From an uncultured Roseicyclus sp. (GTDB taxonomy: Bacteria; Pseudomonadota; Alphaproteobacteria; Rhodobacterales; Rhodobacteraceae): DNA of 64,000 bases. This document shows positions 1-64,000 of this stretch, in pieces. Every line of letters starts with the position of its first letter. Position 1 is the first letter of the stretch. Made by a program: the position numbers and the translations under genes. The stretch is from NCBI GenBank assembly GCA_947491935.1, contig CANLLF010000004.1, forward strand, positions 248,001-312,000, in the 5' to 3' direction. Under the pieces are notes generated by a model, which was not told where the DNA came from, made no database searches, and was given only the letters and a program-made list of their open reading frames with translations.

Positions 1-1484
1 ATCGCTTCCCCCATGCCTTCGATCACCATTTCTACCCGGTCGGGCGCCGTGGCATCCGTGGCCGCCAGTAGCGCATCTCGAACCACGCCGGCCCGCCGTA
101 GCGACAGGCGGGCGTTTATGGTCGCGGGGCCGTTGCCGTCCGAAAATCCAACGAAGATCAAACGCCGTCCGTCGAACGCGCCACGTTCAACCGCGGTGGC
201 AAGTCGCGCGATGGAGGTGCGCGATTGCACGTCAAGCTCCGTCCCGCCGGGATTGAACCGCAATGTGGTCGACAGCCGCTCGGCCCCGCCCAGGGTTTCG
301 ATAACTTCCTGAAGGTCCGCCAGATCCACGTCTTCCCCGGCGGCGCGGATGGCATTGGTCAGGCGTTCGCCCTGCAGGGCAAGCGGCGTGCGCGTCAGGG
401 TCTGGTCCACGAACCCCGCCTCGCGCACTCGACGTTCGGCATCGTCGGTTTCGGTGAAGGCCAGGAATTGTCGCACCAGAAGCGGGAGGCGCCGCGGCGC
501 GAGATACATGTAGACCGGCGCGGTCAACGGGTAGTCCTCCGCCTTCACGGCATCGACAGACGCCGTTTGCGCAAAGCCGCAGGTGCCGATCAACGGCAGC
601 GCGCGCGCCATCCCCTCACCGGACCGCGCCGTGATCCCGACGGCATAGGCATCCGCGGCAACGGCGGCGGCCAAATCCTCTGCGCTGGTGTGGCGCGTGA
701 TCCGGTCCGCCAGCCCCGCATCGGACGGCAGAAGGACACGTGCCGCAAAAGCCTGCGCCAAGCCCAATCCCGGCGAGAGCAGATGCAGCGCCACGGGTGC
801 ATCCGGGCCACCCAGATCCTGCCAGTTCTGCACCTCTCCCGAAAACAACCGCGCCACATCGGGCAGCGACAGCGCATCAATCGGGTTTTCCGGGGAGACG
901 ACGGGCACCAGTGCATCGAGTGCCAAAACACGCACGCGGTCGTCCAGCGGCGGATCGTCCGGGCTGACGGTTTCGGCGGCGCGAATCTCGGCCACCGATG
1001 GCTCGCGCAGGGCCAGTGCGATATCGGCCTCGCCATTCAGCAGCGCGAGAAAGCCATTATCCGTGGTGCCGGGCGAGACGATGAAGCGCGCGGCGGGCGA
1101 TCCATCGGCCCGCCGCAAGAGGTAGATCAGTCCGTCCTCCCCGGCTGCCACATCTGCCGACATGCCCTGGGTCTCGGCAAAGGCCGCCAGCAGCGCGGGA
1201 AGAAGCCCCTCGGCCACCGTCGCCGCCCCCGCCACGCGGGCTTCTGCCACGAAGGTCGCCAGATCCGGGCAACCCGGCCCCGCGCAGGAGACACCTTCGG
1301 CGGATACCGTCAGGGGGCCGTAGACCGTGTCCAACCGGTAGAACGCCCCGTCATAGGACAGAAGGTTTCCCTCCAGCTCGACCGTTCCGTCGAGTGAGCG
1401 CAATTCGACATCCTGCGCGGCCGCGCTGCTGACGTGACACATGAAAAGGGCGGCTCCGATGGCCGCCCCGATCCCCTTGCGCAT
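1..1484 (-). CDS. Periplasmic substrate-binding/OmpA-domain protein, C-terminus off the window
   Basis: The reading frame starts at the ATG at 1484 and runs off the left edge, so about 494 residues are visible. A signal peptide is followed by a phosphate-binding-protein-like (PstS-type) region, with segments such as ARFIVSPGTTDNGF and SLPDVARLFSGEVQNW that fit this fold. The last visible part (FVGFSDGNG, then NARLSLRRAGVVRDAL) matches the peptidoglycan-binding OmpA C-terminal domain. Fusions of a periplasmic binding fold to OmpA are known in Rhodobacteraceae, but the ligand is unknown. It may bind an anion and also tether to the cell wall; that is inference. The 3' end of the gene is missing. 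It lies just downstream of a membrane-anchored hypothetical on the same strand. Confidence 0.8.
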   Translation of the reverse strand, partial: MRKGIGAAIGAALFMCHVSSAAAQDVELRSLDGTVELEGNLLSYDGAFYRLDTVYGPLTVSAEGVSCAGPGCPDLATFVAEARVAGAATVAEGLLPALLAAFAETQGMSADVAAGEDGLIYLLRRADGSPAARFIVSPGTTDNGFLALLNGEADIALALREPSVAEIRAAETVSPDDPPLDDRVRVLALDALVPVVSPENPIDALSLPDVARLFSGEVQNWQDLGGPDAPVALHLLSPGLGLAQAFAARVLLPSDAGLADRITRHTSAEDLAAAVAADAYAVGITARSGEGMARALPLIGTCGFAQTASVDAVKAEDYPLTAPVYMYLAPRRLPLLVRQFLAFTETDDAERRVREAGFVDQTLTRTPLALQGERLTNAIRAAGEDVDLADLQEVIETLGGAERLSTTLRFNPGGTELDVQSRTSIARLATAVERGAFDGRRLIFVGFSDGNGPATINARLSLRRAGVVRDALLAATDATAPDRVEMVIEGMGEA

Positions 1485-1505
1485 GCAAGTTCCGATTGCT
1501 GAGCC

Positions 1506-2513
1506 TCAATTGGAGGCGAGTCTCAGGTCGTCCAGAAGGTTTTGCAAGACCAGAACGTCACCCACCGCGTCGCAGGATGGCACCCTGAAGTTCAGTTCTG
1601 TCACGTCTACCGGACCGGCCCCTTCCGCGCGCAGGGTGCGGGCAAGCACGGTTTGGGTGCAGTTTGCAGGTGTCACCGGGGCATCAATGGACAGACGCAC
1701 ACTTTCGCCCTCCCGCAGAGTTGCGCGGGGCAGGGTATAGATCTGAGCGAAACTGTCGCCCGCGTTCACGATGGTCAGGAATCCACCCGTACCGGCAATC
1801 GCGGCATCGGCATGGGATGGGGTGGCCTGCCAGACGTGTCCCTCTTCGCCGAAGCGCGCACCGAATTCCATCGCGTGCAGTTCAAGGCCCATATCGCCGA
1901 TCCAGGCCAATCCGATCCGGTCGAAGTCGCCCAGATCCGGCAGGTCGACCAGCGCGGTCTCCTCGGTTCCGTCAGCGAAGCCAACCTCGAAGAAGGCGGG
2001 CGTTTCGAAGGCCGGGATATCGAGCGTCAGAAGGCCCAGCGCATCGGTTTCCGCAGTCAAGCTCAGGCCGGAATGACGGATCGAAACCTCTGTATTGCCG
2101 CGGCACGGGGCCATCACATCCAACGCCACCACCGCCGCAGGCATCGCCGTCGCGGAGACGGAAATCGTGCAGGGCAGTCCCAGATCGCTCAGTGGCGTGG
2201 CTTCGGTCATTGGGATATCCGCCACCTCGATGATCTCACGGGTGAAGCTGGCCGGAACCACCATCGCCTCAGGCGATACCGGGACGGCCGCCGAAGGTAG
2301 GCGCACATCAGCGGTCTGGGGAATTTCGGGTAGCACGAGGCCGTGCAAGGAGGCGCGCGACGAAGATGAATGTGTTTCTTCCAGGGCGGTATCGGTTGCG
2401 GCATTTGCGCCGCCGAGCCTTTGCAAGATACCGGATTGAGCGATGTAAAGAAGGCAACCCGTCAATAATATGATCGCCGCAGACACGCGGATCACGATGG
2501 TGTTCAAGGTCAT
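1506..2513 (-). CDS. Membrane-anchored periplasmic hypothetical protein
   Basis: This 335-residue protein has one N-terminal hydrophobic segment (about residues 5-25, IVIRVSAAIILLTGCLLYIA) and a long extracytoplasmic part with beta-rich character and no motif I recognise. The start is set at the ATG at 2513, because a GGCGGAG ribosome binding site lies 8 nt upstream; the in-frame GTG at 2522 would overlap that site. It sits 122 nt downstream of secA and 21 nt upstream of the OmpA-domain gene, all on the same strand, so co-transcription is plausible. Genes next to secA in Rhodobacterales are sometimes labelled translocase without evidence. I see nothing here that shows a role in secretion. Confidence 0.7.
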   Translation of the reverse strand: MTLNTIVIRVSAAIILLTGCLLYIAQSGILQRLGGANAATDTALEETHSSSSRASLHGLVLPEIPQTADVRLPSAAVPVSPEAMVVPASFTREIIEVADIPMTEATPLSDLGLPCTISVSATAMPAAVVALDVMAPCRGNTEVSIRHSGLSLTAETDALGLLTLDIPAFETPAFFEVGFADGTEETALVDLPDLGDFDRIGLAWIGDMGLELHAMEFGARFGEEGHVWQATPSHADAAIAGTGGFLTIVNAGDSFAQIYTLPRATLREGESVRLSIDAPVTPANCTQTVLARTLRAEGAGPVDVTELNFRVPSCDAVGDVLVLQNLLDDLRLASN

Positions 2514-2635
2514 GGGGCACACTCCGCCTACCGTTTCAAACGATAGTATCGCGAAGGAATTGGGCGTGATTGTGCCCGAATTGGAGGAAAAAGACGGCGC
2601 TTTCGCCTTACTGTTCCCAATCTCGGATCAGCGGA

Positions 2636-5356
2636 TCAGCTCAATCGACCATGGCAATGCTTGAACTTCTTGCCGGATCCGCAGGGGCAGATGTCGTTGC
2701 GCCCGGGGTTGCCCCAGGTGCTGGCATCGTCCTCCACAAAGCCGGGCGCGGGATCGCCCGCAGCGGCAGCGTCTGCGGTGGCCGGCGTGGCGCCCGCGGT
2801 GGCTCCGTCCACTTGCGCCTTGGCGGCCTCTTGCTGTTGTTGCAACTGGCGCATCAGGGCTTCCTGCTGCTCCGGGCTCAGCGGTTGAATGCGCGCCAGC
2901 TTTTCGGTCACGTCGGCGCGCAGACCGTCGAGCATGCTTTCAAACAGCTGGAAGCTTTCGGTCTTGTATTCGTTCAGGGGATCCCGCTGGGCGTAGCCCC
3001 GGAAGCCCACGACCGAGCGCAGATGCTCCAGCGTCAGCAGATGCTCCTGCCATTTCTGGTCGATGGTTTGCAGAAGCAGCTGCTTTTCGATGTTGCGCAT
3101 CTGCTCGGGCCCGAATTGCGCCGCTTTTGAGGCCATGTATTCATCCGCCGCCTTCTCCAGGCGTTCGGTGGCAACCTCTTGGTCGACGCCGTCTTCGTCA
3201 GCCCAGGTCTCGATCGGCAGGTCCACACCAAGGGCGGTTTTCGCGGCCTCTTTCAGGCCCTCCACATCCCATTGGTCGGCGTAGGATTTTGGCGGCATGT
3301 AGGCATCCACCATGTCCTCGATCACCTGGTGGCGCATGTCCTTGGCGACTTCGGCGATATCCTCGGCCCCCATGATATCGCGGCGCTGGCCAAAGACGAC
3401 CTTTCGCTGATCGTTCATGACGTCGTCGAATTTCAGAAGCTGCTTGCGGATGTCGAAGTTGCGGCCTTCCACCTTCGCCTGCGCGCGTTCCAGCGATTTG
3501 TTCACCCAGGGGTGCACAATCGCCTCGCCCTCCTTCATGCCCAGCGTATTGAGCATCTTGTCCAGCCGTTCGGAGCCGAAGATCCGCATCAGGTCGTCTT
3601 CCAGCGACAGGAAGAACGAGGATTTGCCGGGGTCGCCCTGACGGCCGGAGCGGCCACGGAGCTGGTTGTCGATCCGCCGCGATTCGTGGCGTTCGGTGGC
3701 CAGCACGTAAAGGCCGCCCGCATCCTTCACCGCCTGCTCATCGGCTTTGTGCTGTTCTTCTATCTGCGTGCGGATCGCTTCGGGGTCGCCGTCGGGATCG
3801 GCGGCGATGGCCTCCATGATCTTGAATTCCACATTGCCGCCCAGTTTGATGTCGGTCCCGCGGCCCGCCATGTTGGTGGCGATGGTGATCGCGCCCAGCT
3901 TGCCGGCATCGGCGACGATCTGCGCCTCCTGCTCATGCTGGCGGGCGTTGAGGATGTTGTGCGGCAGCTTGGCCTTGGTCAGCATCTGGCCCAGCATCTC
4001 GGATTTCTCGATGGAGGTTGTGCCGACCAGAACCGGCTGACCCTTCTCGTGGGCTTCGGCAATCGCCTCGACGATGGCGTTGTATTTCTCCACGCCGGTG
4101 CGGAACACGGCGTCGTCTTCATCGATGCGCGCGATGGGGCGGTTGGTGGGGATCTCCACCACGCCCAAACCGTAGATAGAGCCAAATTCCTCGGCCTCGG
4201 TCGCCGCGGTGCCGGTCATGCCGCCCAGCTTGTTGTAAAGGCGGAAGTAATTCTGGAACGTCACCGAGGCGAGTGTCACGTTCTCAGGCTGTATCTTGCA
4301 GCTTTCCTTGGCCTCGATGGCTTGGTGCAGCCCCTCGGACAGGCGGCGGCCCGCCATCATGCGGCCGGTGAATTCGTCGACCAGAACCACTTCGCCGTCG
4401 CGAACGATGTATTCCTTGTCTTTGTGGAACACCTTGTGGGCGCGGAGCGCGTTCGTCACGTGGTGCACGATCGTGGTGCTTTCGGGATCGTAGAGCGACT
4501 GGCCGTCGGGCAGGATACCCTCTTCGTGCAGGACATCTTCCAGAAAATCGTTGCCTTCATCGGTGAAGGTTGCCTGACGGGTCTTTTCGTCCAGCGTGTA
4601 ATGTTGGTCTTCGACGCGCGGGATGATCTTGTCGATGGAGATATAGAGATCCGACCGATCCTGTGTCGGCCCCGAGATAATCAGCGGCGTCCGTGCTTCG
4701 TCGATCAGGATCGAGTCGACCTCATCCACAATCGCGAAGTTGTGGCCCCGCTGCGCCATCTCCTTGATCGACCCGCGCATGTTGTCGCGCAGATAGTCGA
4801 ATCCCAACTCGTTGTTGGTCGCGTAGGTCACGTCGGCCTGGTAGGCCTGCCGCTTCTCGTTGTCGGGCTGGCGGGGATAGACGGCGCCGGTCGTCATGCC
4901 AAGCGCGGTGAAGACGTTGCCCATCCAATCCGCGTCACGCCGAACGAGGTAATCGTTCACGGTCACCACATGCACGCCCTTGCCTGTCAAGGCGTTCAAA
5001 TAAGCGGGGAACGTGGCGACAAGTGTCTTGCCCTCCCCGGTCTTCATCTCGGCGATATTGCCCTGATGCATGAAGAGCCCGCCCATAAGCTGGACATCGA
5101 AGGCCCGCAGGCCCAGGGCGCGTTTGGCGGCTTCCCTACAATTGGCAAAGGCCTCGGGCAGCAGATCGTCCAGGCTTTCGCCATTCTGGGCGCGGTTGCG
5201 GAATTCCGCGGTCTTGGCGATCAGGCCGGCATCGTCGAGGGCTTCGAACTCAGACTCCAGCGCGTTGATCTGGTCGATGATCGGGCGGACCGACTTTACC
5301 TTGCGGTCGTTCGGCGATCCGAAGACCTTTTTCGCAATCGTTCCCAGTCCGAGCAT
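2636..5356 (-). CDS. secA: Preprotein translocase ATPase SecA
   Basis: SecA is the cytosolic ATPase motor that pushes unfolded proteins through SecYEG. The 906-residue length is normal for the family. The Walker A motif GEGKT is at residues 107-111, and a DEAD-like segment ([17 protein letters not shown]) lies near residue 210. The helicase-like second half carries [13 protein letters not shown] and [11 protein letters not shown]. The extreme C-terminus has the zinc-binding [14 protein letters not shown] motif that binds SecB and lipid. The linker before it is alanine- and glutamine-rich and variable. The gene is divergent from an exported parvulin at 5617; the 260 nt between them must hold both promoters. 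Confidence 0.98.
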
Positions 5357-5616
5357 ATCGTCTCAACCTTGTGTCACGGCCCGCCTGTTGGGCCAAATCT
5401 TGCGTCATCGGCCCATTTCCGCGGACCGGCAGCGTCTTGAACAATTCGTGTGGGGTTGCCGGGTTGTTCGGCCCTTCGCGGCGGTCTAACTATTGCGCGA
5501 ATGGCCAAGGCCCCGGGAGTGAAACCCGTAAGCGAGATAAGGGGCGGCCCAAGGATAGTCAACGTAAGGCAACCCTGTCACCGGGGCGCCTGCCGACCTA
5601 CAAAGGAATTTCCCCG

Positions 5617-6459
5617 ATGAAGATGCTTTTTGCTTCGGTCGCCATGGCCGCAACCCTCGCTGTTCCGGCCTTCGCCGATGGCCACGTCTCTGCGGATACG
5701 GTGCTGGCCACGGTGAACGGAGAAGAGATCACGCTGGGCCACCTGATCGCCATGCGCCAGATGTTGCCCGCCGAATACCAGCAGCTGCCCGATGAGGTGC
5801 TGTTCGATGGCATGCTGGAGCAGTTGGTTCAGCAGCAGGTTCTGGCCGATGCCGCCGAGGCCGAAGAGGTGACGCGCCAGATGCAGCTTGGCCTCGAAAA
5901 CGAGCGTCGCGCGTTCCTCGCTGCGATGTATATGGATGATGTCGCCATGGCGGATCTGTCCGAGGAAGAGCTTCAGGCCGAATATGACGCGGTCTACGGC
6001 GCGACGGATCCGGTGGTGGAATTCAACGCGGCGCATATCCTTTTGGAAACCGAAGAAGAAGCGCAGGCGATGATCGATCAGCTTGCCGAAGGTGCCGACT
6101 TCGCCGAACTGGCCGCCGAGCATTCGATCGGGCCATCGGGCCCCAATGGCGGCGCGCTGGGTTGGTTCACCGCCGGGATGATGGTGCCGGAATTCGAAGA
6201 AGCCGTCTTTGCTCTGGAACCCGGCGAAGTCTCTGCTCCGGTACAAACGCAATTTGGCTGGCATATTGTTTTGCTCAACGAAACCCGCGATCAGGCCGCC
6301 CCGACCCTTGAGGAAGTGGGTGCCGAGCTTGAGGAAGGTCTGCGCCGCGCGCGTGTTGACGCCCGGCTTGAAGCCCTGACCGCCGAGGCAGACATCGACC
6401 GGCCCGAGCTTGACATTCCTGCCGAGCTGATCCGCAATCTCGACCTGATCGCGGAATAA
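5617..6459 (+). CDS. Exported parvulin-type peptidyl-prolyl isomerase
   Basis: This 280-residue protein has a clear signal peptide ending near AVPAFA. A SurA/PrsA-like N-terminal segment follows, then a PpiC rotamase domain at about residues 125-225, with AHILLETEEEAQ, GPNGGALGWF and QTQFGWHIVLL as the typical core. It should fold or chaperone proteins in the periplasm, which suits its place divergent from secA. The start is the ATG at 5617, with AAAGGAA 8 nt upstream; the frame is open further upstream but there it lacks a signal peptide. A short C-terminal helical tail follows the rotamase domain. SurA usually has two parvulin domains, so this is closer to the single-domain PrsA/PpiC type. 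Confidence 0.92.
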   Translation: MKMLFASVAMAATLAVPAFADGHVSADTVLATVNGEEITLGHLIAMRQMLPAEYQQLPDEVLFDGMLEQLVQQQVLADAAEAEEVTRQMQLGLENERRAFLAAMYMDDVAMADLSEEELQAEYDAVYGATDPVVEFNAAHILLETEEEAQAMIDQLAEGADFAELAAEHSIGPSGPNGGALGWFTAGMMVPEFEEAVFALEPGEVSAPVQTQFGWHIVLLNETRDQAAPTLEEVGAELEEGLRRARVDARLEALTAEADIDRPELDIPAELIRNLDLIAE

Positions 6460-6486
6460 GCAGCGCAGCTGCGTCGGGAGGGGCCG

Positions 6487-7881
6487 TTGGCGAAGGACAA
6501 GAAGAAAAAGAAGGCGGGTAAGTCCGCCGACGCAAAAGCAAAAAAGGGAAAGGCGGCGAAGGCCGCTAACCCGAAATCCGACAAGCAGAAACCGGCGAAG
6601 CTACAATCCAAACTCGCGGTTGCGACAGGTGGATCGAAATACAAGGTCTCATCGCTTGCCCCGGAGGGCTTCCCCGATCTTCCGGTGATCGACGGCGTGC
6701 GCTTCGCGGCTGATGCCGTGGGGGTGCGCTACAAGAACCGCGCCGATGTGATGCTGGCCCATTTGGCCGCCGGGTCGACCATCGCAGGTGTCTTCACAAC
6801 CTCCGCCACGCGGTCGGCCAATGTGCTGGATTGTCAGGCCAAGCTTGCGCGGCTGGGCGAGGATGTCTCCGACGGGTTCGCCATCGTGGTCAATTCCGGC
6901 AATGCCAATACCTTCACCGGCCAGCGCGGCGTGTCGGACGTGGATGCCATTACCAAGGCCGCCGCAAAGGCCCTGAAACTGCCGGAAGACAATATCCTCA
7001 CCTCCGCCACGGGGGTGATTGGGGAACCTCTGCCCGCCCACAAGATCACCGATGCCTTGCCAGCGCTGGCCAAGGCGCTTGATGCGGCGGCCGCAGAAAC
7101 GGCTGCCCGCGCGATCATGACCACGGATACCTTTGCCAAGGGATCCGTCGCGACCTGCGAGATTGGCGGCACCCCCGTTACGATCATGGGGTTTGCCAAG
7201 GGCTCCGGCATGATCGCGCCCGATATGGCGACGATGCTGGGCTACATTTTCACCGACGCCGCCATCACCCAAGACGGGCTGCACGCCATGCTCAGTGCCG
7301 CGACCAAGGGCAGCTTCAATGCCGTTACGGTAGATAGCGACACGTCCACCTCCGACACAGTTCTGATAGCGGCGACGGGCGCGGCAGGCAACGTGCCGCT
7401 GGCCTCGGGCCGATCTGCTGAGGGTAAGGCGTTTGTCGCAGCATTGGACAAGGTGATGCTCGACCTCGCTCACCAGATCGTCCGTGATGGCGAGGGCGCC
7501 ACAAAGTTCGTGGAAGTGCGGGTGACCGGGGCCAAATCCGCGCGGGATGCCGACAAGGTCGCCCGCTCCATCGCCAATTCACCTCTGGTGAAGACGGCGA
7601 TCGCAGGGGAGGATCCCAATTGGGGCCGCATCGTCATGGCGGTCGGCAAGTCCGGTGCCACCGCGGATCGCGACCGTCTGACGATCCGCTTCGGCGATAT
7701 CCTGGTGGCCGAAAACGGCTGGATCGCCGAGGGATATGAAGAAGATGACGCTGCTGCCTATATGAAGGCACAGGAGCTGCTGATCGACGTCGATATGGGC
7801 CTTGGGCGCGGCACCGCGACTGTATGGACCTGCGATCTGACCCATGCCTACATCGACATCAACGCGGATTACCGCTCGTGA
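6487..7881 (+). CDS. argJ: Bifunctional ornithine/glutamate N-acetyltransferase ArgJ
   Basis: ArgJ moves the acetyl group from N-acetylornithine to glutamate in arginine synthesis. The precursor cleaves itself before the threonine of the ATML motif, here at about residue 249 in PDMATMLGYIF. The start is the TTG at 6487, with a GGGAGGGG site just upstream. It adds about 50 lysine- and alanine-rich residues before the usual first conserved segment (VSSLAPEGFPDLP). No ATG, GTG or TTG follows in frame before that segment, so the extension appears to be truly translated. The gene lies 27 nt after the parvulin gene and overlaps mutT by 4 nt, suggesting an operon. Confidence 0.96.
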   Translation: MAKDKKKKKAGKSADAKAKKGKAAKAANPKSDKQKPAKLQSKLAVATGGSKYKVSSLAPEGFPDLPVIDGVRFAADAVGVRYKNRADVMLAHLAAGSTIAGVFTTSATRSANVLDCQAKLARLGEDVSDGFAIVVNSGNANTFTGQRGVSDVDAITKAAAKALKLPEDNILTSATGVIGEPLPAHKITDALPALAKALDAAAAETAARAIMTTDTFAKGSVATCEIGGTPVTIMGFAKGSGMIAPDMATMLGYIFTDAAITQDGLHAMLSAATKGSFNAVTVDSDTSTSDTVLIAATGAAGNVPLASGRSAEGKAFVAALDKVMLDLAHQIVRDGEGATKFVEVRVTGAKSARDADKVARSIANSPLVKTAIAGEDPNWGRIVMAVGKSGATADRDRLTIRFGDILVAENGWIAEGYEEDDAAAYMKAQELLIDVDMGLGRGTATVWTCDLTHAYIDINADYRS

Positions 7882-8276
7882 AAACCCTTTTGGTGTCTGC
7901 CGTCGCCCTGATCGATGCCGATGGGCGCATCCTTCTGGCGCAACGGCCCGAGGGAAAATCCATGGCGGGCCTTTGGGAGTTTCCCGGCGGCAAGGTGGAA
8001 GATGGCGAGACACCCGAAATCGCCCTGATCCGCGAATTACAGGAGGAATTGGGGATCGATACCTGGAAAAGCTGTCTCGCGCCGCTGACCTTTGCCAGCC
8101 ATTCCTACAAGGATTTTCACCTTCTCATGCCACTTTTCGCGTGCCGGAAATGGCAGGGCATGCCGCAATCCAAGGAGGGCCAGGCCCTGAAATGGGCCCG
8201 TGCCAATGAACTGCGCGATTATCCCATGCCGCCCGCCGATATCCCGCTGATCCCCATCCTTCGAGACTGGCTTTGA
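7878..8276 (+). CDS. mutT: 8-oxo-dGTP diphosphatase MutT-type Nudix hydrolase
   Basis: This 132-residue protein carries the full Nudix box at residues 37-60 (GGKVEDGETPEIALIRELQE then ELGI). With the segments GLWEFPGGKVE and MPPADIPLI it resembles MutT, which removes oxidised dGTP from the nucleotide pool. The start is the GTG at 7878, overlapping the argJ stop in a GTGA, a sign of translational coupling. A longer frame starting at 7824 would overlap argJ by more and lacks a ribosome binding site. The ArgJ-MutT neighbourhood is common in Rhodobacterales by my recollection. A broader Nudix specificity cannot be excluded. Confidence 0.93.
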   Translation: MKTLLVSAVALIDADGRILLAQRPEGKSMAGLWEFPGGKVEDGETPEIALIRELQEELGIDTWKSCLAPLTFASHSYKDFHLLMPLFACRKWQGMPQSKEGQALKWARANELRDYPMPPADIPLIPILRDWL

Positions 8277-8402
8277 GGCCACAGTTTCGGAGTTCCTGAA
8301 TCAATTATTCTGAAAAACGACATCAATCTTCATTTTTCGCGTGATTTGTTAACAAAACTGAGTAGCATCGCCCAAAGCAGAGGCGTCTGGGGGGATGAAA
8401 CT

Positions 8403-8543
8403 GTGCTCACTACCGTTCTTATCGGAACTTGCGTGTCGGTTCAGGGGATCTTCGTGCAAAAGCTGACCAATGGTCTTGTGACCGTCCGGGTGGGGGAAAA
8501 GCTCTTCACTGGCCGGCCAGTCTCGGCCCTCGCGGTCGCCTAG
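8403..8543 (+). CDS. Small conserved-looking protein of unknown function
   Basis: A 46-residue frame begins with GTG at 8403, preceded by a GGGGGG purine run 8 nt upstream. It encodes a compact basic protein (LIGTCVSVQGIFVQKLTNGL, then VTVRVGEKLFTGRPVS). Short proteins with this pattern occur in Roseobacters and are sometimes mislabelled as translation initiation factor. I have no evidence for a function. Its stop overlaps the stop of hemH on the other strand by 4 nt (CTAG). An in-frame TTG at 8346 would lengthen it but has no ribosome binding site. Confidence 0.55.
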   Translation: MLTTVLIGTCVSVQGIFVQKLTNGLVTVRVGEKLFTGRPVSALAVA

Positions 8544-9604
8544 TCGAGCCACCCTTTCAGATTTTCTTCCACTACCGTCGCCAAGGCGCGCATATGGGCG
8601 TCGTCGTCGTTCAAGCACGGGATGTAGGTGAAGCTCTCGCCACCCGCCTCCTCGAAGCTTTCGCGGATCTCTTCGTTAATCTCTTCGAGCGTCTCGATGC
8701 AATCGGCCGAAAAGGCGGGCGCGCAGACGGCGATCCGTTTCTTGCCCTGCTCGGCCAGCTTGGCGACTTCTTCTACGGTGTAGGGCTGCAACCATTCCTC
8801 GGGGCCGAATCGGCTTTGGAACGTTGTGACGATATCCGTATCACCCCAACCCAGCCGCTCCTTCAGCAGACGTGACGTCTTCTGGCATTGGCAGTGGTAG
8901 GGATCGCCCTCCATCAGGTAGCGTTTCGGCACGCCGTGGTAGCTCGCCACGAGAACGTCCGGCCGTTGCTCTAACTGCCCGTAGGCGCGCTCGATCGATT
9001 GCGCGAGCGCTTCGATGTAAAGCGGATGGGCGAAGTATGGCTCCACCGTGCGGGCCTGCGGCTGCCACTTGATGTTTTCGAGGCTGCGGAAGAACTGATC
9101 GCAGGCCGTGGCCGAGGTTGCGCCCGCATATTGCGGGTAAAGCGGAAAGAACAGGATCTTGGTGCATCCCTGCGCCACCAGCTCATCCACCTTGGATTTG
9201 GTCGATGGATTGCCGTAGCGCATACAGAAATCCACGATCACATCGTCGCCGTAACGCTCGGCCATCAGCGCCTTTATCTTGGCGGTCTGATCCTTGGTGA
9301 TCGTCATCAGCGGGCTTTCCCCCGCCTCGTGGTTCCAGATCGATTTATACGCCGCGCCGGAGCTGAAGGGCCGTTTCGACAGGATGATCAACTGCAGCAA
9401 CGGTTGCCAGATCCAAGGGCTGTAATCGATCACGCGCTTGTCGCTCAGGAACTCGTTCAGATACCGGCGCATCGACCAGTAATCATAATTGTCCGGCGTC
9501 CCGAGATTGGCCAGAAGCACGCCCACCTTCCCCATTTTCACGGGCGGATGATCGGCGGGGGCGTGAGAGAGCGCTGGCGCGGGTGCGGCTTGCATCATGT
9601 TCAT
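8540..9604 (-). CDS. hemH: Ferrochelatase HemH
   Basis: Ferrochelatase inserts ferrous iron into protoporphyrin IX, the last step of haem synthesis. The 354-residue protein has the family signature VASYHGVPKRYLMEGDPYH, which holds the metal-binding histidine, and the downstream TFQSRFGPEEWLQPYT and CAPAFSADCIETLEEI segments. The N-terminus begins with about 20 variable residues before VGVLLANLGTPD. The ATG at 9604 overlaps the end of the upstream methyltransferase gene by 4 nt (ATGA), so the two are probably translated together. The haem made here would serve the bc1 complex encoded at 28.7-31.5 kb. Confidence 0.97.
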   Translation of the reverse strand: MNMMQAAPAPALSHAPADHPPVKMGKVGVLLANLGTPDNYDYWSMRRYLNEFLSDKRVIDYSPWIWQPLLQLIILSKRPFSSGAAYKSIWNHEAGESPLMTITKDQTAKIKALMAERYGDDVIVDFCMRYGNPSTKSKVDELVAQGCTKILFFPLYPQYAGATSATACDQFFRSLENIKWQPQARTVEPYFAHPLYIEALAQSIERAYGQLEQRPDVLVASYHGVPKRYLMEGDPYHCQCQKTSRLLKERLGWGDTDIVTTFQSRFGPEEWLQPYTVEEVAKLAEQGKKRIAVCAPAFSADCIETLEEINEEIRESFEEAGGESFTYIPCLNDDDAHMRALATVVEENLKGWLD

Positions 9605-10497
9605 TTGCTGTCTGGGCTTTCGTCGTCGGGCCGGTCATGGACCGGATTGGAAGCTTCGTCAAACGTCGCGTCCGAAGGCGCGGGGAATTCGGGAACGTTC
9701 AGCGCATCGGCCAAACGGGAGGTTGCGGTACCGGGCCGCAGGGGTTGCTGCTGGCTGTCATGGGGCGCCCATCCTGTAAGGAATACGAACTCGAACGTCG
9801 CCTGGATGCGATTTTCTTCCGCCGGATGCCGATTGGCGTAGATCTGGGCCGCACGGGCGAATAGGGCGCGGGGCGGGGTTGCGCGATGTCGGTCGGCCAG
9901 CGCATTGGTTTCGCCCATCGCCCGCAAATCCCGCATCAGCGCAAGGGCATCGCGGTAGGTAACCCTTCGACGCAGGGCATCGGCCACCGGCAAGGCCAGA
10001 CCGGCGCGTTGCAACAGCGCGCCCATATCGCGGATTTCGGCCATCGGCGCGATCCGAGGGCTGATTCCGCCCAGAACTTCCGCCTCTGCCTCCGCCAGCG
10101 CGCCGCGAAGCTCCACCAGCGTGTCCCCACCGAAGCCGACGGCCAGAAACAGGCCATCGGGGCGCAGTGACCGGCGGCATTGCACGATCTGTCCCACCGG
10201 ATCATCGGCCCAATGCAGTGCCATCGCATGGACCACCAGATCATGGGCGTCTGCTTCAAGGTCCAGAAGGTCCTGCGGCGGCACGATCCGCGCGCCCGGT
10301 ATCAATTTGGCCCAAATTTCTGGAAAAGCCGTCACAATCGCCGGTGCCGTAAACGTTCTGTTAACGTCCTGCAGTCTTTCCTGAAGCTCGAAGAGGGCGT
10401 CCTCATGGAGAAACCCGGCCTCATCTATCCGGGCCCGCGCGCGGTGGGCGGCCAAGGATGCGGCATCCGTCAAACGGGGCTGTGTCTGGGCGGGCAT
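9601..10497 (-). CDS. Methyltransferase-fold protein related to NDUFAF5/BioC, degenerate SAM motif
   Basis: This 298-residue protein resembles the alphaproteobacterial relatives of NDUFAF5 (complex I arginine hydroxylase factor): FLHEDALFELQERLQDVNRT near the N-terminus, then MALHWADDPVGQI and LRPDGLFLAVGFGGDTLVEL. In methyltransferases a glycine-rich motif I of the type LDLGCGTG should follow the first segment. Here the matching place reads APAIVTAFPEIW, without glycines. SAM binding may be lost or altered. It is translationally coupled to hemH and divergent from comF. Function is inferred from family resemblance only; a role in respiratory complex assembly would fit the haem context. Confidence 0.7.
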   Translation of the reverse strand: MPAQTQPRLTDAASLAAHRARARIDEAGFLHEDALFELQERLQDVNRTFTAPAIVTAFPEIWAKLIPGARIVPPQDLLDLEADAHDLVVHAMALHWADDPVGQIVQCRRSLRPDGLFLAVGFGGDTLVELRGALAEAEAEVLGGISPRIAPMAEIRDMGALLQRAGLALPVADALRRRVTYRDALALMRDLRAMGETNALADRHRATPPRALFARAAQIYANRHPAEENRIQATFEFVFLTGWAPHDSQQQPLRPGTATSRLADALNVPEFPAPSDATFDEASNPVHDRPDDESPDSK

Positions 10498-10544
10498 AGT
10501 GCATCCGGGGCTGAGGCTGGCTCGCTGAAAAATAGGAGTGGCGT

Positions 10545-11273
10545 TTGAGATTGCAATCGATGTTGCATGCGGTGTTTCCGCCCGAATGCCTGAATTGCAG
10601 TGCCAGGGTGGAAGATGCCTTTGCCATCTGCGGGGAATGCTGGGCCGACACCCCCTTCATCCTCGGATCCGCCTGCGATGCGTGTGGCACCGGCCTGCCC
10701 GGTCAGACCCCAGCCCTCGGTGAGGCGTTGATTTGCCGTGAATGCAACCGTGTGCCCCGGCCCTGGTCCCGGGGTCGCGCGGTGTTCGGCTATGACGGTA
10801 TCGGCCGCAAGATGGTGCTGGCCCTGAAACATGGCGATCGGGCGGACATTGCCCGGGCCGCCGGCCTTTGGCTGGCACGCGCGGCGGCGGATCTGCTGGA
10901 GGACGACCCGCTTATCGTGCCGATACCCCTGCACTGGACGCGTCTGGCGCGGCGGCAGTTCAATCAATCTGCTCTGCTGGCGCAGTCCCTGTCCCGCCAA
11001 TCTGGATGCGAGGTGGAGACAATGGCGCTGCTGCGCCTTCGGCAGACCCCGACCCAGGAAGGCCGCGACAGGGACGCGCGTTACCGCAATGTCGATGAGG
11101 CGATCATCCCGCATCATCGCCATGGCGCCGCGATCAAGGGACGCCACGTCTTGCTGATCGACGACGTCATGACGTCAGGCGCCACATTTTCCGCGGCCAC
11201 CGCGGCCTGCCACAAGGCCGGTGCCGAAAACGTGTCTGTCCTGGCTCTGGCGCGCGTGGGGGATGACACCTAA
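10545..11273 (+). CDS. comF: ComF family phosphoribosyltransferase-like protein
   Basis: This 242-residue protein has an N-terminal double zinc ribbon (Cys 15, 18, 29, 32 and 44, 47, 64, 67) followed by a phosphoribosyltransferase fold with the PRPP loop LLIDDVMTSGATF near residue 205. ComF proteins take part in DNA uptake and perhaps in processing of incoming DNA; the reaction is not known. The start is the TTG at 10545, with AGGAG 6 nt upstream. The divergent neighbour is the methyltransferase-like gene. Glutaredoxin follows on the same strand 38 nt later. ComF alone does not show that the cell is competent. Confidence 0.9.
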   Translation: MRLQSMLHAVFPPECLNCSARVEDAFAICGECWADTPFILGSACDACGTGLPGQTPALGEALICRECNRVPRPWSRGRAVFGYDGIGRKMVLALKHGDRADIARAAGLWLARAAADLLEDDPLIVPIPLHWTRLARRQFNQSALLAQSLSRQSGCEVETMALLRLRQTPTQEGRDRDARYRNVDEAIIPHHRHGAAIKGRHVLLIDDVMTSGATFSAATAACHKAGAENVSVLALARVGDDT

Positions 11274-11311
11274 ATTGACGCGAACGCACAAGGACACGAG
11301 GCCCGCGGGAT

Positions 11312-11572
11312 ATGCCCCAGATTGAAATCTACACCTCGCCGCTTTGCGGCTATTGCCACGCAGCCAAGCGGATGCTTGTCGATAAGGGCGTCAGCTACTC
11401 CGAAATCGACGTCGCCGCCGATCCCGCCAAGCGGCAAGAGATGATGGGCCGCGCCGGTGGCCGCCACACCGTTCCGCAGATTTTCATCTCTGATCGCCAC
11501 ATCGGCGGCTACGACGACATGGCCGCCCTGGAGCGGACCGGCAAGCTCGACCCGCTGCTCGCGGCGGAGTGA
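11312..11572 (+). CDS. grxC: Glutaredoxin 3, GrxC type
   Basis: An 86-residue glutaredoxin with the dithiol active site CGYC at residues 12-15 (here TSPLCGYCHAAK), the cis-proline loop HTVPQIFI and the glutathione-binding GGYDDM segment. It uses glutathione to reduce protein disulfides and ribonucleotide reductase in the cytosol. The start ATG lies after an AAGGAC sequence. Only 55 nt separate it from the MarR gene downstream. Length and motifs are fully normal. Confidence 0.95.
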   Translation: MPQIEIYTSPLCGYCHAAKRMLVDKGVSYSEIDVAADPAKRQEMMGRAGGRHTVPQIFISDRHIGGYDDMAALERTGKLDPLLAAE

Positions 11573-11627
11573 CCCTGCGGCGCGGTTGACCCTTGCGTCA
11601 GGCCGCGCTGCACCGTTTGATCCGGCC

Positions 11628-12071
11628 ATGGCCGACTCCAACGATCCCCTCTCCATTGCGCTGTTCAGCGAAGTCTTCATGGTTGATCAGCTCACTCGTG
11701 CACGCCTGTCCAAGGCGCTGCCGAAAGGGATGGAGCTGAGCCATTTCAGCGTGTTGAACCACCTGGCCGCTGGCAACGAAGAGAAATCGCCGGCCCAACT
11801 CGCGCGCGTGTTTCACCTGACGCGGGGGGCCATGACCAATACGCTCAACCGATTGGAATGGGCGGGCCATATCCATGTGCGGCCCGATTGGGACGATGCG
11901 CGCCGCAAGATGATTTCGATCAGCCCGGCAGGCCGCCGCGCCCGCGATGCGGCGGTGTCGGCCATCGCGCCGATCCTGTCGGATACCGTGGCAGAGGTTG
12001 GCGCGGAACAGGTGCGTTCGATCCTCCCCGTGCTGCGCACGATGCGCAAGCGTCTGGAGCAGGACGATTAG
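11628..12071 (+). CDS. MarR family transcriptional regulator
   Basis: A 147-residue protein with the winged-helix MarR layout: a dimerisation helix at the N-terminus, [20 protein letters not shown] as the first helices, the recognition helix in [18 protein letters not shown], and a wing with [19 protein letters not shown]. Such regulators usually repress nearby genes and respond to phenolic or oxidative ligands. The start ATG at 11628 lacks a strong ribosome binding site, and the frame stays open upstream to 11457 inside grxC. Its stop overlaps the ubiG stop by 4 nt. The target genes cannot be read from the sequence. Confidence 0.88.
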
Positions 12072-12817
12072 GCCCGCTTCACCGATGCGGTGACGTAATT
12101 CACGCTCAGATCCCGGTCGCTCAGTCCCCAGGTCCACAAGACCGGATTGAAGATGAACCCCTTGCGATCCACGGGGTCGAGGCCCGCCTGTCGGATCAAC
12201 TCGAAAAGCTCATCTGGCGTGATGAATTTCGACCATTCATGGGTGCCTTTCGGCAGCCACCGCATCACATGCTCCGCCCCGATGATTGCCATCAGGTAGC
12301 TCTTGGGATTGCGGTTCAGGGTTGAGCAGACCATCAGGCCGCCGGGTTTCAGAAGCTGTTGGCACGCCGTCAGATAGGCCAACGGATCGGCCACGTGCTC
12401 CACCACCTCCATGTTCAGGACAACGTCGAATTGTTCGCCATCGGCGGCCATCGCCTCCGCCGTCGTGTGGCGATAGTCGATCTCGAGGCCCGATTGCTCG
12501 GCATGGAGCTGCGCCACCGGTATGTTGCGCTCTGCCGCATCGGCCCCCACCACGTCGGCCCCCAGCCGCGCCATCGGTTCGGCCAGCAACCCGCCGCCGC
12601 ACCCGATATCGAGGATCCGCAACCCGGCAAAGGGCGCTTCACCCTTCAGATCGCGCCCGAACTCCGCGGCGATCTGGCTGGTGATGTAATCGAGCCGCGT
12701 CGGGTTGAGCATATGGAGTGGCTTGAACTTGCCGTTCACGTCCCACCACTCGGCGGCCATGGCCTCGAACTTCGCAACCTCTGCGGCGTCAACGGTGCTT
12801 GCAGCTGCAGCGCTCAT
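12068..12817 (-). CDS. ubiG: Ubiquinone biosynthesis O-methyltransferase UbiG
   Basis: UbiG carries out both O-methylations in ubiquinone synthesis, at the membrane face of the cytosol. The 249-residue protein shows [19 protein letters not shown] at the N-terminus, SAM motif [16 protein letters not shown], and the typical [11 protein letters not shown] and [11 protein letters not shown] segments; the C-terminus has [19 protein letters not shown]. The start is set at the ATG at 12817, which has GAGGGG 6 nt upstream; in-frame ATG and TTG codons at 12823 and 12841 are less well placed. It is divergent from the aminopeptidase gene with about 70 nt between. Confidence 0.96.
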
Positions 12818-12886
12818 GGACATCCCCTCAATCTCTTGCAAATCTCAACGTGCCGATCCTGGCTCATCGGTCTATATAGGACGGGC

Positions 12887-13876
12887 ATGGATAAGTTCTC
12901 CGGTCAAAAGCGCGCAAGCTCGCATTTGTTCCCGCCGATCGACCCGTTTGATCAGCGCATGCTTGATGTGGGTGATGGCCATCACATCTATGTGGAACAA
13001 TGCGGTAACCCTCGCGGTGCGCCGGTTGTGGTGCTCCATGGCGGTCCCGGTGGCGGGTGCAGCCCCGCGATGCGGCGGTACTTCGATCCGTCGATCTGGC
13101 GGATCATCCTGTTCGACCAACGTGGCTGCGGCCGGTCGCGGCCCCATGCCTCCACCCGCGCCAACACGACCTGGCACTTGGTCGCGGATATCGAGCGCAT
13201 CCGCCACACTCTTGGCATTGATCGCTGGGCCGTCTTTGGCGGATCCTGGGGTGCAACGCTTGGCTTGATCTACGCGGAAACGCACCCCGATGCGGTAGCC
13301 TATCTGGCGCTGCGCGGCGTGTTCCTGTCGATGCAGCGCGAGTTGGATTGGTTCTACGGCGGCGGGGCTGGGCAGTTCTGGCCCGATCAGTGGAACCGTT
13401 TCCTGAGCCTCGTGCCCGAGGAAGAGCGGGGCGACGTGATCGCCGCCTATAACCGGCGTCTGTTTTCCGGTGACCTGATGGTCGAAACCCGCTTTGCCCG
13501 TGCCTGGGCCGCGTGGGAGAATGCGCTGGCCTCGATGGACAGCGACGGCCATGGTGGCGAAAGCCCGGCCGATTATGCCCGCGCCTTCGCCCGGCTCGAG
13601 AACCACTATTTCGTCAACAAGGGCTTCCTCGAGGAAGATGGCCAGATCCTGCGCGATCTGCACCGTATCGCCCATATCCCCGGCGCTATCGTGCAGGGGC
13701 GCTATGACATGATCTGCCCGCCCATTTCGGCCCATCGCCTGGCCAAGGGATGGGCCGCCGGACGCCTCCACATGGTGCGCGGCGCGGGCCACGCGCTCAG
13801 CGAGTCCGGGATCAGTATGGAGCTTGTCCGCATCATGCGCGGCGTCGGCGACAAGCGCACGAAATACGGGCTTTAG
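12887..13876 (+). CDS. pip: Proline iminopeptidase
   Basis: This 329-residue alpha/beta-hydrolase of family S33 releases N-terminal proline from peptides. The oxyanion loop HGGPGG is at residues 51-56 and the nucleophile Ser120 lies in GGSWG. The acid and base are visible in QGRYDMICPP and GAGHALSES. Further family marks are FDQRGCGRSRPHAS and RGVFL. The start ATG at 12887 has a short leader; a TATATAG sequence a few bases upstream could be the -10 element. Length is normal. The longer open frame upstream runs through ubiG antisense and is not coding. Confidence 0.96.
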   Translation: MDKFSGQKRASSHLFPPIDPFDQRMLDVGDGHHIYVEQCGNPRGAPVVVLHGGPGGGCSPAMRRYFDPSIWRIILFDQRGCGRSRPHASTRANTTWHLVADIERIRHTLGIDRWAVFGGSWGATLGLIYAETHPDAVAYLALRGVFLSMQRELDWFYGGGAGQFWPDQWNRFLSLVPEEERGDVIAAYNRRLFSGDLMVETRFARAWAAWENALASMDSDGHGGESPADYARAFARLENHYFVNKGFLEEDGQILRDLHRIAHIPGAIVQGRYDMICPPISAHRLAKGWAAGRLHMVRGAGHALSESGISMELVRIMRGVGDKRTKYGL

Positions 13877-13959
13877 CCTTACCCCTTCGAACCTCGGCGC
13901 AAACTCAATTGCTATAGGATTGATATATCGATCTCCGCGACGGGTATGGTTAACAGATG

Positions 13960-15198
13960 CTATTCGCCGGGCCGACCCTCATCCTTGCGTGGCGTCAAAC
14001 CGTATCGCTCGACCACCCGCCAGACGTGATCCGGAACCATATTCTTGACCCGCGCCGGGTAGGTGCGCCGCAGGTGAAGGATTGTCTCGATTGCCTTCAT
14101 CTCCACCCGAGCGCGCGCAAACTCCAGACCCCGCGGCCCGATGCGTGGTTGCAGGAACGACACGACCGGGCGCAGCCAGTCGGGCATCGATCTGAGCGGC
14201 AATCCACCGGCAGCGCGCTCGGTATTCGCCAGGAATCCCTTGACCGCACCTTCGCGTTTTCCTTTGTCGGTCAGCGGTTTGGTGACCAGTCTGTCACCAA
14301 GCATATCCAGCATCTCTGCGCCGCGATCGTTACGCGCAATCACCCACTGATCCCCGTCGCCTCCCATATAGCCCACGGTGATATCGGCCAGCCGATTGGT
14401 GTAATCCACGCAGGTCTTGCAGGTCATCGGAAAGAAATCCGGTGGCAGTTTGGAGATCGGCAGCTTCAGGAACGGGATCACGCGGTCCGGTCGGCCATCG
14501 TCAAAGCGCAGTTCCACGCGGTAGTCGGCACGGAATTCCAGATAGTTGATCGCGTCGGCGCGATCATCCAAGAGTCTGAGAAAACTATGAAAATTCTCGG
14601 TGCTGGTATTGTCGGAGCAGGGCGTTCCTATGACATAAAGCCGCTCAAGCCCCAGCTCCGCCTCGATCTGTCTGAGGGCGTAGACCTGACACGGGATGCC
14701 GACAACCGCGATCCTTGTATGCCCATGCACCATCGCCGGCGTCAGGGCGGCGAGCGTCGGAGCGTATCCCATGCGCATCCCACGGCACTGCGCCATATCC
14801 TCAGGGTCGGTCACGATCACCGGCATCGGTTTCCAGCGATCATTCGGGTCCGGAGCGACGGCCAGAACCGCGGTAACAGCGCCCCTGCGCAACAATTCCG
14901 TGGCCAGTTCGGTGGTCAGCCCTGTCCATTGCGCGCCGGGGGCGGCAGGGCTCAGCCGCGCCCGCAGCATCGACTGGGTCACACCGAAAAACGCTTCCTC
15001 TCCCAGATCCGGATCGGCCGCCCGGCCGTGGATCCGCCGTTCCGATCCCGGGTAGTCGGGCTGGATGAACTGGCAGGCCCGCCCACAAGCCTTGCCATCC
15101 CCCATCCGGCTGATGCCGCAATCGGTACACAGGCCCGGGCGCGGCTCGCCCCCGATATGGGGCACCACGATGCCGGATCGGCCAGTATCTTTCGCCAT
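13960..15198 (-). CDS. F420 hydrogenase/dehydrogenase beta-subunit family protein, probably BciB-like 8-vinyl reductase
   Basis: This 412-residue protein belongs to the Fe-S flavoprotein family that includes FrhB, FpoF and the divinyl chlorophyllide 8-vinyl reductase BciB. Near the N-terminus Cys 24, 27, 38 and 42 form a cluster-binding set (GLCTDCG, then KACGRACQFIQPDY). Later GIPCQVYALRQ, GTPCSDNTSTENF and MTCKTCVDYTNRLADITVG match the BciB pattern as I remember it. BciB uses reduced ferredoxin to reduce the 8-vinyl group in bacteriochlorophyll synthesis. The start is the ATG at 15198, with GGAG 9 nt upstream. No other photosynthesis gene is in the window, so the substrate assignment is tentative. 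Confidence 0.75.
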   Translation of the reverse strand: MAKDTGRSGIVVPHIGGEPRPGLCTDCGISRMGDGKACGRACQFIQPDYPGSERRIHGRAADPDLGEEAFFGVTQSMLRARLSPAAPGAQWTGLTTELATELLRRGAVTAVLAVAPDPNDRWKPMPVIVTDPEDMAQCRGMRMGYAPTLAALTPAMVHGHTRIAVVGIPCQVYALRQIEAELGLERLYVIGTPCSDNTSTENFHSFLRLLDDRADAINYLEFRADYRVELRFDDGRPDRVIPFLKLPISKLPPDFFPMTCKTCVDYTNRLADITVGYMGGDGDQWVIARNDRGAEMLDMLGDRLVTKPLTDKGKREGAVKGFLANTERAAGGLPLRSMPDWLRPVVSFLQPRIGPRGLEFARARVEMKAIETILHLRRTYPARVKNMVPDHVWRVVERYGLTPRKDEGRPGE

Positions 15199-15337
15199 GG
15201 CGCAGATCTCCAACGGAGGGTTCACTATCTGGAGTGCGAGGAATTGAGTCAATAAAACCGCATGGCTATGGTGCCGGTTGCCGTTTCGGACCGCCCGAGA
15301 ACCTGGACCGTATCGCGATCCGACCACGGGAGACCCC

Positions 15338-15414
15338 TGGCGACCCCGGCAGGATTCGAACCTGCAACCTGCCCCTTAGGAGGGGGCTGCTCTATCCAGT
15401 TGAGCCACGGGGCC
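15338..15414 (-). tRNA. tRNA-Arg (anticodon CCT)
   Basis: The minus strand folds into a full cloverleaf of 77 nt with an encoded CCA end. The acceptor stem pairs GGCCCCG with CGGGGTC (one G-U pair). The anticodon stem GCCCC/GGGGC holds the loop CTCCTAA, giving anticodon CCT. The T arm carries GGTTCGAATCC. It reads AGG codons, which are rare in this GC-rich genome. It lies between the BciB-like gene and the LacI regulator. Confidence 0.97.
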
Positions 15415-15448
15415 ACGCTGTCTTGTTGTCCGTGATTTGTGCCGATCC

Positions 15449-15462
15449 CGCAAGCGCTTGCG
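15449..15462. promoter_or_regulatory. Perfect palindrome, likely LacI-family operator
   Basis: The sequence CGCAAGCGCTTGCG is a perfect 14-bp palindrome with the central CG typical of LacI/GalR-family operators. It lies 57 bp before the TTG start of the LacI-type gene at 15520, where an autoregulatory operator would be expected. No experiment is implied; the call rests on symmetry, the family's known operator style and position. Confidence 0.75.
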
Positions 15463-15519
15463 AAGGGACGCGCGGCAAGCGTATCAAGAGGCAGGCGCAC
15501 ACGACCAAAGGACGCAGCC

Positions 15520-16545
15520 TTGCGCGGACGCAATCCATTTGACGGCAAACCCCAGATGACCCTCCGGGACGTGGCCGATGCCGCCGGTGTCAGCGAAATG
15601 ACCGTCAGCCGTGTTCTTCGCAATCGTGGCGACGTGTCGGACCGCACGCGGGAACGGGTGTTTGAAGCCGCGCGCGCGCTTGGATATGTGCCCAACAAGA
15701 TTGCTGGGGCTCTGGCCTCGAACCGGGTGAACCTTGTGGGTGTGGTGATCCCGTCGCTCAGCAACATGGTGTTCCCCGATGTGCTGCACGGCATCGGTGC
15801 GGTTCTGGACGATACGCCCCTCCAGCCGGTGATCGGGACGTCGAAATACGATCGCGACCGCGAGGAGAAGGTGATTTACGAGATGCTGTCGTGGCGTCCG
15901 TCGGGCCTGATCGTTGCGGGGCTGGAGCATTCCGAGGCCGCCCGCGCCATGATGCGGAATGCAGGCGTGCCGGTGGTCGAGGTCATGGACGTGGACGGCG
16001 ATCCGGTTGCCGCCGCCGTGGGGATCAGCCACCAGGCTGCGGGCCGCGCGATGGCCTCCGAGATCGTGGCGCGTAGCTATAGCCGCATCGGGTATCTTGG
16101 TTCCTCCTCCATCGCGGATGCCCGGGCGCAGAAGCGATATCGCGGATTCAAGGCAGGTCTGTCAGAGGCTGGATTGGAGTTGGCCGACGAGATCTTTTAT
16201 GATGGTGCCTCCGGGTTCGGCACCGGGCGTGGTATGACCCAAGCCCTGATGGAGCGGACCTCCGATTTAGATTTTCTGTACTATAATACGGATATGAATG
16301 CTGCGGGTGGGCTTCTGTATTGTTTGGAAAAAGGCCTCGATATCCCTGGTGAGATCGGCCTGGCCGGATTCAATTCCTTTGAAGTGCTCGATGGGCTGCC
16401 GATGCGGATCGCAACCATGGACAGCCAGCGGGACCAGATCGGTCGGAAGGCGGCGGAGTTGATGGTCGCCAATGAGCTGACAACCGAAGTCGTGCGGTTG
16501 GAGCCAGAGTTCCTGCCCGGCGATACGGTCCGTGCGAAGGCTTGA
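15520..16545 (+). CDS. LacI family transcriptional regulator, gluconate-type
   Basis: A 341-residue protein with an N-terminal LacI helix-turn-helix (LRDVADAAGVSEMTVSRVLR) and hinge (ALGYVPNKIAGALASNR), then a periplasmic-binding-protein-like effector domain (NLVGVVIPSLSNMVFPDVL). The closest family I recall is the gluconate regulator GntR. The start is the TTG at 15520, with AAAGGA 7 nt upstream; ATG codons at 15439 and 15556 lack such a site. No sugar transport or catabolic gene is next to it, so its regulon must be elsewhere. A perfect palindrome upstream suggests autoregulation. Confidence 0.9.
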   Translation: MRGRNPFDGKPQMTLRDVADAAGVSEMTVSRVLRNRGDVSDRTRERVFEAARALGYVPNKIAGALASNRVNLVGVVIPSLSNMVFPDVLHGIGAVLDDTPLQPVIGTSKYDRDREEKVIYEMLSWRPSGLIVAGLEHSEAARAMMRNAGVPVVEVMDVDGDPVAAAVGISHQAAGRAMASEIVARSYSRIGYLGSSSIADARAQKRYRGFKAGLSEAGLELADEIFYDGASGFGTGRGMTQALMERTSDLDFLYYNTDMNAAGGLLYCLEKGLDIPGEIGLAGFNSFEVLDGLPMRIATMDSQRDQIGRKAAELMVANELTTEVVRLEPEFLPGDTVRAKA

Positions 16546-16581
16546 TTTGTGCATCACCCGCCGCGTCCACCGGAGGGATAG

Positions 16582-16785
16582 GGCACCACGATCTCCCGTG
16601 AAGACGGACTTGACGGCCATCGCACGGATCTTTCCCAATTCCGTGCGCGACATGGCCGTCTCGTTTCGACCGAAGGCCACGATGGCTGGACGTCGTTCCG
16701 TCAGTCAAAGGCGTCGGTTGTCCAATACGACCACACCGTCTTTGCGACGGATCGGTGGGCGATTGTGGTGACGTTGCCGGGATAG
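16582..16785 (+). pseudogene. Possible remnant of a protein C-terminus
   Basis: Between the LacI gene and sdaA there is an open frame of 67 codons directly after a TAG. It has no ATG, GTG or TTG before its middle, and codon third positions are GC-rich, like real genes here. The predicted end (GHDGWTSFRQSKASVVQYD, then a hydrophobic end ...DRWAIVVTLPG) looks like the C-terminus of a folded protein. I do not recognise the family. It may be a decayed gene whose 5' part is lost, or chance. Nothing else was found in this 255-nt gap. Confidence 0.3.
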
Positions 16786-16800
16786 GCCAGCGCATCGTCT

Positions 16801-18216
16801 TCAGCATTCCGGCAAGTTCACGGCTAGCCCGCCCTGGCTGGTTTCCTTGTACCTTGTCGACATGTCGATGCCGGTCTGGCGCATCGCCTCGATGCAATTG
16901 TCCAGCGGCATGAAGTGTGTGCCGTCGCCGCGCAGGGCCAGCGATGCGGCGGACACGGCCTTGATCGCGCCCAACCCGTTGCGTTCGATGCAGGGCACCT
17001 GCACCAGCCCGCCCACCGGATCACACGTCATGCCAAGGTGATGTTCCAGCGCGATTTCAGCGGCGTTTTCAACCTGCTCATTTGTCCCGCCCAAGGCGGC
17101 GCAGAGGCCGGCAGCGGCCATGGCAGAGGCGCTGCCAACCTCCCCCTGACAGCCCACTTCAGCTCCCGAGATCGACGCGTTGTGCTTGATCAGCCCGCCA
17201 ATTGCGGCGGCGGTCATCAGGAAGGTGCGGCGGCCTTCTTCCGTGGCCCCGATGCAGTGGTCGCGGTAGTAGCGCAGGACGGCGGGCACCACACCCGCCG
17301 CGCCATTGGTGGGTGAGGTCACGACGCGCCCACCTGCGGCGTTTTCCTCATTCACGGCCATCGCGTAGACCGAGAGCCAGTCGTTGGCGACATGGGGCTG
17401 CGCCTGATTGGTTCCGGCCTCGGCCTTCAGCTGATCAAGGATGTGCTTGGCGCGGCGTTTCACGCGCAGGCCGCCAGGAAGTTCGCCATCCATGCGCAGG
17501 CCCCGGTCGATGCAATCGTCCATCGCGGCCCAGATCGCATCGACGCGGCTCTGCACCTCAGTGCGGGGGGCGAGGGCGGCCTCGTTTTCCCATTTCATCT
17601 GCGCGATGGATTTGCCAGTGGTGCGCCCCATCGACAGCATTTCCTGGGCGGATCCAAAGGGGTGCGGGAATCCTTCGGCCTCCTTCTCCTGGTGGAAGGC
17701 ATCGGCCCCGCCTTGGTTTTGCGCCTCCAACTCCCGCGCGGTCAGGACGAAGCCACCGCCAATGGAGTAATAGGTCTCCTCCAGATAGAGGTGTCCCACC
17801 GTGTCGAAGGCGCGCAGCACCATGCCGTTTGCGTGGCCCGGCAGCACCGTGTCGTAGTCGAAGATCAGGTCTCGATCCGGGGCGAACTGCAGGGGCGGCA
17901 GCCCCGGCGGGCTCACCACACCTTCGGTGCGGATCTCGGCCTCAAGCTCTTCGGCGCGGTCGGGATCAAGCGTGGCGGGCTCGAACCCCGCAAACCCCAG
18001 GATAACGGCGCGATCCGTCGCATGCCCCTTGCCGGTAAAGGCCAGTGAGCCATGCAGGGAACAGCCCAGCGCCGCCAGCTCGCCGGCCCCCGGCTCCTTC
18101 TCTCGCCCGGTTCGCAAGTCCTCCAGAAACCGCGCGGCGGCGCTCATCGGGCCCATCGTGTGAGACGAGGATGGGCCGACGCCGATTTTGAAGATATCGA
18201 AGATGCTGAGAAACAT
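16801..18216 (-). CDS. sdaA: L-serine ammonia-lyase, single-chain iron-sulfur type
   Basis: This enzyme turns L-serine into pyruvate and ammonia using an oxygen-sensitive [4Fe-4S] cluster. The 471-residue protein starts [20 protein letters not shown], a near-invariant family beginning. The C-terminal alpha domain shows [14 protein letters not shown] and [18 protein letters not shown], which hold the cluster cysteines, and ends in [10 protein letters not shown], whose tail is known to reach into the active site. The ATG at 18216 is chosen because of the family start; the frame remains open upstream to 18636 without homology. It is divergent from the chemoreceptor gene. Confidence 0.96.
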
Positions 18217-18593
18217 GGCCCGCCCTGCGCATTGGTTTGCAGCGGACCATAGGCGATTGGCGCGGACGCCCAAAGCGGGAAACGACGCCGCGCGCACCGT
18301 GGCCGACGCGGTCAGCTGTCGGTGCCGCCGCGCCGTCATTGGAGCGTTTACCAGTTGATAGGGCTTCTCTGATCTTTTCACGGCGTTTTTTGGGGCTTGG
18401 TCATATGGACGAATCACTGCGCGCGGGCCGCGTCGACGGCGTTTTCTGGTTTGAATCGGAGGATGGTTTGGCGGTTGCGGGGATGAGTCCGTGACCATCC
18501 GCGGCAACGGTCGGGCGGCGGTATCGATACGTTTCGTCGGAGCCACCGCCAATCGGGCGCGCCCGGGATCGGCCCAAACAAAGGACGTGTCCG
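18217..18593. other. 377-nt divergent intergenic region
   Basis: This gap lies between the divergent sdaA and chemoreceptor genes and must hold both promoters. An AAAGGAC ribosome binding site precedes the chemoreceptor ATG. One tiny frame at 18405-18494 (29 residues, MDESLRAGRVDGVFWFESED) has no convincing ribosome binding site and is not called as a gene. No tRNA, terminator or strong repeat was seen. Confidence 0.5.
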
Positions 18594-20333
18594 ATGGCCA
18601 AAGTCGCTGATTGGCTGGCAGGGCCGACCCGATCAATCTTTGCGCGTGCGGCGGCGATGTCGGCGGTCTCGACGCTTATCGTGGCCGTGGCCGCGATCGG
18701 CTTGTCGGTGTGGCAAACCACCCAAGTTGCGCGCGACGGCGTGCGAAACATGGCGGACATCGCCACCAGCAACTCGGCCGAACATCTCGCGGTTTACCTG
18801 CGCTTCGACAACAGGACGGCGGTGCAGGCCGAGCTGGATACATACGCCGAATTGGCCGGGGGCTACCTGCTGTCGGCATGGGTGTGGGATGCGTCGGGAC
18901 ATGTCGTTGCAGGCACGAATGTGCCGATCGGCGAGGATCTTGCAGACATCCACACCTTGCGCGACGCCGCCCTGGCGGATGGCCTGAGGCACAGCCCTGA
19001 CGGGTTCCTGATCGCCGAGCCGGTGATGTTCAATGGCACCGCAGCACCTGTCGGCGTGTTGGTCGTGCGCTGGTCACCGGGCGTGGTTCTGGACAAGCTG
19101 GTTGGTCAATGGATCATCGGGGTTGTCGCATTGACCCTGTTGTTTGGGGGGCTGACCCTGATTTCCGTTCGCCGCCTGCAAGCGACCGTCGGGCAGCCGA
19201 TCCACGCGGCGGAACAGGCCATGATCCGGGTGGCGGCTGGCGACTATGATCGCGCTGTTCCCATGCAGGACCGCGAAGATGAGGTCGGCTCGATCGCGCG
19301 CACGCTTGAAACCCTTCGGGCGCGTCTGTCCGAGGTGCGGCGAAGTGATGAGCAGCGTGAAGAAGCTCGCGCCATTCAGGCATCGGTGGTGAAGCGGCTG
19401 GCCGATGCCCTGGCGGCCCTGGCCCAAGGGGACTTGACGCATCGGATCGATGACGATCTCACCGAGAGCTACAATCGCCTGCGAACGGATTACAACATCG
19501 CGGTTCAGCATCTTGCGATTATGGTGGACGAGGTGTCGCGCAGTGTTGCCTCGGTCAGCGATGGTGCGGGTGCGATCCTGAAAAGCTCCGACGATCTGTC
19601 GCACCGCACTGAACGTCAGGCCTCGACTCTCGAAGAAACCGCCGCGGCGGTCGCCGAATTGACGGGATCAGTGCAAAGCGCGGCGGAGGGCGCGCAGGAT
19701 GTGGAATCCGTAGTGCTGGAAGCCTGTGCGTCAGCCGAAACGAGTGGCGTGGTGGTGCAATCGGCCATGGAGGCGATGACGGATATCGAGAAATCGTCGG
19801 CGCAGGTGGCCCAGATCGTAGGGTTGATCGACGAAATCGCGTTTCAAACCAACCTCTTGGCGCTGAACGCTGGCGTGGAGGCGGCCCGCGCGGGCGACGC
19901 GGGCCGGGGGTTCGCCGTCGTCGCCTCAGAGGTACGCGCCCTTGCGCAGCGGGCGTCGGACGCCGCGATGGAGATCAAATCCCTGATCGATCAATCGACG
20001 CAGCAGGTGCAGACTGGGGTCGATCTGGTTGGCCGGGCGGGGACTGCTTTGTCGGCGATCTCGACCAAGGTCGGATCGATCTCGACCCATGTGTCGAAAA
20101 TCGTCCAGGAGACGGTCGGTCAGGCCAACGGTCTTGGTGAAGTAAATGACGCTGTCAGCAGCCTTGATCGCGTCACGCAAAAGAATGCGGCGATGGTCGA
20201 GGAGAGCAATGCCGCGGTGCAAGCGTTGACTGTTGAGACGGATCGCATGTCCGATCTCGTCGCCCATTTCCGGGTTAATCTTCAGGCCACAACGGTATCG
20301 GAGACAGACATGGACGCCCAAGGCGCGGCCTAG
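18594..20333 (+). CDS. Methyl-accepting chemotaxis protein
   Basis: A 579-residue transmembrane chemoreceptor. Membrane helices lie at about residues 17-40 and 162-184, framing a periplasmic sensor domain of about 120 residues with no family I can name. HAMP-like segments follow (residues about 186-240 and again near 270-320). The cytoplasmic signalling tip is canonical: [20 protein letters not shown], then [18 protein letters not shown]. It should feed CheA/CheW, but no che genes are nearby, so it is an orphan receptor. The C-terminus lacks an NWETF-like pentapeptide. Confidence 0.95.
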
Positions 20334-20387
20334 GACCGCGATTCGACAGCGAGCTCCGTCGGCCGCGACGGGGCGGAATACCGGACG

Positions 20388-21608
20388 CTATTCAGCCGCT
20401 ATGTGACGTTCAACCGGTGTGGGCCAGGCATATCCGTCCCGCGTCTGCGGGGTTTTGATGCCCAAAACAGATCCGGCGATTTGGGTTCGCAGGATCTGGG
20501 CCGTGCCACCGCCGATGGTGAACATCCGCACATCACGATACATGCGTTCCAGTGGCTCACGGTCGCTGTAGCCTCGCGCACCGAACATCTGGAGCGCGTC
20601 GTTCACCACCTTGATGCCCATTTCGGACGCAAAAAGCTTGGCCCGCGCCGCCATGGTCATATCGGGAAACCGGCTGCCGTTCGGGCCACGGGACCGCGCG
20701 GCCTCGTGCAGAAGAAGACGCCCGGCATGGATCTGTGTATCCATGTCGGCCAGCATCCATTGAAGGCCCTGGAATTCAGCCAATGGGCGCCCGAATTGCT
20801 GTCGCTCCAACAGATAGGATGTCGCGCGCTCATGGGCGCCCGCCGCGACGCCCAGGGCAATGGTGCCGGCCCCCACGCGCTGGGAATTGTAGGCGTTCAT
20901 CAGATCCGCGAAGCCGCGTTTCAGGCCGGACGGTGGGGTCAGGAGCCACTTTTCGTCGACCACCAAATCATTGAACCGTAGCTCGGCCTCGGGCATGCCG
21001 CAGAGCCCCAGCGTGTGTTCCCGCCCAACGACTTCGAAGCCGTCCGGGATGTCTCCATTCATGGGATCGGCAAAGACAATGAACCCGCCGATGCCCTGCT
21101 CATAACCCGCCTCGTCCAGCACACGCGCGAAAATGAGGTGGAGCTTCGACACACCACCCCCGGTGATCCAGTGCTTGCACCCGTTCAGCACGTAGGCATT
21201 TCCGCGTTTCCGGGCCGTTGTGCGCATCTCGGTCGCGGCGCTTCCGGCGTCGGGTTCCGTGATGCAAATCGCAGGCTTGTCGCCAGCCAGAACATGAGGC
21301 GCACAAAACGCCTTCTGTTCGTCGGTTCCATAGGCCATCACGGCGCTGATACCGCCCATATTCGCCTCCACGACCACGCGGGCGGTCAAGGTGCAAGCCT
21401 TGGCGATCTCTTCCACGACCATGACAACATCCAGAAAACTGGCGCCTTGGCCGCCCAGTTCCGTGGGGATCGACATGCCCATGATACCGGCATCCGCGAG
21501 GTCCTGAACGTTGCTCCAGCAATAGCTGCGCGACCTGTCCCAATGGGCGGCTCGGCTGGCAAAAGCAGGGGCGAGGTCTTTGGCGGCGGCGACAAGCGGA
21601 TGCGTCAT
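20388..21608 (-). CDS. Acyl-CoA dehydrogenase-fold enzyme of the 3-sulfinopropanoyl-CoA desulfinase type
   Basis: The 406-residue protein has the full acyl-CoA dehydrogenase fold (CITEPDAGSAATEM, HWITGGGVSKLHLIFARV, QFGRPLAEFQGLQWMLADM, FTIGGGTAQILRTQ). It lacks the usual catalytic glutamate: the matching segment reads AYNSQRVGAG, with Gln243. It also has Arg77 in ACTLTARVVVEANMG. These match, from memory, Arg84 and Gln246 of the Advenella desulfinase AcdDPN7, which releases sulfite from 3-sulfinopropanoyl-CoA, and the surrounding sequence is very similar. The start chosen is the ATG at 21608; a GTG at 21638 is possible. A LysR gene is divergent at 21725. Confidence 0.85.
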   Translation of the reverse strand: MTHPLVAAAKDLAPAFASRAAHWDRSRSYCWSNVQDLADAGIMGMSIPTELGGQGASFLDVVMVVEEIAKACTLTARVVVEANMGGISAVMAYGTDEQKAFCAPHVLAGDKPAICITEPDAGSAATEMRTTARKRGNAYVLNGCKHWITGGGVSKLHLIFARVLDEAGYEQGIGGFIVFADPMNGDIPDGFEVVGREHTLGLCGMPEAELRFNDLVVDEKWLLTPPSGLKRGFADLMNAYNSQRVGAGTIALGVAAGAHERATSYLLERQQFGRPLAEFQGLQWMLADMDTQIHAGRLLLHEAARSRGPNGSRFPDMTMAARAKLFASEMGIKVVNDALQMFGARGYSDREPLERMYRDVRMFTIGGGTAQILRTQIAGSVLGIKTPQTRDGYAWPTPVERHIAAE

Positions 21609-21644
21609 GATTGATGTGCTTTCGGATGCGATGTTCACAAAAGA

Positions 21645-21658
21645 GTGATGACCATCAC
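21645..21658. promoter_or_regulatory. Inverted repeat, candidate LysR-regulator binding site
   Basis: GTGATG-AC-CATCAC is a perfect 6-bp inverted repeat with a 2-bp spacer in the shared upstream region of the desulfinase-like gene and the LysR gene. A second shorter dyad, AAGAT-TTG-ATCTT, lies at 21691-21703. LysR regulators usually bind such dyads in the divergent promoter region and control the neighbour plus themselves. The assignment rests on position and symmetry only. Confidence 0.45.
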
Positions 21659-21724
21659 CCTACAGGTCCTGTAATCCACTTCCATCGAATAAGATTTGAT
21701 CTTAAATTCATCAAAGCTGAAGTT

Positions 21725-22588
21725 ATGCAAACGCGATCCCTGAGAACACTTGTAAAGATCTCGAAGGTTGGGTCCTTTGTCCAAGCAGCGGACCAGTTGG
21801 GCATGACGCTTTCGGCGCTTTCAATGCAGATGAAGGCCCTTGAGGCCGAACTGGGCGTGGCCCTGTTTGACCGCACCGTCCGGCCCCCGCGCCTGACGCC
21901 CGTTGGGCATTCGGTGATCGATGAGGCAATCCCCTTGTTGCGGCGCGAGGACAGCTTGCTGGACATGTGTCGCCCTGGTGATGAATTGGTGGGCCGGTTC
22001 AAACTTGGCTTCGTGACAACCGCGGCCGTCCGAGTCCTCCCGCACGTCCTGAAGGCCGCGCAGACATTGGCGCCGCGGGCGACGTTCGAGGTTGAAACAG
22101 GCCTGTCCGCTGGGCTTCAGGACAAGGTTCTGAATGGTCAGATCGACATCGCGGTGGTGACAGATGCCGATGGGCTGCCGGGACAACTCTCCACACGCCG
22201 TCTGCGCCGGGAACCGTTTGTTTTTGCCGCTCACAGGGGGCTTCTCGAGGACGGGCTGGCCGGGCTTCTGAATAACCAGACATTCTTCCACTTCATGCCG
22301 GATACAGGGATCGGCAAACTGATCGCGCATGCAATGGCCGATCAAGCCCGCCCGCGTGACGCCAACACGATTGTCCTGGATAACCTCGAGGCGATCATGG
22401 AATGTGTCGCGGCGGGCCTTGGCTTCACGCTTCTTCCCGTGCCGGACGTGGACAGATACCTGACCGCCGATATCGAAAAGCTCGCGGCACCATCCTCGCT
22501 CCGCCGCAATCTCGTGCTGGCGACATTGCGGGACGGAACAATGGCACGGCGCGAAGAGGCAATCGCGGCGCTGTTTTCGGTGGAGTGA
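21725..22588 (+). CDS. LysR family transcriptional regulator
   Basis: A 287-residue LysR-type regulator. The N-terminal winged helix reads RTLVKISKVGSFVQAADQLG, then LSALSMQMKALEAELGVALF and a DRTVRPPRLTPVG end; the C-terminal part is a two-lobed effector-binding domain (FKLGFVTTAAVRVLPHVL and ECVAAGLGFTLLPVP). The start is the ATG at 21725, with only a weak AAGCTGAAG upstream; the frame is open to 21611 but without homology. Its divergent position suggests that it controls the acyl-CoA dehydrogenase-like desulfinase gene, perhaps in response to a sulfur-containing acid or its CoA ester. Confidence 0.93.
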   Translation: MQTRSLRTLVKISKVGSFVQAADQLGMTLSALSMQMKALEAELGVALFDRTVRPPRLTPVGHSVIDEAIPLLRREDSLLDMCRPGDELVGRFKLGFVTTAAVRVLPHVLKAAQTLAPRATFEVETGLSAGLQDKVLNGQIDIAVVTDADGLPGQLSTRRLRREPFVFAAHRGLLEDGLAGLLNNQTFFHFMPDTGIGKLIAHAMADQARPRDANTIVLDNLEAIMECVAAGLGFTLLPVPDVDRYLTADIEKLAAPSSLRRNLVLATLRDGTMARREEAIAALFSVE

Positions 22589-22681
22589 GAAAACCGGGAA
22601 GGCCGCAAATTGTGCGTATCGGCTCGACTTTGGGAAACCGTTCAAGCCGCAGATGACCCAGCCACATTTCGAATTGGAAAA

Positions 22682-22757
22682 TGGTGAGCCCGACAGGATT
22701 CGAACCTGTGACCAATTGATTAAAAGTCAACTGCTCTACCAACTGAGCTACGGGCCC
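22682..22757 (-). tRNA. tRNA-Lys (anticodon TTT)
   Basis: The minus strand forms a 76-nt cloverleaf with encoded CCA. The acceptor stem starts GGGCCCG; the D arm has GCTCAGTTGGTAGAGC; the anticodon stem GTTGA/TCAAT encloses CTTTTAA, giving anticodon TTT; the T arm holds AGGTTCGAATCCT. It lies between the LysR gene and dapF. Confidence 0.97.
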
Positions 22758-22865
22758 ACTCAGGGGCCGTTACCTATGGCCGCGCCTCAGGTCCGTCAAG
22801 CGAAAATCCCTGGCCTGTCGCCAAGGGGTCTTTGAACCGCGTCCGTGTTCTCGTATATGCGCCCA

Positions 22866-23705
22866 ATGCCCGATCAGGACACATATCCCGGCCTGCCTTT
22901 TCTGAAGATGCATGGCCTTGGCAACGACTTTGTCGTGATCGACGCCCGCGGCGGACCGCGGACGATAACGCCCGCCTTGGCGCAGGCGCTGGGGGACCGA
23001 CACAGGGGCGTGGGATTCGATCAGCTGGCCGTGGTGGAAACCGGCGACGACAGTGATCTGACGCTGACCTTCTGGAACACGGATGGCTCCTCGTCCGGGG
23101 CCTGCGGGAACGCGACGCGCTGCATCGCCCGGCGCGAGATGGAATTGACCGGCAGGCATCGCATCACGCTGCGCACGGAACGCGGCTTGCTGGAGGCGGT
23201 TGATGCCGGCAATGGGCTGACCTCGGTGAATATGGGGCAGCCGGTGATGTCGTGGCAGGGCATTCCCCTGAAGGGCGCGTGCGATACGCTGAGCCTGCCC
23301 ATCGACGGTGCGCCGGTGGCCACTGGCATGGGCAACCCGCACTGCACGTTTTTTGTGGAGGATGCAGATGCCGTCGATCTTGAAACGCTCGGTGCGAAAT
23401 ACGAGCGTCACCCGCTCTTCCCCGAACGGACGAATGTGCAGTTTGCCCATGTGATCGACGAAAACCACCTGCGCATGCGGGTATGGGAACGGGGTGTGGG
23501 TGTGACGCTTGCCTCCGGCTCGTCGTCCTGTGCGGTTACCGTGGCTGCGGCCCGCCGGGGGTTGACCGGTCGCAAGGTGCGCCTTGCGCTTGACGGGGGC
23601 GAGATCGCGGTGGAGTGGCGCGACGACGGTGTCTGGATGACGGGCCCAACGGCACATGTGTTCTCGGGCGAATTGACGCCCGCCTTCCTGGATGGATTGG
23701 TGTGA
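22866..23705 (+). CDS. dapF: Diaminopimelate epimerase DapF, variant active site
   Basis: DapF turns LL-diaminopimelate into the meso form for lysine and peptidoglycan. The fold signatures are clear: FLKMHGLGNDFVVIDARG at the N-terminus, Cys80 in SGACGNATRC, and MGNPHCTFFV. The second catalytic cysteine usually lies in an ACGSGACA-type motif; here this reads ASGSSSCA, so the usual position is Ser217 and only Cys222 remains. I recall this variant in other Rhodobacteraceae. No start has a good ribosome binding site; the ATG at 22866 is chosen, with 22857 (ATG) and 22845 (GTG) as alternatives. The stop shares one base with the mtaB start. Confidence 0.93.
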   Translation: MPDQDTYPGLPFLKMHGLGNDFVVIDARGGPRTITPALAQALGDRHRGVGFDQLAVVETGDDSDLTLTFWNTDGSSSGACGNATRCIARREMELTGRHRITLRTERGLLEAVDAGNGLTSVNMGQPVMSWQGIPLKGACDTLSLPIDGAPVATGMGNPHCTFFVEDADAVDLETLGAKYERHPLFPERTNVQFAHVIDENHLRMRVWERGVGVTLASGSSSCAVTVAAARRGLTGRKVRLALDGGEIAVEWRDDGVWMTGPTAHVFSGELTPAFLDGLV

Positions 23706-25003
23706 TGGACGCCAAGGCCCCCGTTTTCCACACGCTGGGTTGCAGGCTCAACGCCTATGAGACCGAAGCGATGCGCGAGATGAGTGCCGCGGCCGGCGTG
23801 CAGGATGCGGTGATCGTGAATACCTGCGCCGTGACGGGGGAAGCCGTGCGCAAGGCGCGGCAGGAGATCCGCAAACTGCATCGCGACAACCCGAACGCCA
23901 AGCTGATCGTGACCGGCTGCGCCGCCCAGACGGAGCCCGAAACGTTCCAGGCCATGGAGGAGGTTGATCTTGTCCTTGGCAATTCTGAAAAGATGAACCC
24001 GGCCACGTGGCAGGCCCTTCCCGCTGATTTCATTGGCGAAACCGAAAAGGTGCGGGTCAATGACATCATGTCGGTTCGCGAAACGGCGGAGCATCTGATC
24101 GACGGGTTCGGCACGCGGTCCCGCGCCTATGTGCAGGTCCAGAATGGCTGCGATCACCGCTGCACGTTCTGCATCATCCCCTTTGGGCGCGGCAATTCGC
24201 GGTCTGTCCCCGCGGGCGTTGTGGTGGAGCAGATCAAGCGCCTGGTGGATCGCGGCTATAATGAGGTGGTGCTGACGGGCGTCGATATGACGTCCTGGGG
24301 TGCGGATTTGCCCGGTGAGCCGAAACTGGGCGATCTGGTAATGCGGATCCTCAAACTGGTGCCGGATCTGCCGCGCCTGCGCATCTCCTCCATCGATTCC
24401 ATCGAGGTGGACGAGAACCTGATGCAGGCCATCGCGACCGAGCCACGCCTTATGCCGCATCTGCATCTGAGCCTGCAGCATGGCGATGACCTGATCCTGA
24501 AGCGGATGAAGCGCCGCCATCTGCGCGATGACGCGATCGCGTTCTGCGAAGAGGCCCGGCGCCTGCGTCCCGACATCACCTTCGGGGCCGATATCATTGC
24601 AGGCTTTCCGACGGAAACAGACGCGCATTTCGAGAACTCGCTGAGGCTCGTCGGCGACTGCGATCTGACGTGGCTGCATGTCTTCCCCTATAGCCCGCGC
24701 CGTGGCACGCCTGCGGCCCGGATGCCCCAGGTCGATGGGCCCACGATCAAAGCCCGCGCGAAGCAATTACGCGAAGCGGGAGACGCGGCTGTGATCCGCC
24801 ACCTTTCCGAACAGCGGGGGCGCGTGCACGAGGTCCTGTTGGAAAATCCGCGCATGGGGCGGACGGAACACTTCGCCGAAGTGACCTTTGACGAGGATCA
24901 GGATGTGGGTGCGGTCGTGACGGCGGACATCACCGGCCACGATACCCGCCGTCTTCTTGGGTCGGTCGCCAACAGACCCCAGCAAATGCAAAGCCATGGA
25001 TGA
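23705..25003 (+). CDS. mtaB: tRNA t6A37 methylthiotransferase MtaB
   Basis: MtaB adds a methylthio group to t6A at position 37 of ANN-decoding tRNAs. The 432-residue protein has the three domains in order: an N-terminal cluster domain with Cys13, Cys41 and Cys72; a radical SAM domain with CxxxCxxC at Cys149, Cys153 and Cys156 (NGCDHRCTFCIIPFGRG); and a C-terminal TRAM-like domain (HEVLLENPRMGRTEHFAEV). The ATG at 23705 overlaps the dapF stop (TGATG), showing translational coupling. A decayed second copy of the C-terminal part lies about 640 nt downstream. Confidence 0.96.
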   Translation: MDAKAPVFHTLGCRLNAYETEAMREMSAAAGVQDAVIVNTCAVTGEAVRKARQEIRKLHRDNPNAKLIVTGCAAQTEPETFQAMEEVDLVLGNSEKMNPATWQALPADFIGETEKVRVNDIMSVRETAEHLIDGFGTRSRAYVQVQNGCDHRCTFCIIPFGRGNSRSVPAGVVVEQIKRLVDRGYNEVVLTGVDMTSWGADLPGEPKLGDLVMRILKLVPDLPRLRISSIDSIEVDENLMQAIATEPRLMPHLHLSLQHGDDLILKRMKRRHLRDDAIAFCEEARRLRPDITFGADIIAGFPTETDAHFENSLRLVGDCDLTWLHVFPYSPRRGTPAARMPQVDGPTIKARAKQLREAGDAAVIRHLSEQRGRVHEVLLENPRMGRTEHFAEVTFDEDQDVGAVVTADITGHDTRRLLGSVANRPQQMQSHG

Positions 25004-25535
25004 GAGTGCCCGCCTGCGGCAGGGATTTGGATTCACGGAAGATGAACTGTCCCTCAACAAGCGGGGGGAGTTGTCGCCGAACCAGTTGAAACAGGTCAAG
25101 GCCCGGCGGCGCTTGCAGGGGAAAGCCGGTCGCGTCGCCGTGCTGGTTTTCACGATGATGGCCACCGGGTTCACGATTTTCGCAGTGATGCTTGACGGCA
25201 GCGGGAGTGAGCAGGCCCGGCCGTTTTTGTTGGGATTTGCAGGGTTCATGTGGATTGTTCTCGGCGTGGTCGCCCTGCTTCAACATGCGGGCACCAAAGA
25301 TCTGAAGGCGGCGCGTGTGAGCGTGCTGGAAGGCCCCGTCCGGTTGCGCAAGAAAACGGTTCGAACGCCTGAAACCAAGCTCGGGACGGCGTTTATCGTT
25401 TCGGTCGCACGAACGCGCTTTCAGTTGGAAACGCCGGAGCAATTCGATGCATTGCAAGACGGGGCGGCGTATCGGTTCCATCTGGTGCGCAACGCGCGCG
25501 TACCCTTGATCCTGTCGGTCGAATGTATGTCGTGA
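24996..25535 (+). CDS. Small membrane protein of unknown function
   Basis: A 179-residue protein starting at the ATG at 24996, overlapping the end of mtaB by 8 nt. It has a charged N-terminal part, two hydrophobic helices (VAVLVFTMMATGFTIFAVML and FLLGFAGFMWIVLGVVALLQ, near residues 47-66 and 77-97) and a soluble C-terminal domain of about 80 residues rich in basic residues and beta strands. I do not recognise the family. Coupling to mtaB suggests co-expression only. Confidence 0.7.
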   Translation: MDESARLRQGFGFTEDELSLNKRGELSPNQLKQVKARRRLQGKAGRVAVLVFTMMATGFTIFAVMLDGSGSEQARPFLLGFAGFMWIVLGVVALLQHAGTKDLKAARVSVLEGPVRLRKKTVRTPETKLGTAFIVSVARTRFQLETPEQFDALQDGAAYRFHLVRNARVPLILSVECMS

Positions 25536-25640
25536 AGGCCGGGTTGCTTACGCCCTATTTTGGAGATCAATGGCGCCCTTGATATCCGTCGCGCGTCAAC
25601 AATACGAAGACGTGGGGCCTGTTGCCCTCTCCCTTGCCGT

Positions 25641-25811
25641 CGCGATCACCTGTCCAAACAGATAGGGCAAATGCACAACATTCTTGGGGAAAACCCGCGC
25701 ATGGGGCGGGCGGAACAATTCACCGAGGTTGCATTTGCAAGCGATCAGCCGGAAGGCCAGATTGTTAGCGCACGTATCGTTGGACAGGATGGGCGGCCAA
25801 TGCACGCTTGA
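25641..25811 (+). pseudogene. Decayed second copy of the MtaB C-terminal (TRAM) segment
   Basis: The frame from 25641 to the TGA at 25811 encodes 56 residues that align with the C-terminal part of the MtaB protein in this window. By my hand alignment 28 of 55 positions are identical, including the run ENPRMGR and the E-F-EV-F pattern after it. The methylthiotransferase domains are absent, and the upstream part of the frame shows no MtaB similarity. This looks like a remnant of a paralogous or transferred mtaB. An alternative is a real small protein starting at the ATG at 25671, but without a ribosome binding site that is less likely. Confidence 0.7.
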
Positions 25812-25845
25812 AGCTCCGGCGGACGATCAGACGCGGAGAGTAACG

Positions 25846-26499
25846 ATGCACCCCAATCCCGCCTTTCGCAACGAACCGGAATTCACGAACCTCGCGCTGT
25901 GTCGCAAACGGGGCTTTGGCATGTTGTGCCTGAATGCGGACCAGGCCCCGCTGATCAGCCACGTCCCGTTTTTTCTAGACGATGCGGGGAAGACCGCCGA
26001 ATTGCATCTGGTCCGGTCCAACCCCATCGCGCGAATGGTGACGAAGGCCACGCCGTGCGTGATCGCCGTAAGCGGGCCCGATGGCTACGTCTCTCCGGAT
26101 TGGTACGATACGCCCGACCAGGTTCCGACGTGGAACTATGTGGCTGTGCATTTGCGGGGCGTCCTGCATCCGATGGATGGTGGGTTGATGCGCGAGCATC
26201 TGGATCGTCTGTCCAACCATTTTGAAGGGCGGTTGGCGCCCAAACCGGTCTGGACCACAAACAAGATGTCGGACGATGCGCTGGAGCGGATGATGCGTCA
26301 GATCGTTCCGTTCCGGTTCGAGGTGCAGGAGGTCGACGGCACCTGGAAGCTGAACCAGAACAAAACCGATGCTGCGCGCGCCGGTGCGGCGGAGGCGATC
26401 AAGCAAAGCCCCATTGGCCATGAGGTCGATACCCTGGGCGCATTGATGACCGGTGGCGTGCCATCGATAGACAAGGGCGCCCCGCTTACCTACATCTGA
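25846..26499 (+). CDS. PaiB-like FMN-binding negative regulator
   Basis: A 217-residue protein of the PaiB family, which has a flavin-reductase-like split barrel and is called a negative regulator in Bacillus (sporulation and protease genes). Family marks are MHPNPAFRN at the start, LISHVPFFLD, HLVRSNPIARM, YVSPDWYDTPDQVPTWNYVA and FRFEVQEVDGTWKLNQNK. The ATG at 25846 has GGAGAG 6 nt upstream. A longer frame from 25684 overlaps the MtaB remnant and lacks homology. The true function in this group is uncertain; flavin binding is likely. Confidence 0.93.
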   Translation: MHPNPAFRNEPEFTNLALCRKRGFGMLCLNADQAPLISHVPFFLDDAGKTAELHLVRSNPIARMVTKATPCVIAVSGPDGYVSPDWYDTPDQVPTWNYVAVHLRGVLHPMDGGLMREHLDRLSNHFEGRLAPKPVWTTNKMSDDALERMMRQIVPFRFEVQEVDGTWKLNQNKTDAARAGAAEAIKQSPIGHEVDTLGALMTGGVPSIDKGAPLTYI

Positions 26500-26529
26500 G
26501 GGGACGCTCTTCGATGGAGGACGACCCGG

Positions 26530-26811
26530 ATGGCCCTACAGATGACCCCACTTGCGTGGCTGGCGCTGCGATACGGCGCGATGGCGGCCGCCGGTTTCGC
26601 CATGGCCCGGTTTGCGCCCCATGGCCGGTTTTCCGGCGCGGTGGAACAGCAGATGGACGCCGCCCCGAGGGGACTGCGCCTGCGCAAGGCGCGGGGGCAG
26701 ATATCGGCATCGGTGCGGGCGACACGGAATTGGCGGATCGGCCGGTTTGGCCCGAAGTTTCAGATTGATGGTACGGCGCTGGCGCGCTTGAAGGTAAGGC
26801 GAGTGACATGA
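26530..26811 (+). CDS. Small hypothetical protein
   Basis: A 93-residue basic protein with one N-terminal hydrophobic helix (LAWLALRYGAMAAAGFAMAR, about residues 8-27) and an arginine-rich C-terminal half. The ATG at 26530 follows a GGAGG sequence. The stop overlaps the glutathione transferase start by 4 nt (ATGA), so both genes are probably co-translated. No known domain was recognised. Confidence 0.6.
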   Translation: MALQMTPLAWLALRYGAMAAAGFAMARFAPHGRFSGAVEQQMDAAPRGLRLRKARGQISASVRATRNWRIGRFGPKFQIDGTALARLKVRRVT

Positions 26812-27410
26812 TACAATTGCTGGGTTCGGACGCGTCCCCGTTTGTTCGCAAAGCACGGGTGCTGATTGCGGAGGCGGGCATCAAGGATGTGCCCTATGTT
26901 GTGGTCACGGCCACGCCAATGGGCGGTGACGATCAGATCAACGCGGCCAATCCACTGGGCAAGATTCCGGCGCTGGTGCGGGAGAGCGGGCCGACGATCT
27001 ATGACAGTAACGTGGTCTGCCGGTTCCTTGATGAGCGCGCCGGGGCCGGGTTCTATCCCGCTGCACGCCTGTGGGAAACGCTGACGCTGGAGGCCACCGG
27101 TGACGGCATCATGGAAGCCGCGGTGGGCATCGTCTACGAGAAGCGCCTGCGCCCGGAAGAGCTGTGGTGGAACGATTGGTTTAACGCGCAATGGGTGAAG
27201 GTCACCCGATCGCTGGATGCGATTGAGCGGCAGTGGATGAGCCACCTTTACGGGCCGCTCGACATGGGCCAGATCTCAGTTGCCTGTGCATTGGGTTATC
27301 TGGATTTGCGCCACGGGGATCGCGATTGGCGCTCGGGCCGGGACGCGCTGGCGGCGTGGTACAAGATCTTCAGCGCCCGCCCCTCGATGGTGGAGACAGC
27401 GCCCGCGTGA
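26808..27410 (+). CDS. Glutathione S-transferase family protein
   Basis: A 200-residue protein with the thioredoxin-like N-terminal domain (LLGSDASPFVRKARVLIAEA, with Ser at the position that activates glutathione in bacterial types, then NPLGKIPALV and IYDSNVVCRFLDE) and an all-helical C-terminal domain (ISVACALGYLDLRHGDRDW). It probably conjugates glutathione to an electrophile or acts as a reductase; the substrate is unknown. The gene is the middle of a tightly overlapping run of three genes, with 4-nt overlaps on both sides. Confidence 0.9.
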   Translation: MIQLLGSDASPFVRKARVLIAEAGIKDVPYVVVTATPMGGDDQINAANPLGKIPALVRESGPTIYDSNVVCRFLDERAGAGFYPAARLWETLTLEATGDGIMEAAVGIVYEKRLRPEELWWNDWFNAQWVKVTRSLDAIERQWMSHLYGPLDMGQISVACALGYLDLRHGDRDWRSGRDALAAWYKIFSARPSMVETAPA

Positions 27411-27832
27411 TCATTCGACGTGTTGCCGACGATGCCGCGCGTCAGGCCTGTTTCGACATCCGCCGCGCGGTTTTCATCGATGAACAGAAGATCCCCGAGG
27501 CCGAAGAATGGGACGCGTATGATGCAACCTGCGTGCATTACCTGGCCGAGGATGATGCAGGCCCGGCAGGCACTGCGCGCCTGATCGCGCGCGGCAGCAG
27601 CGCCAAGATCGGGCGTGTGGCCGTCCTGAAACCCCATCGCGGCACCGGTCTGGGCGCCCGGATCATGCGGGCTGTGATGGATGATGCGGCGAAACACGGG
27701 TTCACCCATGCCGAGCTGGAAGCACAGGTTTACGCCCTCGCATTCTACGAGCGTCTGGGGTTTGTGGCGGAAGGACCGGACTTTGATGACGGTTCCGGCA
27801 TTCTGCACCGGGTGATGCGCACAAAGCTCTAG
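27407..27832 (+). CDS. GNAT family N-acetyltransferase
   Basis: A 141-residue protein with the ElaA/GNAT layout: an N-terminal beta strand, FDIRRAVFIDEQKIP, then the acetyl-CoA loop in RVAVLKPHRGTGLGARIMRA and a C-terminal ALAFYERLGFVAEG. The substrate is unknown. The start is the GTG at 27407 within the GTGA overlap with the GST gene. The spacing and overlaps suggest an operon with the two genes before it. Confidence 0.92.
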   Translation: MIIRRVADDAARQACFDIRRAVFIDEQKIPEAEEWDAYDATCVHYLAEDDAGPAGTARLIARGSSAKIGRVAVLKPHRGTGLGARIMRAVMDDAAKHGFTHAELEAQVYALAFYERLGFVAEGPDFDDGSGILHRVMRTKL

Positions 27833-27883
27833 TTCGATAAATTTGTTCGTGTTACGTTCTTCTGAAATCAGAAGGATTCTGCC

Positions 27884-28432
27884 ATGCCCTTTGGCCCTCG
27901 CCTGAACCGGACGTTGCGTGCGTTCATCGAACGCCAGAAGCTGTTTTTTGTGGCAACGGCCGCACCGGATGGTCAGGTGAACCTGTCGCCCAAAGGCGCC
28001 GACAGCCTGCGGATCATCAGCGATACACATATCCGGTGGCTGAACCTGTCGGGCAGCGGCAACGAGACCGCCGGGCATCTGCGCAAATCCCCGCGAATGA
28101 CCCTGATGTTCTGCGCGTTCGAGGGCGACGCCTTGATCTTGCGGGTGTATGGCAGTGCGACCACGTTGCATCCGCGTGATCTCGGATGGGCCGCGGCGGC
28201 TGCGGACTTCCCCGACATGGCGGGGACCCGGCAGATTTTTGACCTGACCATTGATCGAGTCCAGACGTCGTGCGGGACGGGCGTGCCGGTGATGGCGTTT
28301 CAGGGTGACCGGGTCGATACCGAACTCGTGCCGTATTTCGAGGATTTGGGCCCGGACGGGGTCAATGCCTTTTGGCGCCGCAAGAACACCGAAACCATCG
28401 ATGGCTTCCCCACCGGATTGTTCGAGGATTGA
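27884..28432 (+). CDS. Pyridoxamine 5'-phosphate oxidase-like flavoprotein
   Basis: A 182-residue split-barrel protein of the PNPOx-like family. The N-terminus shows LRAFIERQKLFFVATAAPDG and QVNLSPKGADSL, the flavin-binding strand pattern, followed by NETAGHLRKSPRMTLMFCAF. The family includes oxidases, reductases and haem-related proteins; this one probably binds FMN but its substrate is unknown. The start ATG at 27884 is preceded by AGAAGGA. It lies 51 nt after the acetyltransferase gene. Confidence 0.9.
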   Translation: MPFGPRLNRTLRAFIERQKLFFVATAAPDGQVNLSPKGADSLRIISDTHIRWLNLSGSGNETAGHLRKSPRMTLMFCAFEGDALILRVYGSATTLHPRDLGWAAAAADFPDMAGTRQIFDLTIDRVQTSCGTGVPVMAFQGDRVDTELVPYFEDLGPDGVNAFWRRKNTETIDGFPTGLFED

Positions 28433-28623
28433 GGCCGCGATTCAATCAAAGCGGTTGCGGCGGCGTTAACCTTCGCGTCCATGGCGTAAGAATCTGGGAT
28501 ATCTGCGACATTTCGGCATAGATGCGCGCGTTTGTCCGCTGGACGCCTATAACCTCAGTCAGTAACAGCAGTTCAAGCTGGGCGCACGGGGGATTCCGTG
28601 GCCCGCATTTCGTTTTCTTCAGC

Positions 28624-28641
28624 GCGCGGAGACGTCCGCGC
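28624..28641 (+). promoter_or_regulatory. Small hairpin in the petABC leader
   Basis: GCGCGGA-GACG-TCCGCGC is a perfect 7-bp stem with a 4-nt loop, about 25 nt before the Rieske start and just before its ribosome binding site. The leader between the PNPOx-like stop at 28432 and the Rieske start at 28667 is 234 nt and otherwise empty. The hairpin could affect translation or mRNA stability; there is no direct proof. Confidence 0.4.
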
Positions 28642-28666
28642 CCGAGAGCAAGAAGGGATGAACCCC

Positions 28667-29260
28667 GTGTCACACGCAGAGGACCCGTCGGGCGAACGCC
28701 GCGACTTCCTGTACTACGCCACCGCCGGTTTCGGCGCGATCGCCGCTGGCGCCGCCGCCTGGCCGTTGGTCAACTCGATGAATCCCTCGGCTGATACCCG
28801 CGCCGCAAGCCAGATGCGCGTTGACGTATCCGGCGTGTCCGAAGGCACGCAGCTGACGGTTTTGTTCCTGGGCAAGCCGATCTTTATCCGACGTGCGACG
28901 CCGGACGAGATCGAGGCGGCGCAGGCCGTTGAACTGGGCGAGCTTCCTGATCAGATCGCACGCAATGAGAACATCTCGGGCGACGTAGAGGCAACGGTGG
29001 AGAACCGCTTCCTGCCGCCATTTGGCGGCGACGAAGGTGGCGGTGCTGCTGCCGGTGGCTGGCTCGTGATGCAGGGCGTCTGTACGCACCTGGGCTGCGT
29101 GCCGCTCGGCGATGGCGCCGGTGATTTCGGCGGCTGGTTCTGCCCCTGCCACGGCTCACACTATGATACCGCTGGCCGTATTCGTCGCGGCCCCGCGCCC
29201 GAGAACCTGCCGATCCCGGCGGCAGAGTTCATCGACGACACAACAATTTTGCTCGGTTAA
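28667..29260 (+). CDS. petA: Ubiquinol-cytochrome c reductase Rieske iron-sulfur subunit
   Basis: The 197-residue Rieske protein of the cytochrome bc1 complex. A twin-arginine signal anchor ([19 protein letters not shown]) is at the N-terminus. The [2Fe-2S] ligands are Cys139 and His141 (VCTHLGC) and Cys159 and His162 (CPCHGSHYD); Cys144 and Cys161 form the disulfide. The start is set at the GTG at 28667, because AGAAGGG lies 9 nt upstream and the product begins like the Rhodobacter protein (SxAED...[11 protein letters not shown]). An ATG at 28658 would abut the ribosome binding site. It is the first gene of petABC. Confidence 0.97.
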
Positions 29261-29274
29261 GGGAGGAACGACTT

Positions 29275-30630
29275 ATGGGTGGTATTCCCCACGACCATTA
29301 CGAACCGAACTCACGCGGCGAGAAGTGGCTCCACCGCCGCTTGCCGATCGTGGGTTTGATGTACGACACGCTGATGATCCCCACACCCAAGAACCTCAAC
29401 TGGATGTGGATCTTCGGCATCGTGCTCGTCTTCTGCCTGGTGATGCAGATCATCACCGGCGTTCTTCTGGTGATGCACTACACGCCGCATGTCGACATGG
29501 CCTTTGCCTCGGTCGAGCACATCATGCGCAACGTGAACGGGGGTTGGGCGATCCGCTACATCCACCAGAACGGCGCCTCGCTGTTCTTCATCGCCGTTTA
29601 TCTGCACATCTTCCGCGGCCTCTACTACGGGTCCTATAAAGCGCCCCGCGAGGTCACGTGGATCATCGGGATGCTGATCTATGTGCTGATGATGGCCACG
29701 GCGTTCATGGGCTACGTTCTGCCCTGGGGTCAGATGTCCTTCTGGGGTGCCACGGTGATCACCGGCCTCTTCGGCGCTATTCCCTTCATCGGCGAAGGTA
29801 TCCAGACTTGGCTTCTGGGCGGCCCGGCCGTGGACAATGCCACGCTGAACCGGTTCCTGTCGCTGCACTACCTGCTGCCCTTCCTGATCCTGGGTCTCGT
29901 GATCGTGCATATCTGGGCCTTCCACACCACGGGCAACAACAACCCCACAGGTGTTGAAGTGCGCCGCACCTCGAAGAAAGAAGCCGAGGCCGACACGCTT
30001 CCGTTCTGGCCCTACTTCGTAATCAAGGACCTGTTCGCCCTGGCCGTGATCCTGGTGATCTTCTTCGCCATCGTGGGCTTCATGCCGAACTATCTGGGCC
30101 ACCCCGACAACTATATCGAGGCGAACCCGCTGGCGACGCCTGCACACATCGTGCCCGAATGGTACTTCTTGCCGTTCTACGCGATCCTGCGCGCCTTCGA
30201 TCAAGAGGTCTGGGTTGTGATCGCGGCCGATTTCCTCACAGGCGGCATCGTCGATGCGAAGTTCTTCGGTGTAATCGCGATGTTCGGTGCCATGCTGGTG
30301 ATGGCGCTTGCCCCGTGGCTGGATACGTCCAGCGTGCGGTCCGGTCGGTATCGTCCGATGTTTAAGTGGTGGTTCTGGGTCTTCGCGTTCAACTTCGTCG
30401 TCCTGACGTGGGTTGGTGCGCGCCCGGCGGAGGGCATCTATCCCTACATCGCGCTGATCGCCTCGGCCTATTGGTTCGCGTATTTCCTGGTGATCCTGCC
30501 CCTTCTGGGCGTCATCGAGAAACCGCTGCCGCAGCCCGACACGATCGAGGACGATTTCAACGAACACTATAGCGGCGATGACGGCACGCCCGGTTCCGGC
30601 ACGGCGGCTGCGCCGTCCCCGGCAGAGTGA
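29275..30630 (+). CDS. petB: Cytochrome b subunit of the bc1 complex
   Basis: A 451-residue polytopic cytochrome b. The long single-polypeptide form with eight helices is visible: [40 protein letters not shown], and [15 protein letters not shown] with haem-ligand histidines; the Qo-site signature is [14 protein letters not shown]. The tail after the last helix is acidic and proline-rich. It begins 14 nt after petA with GGGAGG upstream, and its end overlaps the region of the petC ribosome binding site. Confidence 0.98.
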
Positions 30631-30647
30631 GAGAGAGGATACTGACA

Positions 30648-31457
30648 ATGCTCAGGAAACTTGCAATCAGCACCACCGCGGCGCTGGCCCTCTCCACCGG
30701 GGGCGCCATGGCCGCAGGCGGCTCCGGCTACGTTGAAAACTATGCCTTCTCGTTCGAAGGGCCGTTCGGCACCTTTGATCAGGATCAGCTTCAGCGTGGC
30801 CTCCAGGTCTTCACCGAAGTTTGTGCGGGCTGTCATGGCCTGCAATATGTCCCCCTCCGCACGTTGGCGGATGAAGGCGGCATCGGCTGGACCGAAGATG
30901 AAGTGCGCGCCTATATCGACGAGAACTTCATCGAGATCTTCGATGACGATCTTCAGGATTTCCGGATGGCGACGCCGAACGACAATTTCCCGGCCAATAC
31001 CGGGGTCGGCGCACCGGATCTCAGCCTGATGGCGAAGGCGCGCGCAGGCTTCCACGGCCCGGTCGGGCTTGGCATCAACCAGTTCCTCTACGGGATCGGT
31101 GGGCCGGAATATATCGCGTCGCTTCTGACCCACTACACCGGCGAAGATGTCGAGCAGTTCGGGACGATCCTCTATGAGAACGAGACCTTCGAGGGCGGCT
31201 TGATCTCCATGGCACCCCCGCTTTGGGAGGATGCCGTGGAATATGCCGATGGCACGCCGGCAACCGTCGAACAGATGGCTTTGGACGTGTCCGCATTCCT
31301 GATGTGGACGGCGGAGCCGCATATGATGGCGCGCAAGCAAATGGGCATCGTCGCGGTCATCGTGCTCGGCATTTTCTCGGTGCTGCTATACCTCAGCAAC
31401 AAGCGCCTTTGGGCACCCGTCAAGGCCGCGGCCAAGAACCGACGCCCGGCTGAATAA
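30648..31457 (+). CDS. petC: Cytochrome c1 subunit of the bc1 complex
   Basis: The 269-residue cytochrome c1. A cleavable signal peptide ([20 protein letters not shown]) precedes the mature part. The haem-binding motif is CAGCH, and the axial methionine is expected in [10 protein letters not shown]-terminal membrane anchor ([18 protein letters not shown]) is followed by the basic tail. The start ATG at 30648 has GAGAGAGG 9 nt upstream; a GTG at 30627 overlapping the petB stop would put extra residues before the signal peptide. A hairpin terminator follows at 31483. Confidence 0.97.
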
Positions 31458-31482
31458 TCGCCGTCACCGTCTGAACCAGCGA

Positions 31483-31505
31483 ACGCGCCCTCCGGGGCGC
31501 GTTTT
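31483..31505 (+). terminator. Intrinsic terminator after petABC
   Basis: ACGCGCCC and GGGCGCGT form an 8-bp GC-rich stem with a 4-nt loop, followed by TTTT. It lies 26 nt after the petC stop and separates the bc1 operon from the thi operon running the other way. Confidence 0.85.
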
Positions 31506-31529
31506 GCGTTTCCAAGGGCGGCTTCCGCC

Positions 31530-32219
31530 CTACATCCACGGCGCCAGAATGGGTGCCTCGGTGGCAACAGCCTCCCGCAGCGGCATATCAAGCGCCACCG
31601 CCCCATCCTCCAGCAACAGCACCCGGTCGCATAGCTGTTCCGCGTCGCGCAGATCATGGGTCGCCATCAGGAGTGTCTGGCCAGTCTCGTCGCACAGCGT
31701 GCGCACCAGCATCAGCATCTCGCGGCGCAGGCCGGGGTCGAGCGCGGCGAACGGCTCATCCAGCAGCGTCAGAGGCCGGTCGCGCAGCAGCATCCGCGCC
31801 AGCGCAACGCGGCTCTGCTGCCCACCAGATAACTCCGCCGGTTTCCGCCCCGCCATGTCGGGCAGGCCGACGCGATCCAGCGATGCGGCGACTCGCGCCC
31901 GATCTTCGTCCCGCAGGTTCAGGTTGGGGTCGATCCCAAGCGCCACATTGTCGAAGACGGTCAGGTGCGGAAACAGGTTGCCGTCCTGAAACAGGATTGA
32001 CAGCGGCCGACTGGCGACCGGCGCGCGGGAGACGTCCCGATCTTCGATCCAAACGCGACCGTTATCGGGCCAGATGAACCCCGCAATCAGCGACAGAAGC
32101 GTCGATTTTCCGCTGCCGGACGCACCCATCACGGCCACACGTGCGCCCGCCGGGATCGTCAGATCGGCTTGCAGGCAGAACGTGCCTTGCTGAACGCGCA
32201 TCTCTTCAAAGCGAAGCAT
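31530..32219 (-). CDS. thiQ: Thiamine ABC transporter ATPase ThiQ
   Basis: A 229-residue ABC ATPase. The Walker A motif is GASGSGKST, the signature motif is LSGGQQSRVALARML, and the Walker B is LTLLDEPFAALD, followed by the H-loop MATHDLRDAEQLC. It drives import of thiamine through ThiP. The gene overlaps the 3' end of thiP by 14 nt and is the last gene of the riboswitch-controlled operon. Specificity for thiamine follows from the operon, not from the ATPase itself. Confidence 0.95.
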   Translation of the reverse strand: MLRFEEMRVQQGTFCLQADLTIPAGARVAVMGASGSGKSTLLSLIAGFIWPDNGRVWIEDRDVSRAPVASRPLSILFQDGNLFPHLTVFDNVALGIDPNLNLRDEDRARVAASLDRVGLPDMAGRKPAELSGGQQSRVALARMLLRDRPLTLLDEPFAALDPGLRREMLMLVRTLCDETGQTLLMATHDLRDAEQLCDRVLLLEDGAVALDMPLREAVATEAPILAPWM

Positions 32220-33771
32220 TCACACGCCCTCCCCGGTCGAACAGCCAGAACAAACCCAGCGACAACGCCATCAGGAGAACGGCTGCCCCCTGCGCGTCAT
32301 TGGTGCGATAGGATCCGAACAGGCGGTACATCTCCAACGGCAATGTCTCCTGCCCCGGGGCGGAGAAGAGCGCGATAACCCCCAGATCGCCCATGGAAAA
32401 TGCCGCTGCCAGGCCCGCACCGAACCCCAACGGGCGGCGCAGGCGAGGCAGGATCGCATGGCGCAGGCGGGCCGTGCCGTGCAGGCCCAGCGCGTCGGCC
32501 AATCGGCCCTGCGTTGCCTCGGCCTCCGCCGCGGCCGGGATCAGGGCGCGCAGAAGGAAGGGCAGGGCCACCAATGCGTTGACGAGGCCCGTGATCTGCA
32601 GGCTCAGCGCAATGGGATCGGCCACCGGAAAGACGATCAGAAACAGGCCCGTGCCGATCACCAGCGGTGAGACCGCGATGGATAGGAGGCCCACGCCTTC
32701 CAATCCGGCGCGGGCCGCGCGCCCCGCGATCAACAGCGCAATGGGCAGGGCGAGTGTCACCGAGAGTGCCGTGGATCCCAGCGCCACGAAGATCGATCGC
32801 AACGCCGCCTGCCACGTGGAGGCGGGCAGGCCCGCAATGGCCCCGATGCCTTCTGCTGTGACAGCCACAAGCGGCACGACGATGAAGAGGCCAGCCACGA
32901 GCAGTACGGCGATATCCCAAAGGCGCGCCGTCCGCGTATCGCCGGGCCAGGCCATCGCTGGCCGATCCAGCCCACCGCCGAAGCCCGACGCTCCGGCCAG
33001 ACGCCAGGCCAAGAGGCCCGCGACAACGCAGATCGCCACCTGGATGACCCCTAACAAGGCAGCCCGGCCCAGGTCGAAATCGAAGCGGAACGCCTGGTAG
33101 ATCGCAAGCTCCACCGTGGTGGCGGACGGCCCCCCACCCAGGATCAGGGCAACCGCGAAACTCGTTGTGCAGATCAGGAAAATCACCAGGGCAGCGCCGG
33201 GCAGGGTCGCGCGGAGAAGCGGCCATTCGAAATGCCGCCGCGTGGCACGTCCGTCGAAATTCAGTGCATGGGCCAGCCGGACCCGTTCGGCGGGAATGGC
33301 AAGCCACGCCTGCAGAAGCAGCCGGGTGGCGAGCGGCAGGTTGAGGAAGACATGGGCCAGCACCACGCCGAAGAGGCCGTAGATTTCAATTGTCCCCGCG
33401 CCGATCCCGGTCAGGGCGGCATTCAGCCACCCGGCGCGGCCAAACACGGCCAGAAGGCCAAGCACCGCAACGATCACCGGCAGGATGAACGGGGCACCCA
33501 TCAGGGCCACGTAGGCCCCGCGCCCACGAAACCGACGCCGCGCCAGGGCGCGCGCAACCGGGATTGCGGCAAGGCACGACACCACGGCCGAAAGGGCCGC
33601 CTGCACCAGGGTGAACCGGATCGCGGCCCAGTCCGAGGACCGCAACCCGGCAAAGCCCTCGGCCCGCAGCACCACGGCGACAAGCGGGCCAAGGATCATC
33701 AGAACGACCAGCAGGATGAAGGCCCCGCCGATCGCCTGAACCCCGCTTATTGGCTGAGCGCGGCTTGCCAT
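32206..33771 (-). CDS. thiP: Thiamine ABC transporter permease ThiP
   Basis: A 521-residue fused-dimer permease with about 12 membrane helices, made of two similar halves, as expected for ThiP, FbpB-type permeases. The EAA loops, which contact the ATPase, are visible in LATRLLLQAWLAIPAERVRL and near the second half at LADALGLHGTARLRHAILPRL. It overlaps thiB by 25 nt upstream and thiQ by 14 nt downstream, so all three are translated as a unit. Thiamine specificity is inferred from ThiB and the riboswitch. Confidence 0.95.
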   Translation of the reverse strand: MASRAQPISGVQAIGGAFILLVVLMILGPLVAVVLRAEGFAGLRSSDWAAIRFTLVQAALSAVVSCLAAIPVARALARRRFRGRGAYVALMGAPFILPVIVAVLGLLAVFGRAGWLNAALTGIGAGTIEIYGLFGVVLAHVFLNLPLATRLLLQAWLAIPAERVRLAHALNFDGRATRRHFEWPLLRATLPGAALVIFLICTTSFAVALILGGGPSATTVELAIYQAFRFDFDLGRAALLGVIQVAICVVAGLLAWRLAGASGFGGGLDRPAMAWPGDTRTARLWDIAVLLVAGLFIVVPLVAVTAEGIGAIAGLPASTWQAALRSIFVALGSTALSVTLALPIALLIAGRAARAGLEGVGLLSIAVSPLVIGTGLFLIVFPVADPIALSLQITGLVNALVALPFLLRALIPAAAEAEATQGRLADALGLHGTARLRHAILPRLRRPLGFGAGLAAAFSMGDLGVIALFSAPGQETLPLEMYRLFGSYRTNDAQGAAVLLMALSLGLFWLFDRGGRVNASL

Positions 33772-34736
33772 GTTGCCAATGCCTCATCGCGGATCGCGGC
33801 AGCCTCTTCCGCAGAATAGATCAGCGCAACATTCGGCACAGTCAGGGTTTCGAACCCGTCCGGCAGGGCCTCGGGCGCAAGCGCGGCGGGGTACATCCAG
33901 TTGGTGGTCGGGATCACCTCCTGGAAGGCGGGCGTCAGCATGAAGGTCAGGAACCGGCCCGCCAGACCGACATCATCCGCCGTGTTCAGAATCCCGGCTA
34001 CTTCGATCTGAAGGTAGTGCCCTTCGTCGAATTCGGCGGCGGCAAAGCCTGCATCCTCTTCTGCAATCAGGTGATAGGCGGGCGAGGTCGTGTAGCTCAG
34101 CACCATGTCGGCCTCGTCTTCCAGGAACAGGCCATAGGCCTCCGACCAGCCGGGCGTCACGGTCACGACATTGTCGGCCAACCCCTCCCAGATCTCCGCT
34201 GCGCCATCGCCATAGACATGCTGCACCCACATCAGAAGGCCCAGACCGGGGGTGGACGAGCGCGGGTCTTGGATCACGATGCGGGTGTCTGAAGCCGCCA
34301 GTTCGCCGAAGGTCGACGGCACGTTTTCCATGTCGGCCCGGTGGACGAAGGCGAAATAGCCCCAGTCGAATGGCAGGAAGTTGGGATCGGTCCAGACCAC
34401 CGGCAGCGTCAGGTCGTTGGCCATGATGTTGTGCTCGGCCATCAGGCCGGCCTCAACTGCCGCAGCCGTCAGGTTGGTATCCAGGCCCAGCACGATGTCG
34501 GCGTCCGAGCGTTCCCCTTCGAGCCGCAATCGCGACAGGACGGCAGCGCCGTCGCCTGCACCCACAAATTGCAGATCGCAGCCACAGGTGGCCTCGAACG
34601 CCTCTTCGATTGCGGGGCCGGGGCCCCAATCGGTTACGAAGCTGTCATAGGTATAGACCGTCAGAACGGGCGCATCCTGCGCATGCGCAGCCCCGACCAT
34701 GGCAATCATTCCCGCAGCGATGATGGTGGATTTCAT
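33747..34736 (-). CDS. thiB: Thiamine ABC transporter substrate-binding protein ThiB
   Basis: A 329-residue periplasmic binding protein with a signal peptide ending near GAAHAQ. The mature start [20 protein letters not shown] and the [20 protein letters not shown] segment are typical of ThiB. Further down, [24 protein letters not shown] and TNWMYPA fit the thiamine-binding type. It captures thiamine or its phosphates in the periplasm for ThiP and ThiQ. A GGAGGAG sequence lies upstream of the ATG, and a TPP riboswitch precedes it by about 55 nt. Confidence 0.96.
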
Positions 34737-34790
34737 ATCTCACTCCTCCAAAAACTGTGGGCGAAGTGAAGTCCGGGTATCCCGAGAAAC

Positions 34791-34880
34791 CTTCCCTCCG
34801 CCGGTTCTAACCGGTTCAGGTTCAACGGGTCAGCTTGCGCAATCTCAGCCATGGGTGTCGTCAGACGCCCGGGCCCCCCG
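34791..34880 (-). ncRNA. TPP riboswitch in the thiBPQ leader
   Basis: On the minus strand the leader has the THI-box landmarks in order: a GGGGGGCCC start, CTGAGA at 34848-34843, the ACCCGTTGAACCTGA core at about 34830-34816, and CCGGTTAGAACCGG forming the terminal stem, closed by CGGAGGGAA. These are the residues that bind the pyrimidine and pyrophosphate of thiamine pyrophosphate. TPP binding should shut down expression of thiBPQ, probably at translation, because the GGAGGAG site lies about 55 nt downstream and no U-run follows the aptamer. Confidence 0.93.
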
Positions 34881-34962
34881 AGGTAGGGCAACACGTAAGT
34901 CAAACCGGGGGTGGCGGCAAGCGGCTTGGCATTTGTGCCGCACCCGGCTAACCCGTGGCGCT

Positions 34963-36066
34963 ATGAGCATGAATTCTTTTGGCCACCTGTTCCGCGTCAC
35001 CACCTGGGGCGAAAGCCACGGGCCCGCCCTGGGCGCGACGGTGGATGGCTGCCCGCCCGGTATCCCCGTCGATGCGGCCGGGATCCAGCAGTGGATGGAC
35101 CGCCGCAAGCCCGGCCAGAACAAGTATACGACCCAGCGGCGGGAAGCCGATGAGGTTGAAATCCTGTCGGGCGTGTTCGAGGGGCAATCGACCGGCACAC
35201 CGATCCAGCTGATGATCCGCAACACCGATCAGCGGTCCAAGGATTACGGTGACATTGCCGAGAAGTTCCGGCCCGGCCATGCCGATATCACCTATTGGCA
35301 GAAATACGGCATCCGCGATTATCGCGGCGGCGGCCGATCCTCGGCGCGCGAAACAGCGGCGCGGGTGGCGGCGGGCGGCGTGGCGCGGGCGGCCCTGGCG
35401 CAGATGCTGCCCGATCTGCGGATCACCGGTTACATGGTGCAGATGGGCCCCCACGGGATCGACCGGAACCGGTTCGATCTGGCGCAGGTGGAGCAGAACC
35501 CGTTCTGGGTGCCCGATGCGCAGGCGGCAGAGGACTGGGGCACGTATCTCGATGGCCTGCGCAAATCCGGTGACAGTGTCGGCGCGGTGATCGAACTGCG
35601 CGCCAGCGGGATGCCCGCCGGTCTCGGCGCGCCGATCTATGGCAAGCTGGATACCGATCTGGCCGCCGCGATGATGAGCATCAATGCCGTGAAAGGGGTT
35701 GAGATCGGCGACGGGATGGCCGCCGCCGCGCTGACCGGATCGGCGAATGCCGACGAGATCCATATGGGTGCGAATGGCCCGGAATATTCGTCCAACCATG
35801 CCGGTGGGATCCTGGGCGGCATTTCGACAGGTCAGGACGTGATCATCCGGTTTGCGGTGAAGCCGACCTCGTCCATCCTGACCCCGCGCGCCACGATCAC
35901 CAAGTCGGGCGAGGCGGCCGAGATCGTCACCAAGGGCCGCCATGATCCCTGCGTCGGTATCCGCGCCGTCCCGGTGGGCGAGGCGATGATGGCCTGTGTT
36001 TTGCTGGATCATATCCTGCTTCATCGCGGTCAGATCGGTGACGGCAATGGCGGCCAGATCGGGTAA
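34963..36066 (+). CDS. aroC: Chorismate synthase AroC
   Basis: AroC makes chorismate from EPSP, the last shared step of aromatic amino acid and folate synthesis, and needs reduced FMN. The 367-residue protein has [20 protein letters not shown] at the N-terminus, [20 protein letters not shown] and [16 protein letters not shown], which are the FMN- and substrate-binding signatures, and [15 protein letters not shown] near the end. The start ATG at 34963 is chosen; an ATG at 34969 is possible. It is divergent from thiBPQ. Confidence 0.98.
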
Positions 36067-36226
36067 GAATTTTTTAAACCTTTAGCGGTCTAACTCTCGG
36101 TATGAGTAGTTTTTCCGGACTCGGTCCAATCCACGCGCAAAGCGGCAAATCAATACAAGATGTGCCATTTTCTTGCCCCATTTCACCTAAATATGGTGGT
36201 ATCGGGGTTTCGGATCTGGATGTCTG

Positions 36227-36943
36227 ATGGGGCAGTATTCACATACGGCCGCGCCGCAGCGCGGGATGGTCACGATCGATTGGATGCTGGCCAGCGTCGG
36301 CGGAATTGCCCTGCTGCTGTTCGTCGGCTCGATGATCCGGACGAACCTTGAAACGGACCCGACGCGCGATGTCGGCGGCTTTCGCATTCTGGCGGACGGT
36401 GACGAATTGTTGGCCTTTCAGGATTTCAGCTTCGGCGCCGCCGGATGGAACCTGAGCGAGACGACAACGGATCTTCCCGGCCTCGGCCCCGTCCTTGGCC
36501 CGAACGGCGCGGCGCCCGTCAACCGGTCCTTCTCGGTCCCGGATGGCACCGATAATGTGCACTTGTCGTTCGATCTTCACCTGATCGGCGACTGGGCCGG
36601 AGATATCCATATCGCCCTTGACCAGGTGGATGTTCTGGCTCTCACGCGGCCCGATCCGGCGGGCGATGTGCCGGGCCTGACAGCATCACGCGTCGGTGGC
36701 CATCTTGCGGCCGCGCAACCCGTAGAAGTCACGCCCACTACTGCCGACGGCACGCCGCCCGGATCAGCAGATGGATTCACAACCTACAGTGTGCTCCTCC
36801 ACGTGGCCGATCCCGGCGACGGCTTCATGCTGCGCTTCTGGACGGAGGCAAGTGTGGGCCCCGAAGCGTCCTGGGCCCTCGACAATGTAACCGCGATCGG
36901 GATCGCCGATCAGGCCGTCGACCGCGACCAGGTGGCCCGTTAA
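36227..36943 (+). CDS. Single-pass exported hypothetical protein, pilin-like anchor
   Basis: A 238-residue protein. After a short basic leader it has a helix (VTIDWMLASVGGIALLLFVG, about residues 15-34) like those of TadE/Flp-type pilins. The rest is a beta-sandwich-like domain (NVHLSFDLHLIGDWAGDIHI, WALDNVTAIG) that resembles lectin-like or concanavalin-like modules. Its stop overlaps the thioredoxin stop by 4 nt. An AT-rich 160-nt leader follows aroC. The role is unknown; surface exposure is likely. Confidence 0.65.
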   Translation: MGQYSHTAAPQRGMVTIDWMLASVGGIALLLFVGSMIRTNLETDPTRDVGGFRILADGDELLAFQDFSFGAAGWNLSETTTDLPGLGPVLGPNGAAPVNRSFSVPDGTDNVHLSFDLHLIGDWAGDIHIALDQVDVLALTRPDPAGDVPGLTASRVGGHLAAAQPVEVTPTTADGTPPGSADGFTTYSVLLHVADPGDGFMLRFWTEASVGPEASWALDNVTAIGIADQAVDRDQVAR

Positions 36944-37335
36944 AGGCCCGCATCCAGCAGCGCCCGAATCTCCGCCTCGCGCGTTCCGGCGACGATGCGG
37001 CCCACCTCCTGCCCATCGCGGAACAACACCAGCGTGGACCGGCGCGGGATATTGAGGTTGCTGGCCAGCTCTCCGCGCCCATAGACGTCCCAATCGACGC
37101 GGTAGAACGTCATCGCCGCATCATAGGCCGGGTTGGCGGCGCGCAAGGCGTTGATCGTCCGCTCCTGGCTGCGGCAGGTGGAACACCAATCCGCCGCGAA
37201 ATCGATGAACACCGTCTCCCCGGCGGCAATTTGCGATTCGGCGGCGCCGGGCGCGTAATCGATCGTCTGCGCCTGCGCCAGAACGGGTGAGATCGCCATG
37301 GCGGCGGCGGCAAGGATCAGGGTGCGACGGTTCAT
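36940..37335 (-). CDS. Exported thioredoxin-like protein
   Basis: A 131-residue protein with a signal peptide (LILAAAAMAISPVLAQAQ) and a thioredoxin fold with the active site CSTC in FIDFAADWCSTCRSQE. The cis-proline segment is NIPRRSTLVLF. It resembles the periplasmic C-terminal domain of DsbD, and the gene before it is ccdA, 21 nt away with an AAAGGAGG site between them. Together they would carry reducing power from cytosolic thioredoxin to the periplasm. Confidence 0.9.
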   Translation of the reverse strand: MNRRTLILAAAAMAISPVLAQAQTIDYAPGAAESQIAAGETVFIDFAADWCSTCRSQERTINALRAANPAYDAAMTFYRVDWDVYGRGELASNLNIPRRSTLVLFRDGQEVGRIVAGTREAEIRALLDAGL

Positions 37336-37356
37336 GGGAAACCTCCTTTTGAGGGG

Positions 37357-38070
37357 TCAGAGAGCAACGGACAGGTCCTGGAGCCAGATCGGCATACGAT
37401 CCAGGATCCAGATTTCGGCGATCAGATGCCAGCGCATGTAGATCGCCAGACCAACCAGAAAGAACACCGCGCCGAGGATCGGGCGGGAGGATGCAGCGAA
37501 TTTGCGCAACGCGCCCATGCGCCTTTGCAGGGCCGCGCGGGCGCCGTATCCCAGCGCGACAATCACGGAGCCGATGCCGAACGCGAAGGCCACCATGATG
37601 AAGAAGGCGCGCAGCAATTCCTCCCCCTGGGAGGCCAGCGAAATGGCAGAGCCAAGCACCGGCCCCACGCACGGGCTCCAGACCGCGCCGAGCAGCAGGC
37701 CGCCCAGGAACTGCCCCTGCCAGCCATCGGTCTGCATATCGCGCATGCCGTCATCGGCCCGCGCCGCAATCCCGCCCGTGGCAGTGGCAAACCGCGCCGA
37801 GAGTTGCGGGATCATCAGGACGGCGCCGAAGATCATCATAATGATCGCACCGGCCTGGGCCACGGTTTCCTCCCGCAGACCCACAAGATGGCCCGCGGCG
37901 ATGACGCCAAAGCCCAGGGTGATGAAAGCCAGCCCCATCCCACCGGCCAGCGCCAGCGGGCCATAACGGCTCGATTGTAGCGATCCTGCCAGCACGATCG
38001 GCAGAACCGGCAAGACGCAGGGGTTGATCAGGGTCAGCAGCCCCGCGGCATAGGCGAGCAGAAATTCCAT
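37357..38070 (-). CDS. ccdA: CcdA-type membrane thiol-disulfide transporter
   Basis: A 237-residue membrane protein with six helices, like CcdA and the core of DsbD. The two redox cysteines lie in TM1 (LTLINPCVLPVLPIVLAG) and in TM4 (GAVWSPCVGPVLGSAISL). It passes electrons from cytosolic thioredoxin across the membrane to periplasmic partners such as the exported thioredoxin that follows, for cytochrome c maturation or thiol repair. The start ATG at 38070 is chosen; a TTG at 38100 adds ten residues without homology. Confidence 0.93.
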   Translation of the reverse strand: MEFLLAYAAGLLTLINPCVLPVLPIVLAGSLQSSRYGPLALAGGMGLAFITLGFGVIAAGHLVGLREETVAQAGAIIMMIFGAVLMIPQLSARFATATGGIAARADDGMRDMQTDGWQGQFLGGLLLGAVWSPCVGPVLGSAISLASQGEELLRAFFIMVAFAFGIGSVIVALGYGARAALQRRMGALRKFAASSRPILGAVFFLVGLAIYMRWHLIAEIWILDRMPIWLQDLSVAL

Positions 38071-38124
38071 TGCGCGGGCATGCCCCAGACGGCGGCCCAA
38101 GTCACATGAAAGATGCGTGAACGA

Positions 38125-39009
38125 TCAGGCTTTGATCCGCGCGCGCTGCACCGCAAGGATACCCCCGGCAATCACCGCAACGCCAAGGGCATCGATCCAG
38201 CTCAGATGTTCCGAGAGCAGAACAAAGGCAATCGCCACTCCGAAGACGGGGTTCAGGAAGTGATAGGTGGCCGCGCGTGTGGGCCCGATGCGGCCCACAA
38301 GCAGGAACCAGATCAGCGTCGCGGCCAGGCCGGGCATCAGCGTGGTGTAGACAAAGGCGATGATGAACGGCGTGGTCCAGTCGACGGCGAATGTCTCCAG
38401 CAGCAGGGCCGGAGGCAGGAGGGCGACCGAGCCCACAAGCATCTGCAGGCCCACGATCATCAGAAGGTTGCCGCCATCCGACGATGCGCTCTTGACGGTC
38501 AGCGTGGCGGCGGCCAGGGCGACGGCCCCGATCAGACACAGAACGATCCCCAGCGGATCCGCCCCGCCGCCAAATCGCTGCACCATGATGATCGCGACAC
38601 CAGCAAAACCCGCGATCAGGCCAAGAACCCCCATCATCGGCAGCTTTTCGCGAAAGATCGTCCAATTCGCCAGCGCCACGAGAAGCGGCATGGTCGAGGC
38701 GATCACGGCGGCAAACGACGCCTCGATCCACTGCATGGCGACGAAATTCAAGCCCAGATAGATCGCGTTCTGGCAAATCCCGAACACCACAACGGCGCGC
38801 CATTGCGCGCGCGACAGGCGAAAGGATTGCCCCAGCGCTAGCGCGATCCCGATGCCGATCAGCCCCGAGATCGCGAAGCGGGCCGATAGCGAATAGAGCG
38901 GCGGCGCGGCCTCGACGATGATCCGGGCCGAGGTGAAGGCCGATGACCAGATCAACGCGAATGTCAGGCCCATGGCCAGCGCGCGAAAATCCATTCGGGT
39001 GTCGGTCAA
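38125..39009 (-). CDS. EamA/DMT family transporter
   Basis: A 294-residue membrane protein with ten predicted helices in two EamA repeats (ALIWSSAFTSARIIVEAAPP in the first, LVGSVALLPPALLLETF and TRAATYHFLNPVFGVAIAF in the second). Such proteins export amino acids or other metabolites; the substrate cannot be read from the sequence. The start is the TTG at 39009, supported by GAGAAGGG about 9 nt upstream; an ATG at 38994 is possible. A terminator separates it from the HU gene. Confidence 0.92.
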   Translation of the reverse strand: MTDTRMDFRALAMGLTFALIWSSAFTSARIIVEAAPPLYSLSARFAISGLIGIGIALALGQSFRLSRAQWRAVVVFGICQNAIYLGLNFVAMQWIEASFAAVIASTMPLLVALANWTIFREKLPMMGVLGLIAGFAGVAIIMVQRFGGGADPLGIVLCLIGAVALAAATLTVKSASSDGGNLLMIVGLQMLVGSVALLPPALLLETFAVDWTTPFIIAFVYTTLMPGLAATLIWFLLVGRIGPTRAATYHFLNPVFGVAIAFVLLSEHLSWIDALGVAVIAGGILAVQRARIKA

Positions 39010-39031
39010 AGCGAAGCGCCCTTCTCAAAGC

Positions 39032-39064
39032 AAAAGGGCCGCGACCCCGTGGGCGCGACCCTTT
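39032..39064 (-). terminator. Intrinsic terminator after the HU gene
   Basis: On the minus strand AAAGGGTCGCG pairs with CGCGGCCCTTT (one G-T pair) around a 10-nt loop, and TTTT runs out of the stem. It lies 36 nt after the HU stop and before the DMT transporter start, which suits a highly expressed gene. Confidence 0.8.
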
Positions 39065-39100
39065 CATGTTCATTCGCGAGGGGCAATCTGCCCAAACGCG

Positions 39101-39391
39101 TTAGCCGTTGACGCTGTCTTTCAGGGCCTTCGCAACGGTGACTTTCACCTGCTTGTCGGCTTCTTTCTTGATCTGCTCGCCCGTGGCGGGATTGCGGACC
39201 ATGCGCTCGGGGCGCTCGCGGCAATACACTTTGCCGATACCGGGAAGGGTTACTGCGCCGCCATTGGCGACTTCTTTGGTGACAACCGAGGTCACGGCGT
39301 CCAGCGCTGCGCTCGCGGCTTTTTTGTCTGCGCCCATCTCTTCGGCCAGTGCCGCGACGAGTTGGGTCTTGGTCATGGGTTTGGTTGCCAT
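39101..39391 (-). CDS. hup: HU family DNA-binding protein
   Basis: A 96-residue histone-like protein. The N-terminal helices (MTKTQLVAALAEEMGADKKA) and the beta-arm tip (RNPATGE) that enters the minor groove are visible; the central proline and the RERPERMVRNP arm are normal for the family. It bends and compacts DNA as a dimer. AGGAG lies 9 nt before the ATG, and a strong terminator follows. An N-terminal MATKP extension is common in alphaproteobacterial HU. Confidence 0.96.
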   Translation of the reverse strand: MATKPMTKTQLVAALAEEMGADKKAASAALDAVTSVVTKEVANGGAVTLPGIGKVYCRERPERMVRNPATGEQIKKEADKQVKVTVAKALKDSVNG

Positions 39392-39527
39392 GTGCTTATT
39401 CTCCTGCTGTCTATCCCCCGAGCCCTTGGGCCGGTTGCGGGGAAGCTAACCGAATATGGTGGGGCCACACAACGCTTCGTGTGCGGTTTTCGCTGAAAAA
39501 CATGGGTCTTGAGCGAAAATCGCCACT

Positions 39528-41012
39528 CTAAAGGAAGGCTGTTTCCTCGAATGAGCGCAATTTCCGGCTGTGAAGGCGCTCCAACGGCATTTTTTGCAGG
39601 TTTTCCATGGCCCGAATACCGATCAGCAAATGGCGCGACACCTGCGATTTGTAGAAGTCCGATGCCATGCCGGGCAGCTTCAGTTCCCCGTGGAGCGGTT
39701 TGTCGGACACACACAGAAGCGTGCCGTAGGGCACCCGGAACCGGAATCCGTTGGCCGCAATCGTGGCGCTTTCCATGTCCAACGCCACCGCGCGGGATTG
39801 GCTCAACCGCTGAACCGGTCCGGATTGATCGCGTAACTCCCAGTTTCTGTTGTCAAAACTGGCCACTGTGCCGGTGCGCATGATACGCTTGAGTTCGAAC
39901 CCTTCCAATTCCGTCACATTGGCAACCGCCGTCTCCAGTGCCACCTGAATTTCCGCCAGAGCCGGGACGGGCACCCAGACCGGAAGGTCATCATCCAGCA
40001 CCTTGTCTTCGCGCAGATAGGCATGGGCGAGTACGAAATCCCCCAGTCGCTGCGAATTCCGCAGGCCGGCGCAATGGCCAACCATGATCCACGCATGGGG
40101 GCGCAGGACGGCGATATGGTCGGTTGCCGTCTTGGCGTTGGACGGCCCAACACCGATATTCACAAGCGTAATTCCGCTGCCGTCTTCCCTTTTCAGGTGA
40201 TAAGTCGGCATCTGCGGCATCTTGGCCGGGGGTACAATGGCGGTCTCGGGGTCGGTGATCTCGACATTCCCGGTTGCCACAAAGCTGGTGTAGCCGCTTT
40301 TGGCATCGGCCAATTGCGCCCGGGCATAGGCCTCGAATTCATCCACGTAGAACTGGTAATTGGTGAACAGAACATGGTTCTGGAAATGCGCGGGATCGGT
40401 TGCGGTGTAATGGCTGAGCCGGGCGAGCGAATAATCGATCCGCTGGGCGGTAAACGGGGCGAGCGGCAGGGCACCGTCCTCATAGGTGAAACCCACGCCG
40501 TTGACGATATCGTCGTTGGTCGTCGCCAGATCCGGCACATCGAAGACGTCGCGCAGGGTAAACTCACCGGCGCCCTCTTGCGGAACAGATATGGCCGTGT
40601 CGTTGGCCACCGCGAAATGCACCGGCATCGGCGTCATCGACGGCCCGATGGCCACGCCCACACCGTGGTTCTTCAGCAACAGGCCAATCTGCTGGAACAG
40701 GTAATTCTCGAACAGGTCCGGCCGGGTGATCGTCGTGGCATACATGCCGGGCTCGGATACATGGCCAAAGCTCAACCGGCTATCGACGGCGGCAAAGGTA
40801 GAGGTCGTCAGCCGGATCTCGGGATAATAGGCGCGGAACCGGGTCGCATCGGGCGCCCCGGATGCGAGCGTGTCCGAGAAGCGCGCGCAGAGGAACTCGC
40901 TGGCTTCCGTATAGAGATGCTGCAAATGCGCCACGGCCCCCGCGGCATCGGTGAAGGGCATATGTGTGCCCTGATCGGGGGAGTGGATATGATTGGTCGG
41001 TTGCGTGTTCAT
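39528..41012 (-). CDS. amn: AMP nucleosidase
   Basis: A 494-residue protein that splits AMP into adenine and ribose 5-phosphate. The N-terminal domain is the AMN-specific part (RAYYPEIRLTTSTFAAVDSR, FGHVSEPGMYATTITRPDLF); the C-terminal domain is a purine nucleoside phosphorylase fold with VNIGVGPSNAKTATDHIAVL, GHCAGLRNSQRLGDFVLA and AVALDMESATIAANG. It is in a run with ade, 55 nt downstream of it, so the adenine released can be deaminated. GAGG precedes the ATG. Confidence 0.97.
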   Translation of the reverse strand: MNTQPTNHIHSPDQGTHMPFTDAAGAVAHLQHLYTEASEFLCARFSDTLASGAPDATRFRAYYPEIRLTTSTFAAVDSRLSFGHVSEPGMYATTITRPDLFENYLFQQIGLLLKNHGVGVAIGPSMTPMPVHFAVANDTAISVPQEGAGEFTLRDVFDVPDLATTNDDIVNGVGFTYEDGALPLAPFTAQRIDYSLARLSHYTATDPAHFQNHVLFTNYQFYVDEFEAYARAQLADAKSGYTSFVATGNVEITDPETAIVPPAKMPQMPTYHLKREDGSGITLVNIGVGPSNAKTATDHIAVLRPHAWIMVGHCAGLRNSQRLGDFVLAHAYLREDKVLDDDLPVWVPVPALAEIQVALETAVANVTELEGFELKRIMRTGTVASFDNRNWELRDQSGPVQRLSQSRAVALDMESATIAANGFRFRVPYGTLLCVSDKPLHGELKLPGMASDFYKSQVSRHLLIGIRAMENLQKMPLERLHSRKLRSFEETAFL

Positions 41013-41067
41013 AAGGCCTCAATCGAATTGCGCGTTCTGCGCGCATATGGAAATCTTGCGAGCGTCA

Positions 41068-42861
41068 TCATGGGATGATCACATCGGTCAGCTGAAAAGT
41101 GCGGACATCCACCAGCCCGAGGTCCGAGATCCGAAGATCCGGGATCACCACAAGGGCCAGCAGTGAATGTTGCATATAGGCATTGTTGAGCGTGCAGCCC
41201 GCCGCCTCCATCGCATTGACAAGTTTGGTGACCTTTGCGGCAACTTCCGTGGCGGGGCTGTCGGACATCAGGCCCGCAATGGGCAGTTCCACCAGCGCCT
41301 TTTCCTCACCGTCTTGCCATAGGGTCACGCCGCCGCCAACCTCCCCCAGCCGCATAGCCGCTTTCGCCATCATGGCGCGGTCGGTGCCCACAACAATCAT
41401 GTGGTGGCTGTCATGGGCCACGGTGGAGGCCATGGCCATGCCTGGGCCGTAGCCAAACCCGCTGACGAAGGCATTGGTCACGCCGCCGGTGCCGCGATGG
41501 CGCTCCACCAGGGCGATCTGCGCGATCCCATCGGGCTCAACGATCCCGTCCCGCACGGGAAGCGTCGCCGTCAGCGCCTTGGTCGGTGCCTGGTTTTCGA
41601 CCACACCGATCACATTGGCGGTCACCTCATCCCCATCGGCGCGGATCTCGAAATCCGCCGCGTTCAGGTCGCGGCCCAGATGGACCGAGGTGCGGGTATC
41701 CTCCGGCCAGTCCAGATGCGGGCAATCCACAAGGCAGGTGCCGAATTGCGCAACCCGCGCTCCGCGGGCAAAGACCACCTCGATCGGCAACTCTCGCAGA
41801 TCCCGCGTCACGATCATGTCCGCGCGCCTGCCGGGCGCGATCTGGCCGATCTCGCGCTCCAGCCCGAAATGTGTGGCCGTGTTGATCGTCGCCATTTGCA
41901 GGGCGATCAGCGGGTCACACCCACATTCGATGGCGTGGCGCACGGCGCGGTTCATGTGGCCGTCGTCCACCAGTGTCTTGGCAAAGCAATCATCGGTGCA
42001 GATGATCATGTTGCGCGGATCTAACCCGCGTTCCGTGATCGCGGTGATCTGGCTTTCGATATCGTACCAGGCGGATCCGAGCCGGATCATCGCCCGCATG
42101 CCTTGCCGCATCCGGGCCATCGCATCGGTCTCGGAGGTGCCTTCATGGTCGTCCGCCGGCCCCCCGGCGGCATAGGCGTGAAACGCCGGGCCAAGGTCTG
42201 GCGATGCGTAATGGCCGCCCACGGTCTTGCCCGCCGCCTGGGTCGCGGCAATCTCGGCCAGCATCTGTTGCGATCCGTTCACCACGCCGGGGAAATTCAT
42301 CATCTCGCCCAAGCCAATGATGCCGGGCCAGCCCATCGCTTCGGCCACGTCGTCCGGCCCGATCTCATACCCCGTCGTCTCAAGCCCCGGCGCGGAGGGC
42401 GCGCAAGACGGCATCTGCGTCCAGATATTCACCGGCTGCATCAGCGCCTCGTCATGCATCAGCCGCACACCGCGCAGGCCGAAGACATTGGCGATCTCAT
42501 GGGGGTCGGTGAACATGGAGGTGGTGCCATGGGGGATCACCGCCCGGGCGAATTCCGCCGGGGTCAGCATGCCGCTTTCGATATGCATATGCCCGTCGCA
42601 CAGGCCGGGGATCAGGCAATGGCCGCCCAGTTCCTCGATCTGCGTCTCCGGGCCGATGCAATGGCTGGCATCCGGGCCGACATAGGCAAAGCGGCCATGC
42701 TTTACGGCCACCTGCCAGCCCTCCATCACTTCGCGGGTCTGAACCAGCACGATCCGGCCACCGCGCAGCACCAGATCAGCGGGCGCGCGGCCCGCGGCCA
42801 CGGCAACCAGATCGCTTGCAACGTCCTGCCATGTGGGGATTTGGGGGGTGTTCGCTTCCAT
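41068..42861 (-). CDS. ade: Adenine deaminase
   Basis: A 597-residue amidohydrolase turning adenine into hypoxanthine. The metal-binding start is DGHMHIESGMLTPAEFARAV, followed by HGTTSMFTDPHEIANVFG, the conserved GLGEMMNFPGVV with the bridging glutamate, and GHYASPDL. The C-terminal domain shows SGFGYGPGMAMASTVAHDSHHMIV. The start ATG at 42861 is chosen; the frame opens 5 codons earlier with a TTG. The gene lies between a sulfotransferase-like gene and amn on the same strand, with gaps of 57 and 55 nt. Confidence 0.97.
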   Translation of the reverse strand: MEANTPQIPTWQDVASDLVAVAAGRAPADLVLRGGRIVLVQTREVMEGWQVAVKHGRFAYVGPDASHCIGPETQIEELGGHCLIPGLCDGHMHIESGMLTPAEFARAVIPHGTTSMFTDPHEIANVFGLRGVRLMHDEALMQPVNIWTQMPSCAPSAPGLETTGYEIGPDDVAEAMGWPGIIGLGEMMNFPGVVNGSQQMLAEIAATQAAGKTVGGHYASPDLGPAFHAYAAGGPADDHEGTSETDAMARMRQGMRAMIRLGSAWYDIESQITAITERGLDPRNMIICTDDCFAKTLVDDGHMNRAVRHAIECGCDPLIALQMATINTATHFGLEREIGQIAPGRRADMIVTRDLRELPIEVVFARGARVAQFGTCLVDCPHLDWPEDTRTSVHLGRDLNAADFEIRADGDEVTANVIGVVENQAPTKALTATLPVRDGIVEPDGIAQIALVERHRGTGGVTNAFVSGFGYGPGMAMASTVAHDSHHMIVVGTDRAMMAKAAMRLGEVGGGVTLWQDGEEKALVELPIAGLMSDSPATEVAAKVTKLVNAMEAAGCTLNNAYMQHSLLALVVIPDLRISDLGLVDVRTFQLTDVIIP

Positions 42862-42918
42862 GTCCCAATTTGGCAAAGCCGCAAGGGGCCTGCAAGAGAC
42901 GTTTCCATGACAGCGCGA

Positions 42919-43623
42919 TTATGGGCGCAGGCGCGCCGCGTGCATCGCATCGTACACCGGCAGGGCCGCATCAAGCAGATCGCGATGGGCGTCCTCAACA
43001 TCCGGCAAAGGGCCCTCCGCCCCGGCAAACCCGGTGGAGCGGTGCACGGCATCGTACCAATGCGGGCCCCACACACCGTCAAACGGTTTCGGTCCCGCAG
43101 ACCAGTGCAGCATGGCAGACTCGAAGGGCAGGCCGATGGCGTCACATAAAAGGCGCAGCAGGGCGGCCGGGTCGGCACGAATGTCAGCGCTGTCGATCAC
43201 CGGCCCGGGCAGCGCTTCGTAGATCCGCGCCGCCTGCCCGAAACCGATATCATCAAGCGTCAGGTCCGGCGTTTCCCGTTTTGCCGTATAGCTTGCGATG
43301 ACGCGGGCGGGATGGCGGATCAGGTGGATATTGTGGCAACCGATGGCCCAATCCAGCTGAAAGTCCGCCAACATGTGGTGCGTCATCAGCTTGAGGTATT
43401 GGACAGGCCGATCCGTTGGCTGCTCGATCTGGGTAATCACGGTCGCGGAATCGTGGGGTTGTGCGGCCAGAATCTCGGAGCGCATCGGGTGGGTGATACC
43501 CGTCTGCGACAGGTAAGCGGCGTAGAACGGTTCATCCCACGCCGTGCAATCCGCCCGGTTGCCAAACGCATACATCATCGCCGTCGACAGGTTGCGCGGC
43601 CCCGACCACATCGCAATTCGCAT
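42919..43623 (-). CDS. Sulfotransferase-like P-loop protein
   Basis: A 234-residue protein that begins [20 protein letters not shown], a P-loop-like PAPS-binding start seen in bacterial sulfotransferase-like proteins, and shows [20 protein letters not shown], a typical 3'-phosphate-binding segment. The C-terminal half is short. The acceptor is unknown, and some members of this family have no shown sulfotransfer activity. The ATG at 43623 has GGAGG 5 nt upstream. It may lead the ade-amn run, though a functional link to purines is not evident. Confidence 0.8.
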
Positions 43624-43720
43624 CAGCACCTCCCTTCATTTCCGCGTGAGAACACATCGCCGACGCTTGCAATGCAAGCCCTGCATGGGTGAGCCTTCCT
43701 GCATCACATCGGAGGGTCCC

Positions 43721-44401
43721 ATGCCCAGACATCCCATTCGCGACACGATCAAGGTGTTTGCCCTGTCGCTGGCGATCCTTGCGGGCCTGACCCTGCACAC
43801 TGGCCGCGCGCAGGCCGAAGACATTCGCACCGCCGTTGTGGCGGGCGGCTGTTTCTGGTGCGTCGAAAGCGATTTCGAACGGGTCGACGGCGTGGTCGAG
43901 GTGGTGTCTGGCTTCGCGGGCGGCGACGTCGCCAACCCCAGCTACCGCGATGTCGTGCGCGGCGGCACCGGCCATCTTGAGGTGGTCGAGATCACCTATG
44001 ATGCCGACGTGCTGCCCTATGCCGGGCTCCTGCGGCTGTTCCTGCGCTCCATCGATCCGCTCGATGCGGGCGGGCAATTCTGTGATCGCGGCGAAAGCTA
44101 TACGACAGCGATTTTCGTGGCGGATGCGCGCGAGCGCGACATTGCCGAGGGCGCGATCCTCGAGGCGGAGGGGGCGTTGGGCCAATCCATCGTCACCCCG
44201 ATCCGCGACGCGGCCCCGTTCTATCCGGCAGAGGCCTATCATCAGGATTATTACCGGTCGAACGAGTTGATTCTCACCCGCTTCGGCCCGCGCCGGAAGT
44301 CGGTCGCCTACGACCTCTATCGGACGGCCTGCGGGCGTGATCAGAGGGTTCTGGATATCTGGGGGCAGGAGGCGGCTTTCGCTGCCGATCACCTGAATTG
44401 A
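43721..44401 (+). CDS. msrA: Exported peptide methionine sulfoxide reductase MsrA
   Basis: A 226-residue MsrA with a signal peptide ([20 protein letters not shown]), so it should act in the periplasm. The catalytic motif is [17 protein letters not shown], with [20 protein letters not shown] and the H-L-E-VVE segment typical of MsrA; the C-terminal [10 protein letters not shown] is also conserved. It repairs methionine S-sulfoxide in proteins. The ATG at 43721 follows GGAGGG. No MsrB is fused or adjacent. An exported reductase of this kind needs periplasmic electrons, possibly from the CcdA pair at 37-38 kb. Confidence 0.96.
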
Positions 44402-44421
44402 TATAGAATTGATCTACCGGA

Positions 44422-44709
44422 TCAGAGGAACAGCGCCACGTTGTTGCGCAAGATGATCTCGACCACGTAGAGGCCCAGGATCACGATCAGCGGGGCCAGG
44501 TCCAGCCCGCCCATATTGGGCAGGATGCGCCGGATCGGGTCGTAGATCGGCTGAAGCAGGCGGTTCAGCCCGTCCCAGATCTGCGCCACGATCTGCTGGT
44601 TCATGTTCAGAACCCCGAAATTGATCAGCCAGCTCATGATGATGTGGACGACAACGATGAAGAACGCGACATCGATCAGGAGCATCAGGATCTGGAATAG
44701 GGACGTCAT
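44422..44709 (-). CDS. YggT family membrane protein
   Basis: A 95-residue protein with two hydrophobic helices (QILMLLIDVAFFIVVVHIIM near the start and LAPLIVILGLYVVEIIL near the end) and the family middle segment GLNRLLQPIYDPIRRILPN. YggT proteins have been linked to osmotic stress and membrane integrity but have no defined reaction. It is convergent with msrA across 20 nt. Longer upstream frames are not supported. Confidence 0.9.
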   Translation of the reverse strand: MTSLFQILMLLIDVAFFIVVVHIIMSWLINFGVLNMNQQIVAQIWDGLNRLLQPIYDPIRRILPNMGGLDLAPLIVILGLYVVEIILRNNVALFL

Positions 44710-44896
44710 GGGCGTGTTTCCGCTTGGCTGAGTGTGTGGTGCAGATAGGCAGGTACGGGCCGGGCTGCAAGCGATGGCTGAAACTGGCCCGACGATTTGT
44801 CGACTTGCAGTTATGGGCGGGCATTTCGAATGATTGGCGCGCAAATGACGTGACGGCGCGGTTGCACAGGCGCGGCCGCCATAGAAACTGCGGCGC

Positions 44897-45427
44897 ATGT
44901 ATCCTTTTGCCCGCTTCGCCACTCTGCTTCTGAACGAACACCGCAAGCCGCCGCTTGGCCGGTTCGATACCCATGTCCTGCCGATGACATGCTGGCCCGT
45001 CGATATCGACATGTTCCTTGAGATGAACAATGGCCGGATCCTGACGCTTTACGATCTCGGGCGCTTTGGCCTCTCGGTGCGCGTCGGTTTGATGGATGTG
45101 CTGAAGCGCGAGCGCTGGGGCCTTGTCGTGGCCGGGTCCACGGTGCGCTACCGCTCCCGGATCACGCCGTTTCAACGGTTTGAGCTGCGGACGCGGTTTC
45201 TGGGCTGGGATGATCGGTTCTTCTATCTGGAACAGGCGATGTGGCGCGGCGAGACCTGCTGCAACCACGCGCTGTTGCGCACCGGTGTGACGAAAGGCGG
45301 GCGTCTGGCTCCGGTGGAGGATGTGGCGAACGCCATGAATGTCGCTGATGCATCCCCCGCTTTGCCCGATTGGGTGCAGGCCTGGGCTGCGGCGGATGCG
45401 ACACGCCCTTGGCCCCCTGAGGTCTGA
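44897..45427 (+). CDS. Hotdog-fold thioesterase family protein
   Basis: A 176-residue protein with the hotdog-fold layout of acyl-CoA thioesterases: LPMTCWPVDIDMFLEMNNGR as the first strands, with the Asp and Asn typical of the 4HBT-like group, then RYRSRITPFQRFELRTRFLG and a C-terminal WVQAWAAADATRPW. It may release acyl groups from CoA or act as a specific acyl thioesterase in lipid turnover; the substrate is unknown. Its start is the first ATG after 44880. Confidence 0.85.
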   Translation: MYPFARFATLLLNEHRKPPLGRFDTHVLPMTCWPVDIDMFLEMNNGRILTLYDLGRFGLSVRVGLMDVLKRERWGLVVAGSTVRYRSRITPFQRFELRTRFLGWDDRFFYLEQAMWRGETCCNHALLRTGVTKGGRLAPVEDVANAMNVADASPALPDWVQAWAAADATRPWPPEV

Positions 45428-45478
45428 GGCCGGGCTTCCAAGTGGACATGGGGGCGTCGGGGGTGCAGGCTCCGCCCC

Positions 45479-46888
45479 ATGAAAACCATCGCTGCCCGCC
45501 GCCCGTTGCCCCCCTACGATTCCGCCTCGCCCGAGGGGAAGCGCTGCATCTGGGGATGGTGGGCGTTTGACTGGGCCAGCCAGCCGTATTTCACCCTTGG
45601 CCTGACATTCGTGTTCGGCCCCTACTTCGCAGCGGTTGCGGCCGAGTACTACTTGGGCACCGGCCTCGATGAGCAGGCCGCCGATGCCCAGGCGCAGAGC
45701 CTGTGGTCCCTTGGGCAGACGCTGACCGGGATCGTGATCGCGATCTGCGCGCCCATTCTGGGTGCCCTGGCCGACAATGCCGGCAAACGCATGCCGTGGG
45801 TTGTCGCATTTTCCCTGTTTTACATCCTGGGGTCCGCGGGCCTGTGGTTCCTGATGCCCGACGGCGCGTTCTTGACCTGGGCCTTGATCGTCTTCGGGAT
45901 CGGCCTGATCGGGGCGGAGTTCACCACCATCTTCACCAATTCGCTCCTGCCCGAGCTTGGGACCAAGGATGAGATCGGGCGCATCTCCGGATCGGGCTAT
46001 GCCTGGGGCTATGCCGGTGGCGTGACGGCCCTGTTCATCATGCTGCTTTTATTCGTGGAACAGGAAGGCGGGCGCACGCTGATCGGCTTTGCGCCGCCCT
46101 TTGGCCTCGACCCCGACACGCGGGAGGGCACCCGGTTTGTCGGGCCGTTCATGGCGCTTTGGTACGTGGTCTTCATGATCCCCTTCGCGATGTGGGTGCG
46201 CGAGGCCCCGCGGGAGGCCAAACCCGGCGGCGCGCGGCGCGCGATGAGCGATCTTTGGGCGACGATCCGAAGCCTTCCGGGGCGCACGAGCCTTCTGGCC
46301 TATCTGGGCGGGTCGATGTTCTATCGCGATGCGCTGGTGGCCCTTTACACGTTCGGCGGCACCTATGCGACGCTGGTGTTGAACTGGTCGATCACGCAAG
46401 TCGGCATTTTCGGCATCATTGCCGCGATCACATCTGCGATCTCGACGTGGGTCGGGGGGCGTGTGGATGATCGCACCGGGCCCAAACCCCTGATCATCGT
46501 GATGATCCTTGTCCTGATGGCGGTGTGCCTGTTCATTGTCGGCATGACGCGGGAGAGCATCTGGGGCATCAGCCTCACCGAAGGCTCCGGCTTGCCCGAC
46601 ATTTCGTTCTTCATCTGCGGTGCCGTGATCGGCGGTGCGGGCGGCATCCTGCAGGCCTCGTCTCGCACCTTGATGGTGCGCCACGCGTTACCCGACAAGC
46701 CGACCGAGGCGTTTGGCCTCTATGCCCTGTCCGGCAAGGCCACCTCGTTCCTCGGCCCCGCCCTGATTTTCCTGACGACATCCACGCTGGGGGATGCACG
46801 CCTCGGCATGTTGCCGTTGATTTTTCTGTTCGGTCTTGGGTTAATCATCTTATTCTGGGTTGATCCCGAGGGGACGACCGACCCGTAG
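45479..46888 (+). CDS. UMF1-type major facilitator transporter
   Basis: A 469-residue membrane protein with twelve helices of the UMF1/Atg22-like MFS branch. The N-terminus has IWGWWAFDWASQPYFTLGLT, typical of this branch, and loop 2-3 contains ILGALADNAGKRMPW, the MFS motif A. The substrate is unknown, although the family has been linked to export of metabolites. The start ATG at 45479 is at the end of a short gap after the thioesterase gene. mepA follows after only 10 nt. Confidence 0.92.
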   Translation: MKTIAARRPLPPYDSASPEGKRCIWGWWAFDWASQPYFTLGLTFVFGPYFAAVAAEYYLGTGLDEQAADAQAQSLWSLGQTLTGIVIAICAPILGALADNAGKRMPWVVAFSLFYILGSAGLWFLMPDGAFLTWALIVFGIGLIGAEFTTIFTNSLLPELGTKDEIGRISGSGYAWGYAGGVTALFIMLLLFVEQEGGRTLIGFAPPFGLDPDTREGTRFVGPFMALWYVVFMIPFAMWVREAPREAKPGGARRAMSDLWATIRSLPGRTSLLAYLGGSMFYRDALVALYTFGGTYATLVLNWSITQVGIFGIIAAITSAISTWVGGRVDDRTGPKPLIIVMILVLMAVCLFIVGMTRESIWGISLTEGSGLPDISFFICGAVIGGAGGILQASSRTLMVRHALPDKPTEAFGLYALSGKATSFLGPALIFLTTSTLGDARLGMLPLIFLFGLGLIILFWVDPEGTTDP

Positions 46889-46898
46889 GAGATTTGCA

Positions 46899-47807
46899 AT
46901 GAAACGTCTGTTTCCGTTCGCGATGCTGTTTCTGGCCGCCTGTGCATCGGGTGGCGGCTCGACCGTTCGTCTGGACGCGACGCAATCCTCCAGCGAGGCG
47001 CGGCAATATTTCGGCGCCCAGACATCGGCAAGCGGCGGCGCGGCCGAAGCGATTGGGTTCTATTCCAACGGGTGCCTGGCGGGCGGGGTCGAGCTGGCCG
47101 AAACCGGCCCCCACTGGCAGGCCATGCGCCTGAGCCGCAACCGCAATTGGGGCCACCCGGAACTGATAGATTACCTGCAGGGGCTGTCGGCCAGCGTGAC
47201 GCGCAACACGTCCTGGGCCGGGCTCTATATCGGCGATCTCAGTCAGCCGCGCGGCGGGCCGATGCTGACGGGCCATGCCAGTCATCAGGTGGGGCTCGAC
47301 GCCGACATCTGGATGTATCCGCCCGAGCGTCTCGATCTGACCCGGCAGGAGCGCGAGGAGCTGTCGTCGATCTCCGTGCGCGCGCAACGCGGCGCGTCGG
47401 TGAATGGCAACTGGACAGCCGACCATGCCGAGGTGCTCCGCCTGGCCGCGACCGATCCGCGGGTCGAGCGGATCTTCGTGACCACCGGGGTGAAGGTCTG
47501 GCTGTGCCAAAACGTGACGGGGGATCGGTCGTGGCTGAGCCATATCCGTCCCGCCAACGGCCATCACTACCATTTCCACGTTCGTCTGCGCTGCCCGGCG
47601 GGGGACAGGGATTGCGTGAACCAGGCGCCGCCGCAGGGGGATGGCTGTCAGGAAGCCTACGACCGTGCGGCGCGCATCCTGAACCCGCCGCCGCCCGGCC
47701 CGCCCAACACCGATCCGCCGGTGGATCGCCCGCCGCGCGGCATGCGCGTGGCCTTGGGTGAGGTGCCGCAGCAATGTCTGCCGCTGATTTCCGGCGGGTT
47801 GAATTAG
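46899..47807 (+). CDS. mepA: Penicillin-insensitive murein endopeptidase MepA
   Basis: A 302-residue zinc peptidase that cuts the D-Ala-meso-DAP cross-links of peptidoglycan. A lipoprotein signal ends at the lipobox LFLAAC, so it is likely anchored in a membrane. The LAS-type zinc sites are GHASHQVGLDADIW (His and Asp ligands) and HHYHFHVRLRC. The C-terminus ends in a proline-rich stretch (NPPPPGPPNTDPPVDRPP) and a short tail. The ATG at 46899 follows TAGGAG. It may be co-expressed with the MFS gene. Confidence 0.95.
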   Translation: MKRLFPFAMLFLAACASGGGSTVRLDATQSSSEARQYFGAQTSASGGAAEAIGFYSNGCLAGGVELAETGPHWQAMRLSRNRNWGHPELIDYLQGLSASVTRNTSWAGLYIGDLSQPRGGPMLTGHASHQVGLDADIWMYPPERLDLTRQEREELSSISVRAQRGASVNGNWTADHAEVLRLAATDPRVERIFVTTGVKVWLCQNVTGDRSWLSHIRPANGHHYHFHVRLRCPAGDRDCVNQAPPQGDGCQEAYDRAARILNPPPPGPPNTDPPVDRPPRGMRVALGEVPQQCLPLISGGLN

Positions 47808-47942
47808 TCCACGACATAGGGGCTGTGACGTCCCCGCAACAGATGGCCGGTTGCGCACAGATCGGGGGCGCAAATCCCCACGGGCGGCGGTATCATGCGG
47901 GCACGACATTGAGGCTTGTCGAGCACATAACGGAGTTCAAAA

Positions 47943-48533
47943 ATGAACCGCTTTATCCTGCCATTGATTGCAATGGCATTCACGTCCCCTGTCCATGCAC
48001 AAAGTAGCGTCACCGGCGGCGGCTCCGGCTGGGCCGGAGGTTATCTTGGCTTTCAATATGGTTTTGCCGCGGACAGTTCCTTCATCCGCGATGCCTTTCC
48101 CGGTATCGAATTGGGACTGGAAGGTTCGATCGGCGGTGGCCAGGTCGGTTTCTGGCGCCAGAATGATGCCTTCGTCTATGGCGGCGAGCTGGAATTCCTC
48201 GTCGGCGAACAGGCGATTACGCAACCGGGTTTCGCGGATGTGGATGTCCGCGTAACAACCACGCGCCTCGGTGGTCAGGCCGGGTATGACCTCGGCCGTT
48301 TCATGCCCTATGGCACCTTGGGCATTGCCCGGATGACGTTTCAGGACACGGTTGGCTTCGGCGATACGTCGTCATTCGGCACGTTTGCGGGCCTGGGCGT
48401 TGCCTACCAGCTGGGTCAATCCACCTCGATTGGGTTTGAGGCGGTCAGACAGAGCTTCAGCAACTTCAATGAAGGCAGCGATGCAAATGTCGAGCAGACA
48501 AACCTGAGTGTGCAGATCAACTTCCACTATTGA
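47943..48533 (+). CDS. Outer-membrane beta-barrel protein
   Basis: A 196-residue protein with a signal peptide (ILPLIAMAFTSPVHAQ) and an eight-stranded barrel pattern. Typical alternations are GGYLGFQYGF, VYGGELEFLVGE and LGGQAGYDLGRFMPYGTLGI, ending in a C-terminal aromatic (NFHY). This fits the OmpW/opacity-like surface barrels. It resembles the neighbouring barrel at 48673 along its whole length, so the two are tandem paralogues. GGAG lies 7 nt before the ATG. Confidence 0.85.
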   Translation: MNRFILPLIAMAFTSPVHAQSSVTGGGSGWAGGYLGFQYGFAADSSFIRDAFPGIELGLEGSIGGGQVGFWRQNDAFVYGGELEFLVGEQAITQPGFADVDVRVTTTRLGGQAGYDLGRFMPYGTLGIARMTFQDTVGFGDTSSFGTFAGLGVAYQLGQSTSIGFEAVRQSFSNFNEGSDANVEQTNLSVQINFHY

Positions 48534-48640
48534 TCATGCGGGGTAGCGGTGCCGCCGTCAGTTCTTGAAACGGTGACTCGTGGTACCGGGGCCGAGTAGG
48601 GGATTCCTCCAAGACGCCCGGACGATCATCCGTGTATAGT

Positions 48641-48670
48641 GGGTCTCACCATATCATATCGGTGAGACCC
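48641..48670 (+). promoter_or_regulatory. Perfect inverted repeat over the ribosome binding site of the second barrel gene
   Basis: GGGTCTCACC and GGTGAGACCC are exact 10-bp inverted complements separated by ATATCATATC. The right arm contains GGTGAG, which is complementary to the 3' end of 16S rRNA, and the ATG of the barrel gene lies 3 nt after it at 48673. A TATAGT at 48635-48640 could be a -10 element, which would place the transcription start inside the left arm. Two readings are open: an RNA hairpin that hides the ribosome binding site, or a repressor operator at the promoter. Confidence 0.6.
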
Positions 48671-48672
48671 CC

Positions 48673-49299
48673 ATGATCCGCACTGTCCTGACCGCCATAG
48701 CCGTCCTTGCCGCTGCTCCTGCCTTTGCGGGTGGCGACGTGCCCAACCCTGCCCCGCCGCCAGTGATCGTGCCCCTTGCGGCCGACCAGGATTGGACCGG
48801 GTTCTATGCCGGCGGGCAGCTGGACTATATCGCCAATGCCGAAAACAGCGCCGCGCCCATCGGCTTCCTCACCTCCTTTACCGGCCATCTCACGGGTGTT
48901 TTCGCGGGCTATCGGTACGATTTCGGTGATATCGTCCTGGGCGGCGAGATCGACTACATGGTCGGCACCTACGACGTGGACCGCATTTCTCCGAACATCC
49001 TTCTTCTGTCACCCACCCAGGAGGTTGAGCTGCTGCGCGTGGGCGGTGAACTCGGCTACGATTTCGGCGATGTGCTGGTCTATGGCACTGCGGGGTATGC
49101 CCATATCACGATGGATACCGGCGCGGGCATCAATGACGGGCCGGGCATGTTCTACGGGCTGGGCGTCGACTACCGGGTGAGTGACCGGGTCACGGTCGGA
49201 GCCGAGTTTCTCCAGCACCATTTCAGCGATTTCCCCACGGCAACCGCACTGAATCATGATCTGCTGACCTTTGGCGTGAATTTCGCCATTACATTCTGA
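48673..49299 (+). CDS. Outer-membrane beta-barrel protein, paralogue of the upstream gene
   Basis: A 208-residue exported protein with a signal peptide (LTAIAVLAAAPAFAG) and a proline-rich linker, then a barrel with WTGFYAGGQLDYI, LGGEIDYMVG, VGGELGYDFGDVLVYGTAGY and a final VNFAITF. These pieces align with the barrel at 47943 in the same order, so they are paralogues. Translation may be controlled by the hairpin or operator directly before the start. The function, a porin-like or adhesin-like role, is not known. Confidence 0.85.
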   Translation: MIRTVLTAIAVLAAAPAFAGGDVPNPAPPPVIVPLAADQDWTGFYAGGQLDYIANAENSAAPIGFLTSFTGHLTGVFAGYRYDFGDIVLGGEIDYMVGTYDVDRISPNILLLSPTQEVELLRVGGELGYDFGDVLVYGTAGYAHITMDTGAGINDGPGMFYGLGVDYRVSDRVTVGAEFLQHHFSDFPTATALNHDLLTFGVNFAITF

Positions 49300-49308
49300 T
49301 CGGTCCCG

Positions 49309-50148
49309 CTAGCGCCCGGGGATCTCCCCGCGTTTGCCCGACAGCGTCCAGCCGTCGATCACATCCAGCGCGTCCTGCGCCGTTTCCACGAAGCGAAAAA
49401 GGTTCAGGTCGTCGGCCGAAATGGTCCCGGCGCGCACAAGCGCATCCCAGTTCACCACCTCGCGCCAGAACGCTTCGCCAAACAGGAGCACCGGCACCTG
49501 TTCCATCCGGCCGGTCTGGATCAGCGTGAGCGCCTCGAACAACTCGTCCATGGTGCCGAACCCGCCGGGAAACACGGCAATCGCCTTGGCACGCAGCAGG
49601 AAGTGCATCTTGCGGATGCCGAAATAGTGGAAGTTGAAGCACAGTTCCGGCGTGACGTAGTGGTTCGGTTCCTGCTCATGGGGCAATACGATGTTGAGCC
49701 CGATGGAGCATCCGCCCGCATCCATCGCGCCCCGGTTGCCGGCCTCCATCACACCCGGCCCGCCCCCTGTCACCACGACATTCTCGGTGCAATCCGTCTC
49801 CACGCTGCGCTCGGTGATCACACGGGCGAATTCGCGCGCCTCTTCATAATATTTTGACATGTCCCGCAGGGTATCGCTGCGCGCGCCATCGCGGTCTTCG
49901 GGGCGCGGGATGCGGGCCCCGCCGAAGAGCACGATCGTTGACGTGATGCCGCGCTCATCCAGCCCCAATTGCGGTTTCAGCAATTCCAGTTGCAGCCGCA
50001 CCGGGCGCAACTCGTCCCGACACAGGAAATCGGGATCGGCGAAGGCAAGGCGATAGGCGGGCGATTGGGCCTGCGGGGTGTTGGGAAGGTGCTGCGCATA
50101 TTCGATGTCCTGATGGGCGTTTCGAAATGGCTTGCGGTCGTCTTTCAT
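49309..50148 (-). CDS. LOG family protein (TIGR00730-like)
   Basis: A 279-residue protein of the lysine-decarboxylase-like LOG family. The signature is PGGFGTMDELFEALTLIQTG, with GGGPGVMEAGNRGAMDAGG and RKMHFLLRAKAIAVFPGG. In plants LOG enzymes release active cytokinins; the bacterial substrate is often a nucleoside monophosphate. The start ATG at 50148 has GGAG 9 nt upstream; an ATG at 50175 with AGGG is an alternative. It is convergent with the second barrel gene across 9 nt. Confidence 0.92.
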   Translation of the reverse strand: MKDDRKPFRNAHQDIEYAQHLPNTPQAQSPAYRLAFADPDFLCRDELRPVRLQLELLKPQLGLDERGITSTIVLFGGARIPRPEDRDGARSDTLRDMSKYYEEAREFARVITERSVETDCTENVVVTGGGPGVMEAGNRGAMDAGGCSIGLNIVLPHEQEPNHYVTPELCFNFHYFGIRKMHFLLRAKAIAVFPGGFGTMDELFEALTLIQTGRMEQVPVLLFGEAFWREVVNWDALVRAGTISADDLNLFRFVETAQDALDVIDGWTLSGKRGEIPGR

Positions 50149-50580
50149 AGGGGCGCGCTCCGGGCGTTGGTTCATGGGACCCTAGCCCGCCGCCGCCGCC
50201 CTGACCACGCGAAAAGGCCCGCCCCGGCAACGGGATGGGCCCGCAATATGCAGGGCTGAACCGTCAGGTGGCGCGGCGGCGCAACTGGGCCAATTCACCA
50301 CGACCCGCCGGCAACAGCGGAAGGCCCGCGGAACGCGGCACAGGCGATGGATCCGCCACACGCGGATCGATCCAGCGGCTGGGACTCCCGGCAAACCGAA
50401 GCCGTTGAAATCCGCGACGTCAGACCTGCTGGTCACGTTGCCGACGGCGGCGCGCCCGGCCAAGCCACAGCGCCTTCCGAACGGCTTCTGGTCGTGCGCC
50501 CGCCCCCCGGGGGTGCCGAAACGGCCGGTTCGCGTCATACTGCATATGCGGTAGGACGGTCGTTAACGCGGAGTGCTAAG
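50149..50580. other. 432-nt divergent region without a clear gene
   Basis: The region between the LOG gene and the LuxR-hydrolase gene contains no frame with convincing homology. Open frames on both strands here have weak codon structure. A near-palindromic 20-bp motif at 50536-50555 and a GGAG ribosome binding site at 50570 precede the regulator. The first 200 nt are very GC-rich. Confidence 0.45.
50536..50555. promoter_or_regulatory. 20-bp dyad upstream of the LuxR-hydrolase gene
   Basis: CATACTG-CATATG-CGGTAGG is an imperfect dyad. It shares 16 of 20 positions with the perfect inverted repeat at 53253-53272 (CATACTG-TATTTG-CAGTATG), which lies upstream of the neighbouring transthyretin-like gene. 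The size and symmetry fit a LuxR-type binding box, 26 bp before the GTG start of the regulator. It may be an autoregulatory site. Confidence 0.5.
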
Positions 50581-52332
50581 GTGGCTCACACCTCAACAAA
50601 GCCCATTGGGCGGCGGTTCATGTCCGACAAACTGAATGCCGTGGTTGAGGCCGCGGCCTCCGATCCTTTCAAGTTCGATGAGCTTGTTGCCACGTGGAAC
50701 CACGTCTTCGAAAATGAATCCCTCGCCGCCGTGACGCCCGAGCTGGATCGCGCTGTCGACACTGCCTTGATGGCGATCAATTCGGCCGAGGACAGCGACG
50801 TGATCGGCCCCCGCCTGCGCCAATTGCTCAACGCCATGCCCCATTCCAGTTTTGCGGTGCGCGCCGACGGGATCGTCACGGCGATGAACGAGATGGCGAT
50901 GGGGCGGCTCGATTTCGATCCGGGCGATCATGTCGATACGATTGGCTACGGGCTGGATCGCGCCGAACCGCTGGGGGCCGTCATCCGGCGCGCGCTGGAT
51001 CCGCGCAACAACGCAGGCGGCGAGGTTGCGCTCCACAAGGCCGTGCATCTGGACACCGACCGCTCCGCCACGCTCGCGGTGATCCCGTCGATGGATGGCG
51101 ATGAGGGTGCGCGCAGTGCCCTGGTGTTCATCATCGATCCGGTCTGGCGTGCCGATGTGGCCGCTTTGATGATGCGGGCCTACCAGTTGACGGAGGCGGA
51201 GGCGGAAGTTCTGGCCGCCTTTCTGGAAGGGTATGACCTGCGGGAGATCGCGGCCATGCGCGAAAGGTCCCCTGCGACGGTCCGCACCCAGTTCCAGACC
51301 ATCATGAACAAGGCCGGGGCCTCGTCACAGGCCGAGCTGATGCGCAACACGCTCGCGATTTCGCAATTCTTTCAGGATGTCGAGCCGGTGGCCCAGGTCG
51401 CCAGCCACCCCTACCGCAAACGGTTCGACCTCCTCGGCGCAGGCGGCCGCGGGATCGACGTCACGCTGGCCGGAGATCTGTCGGGCCGGTTGGTCGTCTA
51501 CATCCCCGACACGACGCAATGCCTGTTCCCCGCCGCCGTGGAGGCGCGGTTTCACGCCGCGGGCCTCTGCGTCGCCAGCCTGTGCCGCCCCGGATGCGGC
51601 CGCACGGATCCGCCAGCTTCCGGGCAGGATTACAATGCCTGCCTCGCTGCAGATATCCGGACGCTGCAAAACCAGTTGGGCAGCGACCGTGCGGTTCTCT
51701 GGGCGCACAACACCTCCTCGACCTTCGCCTATGCCGTGGGCGGGCTGATCCCCGACCACCTGAGCCGGATCGTCATCCAGTCCACCCTGGTGCCCGCGCC
51801 GTTCTTCGATGCCACCAAGGTCCGCTCGCCTTGGGTTGCCGCGCTGATGCGGGCGATCCACAAGTCACCGGGCATGTACCGGCTGGTGATCCGTGCCGCG
51901 ATCCGCGCCTGGAAGGCGATGGGCACGCGGCGGCTCTTTGCGATGCAATTGCGCGGGCATGAGCCCGATGTGACCACCGCCACGACGGCGGAAAACGTGG
52001 CCGAATTCGACCATGCCGTGCGGACGTGCCTGGCCCAGGGGTTCGATTATGCGGTTGTGGCCTTCGATCATGCGATGCGGGATTGGTCCGATTGGGTGCA
52101 CGCCTGCCCCGTGCCCATCGAGTTGATCCAGGGCCGTCACGACGGCATCTCGAATATCGAGACCGCGCGCGCCTTTGCGGCGGCGTTCCCGAAGAAACTG
52201 ACGCTGACCGAGATCCACGATGGCGGCTATCTCACGATCCTCACCCATACGGATATCGTTCTGGAATGCCTTGGGCGCGCCGCCGCGCCCAAGGCGACCG
52301 AGCCTGCGCTCAGGCCGGTGGCACCAGCTTGA
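50581..52332 (+). CDS. LuxR-type regulator fused to an inactive-looking alpha/beta-hydrolase domain
   Basis: A 583-residue fusion protein. Residues about 70-190 are PAS-like (LRQLLNAMPHSSFAVRADGI). A LuxR-type helix-turn-helix lies at about 200-262 (YQLTEAEAEVLAAFLEGYDL, then ERSPATVRTQFQTIMNKAGA). The C-terminal part is an alpha/beta-hydrolase fold. Its nucleophile motif, normally GHSxG, reads AHNTS, so the serine is Asn377. The acid Asp521 remains (GRHDG), and the base is replaced by Tyr550 (HDGGYLTIL). It is likely a ligand sensor, not an enzyme. The GTG at 50581 has GGAG 7 nt upstream; an ATG at 50620 is possible. Confidence 0.8.
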   Translation: MAHTSTKPIGRRFMSDKLNAVVEAAASDPFKFDELVATWNHVFENESLAAVTPELDRAVDTALMAINSAEDSDVIGPRLRQLLNAMPHSSFAVRADGIVTAMNEMAMGRLDFDPGDHVDTIGYGLDRAEPLGAVIRRALDPRNNAGGEVALHKAVHLDTDRSATLAVIPSMDGDEGARSALVFIIDPVWRADVAALMMRAYQLTEAEAEVLAAFLEGYDLREIAAMRERSPATVRTQFQTIMNKAGASSQAELMRNTLAISQFFQDVEPVAQVASHPYRKRFDLLGAGGRGIDVTLAGDLSGRLVVYIPDTTQCLFPAAVEARFHAAGLCVASLCRPGCGRTDPPASGQDYNACLAADIRTLQNQLGSDRAVLWAHNTSSTFAYAVGGLIPDHLSRIVIQSTLVPAPFFDATKVRSPWVAALMRAIHKSPGMYRLVIRAAIRAWKAMGTRRLFAMQLRGHEPDVTTATTAENVAEFDHAVRTCLAQGFDYAVVAFDHAMRDWSDWVHACPVPIELIQGRHDGISNIETARAFAAAFPKKLTLTEIHDGGYLTILTHTDIVLECLGRAAAPKATEPALRPVAPA

Positions 52333-53164
52333 TCTTCAGGTCGACCATCGGCACCAGAACCTCCATCGGGCCGGTCATCCCGCCGCTCTCTTGCTCGACC
52401 TCGACCCTGTAGCCCAGCGCCACGGCCAAGAGGATCGCCACGCCCAGCGTCATCAGGAAGACGCTGGCGGCAAACGCCATGGGCGCCGCCACGAACAGGA
52501 TGAATATGATGGCGACATTCGCGATCAGCACCTCGACGGCCGGGTTCACCTGGAGGGTTTCGCTATTCGGATCAATGCCGATCATGCTGCAAGCGATCTC
52601 GCGCATCGCAGCATAATCGAGCGCGCCGTTCTTGAACGGCATCTTCGCGCCCGCCGGAAAGGCATCGGAAAACCGGATGGTGATGGCCGTGCCGGCCTCA
52701 GCGAGATCCTTGATCTTGGTCCAGATCTCATCGGGGCTGTCATTCAGGCGGATCGACGTGCCGTTGATGTTCATGATCTCCGGAAGGGCCGGGGCGGCGC
52801 CTTGCCACGGCACCACCAGCGGCACCTCGACCGCGTCACTGACATAGGGAAACGGGCCGGTCATGGTCTGGCCAGTGGCCGGGTCCTCGATGCTCATCAT
52901 GAATATGGGCAGGTCGGTCGGGTCGGGTGTGGTCACGCGGCCGCCGAACGGCAGACGCACGGTCTTGGTATCCTGCCAGTCCTTCGCCGCGCGGCGGTTG
53001 AAACGCCCGGCGGAATTGGCGGTTGTGGAGACAAGCGTATCATCGCCCGACACGTCGTCGTCCCAGATGCGTATCTTCGCACCGGCGACGGGCTGATTGG
53101 CACCGCCGGGGCCGGGAACATAGGTCACACGACCACGGAAACGGGGTTTTGGGGGAATAGCCAT
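52310..53164 (-). CDS. Transthyretin-like membrane-anchored hypothetical protein
   Basis: A 284-residue protein. The N-terminal part resembles transthyretin-like beta-sandwiches (VAGAKIRIWDDDVSGDDTLV, then STTANSAGRF), and no signal peptide precedes it. Two hydrophobic helices lie near residues 210-255 (VEVLIANVAIIFILFVAAPM and FLMTLGVAILLAVALGYRV), followed by a soluble tail. I do not recognise a defined family. The stop overlaps the 3' end of the LuxR-hydrolase gene by 23 nt, and a 20-bp dyad lies about 90 bp before its start, suggesting control by that regulator. AGAGGA precedes the ATG. Confidence 0.6.
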   Translation of the reverse strand: MAIPPKPRFRGRVTYVPGPGGANQPVAGAKIRIWDDDVSGDDTLVSTTANSAGRFNRRAAKDWQDTKTVRLPFGGRVTTPDPTDLPIFMMSIEDPATGQTMTGPFPYVSDAVEVPLVVPWQGAAPALPEIMNINGTSIRLNDSPDEIWTKIKDLAEAGTAITIRFSDAFPAGAKMPFKNGALDYAAMREIACSMIGIDPNSETLQVNPAVEVLIANVAIIFILFVAAPMAFAASVFLMTLGVAILLAVALGYRVEVEQESGGMTGPMEVLVPMVDLKIKLVPPA

Positions 53165-53249
53165 TGGGAAAATCCTCTTTGAGTAATGAAAACGCGCGAT
53201 GAAAAAGGAAGGGGTCGCGCCCTGGCAGGGTCACTCAAGCCCGGCGCGG

Positions 53250-53275
53250 GCGCATACTGTATTTGCAGTATGCGC
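53250..53275. promoter_or_regulatory. Perfect inverted repeat between the transthyretin-like gene and dapD
   Basis: GCGCATACTG and CAGTATGCGC are exact 10-bp inverted complements around TATTTG. It lies 86 bp before the start of the transthyretin-like gene (minus strand) and 71 bp before dapD (plus strand), in their shared upstream region. The inner 20 bp resemble the dyad before the LuxR-hydrolase gene. It looks like an operator more than a terminator, since no T run follows on either strand. Confidence 0.65.
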
Positions 53276-53345
53276 GGCAGATTGTTGCCTCACCCCGCGT
53301 CAGGGCCTATAGGCGGGCAAACACGCGCCAGACAGGGGAACACAG

Positions 53346-54173
53346 ATGTCCAACGCCGCACTCGAGTCCGCCATCGAAGCCGCGTGGGAGGCCCGCGATA
53401 CGATTACCCCGGCCACCAAAGGGGAGACCCGCGACGCCATCGAAGACACGCTGAACGCGCTGGATGGCGGCGCGCTGCGCGTCGCGGAGCGTCAGGACAG
53501 TGGCGCGTGGCACGTCAACCAATGGGCCAAGAAGGCCGTGCTACTGGGCTTCCGGCTCAAGGACATGGAAATGCAGGGCGGCTCGGCCCAGGGCGGCAGC
53601 TGGTGGGACAAGGTCGATAGCAAATGGAAGGGCTGGGGCGTGAATGAATGGGGCGCCGCGGGCTTTCGCGCCGTGCCCAACTGCATCGTCCGCCGGTCCG
53701 CCTATATCGCGCCCGGCGTGGTGCTGATGCCGTCTTTCGTGAACCTTGGCGCCTATGTCGACAGTGGCACGATGGTCGACACATGGGCCACCGTCGGCTC
53801 CTGCGCGCAGATCGGCAAGAACGTGCATCTGTCGGGCGGCGTCGGCATCGGCGGCGTGTTGGAGCCGATGCAGGCGGGCCCCACCATCATCGAAGACAAT
53901 TGCTTTATCGGCGCGCGCTCCGAGGTGGTCGAAGGCTGCATTGTCCGCGAAGGCTCCGTGCTGGGTATGGGGGTGTTCATCGGTCAATCCACCAAGATCG
54001 TGGACCGTGAGACGGGTGAGGTCATGTATGGCGAGGTGCCGTCGGGCTCCGTTGTCGTGGCAGGCTCGATGCCGTCGAAGAACGGAGTCAACCTCTACTG
54101 CGCGGTGATCGTGAAGCGGGTGGATGAGCGGACCCGGTCAAAGACGTCGATCAACGAGTTGTTGCGCGACTGA
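53346..54173 (+). CDS. dapD: Tetrahydrodipicolinate N-succinyltransferase DapD
   Basis: A 275-residue enzyme that transfers succinyl from succinyl-CoA to tetrahydrodipicolinate in the succinylase branch of lysine synthesis. The N-terminal helical domain ([20 protein letters not shown]) is followed by a left-handed beta-helix made of hexapeptide repeats, such as [20 protein letters not shown] and [20 protein letters not shown]. The C-terminus ends [24 protein letters not shown] lies before the ATG. Length is normal. Confidence 0.97.
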
Positions 54174-54254
54174 CCTGCCTCGGGCCGTTGATCGCAACGG
54201 CTCGCCACCCCAACTTTATCGCCGCTGACGCCCACGCCGCGATGTTCCCCTTGC

Positions 54255-54282
54255 GGAGGATGCGGGACTCGTCCGATCCTCC
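54255..54282 (+). promoter_or_regulatory. Long hairpin in the leader of the GlsB-like gene
   Basis: GGAGGAT and ATCCTCC form a perfect 7-bp outer stem, and inside it CGGGAC and GTCCG add more pairs with one bulge around a TC loop. It lies 22 nt before the start of the small membrane protein at 54305 and about 80 nt after dapD. No T run follows, so it may regulate mRNA stability or translation more than terminate transcription. Confidence 0.5.
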
Positions 54283-54304
54283 GGGCAATGACAGGAGAAT
54301 GAAT

Positions 54305-54556
54305 ATGCAAGGTCTTGGGTTGTTGGCCGCCATCATCGTCGGTGGCCTTGCGGGGTGGATCGGCTCCCGCATCATGGGTGCGAATACGGGGCTTTTCGTG
54401 AATATCGGTCTCGGGATACTCGGCGCGGTGGTTGCCAACTTCCTGCTGCGCCTCATCGGCATCAGTGCCTCACCCACCTGGATCGCGCAGGGCGCGGTCG
54501 GGTTGCTCGGGGCCTGTATCCTGATCGCGGGCTGGCGGATGATCCGCGGCAAGTAG
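54305..54556 (+). CDS. GlsB/YeaQ/YmgE family small membrane protein
   Basis: An 83-residue protein with three hydrophobic helices (LGLLAAIIVGGLAGWIGSRI, LFVNIGLGILGAVVANFLL, WIAQGAVGLLGACILIAGW). The GLAGWIGSRIMG start is typical of the transglycosylase-associated family, which is stress-induced in enterobacteria but has no defined reaction. The start is the ATG at 54305, with AGGAG 7 nt upstream; an ATG at 54299 is too close to that site. Confidence 0.9.
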   Translation: MQGLGLLAAIIVGGLAGWIGSRIMGANTGLFVNIGLGILGAVVANFLLRLIGISASPTWIAQGAVGLLGACILIAGWRMIRGK

Positions 54557-54617
54557 CCGGGGCTGGCCCGTCACCGTGGCCTTGACACGGCAGGGCCTCC
54601 TGCGCCATCCGCGCTCC

Positions 54618-54989
54618 ATGACCCGATCAAAAGAAAAACGCGCATCCGCCGTCTACACGCTGCTTGTCCAGGTGGGCCGCAAGGCCGATGACGGATTGCC
54701 CGATGGCGCCACCGGCGCGGGCCTGTTGTGCTTCGCCGCCGGCGTGGATGAGGCCGAGGCCGTCCGCGAAACCGTGGCCGTCCTGAAACAGGCCGATCTC
54801 GCGCCGCTCGATGTCACCGGATATGGCACGTTGGAGGAGCGCGTGGCGCAGGGGGATGAGATCAGCGACGAAGAGCGCGGCCTCATGGACCGCGCGCGGG
54901 CCGAAAACGCCGTTATCGTGGTGCAGATGACGCCGTTCTTCGATGATGGCGCGGCAAACGCCGCTACGCCGCCCGCGACGCAGCCGTAA
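54618..54989 (+). CDS. Hypothetical protein, 123 residues
   Basis: A mixed alpha/beta protein (VYTLLVQVGRKADDGLPDGA and ENAVIVVQMTPFFDDG) with a run of charged residues between. The ATG at 54618 is chosen; upstream open frame to 54576 lacks a ribosome binding site. I do not recognise a family. Its stop overlaps the 3' end of the Hint-domain gene on the other strand by 26 nt. It lies between dapD and dapE. Confidence 0.6.
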   Translation: MTRSKEKRASAVYTLLVQVGRKADDGLPDGATGAGLLCFAAGVDEAEAVRETVAVLKQADLAPLDVTGYGTLEERVAQGDEISDEERGLMDRARAENAVIVVQMTPFFDDGAANAATPPATQP

Positions 54990-56013
54990 CCAGCGCCCGG
55001 GCCGTGGCCCGGTCCAGAAGCGGCAGGGACGGCGACAGGTCCCGCGCCACCGGTGCGGCCGTCCGGCTGATCCGCGGCCCGCCCTGGGCCAGCACATCGC
55101 CCAGATGCGCGGTTTCGATGGGACAGCGTTCCACCCGGATACAAGTCGGGTCGTCCAGCATCATGTGGTAGAACACGCGCATCGGTTCGGTACGGTCGCG
55201 CTGCACGGCACGCCCCGTCATCAGATCGACGGCTTTGGCCAGAACCGCCTCCGTGCCGCACAAGTAATCCACCACCGGGCCGGTCTGCAAAAGCCGCGTC
55301 TGCGGCGTGACCACAAGGTTGCGGGCCAGCCCGAAATAGGGCGCGCGCAGCCGGATCGGGGCCATGCGCCCAAGGCTCAGCCGCGGCCGCGCCTCGATCC
55401 AGCGCAGCGGATGGGCGTCACCCTCGGCATCCAGGATCAGGTCACCGGGTCGCAGGACATCGACAGGGCGGGGCCCCTCGGGCGTGTCGACCAATGCGCC
55501 GCTTTCAACACCGGGCAGATCGGCCGCAGGCACGGCGGAGGACGCAACGGCGGCCACATGGGCGATGGACAGGAACCCGCTGACCCGTGGCAAGGCTTCG
55601 GCCAGCGTCGCGATCCGGGCGAGGCCGGAATGCAGGATCTCCGTCCGATCCTGATCGTAATTGGTAACCTCGAACACCTCCGCGCGCCCTTCCGAGCAGC
55701 AGATGTAGCGAATGCCGACCGTCTCGCCGGGGCGCATCATCTGTGGCCCGGTGATCAGGTCGATCTCGCCGTGCACCAGCCGCAGCGCGCCACCCGGCAT
55801 CAGGTACAGGCCAATCCCCTCGCCGCCATCGGATCCGCCCTGCCAGAGGCGCAGCGGGATCTCCCGCAACGGCAGGCCGCGCCCGCGCTTGGGGACCGGG
55901 CGCTGCGGCCCCATCACTTCGAGCTTCAGGGTCAGCGCGCGAAGCGGCGCATTGCAGGCCGTCGGTGGCGCCCGATGCGTGCGCCCGTCACTCCAGATCG
56001 CTTGCCATGTCAT
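54964..56013 (-). CDS. Hint-domain protein lacking the usual catalytic cysteine
   Basis: A 349-residue protein. After an N-terminal region of about 170 residues it has a Hedgehog/intein (Hint) domain: GALVDTPEGPRPVDVLRPGD, then HPLRWIEARP, APYFGLARNLVVTPQTRLLQ and the end HLGDVLAQGG. Hint domains start with a Cys that begins self-cleavage, normally in a PCFxxGT motif. Here the segment reads LPGVESGALV, with no cysteine at that place. It may be a non-cleaving variant. It is in tandem with a second Hint protein 13 nt away that does have PCF. Confidence 0.75.
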   Translation of the reverse strand: MTWQAIWSDGRTHRAPPTACNAPLRALTLKLEVMGPQRPVPKRGRGLPLREIPLRLWQGGSDGGEGIGLYLMPGGALRLVHGEIDLITGPQMMRPGETVGIRYICCSEGRAEVFEVTNYDQDRTEILHSGLARIATLAEALPRVSGFLSIAHVAAVASSAVPAADLPGVESGALVDTPEGPRPVDVLRPGDLILDAEGDAHPLRWIEARPRLSLGRMAPIRLRAPYFGLARNLVVTPQTRLLQTGPVVDYLCGTEAVLAKAVDLMTGRAVQRDRTEPMRVFYHMMLDDPTCIRVERCPIETAHLGDVLAQGGPRISRTAAPVARDLSPSLPLLDRATARALVTAASRAA

Positions 56014-56026
56014 CGTCCGTGCCCCG

Positions 56027-57604
56027 TCAATGCAGCATTGCGCGGGCCTCATAGGCGCGCAGCGGCATACGGGCGGCGGGCCCATAGCCTTGTTTCGTAT
56101 CGGGGTCGATCTCCGGGAACAGAGTCAGAACCTCGTCGCGAACCGCCTCGTCCAGATCGTTGAGAACCGTGGGGCCGGGCAGGAAGCTCTCGGTTGCGAG
56201 ACCTTCGGAAAAGACAAGCTGGTGCTGATCGAACAGGACGTGGAAATAATCGACATCCCCGCCGCTCAGCACCCGAACCGAGCAATCGTTGACCAGGTCC
56301 TTGGCCGCCACCAGAACCTCCTCTTCGCCGAACATCAGTTCCGCCATCCAATGGGTCAGCAACACGCGATGCTGCGGCGAGACTACAAGGCGGCGATGCA
56401 TCCCGAACGTGCCCGCTTCGATCGCCACCGGTGCAAACCGCCCATCGGCCGGCACCGTCCGCGACCCGATCCAGCGGATCGGCTGCAAGCCGTTGTCGCG
56501 GGTCTCGATCAGATCACCCGCCCGCAACTCCTCCACCGGCCTTTCGCCCCGCTCGGTCAGGATCATCGTGCCGCGCACGAAACACGGGATCGCGGTGATG
56601 GTGACAAAGGCCGTGTCGGTGATCCCGGTTCCGTCATCGGCGGTATAGGTGAAGTTGATGGTTTCCGGTTCGGTCAGGTTGGTCTGGCTGGCCGGCGCGA
56701 CCACCTGAAGCTCGCCGTTCGGCAACAGGGTGATCTCGTGCCCCGAACTGAGCGTCACCGTGTCGTTGGGGTTCACCTCGATCCCGTTGACATGGGTGAT
56801 GAACGCCACCCCGCCCGAGGTCGGATCATTGGCCAGCACGTCAATCGCGGTGACGAAACCCTCGTAATAGGTGTGCACGTCGTCTTGGGCGATAAACTCG
56901 CCCTGAATGGAATCCGCCGCGATCAGAACGGCGGAATCGTAGGAGCTGTCGCCGACATCGGCGATGCCGATCTGGATGTTGTTCTCTATCCCCGCATTCA
57001 CCGGCATCACCAGGGTGAGCGTCACGGTGAAGCCGTCCATCTCGGTGTTGTAATCGTCGTTCGTGTTGTTGTTGAACAGCGTCTCGTTTTCGTCTTGGTT
57101 GACCGAGTTGATCTGCGTGACGTTCACCACCGGCGATGTCACCAACTGGCCATTTACCCAGACGCCGAAGATGTCGTTGTAGATGGAACCGGTATATTCC
57201 GGGTATTCCTCCGATGCGAAGGTGAACTGCATCGTGATGAAGTCGGTTGTCGGGATGAAATCGATGTCGAGGTAGCTGGCATCATAGGTATTGGTGCCCG
57301 CCGCCGCGTTGAAATCCGCGTTGTTGTTCTGCCCCGACGTATTGGTCGAGGTGCCGGTGGATCGGTTCGGATCACCGTTTGATTGGGTGATGTGGCTGGC
57401 GCGGCCGGTGGACAGGATCACACCGGTATCCGACGGCGTCAGGCTGCCCGCAACGGCGTCGCCATTGGTGTAGACGCCCGAGGATTGGCTCCACCCCGAA
57501 TAGCTGGCATCGGTCACCGTCACCCCGGGACCGAAGATCGTGTTGGCCATCAGCAGCGCTGAGGCGCCTTCATTGATTGGTAGTTCGTCACCCGTCGCCG
57601 GCAT
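56027..57604 (-). CDS. Choice-of-anchor L/Hint-domain surface protein
   Basis: A 525-residue protein. The N-terminal half resembles choice-of-anchor L adhesin-like proteins (NTIFGPGVTVTDASYSGWSQ, FTFASEEYPEYTGSIYNDIF), followed by an Ig-like or cadherin-like segment (VTLSSGHEITLLPNGELQVV). The C-terminal part is a Hint domain with the catalytic cysteine (IPCFVRGTMILTERGERPVE, RAGDLIETRDNGLQPIRWIG, RRLVVSPQHRVLL). Such proteins may be cleaved or processed after secretion. No signal peptide is evident, so a type I or other secretion route is likely. The Ala- and Asn-rich middle suggests a surface location. Confidence 0.8.
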   Translation of the reverse strand: MPATGDELPINEGASALLMANTIFGPGVTVTDASYSGWSQSSGVYTNGDAVAGSLTPSDTGVILSTGRASHITQSNGDPNRSTGTSTNTSGQNNNADFNAAAGTNTYDASYLDIDFIPTTDFITMQFTFASEEYPEYTGSIYNDIFGVWVNGQLVTSPVVNVTQINSVNQDENETLFNNNTNDDYNTEMDGFTVTLTLVMPVNAGIENNIQIGIADVGDSSYDSAVLIAADSIQGEFIAQDDVHTYYEGFVTAIDVLANDPTSGGVAFITHVNGIEVNPNDTVTLSSGHEITLLPNGELQVVAPASQTNLTEPETINFTYTADDGTGITDTAFVTITAIPCFVRGTMILTERGERPVEELRAGDLIETRDNGLQPIRWIGSRTVPADGRFAPVAIEAGTFGMHRRLVVSPQHRVLLTHWMAELMFGEEEVLVAAKDLVNDCSVRVLSGGDVDYFHVLFDQHQLVFSEGLATESFLPGPTVLNDLDEAVRDEVLTLFPEIDPDTKQGYGPAARMPLRAYEARAMLH

Positions 57605-57901
57605 AGCGTCGCATCACCCGTTCGGGCCGAGGCTCAGCATGGCGGCGACAATGACGGTCTCGCACGGCCGCGCACAGCGCTTGCGCGCCTGCGGGTCTTC
57701 GCGGGACTGTTCTCGTTACTCTGCTCGATGCGGCGCATTTTTGCGTCCGCTGCCTGCCTCGGCGTTATTATTGATCCCGTCGTTAACATATGTCCGGGCC
57801 AGTCCATCCCATTTTCGGCAGGCCCGTGTCGTGTTCTTGCCACATTGTGATCCATCGGCCACGCCGCTAACGTGCTGCTTTCACTCGAACTTGAGGTTTT
57901 C
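57605..57901. other. 297-nt divergent region between the Hint gene and dapE
   Basis: Nothing clear was seen here. A purine-rich GAGG site lies 5 nt before dapE. Weak frames on both strands have no homology. Promoters of the Hint gene and dapE should lie here. Confidence 0.4.
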
Positions 57902-59056
57902 ATGCCCGCACATCCCGTTGATCCCGTCGCGTTGACTGCCGATCTTGTCCGCTGCAATTCGGTGACCCCGCTGGAAGGCGGCGCCCTGGTTTTGCTGCAA
58001 GATGTGTTGTCTGCGGCGGGGTTCGACTGCACCCGGGTGGACCGCAACGGGATCGCGAACCTCTATGCCCGCTGGGGCACGCGCGGCAACGGCAAGGCGT
58101 TCGGCTTCAACGGCCATACTGATGTGGTGCCGGTGGGCGATGAAGCCGCCTGGACCCATCCGCCCTTCGGCGCCGAGGTGGACGGCGACTGGCTCTATGG
58201 TCGGGGCGCGACCGACATGAAATCCGGCGTTGCGGCCTTTGCCGCGGCGGCCATTGATTTTGTGCAGGACACGCCCCCCGACGGTGCCGTGATCCTGGCC
58301 ATCACCGGCGATGAGGAGGGCGAGAGCACCGATGGCACCACCGCGCTGCTCGATTGGATGGCCGAGACGGGCGAGCGTATGGATGTCTGCATCGTGGGGG
58401 AGCCGACCTGCCCCGAACAGATGGGCGACATGATCAAGATCGGCCGCCGCGGCGCGCTCACCGCGTTTTTCGAGGTGATCGGCAAGCAGGGCCATTCCGC
58501 CTATCTGCACAAGGTCATCAACCCGATGCCCGCCGTGGCGCTTCTGGGCCATCGGCTCTCAAGCCATGTGTTGGACGAGGGCAACGATCATTTCGATCCG
58601 TCCACCTGTGCCATAACCACCATCGATACCGGCAATCCGGCGGGCAACGTCATCCCTGCACGCACCAAGATGACCGTCAACCTGCGCTTCAACGATCTCC
58701 ATACCGGCGACAGCCTCACCGCATGGTTGCGGGAGGAGGCCGACAAGGTCGCCGCGGAAACCGGCACCCGCATCGAGATGACGACCAAGCTCAGCGGTGA
58801 ATCCTTCCTGACCCCGCCCGGCGATCTGTCGACCCTTGTGTCAAACGCGGTTGCGGCGGAAACCGGGCTCACCCCCACGCTTTCCACCACGGGCGGCACA
58901 TCCGACGCCCGGTTCGTGAAAAACCACTGCCCGGTCGTGGAGTTCGGCCTCGTGGGGCACCGCATGCATCAGGTCGATGAACGAGTCCGCATCCGCGACA
59001 TCCACGACCTCAAGCGCATCTATACCCGCGTGCTCACCGACTATTTCGCGTCCTAG
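57902..59056 (+). CDS. dapE: Succinyl-diaminopimelate desuccinylase DapE
   Basis: A 384-residue zinc hydrolase that removes succinate from N-succinyl-LL-diaminopimelate. The dinuclear metal site shows [36 protein letters not shown], and [20 protein letters not shown]; the lid domain is at about 185-290 ([16 protein letters not shown]). The ATG at 57902 follows GAGG; a start at 57872 is less likely. Its stop overlaps the DUF3179 gene stop by 4 nt (CTAG). Together with DapD and DapF it covers three steps to meso-diaminopimelate. Confidence 0.97.
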
Positions 59057-60444
59057 CCGCCCGGTTCCCACAATTCGGTGTCGGGGTGGAATTGCGACCA
59101 GGCGAACCAGAACGCCTGATGGCTGCCCAGATCCTCGCCCTCCGGCCCGACCGCGCGAATGCCGCCCGCATCCAGTTCCAGCCGCACGTCTTCTACCGCG
59201 ATCTCCGCGCCCGAGAGTAGGGCCGCCATCGCAGTGCTGCGCTGAAAGGCGATGGGCGTGCCCGACGCGGTCACAACGCCGATGATGTCCTCCTGCACCG
59301 GAAGGCGCGGATCGACATCACCGATGGGAAAGATCGGGCCATCCGCATCGCGCCCGTTGCGGAAGTCGAAATCACGGCCAAGGGCCAGCGCCTCCACCAG
59401 GACGGTCGTCTCGGGATGCGCCTCGCGCCAGGACGCCCAATCGGTCGTCACAACACTGGCCTGGTCCAATTGCAACCCGATCTCGGCCAGCGGTCCGGTC
59501 ACGGCGCGGCCCAGGAACGTATCGAACACGGAATAGGTGGTGATGTCATACATCACCTTGTTCGACCGGATCAGCAGGCCCGATGTGCGCAGGATCGGGC
59601 GCTCCACGCCGGGCGGCATATTGTCGGTGAAATAGGCCTGTGCCGCGCCGCACAGGGTGCAATAGGGAATGCCCAGATGCCGCCCACCCAACGTGTCGTT
59701 GACCATTTCGCGCACTTCCATGATCTGGCGCGGATAGGCACGATATTCGCCGTTCACCTCGATCCCGAAAACGATGTCATCATCGTCGAGCCATGTCGCC
59801 TCTTCCGCCGTCTCGATCTCGGGATTGTCGGCCGCGGGGATGCAATTGCACGGCGTGTCGGTGGTGTCATAGGGCCGGTCATCGATCAGGACCCCGCCCC
59901 AGGACACCATGCGCCAATCGATGTCACCCTCCACAAAGATGCGCTCCCATCCCGGGACGAACGCGGTATAGATCCTGCGCTTGGCCTCAAGATAACTCGG
60001 AAAATCCGGGATCTCCCACGCCATCAGATGGTTGGTGATCTCCTCCTGCGGATTGCCCGCGCCCGGTTCGATCTGCAGCAGGGCGGCACCGGCCTCAGCC
60101 ATCGCCTGATCAAACGACATCCGGAAGCTGAAGCGCATCATGTCGCTGATCAGCCAGGCGAGGCGCGGATCGCCGGAGGCCGCAATGGTTTCCAGCGCGG
60201 CATCCTGTTCCGCCGTCCAGGCCCCCTGATCGAACACCTGTACGAAGGTCACGCGCACCGCCTCGGCCAGATCATCCGGCAAAGGGCCCTCGGGGATGGC
60301 GGGCGGGGTGCCGAATTCCTCGATCACGTAATCGGGCAGGTCCACCTCCTGTTGCGCGATGGCGCCCGCGCCGGGGAGAAGCCCGAGCAGAAGCAGCGGG
60401 GCGGCAAACAGAAACCGAAACGGGAGTTTGGATTTGATCATCAT
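59053..60444 (-). CDS. Exported DUF3179 domain protein
   Basis: A 463-residue exported protein with a signal peptide ([20 protein letters not shown]). The C-terminal two thirds is the DUF3179 region, with [40 protein letters not shown] and [18 protein letters not shown]; two cysteines lie in a CTLC pattern, and others in [12 protein letters not shown]. The function of this family is unknown. The start is the ATG at 60444, supported by AAGG 6 nt upstream; the frame extends to 60495. Confidence 0.88.
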
Positions 60445-60593
60445 GGGCAACCTTGGGGATATGTCACGAGGGGCGGTTGGGATGTCACAAAGCATTCCGG
60501 GAATCCGTGATCCGCACCAATCACGTTTGCTTTAGACGGGCCTGTCGCCATTTCCGCGATGACGCCCGGCCACCCCCATGTTAGGGCAGCGTC

Positions 60594-62846
60594 ATGAGCA
60601 AACTCCCCTCCAAAGACCAGCTGCTGAAATGGATCGCCGACAATCCCGGTGCACAATCCAAGCGCGACATCGCCAAGGCGTTCGGCATCAAGGGCGCGGC
60701 CCGGATCGACCTCAAGAAGCTGCTCAAGGAGCTGGAGGCCGACGGCCATCTGGAAAAGAAGCGCCGCACCTATCGCGACCCCGAAAAACTGCCGCCCGTC
60801 ACCATCCTGTCGGTGCAGGCGCCTGATGATAGCGGCGATCTTTTTGCGCGGCCCCTGGAATGGCATGGCGACGGGCCAGAGCCCCGGGTGCTCTACACGC
60901 CGCGCAATGCGGATCCGGCGCTGGGAGAGGGGGACCGGATCCTCGCCAAGCTCTTTGAGGCGCGCGGCGAGGATCACCAATACACCGCCAGACTGATCCG
61001 CAAGATCGGGACCAACCCCCGGAAAATCCTCGGAATTTTCCGAAGTGGGGCCGAAGGCGGGCGGATCATCCCGATCTCCAAAGGCTCAGACAAGGAATGG
61101 CAGGTGCGCGGCGGCGATACCCACGGCGCAAAGGATGGTGAACTGGTCGAGGGGGAGCTTGCCGGCCCCAAATCCCGCATGGGCGCGCCGCGGGCGCGCA
61201 TCACCAGCCGTCTGGGCGATCCCGGCGCACCCCGCGCGGTGTCGCTGATTGCGATCCACGAACACGGCATCCCCGATGCCTTCCCCGATGCGGTGATGGC
61301 GCAGGCCGACGCGGCCAAGCCTGCAGGCCTGAAGGGCCGCGAGGATCTCCGCAACATGCCGCTGGTCACCATCGATCCGGCTGACGCGCGCGACCATGAC
61401 GATGCCTGCTATGCCCATGCCGATGACGACCCCAAGAACAAGGGCGGCCATGTCATCTGGGTCGCTATCGCCGACGTCGCCCACTATGTCACACCCGGAT
61501 CGGCGCTGGATCGTGAGGCGCGCAAGCGGGGCAATTCGACCTATTTCCCCGATCGCGTCGTGCCGATGCTGCCGGATCGCCTGTCGGGTGATCTCTGTTC
61601 GCTCCATGAAGGCGTGCCCCGCGCCGTGATTGCCGTGCGCATGGTCATCGATGCCGAGGGGCGGAAGATCGCGCACAGCTTCCATCGCGGCCTGATGCAA
61701 TCGGCTGCGTCGCTGCATTACGAGGAGGTTCAGGCCGCCCGGGACGGCGCGCCGAATGACAAGACCGGCCCGCTCTTGGAGCCGGTGATCCAGCCGCTCT
61801 ACGCCGCCTATGAGGCGCTCCTGACCGCACGCAGCAAACGGCAACCGCTGGAGCTGGACCTACCGGAACGGCGGATCGAGCTGGCCGAGGACGGCACGGT
61901 GACATCGGTGGCCTTCAAGGACCGGCTGGATGCCCATCGGCTGATCGAGGAATTCATGGTGCTGGCCAATGTGGCGGCGGCGGAAACCCTGATCGCCAAA
62001 CGCACACCGCTTCTGTTCCGGGTTCATGAAGAACCCTCCCCGGAAAAACTCGATGCCCTGCGCGAGGTGGCCGAGGCATCCGGCCTTGTGCTCGCCAAGG
62101 GGCAGGTCCTGCAAACCCGGCACCTCAACGCGCTCCTGAAAGGCGCGGTCGATAGCGGGCAATCCGAGTTGATCTCCCTCTCCACCCTGCGCTCGATGCA
62201 GCAGGCCTATTACAACCCCGAGAATTTCGGGCATTTCGGGCTGGCGCTGAAATCCTACGCGCATTTCACCTCCCCCATCCGGCGCTATGCGGATCTGGTC
62301 GTGCACCGCGCGCTGATCTCTGCCCATGGTTGGGGGAAGGACGGCCTGGCGCCTGATGAGATCGAGAGGCTGGAAGAGACCGCGAAGCTGATCTCCGACA
62401 CCGAACGCCGCTCGATGGTGGCCGAGCGCGACACGTCCGACCGCTACCTCGCCGCCTACCTCTCGGACCGCGTCGGCGCGGAATTTGGCGGCCGTATCTC
62501 CGGCATCGCCCGGTTCGGCGTGTTCGTGAAGCTCGATGAAACGGGTGCCGACGGGCTGCTGCCGATGCGGGCGCTGGGGCAGGAATATTTCCACTACGAC
62601 GCCGAAAGCCAGACCCTGATGGGCGCCGATACCGGCATCATCATCGGCGTCGGCGACCGGGTGCGCGTGAAGCTGGCCGAAGCGGTGCCGGTGACCGGTG
62701 GATTGACGCTGGAGCTTCTGGAACATGACGGGCAGGCGCGGCCGCAATCCCGGCGCAAGGGGCGGCGAAAACCACCCGCGCGGCGCAAGGTCGGCGGCAC
62801 CAAGGCGCGGAACACCAAGCTGCGCAAGAAGGCCGCCCGCCGGTGA
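60594..62846 (+). CDS. rnr: Ribonuclease R
   Basis: A 750-residue exoribonuclease that degrades structured RNA 3' to 5'. The N-terminus is a winged helix (AQSKRDIAKAFGIKGAARID), followed by cold-shock-like OB folds, the catalytic RNB domain with TIDPADARDHDDACYAHADD and FTSPIRRYADLVVHRALI, an S1 domain (GRISGIARFGVFVKLDETGA) and a lysine-rich C-terminal tail. Length and order are normal. It is divergent from the DUF3179 gene, with about 150 nt between. Confidence 0.98.
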   Translation: MSKLPSKDQLLKWIADNPGAQSKRDIAKAFGIKGAARIDLKKLLKELEADGHLEKKRRTYRDPEKLPPVTILSVQAPDDSGDLFARPLEWHGDGPEPRVLYTPRNADPALGEGDRILAKLFEARGEDHQYTARLIRKIGTNPRKILGIFRSGAEGGRIIPISKGSDKEWQVRGGDTHGAKDGELVEGELAGPKSRMGAPRARITSRLGDPGAPRAVSLIAIHEHGIPDAFPDAVMAQADAAKPAGLKGREDLRNMPLVTIDPADARDHDDACYAHADDDPKNKGGHVIWVAIADVAHYVTPGSALDREARKRGNSTYFPDRVVPMLPDRLSGDLCSLHEGVPRAVIAVRMVIDAEGRKIAHSFHRGLMQSAASLHYEEVQAARDGAPNDKTGPLLEPVIQPLYAAYEALLTARSKRQPLELDLPERRIELAEDGTVTSVAFKDRLDAHRLIEEFMVLANVAAAETLIAKRTPLLFRVHEEPSPEKLDALREVAEASGLVLAKGQVLQTRHLNALLKGAVDSGQSELISLSTLRSMQQAYYNPENFGHFGLALKSYAHFTSPIRRYADLVVHRALISAHGWGKDGLAPDEIERLEETAKLISDTERRSMVAERDTSDRYLAAYLSDRVGAEFGGRISGIARFGVFVKLDETGADGLLPMRALGQEYFHYDAESQTLMGADTGIIIGVGDRVRVKLAEAVPVTGGLTLELLEHDGQARPQSRRKGRRKPPARRKVGGTKARNTKLRKKAARR

Positions 62847-62978
62847 CGATCCTCCGATCTTGGCCGGTTTCACGGCACGCTAACCGGCAGAACCCCGCGC
62901 ATCGGTTGCGCAAAACCTGTTAGTCTTAACCAATTTTGCTGTATCGTAGCGCCGTCGAGCATAAGTGAGCCGTTGCAC

Positions 62979-64000
62979 ATGTCTGGCTTTGTCCGCGTAT
63001 CCGTCCTGGCCCTGTCGATCGGGGCCGCCCCGGCCCTGGCCGCGCCACCGGCCAATTCGCCAATCCCGTCGCCACGCCCGGAACAGATCGCGTCGGCGGC
63101 CCCCCCCGCGGTCGAGATCACCCCAAGACGGGGTGTCGAGATCGAAGTGATCGCCGTGACGGCCATCGAGGAGGCCGAAGAGACCTCGGCCGACGGCGCT
63201 TCGGTGACCGGTCTCGTGACATCCGGAACAGATGCGGAGGAGGGGCCCAGCGCCCTTGCCGTCGAGGCGTCGCGCCGCCCCACGATGCGCGGCGAGGTTC
63301 CCGCGGAGTTTGCGGCGCGGGCTGAGGAGCTTAGGGACGCCGCCGAAGCCGCCGGGCGCGCCACCGAGACCTCCGATCCCGAATTCCGCGCCTGGATCGC
63401 GGCGTTTCAGGCCCGCGCGCTGGCGGCGGGCATCACGCGCGCCACGTTCGACCAAGCCTTCGAGGGTGTGCAGCTCAACACCCGCGTGCTGGAGCGGGAC
63501 CGCAATCAGGCCGAATTTTCCCGCGCGCTCTGGGATTATCTGGATTCCGCCGTGTCGGCCACGCGGGTGGAAAACGGGCGCGCGCAATTGGCCGAATACC
63601 GGACGACCCTGGCCCGTATCGAAGAGCAATATCGGGTGGAGGCCGAAGTCGTGGCCGCCATCTGGGGCCTCGAAAGCGCCTATGGCGCGATGCGCGGCTC
63701 CACCGACATCATCGAGGCGATGGCCTCACTGGCCTATGATGGGCGGCGGCAGGACTTTTTCGAAGCGCAACTGATCGCGGCGCTGCAGATCCTGCAGGCG
63801 GGCGATACGCGGCCCCGCAACATGACCGGATCCTGGGCCGGGGCGATGGGCCATACCCAGTTCATGCCAACCTCCTATCTGGAATTCGCGCAGGATTTCA
63901 CCGGCGACGGGCGCCGCGATATCTGGAGCGACAACCCCATCGACGCGCTGGCCTCCACCGCCCATTACCTGGCCGAGCACGGCTGGACCTATGGCCAGCC
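62979..64000 (+). CDS. Lytic murein transglycosylase, MltB-like, 3' end off the window
   Basis: The visible 340 residues start with a signal peptide (FVRVSVLALSIGAAPALAA), followed by a low-complexity proline- and glutamate-rich region of about 100 residues, then an MltB-type lytic transglycosylase domain. The catalytic glutamate is Glu232 in AAIWGLESAYGAMRG; SWAGAMGHTQFMPTSYLEFA is the next family mark. It cleaves the glycan strand in the periplasm and leaves anhydro ends. The gene runs off the right edge, so the end is not seen. Confidence 0.92.
   Translation, partial: MSGFVRVSVLALSIGAAPALAAPPANSPIPSPRPEQIASAAPPAVEITPRRGVEIEVIAVTAIEEAEETSADGASVTGLVTSGTDAEEGPSALAVEASRRPTMRGEVPAEFAARAEELRDAAEAAGRATETSDPEFRAWIAAFQARALAAGITRATFDQAFEGVQLNTRVLERDRNQAEFSRALWDYLDSAVSATRVENGRAQLAEYRTTLARIEEQYRVEAEVVAAIWGLESAYGAMRGSTDIIEAMASLAYDGRRQDFFEAQLIAALQILQAGDTRPRNMTGSWAGAMGHTQFMPTSYLEFAQDFTGDGRRDIWSDNPIDALASTAHYLAEHGWTYGQ

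Follow-up and report, generated by a model that had tools for sequence, protein, structure and literature searches.

The window (the whole 64,000-nucleotide stretch of DNA that was analysed) carries a gene for a LuxR-type regulator, P0001, a convergent orphan gene and dapD, together with two palindromes, one upstream of the regulator gene and the other between the orphan gene and dapD. The features, with the basis of each in brackets, are as follows.

50533..50558, no strand: candidate operator, imperfect 26-bp palindrome CGTCATACTGCATATGCGGTAGGACG, upstream of the regulator gene (repeat search)
50620..52332, plus strand: regulator coding sequence, P0001 (open frame; start by fit to the family N-terminus)
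50845..51135, plus strand: PAS-like domain, residues 76–172 (strand/helix order in the AlphaFold model; Pfam in relatives)
51184..51345, plus strand: LuxR/GerE helix-turn-helix, residues 189–242 (Pfam GerE)
51415..52284, plus strand: alpha/beta-hydrolase domain, residues 266–555, with a helical cap at 404–495 (Pfam, AlphaFold, Foldseek)
51505..51510, plus strand: P296-D297 at the position of the oxyanion-hole HG (alignment columns)
51709..51711, plus strand: N364 at the catalytic serine position, within AHNTS (model, HMMER, hhalign)
52141..52143, plus strand: D508, the acid, kept (alignment, hhalign)
52228..52230, plus strand: Y537 at the catalytic histidine position (alignment, model, hhalign)
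52310..53164, minus strand: orphan gene, 284 aa, convergent with the regulator, possible target (frame; no Pfam/NCBIfam match)
53250..53275, no strand: second candidate operator, near-perfect palindrome GCGCATACTGTATTTGCAGTATGCGC (between the orphan gene and dapD; kept in the close relative L004)
53346..54173, plus strand: dapD (tetrahydrodipicolinate N-succinyltransferase), possible target (Pfam)

The P0001 frame is open as far as the stop at 52332 and codes for 570 aa when read from the ATG at 50620. This ATG, from which residues are numbered here, is the tentative start, preferred for its better fit to the N-terminus of the family; translation may instead begin at GTG 50581, which is in frame and follows closely on a GGAG. 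The protein is laid out as a PAS-like domain, a LuxR-type helix-turn-helix in mid-protein and an alpha/beta-hydrolase domain. The Pfam GerE match (residues 189–242) stands just over its cut-off (23.7 vs 23.5 bits), and Abhydrolase_1 matches residues 323–535 with 46 bits (cut-off 25.8). The AlphaFold model, computed with 102 family sequences as input (mean pLDDT 90.1, pTM 0.83), consists of an N-terminal helical part, the PAS-like domain (76–172), the helix-turn-helix, a long helix (237–261) and a capped alpha/beta-hydrolase. Among the best 50 of 1876 Foldseek matches of this model, the top PDB entry was the hydrolase 9wlv (E = 5.7e-14), and the others included proline iminopeptidases, dehalogenases, C-C hydrolases, epoxide hydrolases and esterases. 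An alpha/beta-hydrolase fold C-terminal to a LuxR helix-turn-helix had been proposed in a preliminary description of this DNA, and Pfam, AlphaFold and Foldseek bear it out.

By its fold and cap (Pfam, model and Foldseek) P0001 belongs to the alpha/beta-hydrolase superfamily, by its GerE domain to the LuxR/GerE regulators, and by the order of its three parts and its full-length alignment to a family of PAS-LuxR-hydrolase fusions. It lacks the N-terminal autoinducer-binding domain of LuxR quorum-sensing receptors and has a PAS-like fold there instead; neither an autoinducer-binding nor a receiver domain was among its six Pfam matches at E ≤ 1. Pfam gave no PAS match in P0001 itself, and of the 10 relatives scanned L008 had a PAS_4 match above cut-off, L005 and L018 each a sub-threshold one to PAS. 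The domain is called PAS-like here on the strength of the strand/helix order predicted by the model and of the PAS_4 match in L008. It was absent from the preliminary description, and may serve as a further sensor of the protein, or indeed as its principal one.

The catalytic site of the hydrolase domain has been replaced at three places. At the nucleophile, AHNTS occupies residues 362–366; in the model, strand 358–363 stops just before helix 364–376, which puts N364 at the nucleophile elbow. The acid, Asp508, lies within QGRHDG. Y537, in HDGGYLTIL (533–541), comes after strand 527–532. A HMMER comparison with PDB 9wlv paired the elbow of P0001 with GWSGGG and its C-terminal loop with GHL, and hhalign of the 102-row family alignment against 19 intact stand-alone hydrolases placed N364 on Ser and Y537 on His (probability 100, E = 3e-46). 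The oxyanion column holds H in 14/14 and G in 13/14 stand-alone sequences, H in 65/103 and G in 39/103 fused rows that have lost the triad, and P296-D297 in P0001. An active enzyme of this superfamily has a Ser, Asp or Cys nucleophile, an acid and a His; P0001 has N364, D508 and Y537. The motif AHNTS in place of the nucleophile motif, the Tyr in place of His and the retained acid Asp had all been read from the letters beforehand, and each reading stood: neither the model nor alignment to active hydrolases restored a Ser or a His at the site. The altered oxyanion motif adds to those earlier readings. We conclude that the loss of the catalytic triad in P0001 is real and confirmed. A non-catalytic reading of the domain is favoured because Ser, His and the oxyanion HG are all gone. 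His533 was considered as a hidden catalytic histidine and rejected as a replacement base, because it is Pro in L004 (98% identical) and Glu in L005.

P0001-like matches (E ≤ 1e-10) were found in 90 of 394 genomes of the same family, its own included, and nearly all are fusions of the full architecture; the match in G130 spans the helix-turn-helix alone. Profile searches recovered full-length relatives in a minority of the other families of the class and also in f188 and f237 outside it. The G130 and G233:C260 matches and several other profile matches stand outside the relative set, L079 (short) was left out of the 102-member alignment of fused proteins (A1), and L189 (partial) out of the extended set. 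Adjacent duplicate fused regulators occur in single genomes (L074, in two copies, and L108/L115). The PAS-HTH module (residues about 40–260) is also found without a hydrolase domain in many reading frames of the class, mostly of about 350–460 aa.

In the 102 aligned members the His column holds His in nine (5 S-D-H, 2 D-D-H, 1 D-N-H and 1 D-S-H) and Gln in 72. The preliminary description had called for relatives that keep or lose Ser and His; S-D-H was found in 12 of 149 fused domains and in 19/19 fetched stand-alone relatives (of 26 listed), the fused count being scored from three alignment columns only, in which some long-branch rows align poorly and the partial L181 was counted as lost. The stand-alone relatives had been chosen by profile score, blind to the triad (14/20 and 5/6 fetched). 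Gln is the commonest state at the His position of the 149 fused domains (77), and the acid Asp is kept in 125. The replacements form recurring types. The G-D-Q group has its elbow remade as G-x-D, with D at position 366 in 41 of its 42 members, a position not among the columns by which those members were defined. P0001 belongs to neither of the common types, G-D-Q and M-D-Q; N-D-Y, its own, was seen in three sequences only, P0001, L004 and L005, two of which are nearly identical. With an active site altered yet conserved across related fusions, the domain is probably a chemical sensor and not an enzyme.

The same counts bear on whether the domain might still be an enzyme, using an unusual (e.g., Asn- or Asp-based) mechanism with turnover coupled to regulation. 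A Ser, Cys or Asp nucleophile together with His is present in 21/149 fused domains, some of which may be enzymes. An Asp nucleophile with His is known from dehalogenases or epoxide hydrolases, and this pair is kept in L090, L092, L093, L096, L112–L114 and L167; part of the fusion family may on these residues be enzymes of another kind. P0001 itself has kept only the acid, Asp508; nucleophile, general base and oxyanion HG are absent together, and the nearest His (533) is lost even in L004. For P0001 we therefore hold a concealed enzymatic activity to be very improbable.

Trees were computed without the triad columns. The 130-row tree takes 4 changes between intact and lost to explain these states, and has the fused S-D-H row L116 among the stand-alone proteins. 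The 160-row tree, from which L181, L134, L120, L190, L191, L182, L183 and L085 had been dropped, needs at least 9 state changes and has the stand-alone proteins on one side of a weakly supported branch (support 65); many of its inner branches are weak, with 56/157 open. P0001, L004, L005 and L006 form a clade with support 100, in which L006 reads G-N-A and the other three N-D-Y; the branch of P0001 is divergent. A count of changes in a tree carries no direction; we read the changes as mostly losses because every stand-alone protein examined is intact. Loss of the triad thus probably happened repeatedly, though the history of the family may also include regained triads or repeated fusion. An origin from an enzyme is drawn from the S-D-H triad of all the stand-alone relatives fetched (19 of the 26 listed), and we infer from these comparisons the order of descent: enzyme first, then non-catalytic fusion domain.

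Loss of catalysis might also be a sign that a fused enzyme is decaying into a relic. The regulator gene is present in only 2/13 genomes of the genus, and the divergence of its branch would fit decay. Against this, one close pair, P0001 and L004, gave dN 0.0102 and dS 0.192 for the whole gene (dN/dS about 0.05) and dN 0.0062 and dS 0.148 for the hydrolase domain (dN/dS 0.04). The L005 ortholog, 54–55% identical, has a full-length frame and the synteny of the window: it is flanked on one side by a LOG-family-like gene, itself next to another gene, and on the opposite side by dapD, neighbours named by their likeness to the window genes. Judged by these substitution rates, P0001, its hydrolase domain included, is under purifying selection. 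Decay is disfavoured because of the low dN/dS and the synteny kept in L005, and we consider it extremely improbable.

A different role for an intact but non-catalytic domain is protein interaction or dimerisation, the PAS-like domain sensing and the old pocket binding nothing specific. Non-catalytic alpha/beta-hydrolase folds serve as interaction proteins in neuroligins and NDRG. The presence of a PAS-like domain, the many PAS-HTH modules without a hydrolase domain and a below-cut-off Ndr match in L008 all fit such a role. A scaffold would not obviously need the acid Asp kept in 125/149 domains, nor Gln at the His position in 77/149. P0001 and L005 share the identical stretches YIPDTTQC, AHNTSS, LIQGRHD and DGGY, of which the first two also speak against an interaction module, though fixed windows of ±3 residues at the four site positions gave 21/28 identities against 54% overall, weakly above background; on this result the argument from conserved loops is weak. 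We regard interaction as the main rival, unlikely and still to be taken seriously. The earlier proposal, of a sensor for a hydrolase-like ligand that may be a lactone or ester, gains in part from the non-catalytic site, the purifying selection and the large family with conserved replacements, as expected of a receptor derived from an enzyme; ligand binding itself, with allostery, autoregulation and targets, is what we infer for P0001. On the sequence evidence, a dead hydrolase acting as sensor is favoured above decay or a hidden enzyme.

The second palindrome lies 2.7 kb from the first, and the upstream site (50533–50558) differs by 3 mismatches from the strict 22-mer used in searches. An exact copy of the strict 22-mer is confined, among 384 family genomes, to that of the window, and a copy with up to 1 mismatch occurs in 37/384, the places of the matches having been examined in the window's own genome only. 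At this same tolerance 2/13 genomes of the genus have it, exactly the two that have the regulator; these (G000 and L004) are close relatives whose sites are not independent and count as one event. The palindrome core ATACNGCANNNGCNGTA is also present upstream of the L005 ortholog, some 41 bases from its start; the second palindrome was not found in L005, which has the upstream copy only. With up to 1 mismatch the core occurs at 6 places (9 strand hits) in the 4.65-Mb genome, one of them the second palindrome, compared with 46 for a reversed control. This core, shorter than the 22-mer, when allowed up to 2 mismatches gave 6 matches in the whole window against 2.45 expected, a number reached by 7 of 100 shuffles. 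The shuffle result, the 3 mismatches of the upstream site and the single copy in L005 weigh against an operator. Across 101 upstream regions of family members, each with one shuffle, 21 palindromes with 9 or 10 of 10 arm matches were found against 8 in the shuffles. One operator-like match, C5:21690, lies inside a reading frame, which we take to be acyl-CoA dehydrogenase-like, and was set aside as probably due to chance.

From its position and recurrence in sequence, the GCATACNGNANNNNCNGTATGC palindrome is a likely operator of P0001. We give only a little less than an even chance to the palindromes belonging to another regulator, the targets of P0001 then lying elsewhere. Such a reading gains from the near identity of the G000 and L004 genomes that hold the sites, from a genome-wide search for a wider regulon (22-mer with up to 3 mismatches) that gave 68 matches against 74 for the reversed control and hence no excess, and from the family upstream regions, none of the 101 showing a shared or similar recurring palindrome sequence. 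The exact co-occurrence of 22-mer and regulator in the genus and the core upstream of the L005 ortholog argue for P0001 as the cognate regulator.

The orphan protein has a hydrophobic stretch near its C-terminus and no relatives in 383 other family genomes at E ≤ 1e-8; compared with L004, its gene nevertheless gave a low dN/dS (dN 0.0047, dS 0.123). No hint of a ligand came from the gene neighbours in 22 neighbourhoods (20 fetched loci, L005 and the window), for which Pfam assignments were made from 10 representative neighbours. Neighbouring recN and bamD are common to L142, L144, L146, L147 and L148, with lpxC too in four of them, beside a gene that we take to be ftsZ; L145, from another clade, lies near genes for a MATE exporter and PPK2, and L138 near a gyrase-B-type gene. 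Further along the window, the minus-strand neighbours 54964–56085 and 56027–57604 presumably carry a Hint-like stretch, the second having CFVRGTMI..GERPVEELRAGD. Elsewhere in the window's genome, two frames are above the Pfam cut-off for autoinducer synthase (LuxI), C1:1244735-1245187 and, barely, C1:35827-36060; neither is linked to the regulator.

Taken together, we consider it reasonably probable that P0001 is a cytoplasmic one-component regulator that uses a non-catalytic hydrolase domain as a small-molecule sensor and acts through a palindromic operator. In such a protein the PAS-like N-terminal and alpha/beta-hydrolase C-terminal domains would flank the LuxR-type helix-turn-helix, the latter domain having been derived from an active serine hydrolase and now serving as a binding module. 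A small molecule would enter the old substrate pocket beneath the helical cap and not be turned over; a shift of the cap or of the domain position would be passed through helix 237–261 to the helix-turn-helix and alter DNA binding, and a PAS signal could act together with the ligand-bound hydrolase domain. The operator would be represented by the imperfect copy upstream of the regulator's own gene and by the near-perfect copy between the orphan gene and dapD. The candidate operator would then offer a basis for a reporter assay in a ligand search.

A wider reading is tentative, the balance leaning somewhat against it: the family may be an undescribed large proteobacterial radiation of DNA-bound alpha/beta-hydrolase receptors, begun by fusion of a working enzyme and followed by many independent catalytic losses, in which the old site diversified, as G-D-Q, M-D-Q, N-D-Y and further types, to bind a range of small molecules. 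Such a radiation would parallel, in bacteria, the plant hormone receptors of this fold. If true, natural enzyme-to-receptor transitions would be displayed in one tree with intact stand-alone and partly intact fused relatives (12/149 S-D-H), and the step from catalysis to sensing would be testable through comparison of siblings. There would also be a class of intracellular receptors besides the AHL receptors, in a bacterial family with many marine members.

The PAS-LuxR-hydrolase fusion family was not found described in the openly licensed papers of PubMed Central, a collection outside which most subscription papers lie and in which other wordings would be missed; the portion of PMC3466318 seen contains no word starting with 'hydrolase'. 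P0001 shares the GerE helix-turn-helix with LuxR/GerE regulators and differs from them in its central position, in the C-terminal alpha/beta-hydrolase and in having no AHL-binding or receiver domain by Pfam. The stand-alone hydrolases related to 9wlv, its best structural and profile match, have the same fold and cap; the 19 stand-alone relatives align along the P0001 hydrolase domain, and theirs is S-D-H whereas that of P0001 is N-D-Y without the HG. No protein named GID1, D14/DAD2, KAI2 or RsbQ was among the best 50 of 1876 Foldseek matches.

The preliminary comparison with plant receptors holds in part. According to PMC3531792, GID1 is a non-catalytic gibberellin receptor thought to have been derived from a hydrolase through loss of the active-site His, and it keeps Ser and Asp, both of which contact the hormone. 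P0001 has lost His as GID1 has, but it has lost Ser as well, and it thus departs from the GID1 pattern of a lost His with Ser and Asp retained; it is, moreover, bacterial and fused to a DNA-binding domain. DAD2/D14 and KAI2 also use the alpha/beta-hydrolase fold in signalling, DAD2 with an intact triad (PMC3531792) where P0001 has lost its own. The LuxR helix-turn-helix, the PAS domain and hydrolase-derived receptors such as GID1 are thus known parts; the three-part fusion family, undescribed in the papers searched, appears to be new, and the palindrome that recurs upstream of the regulator and beside dapD is a new observation.
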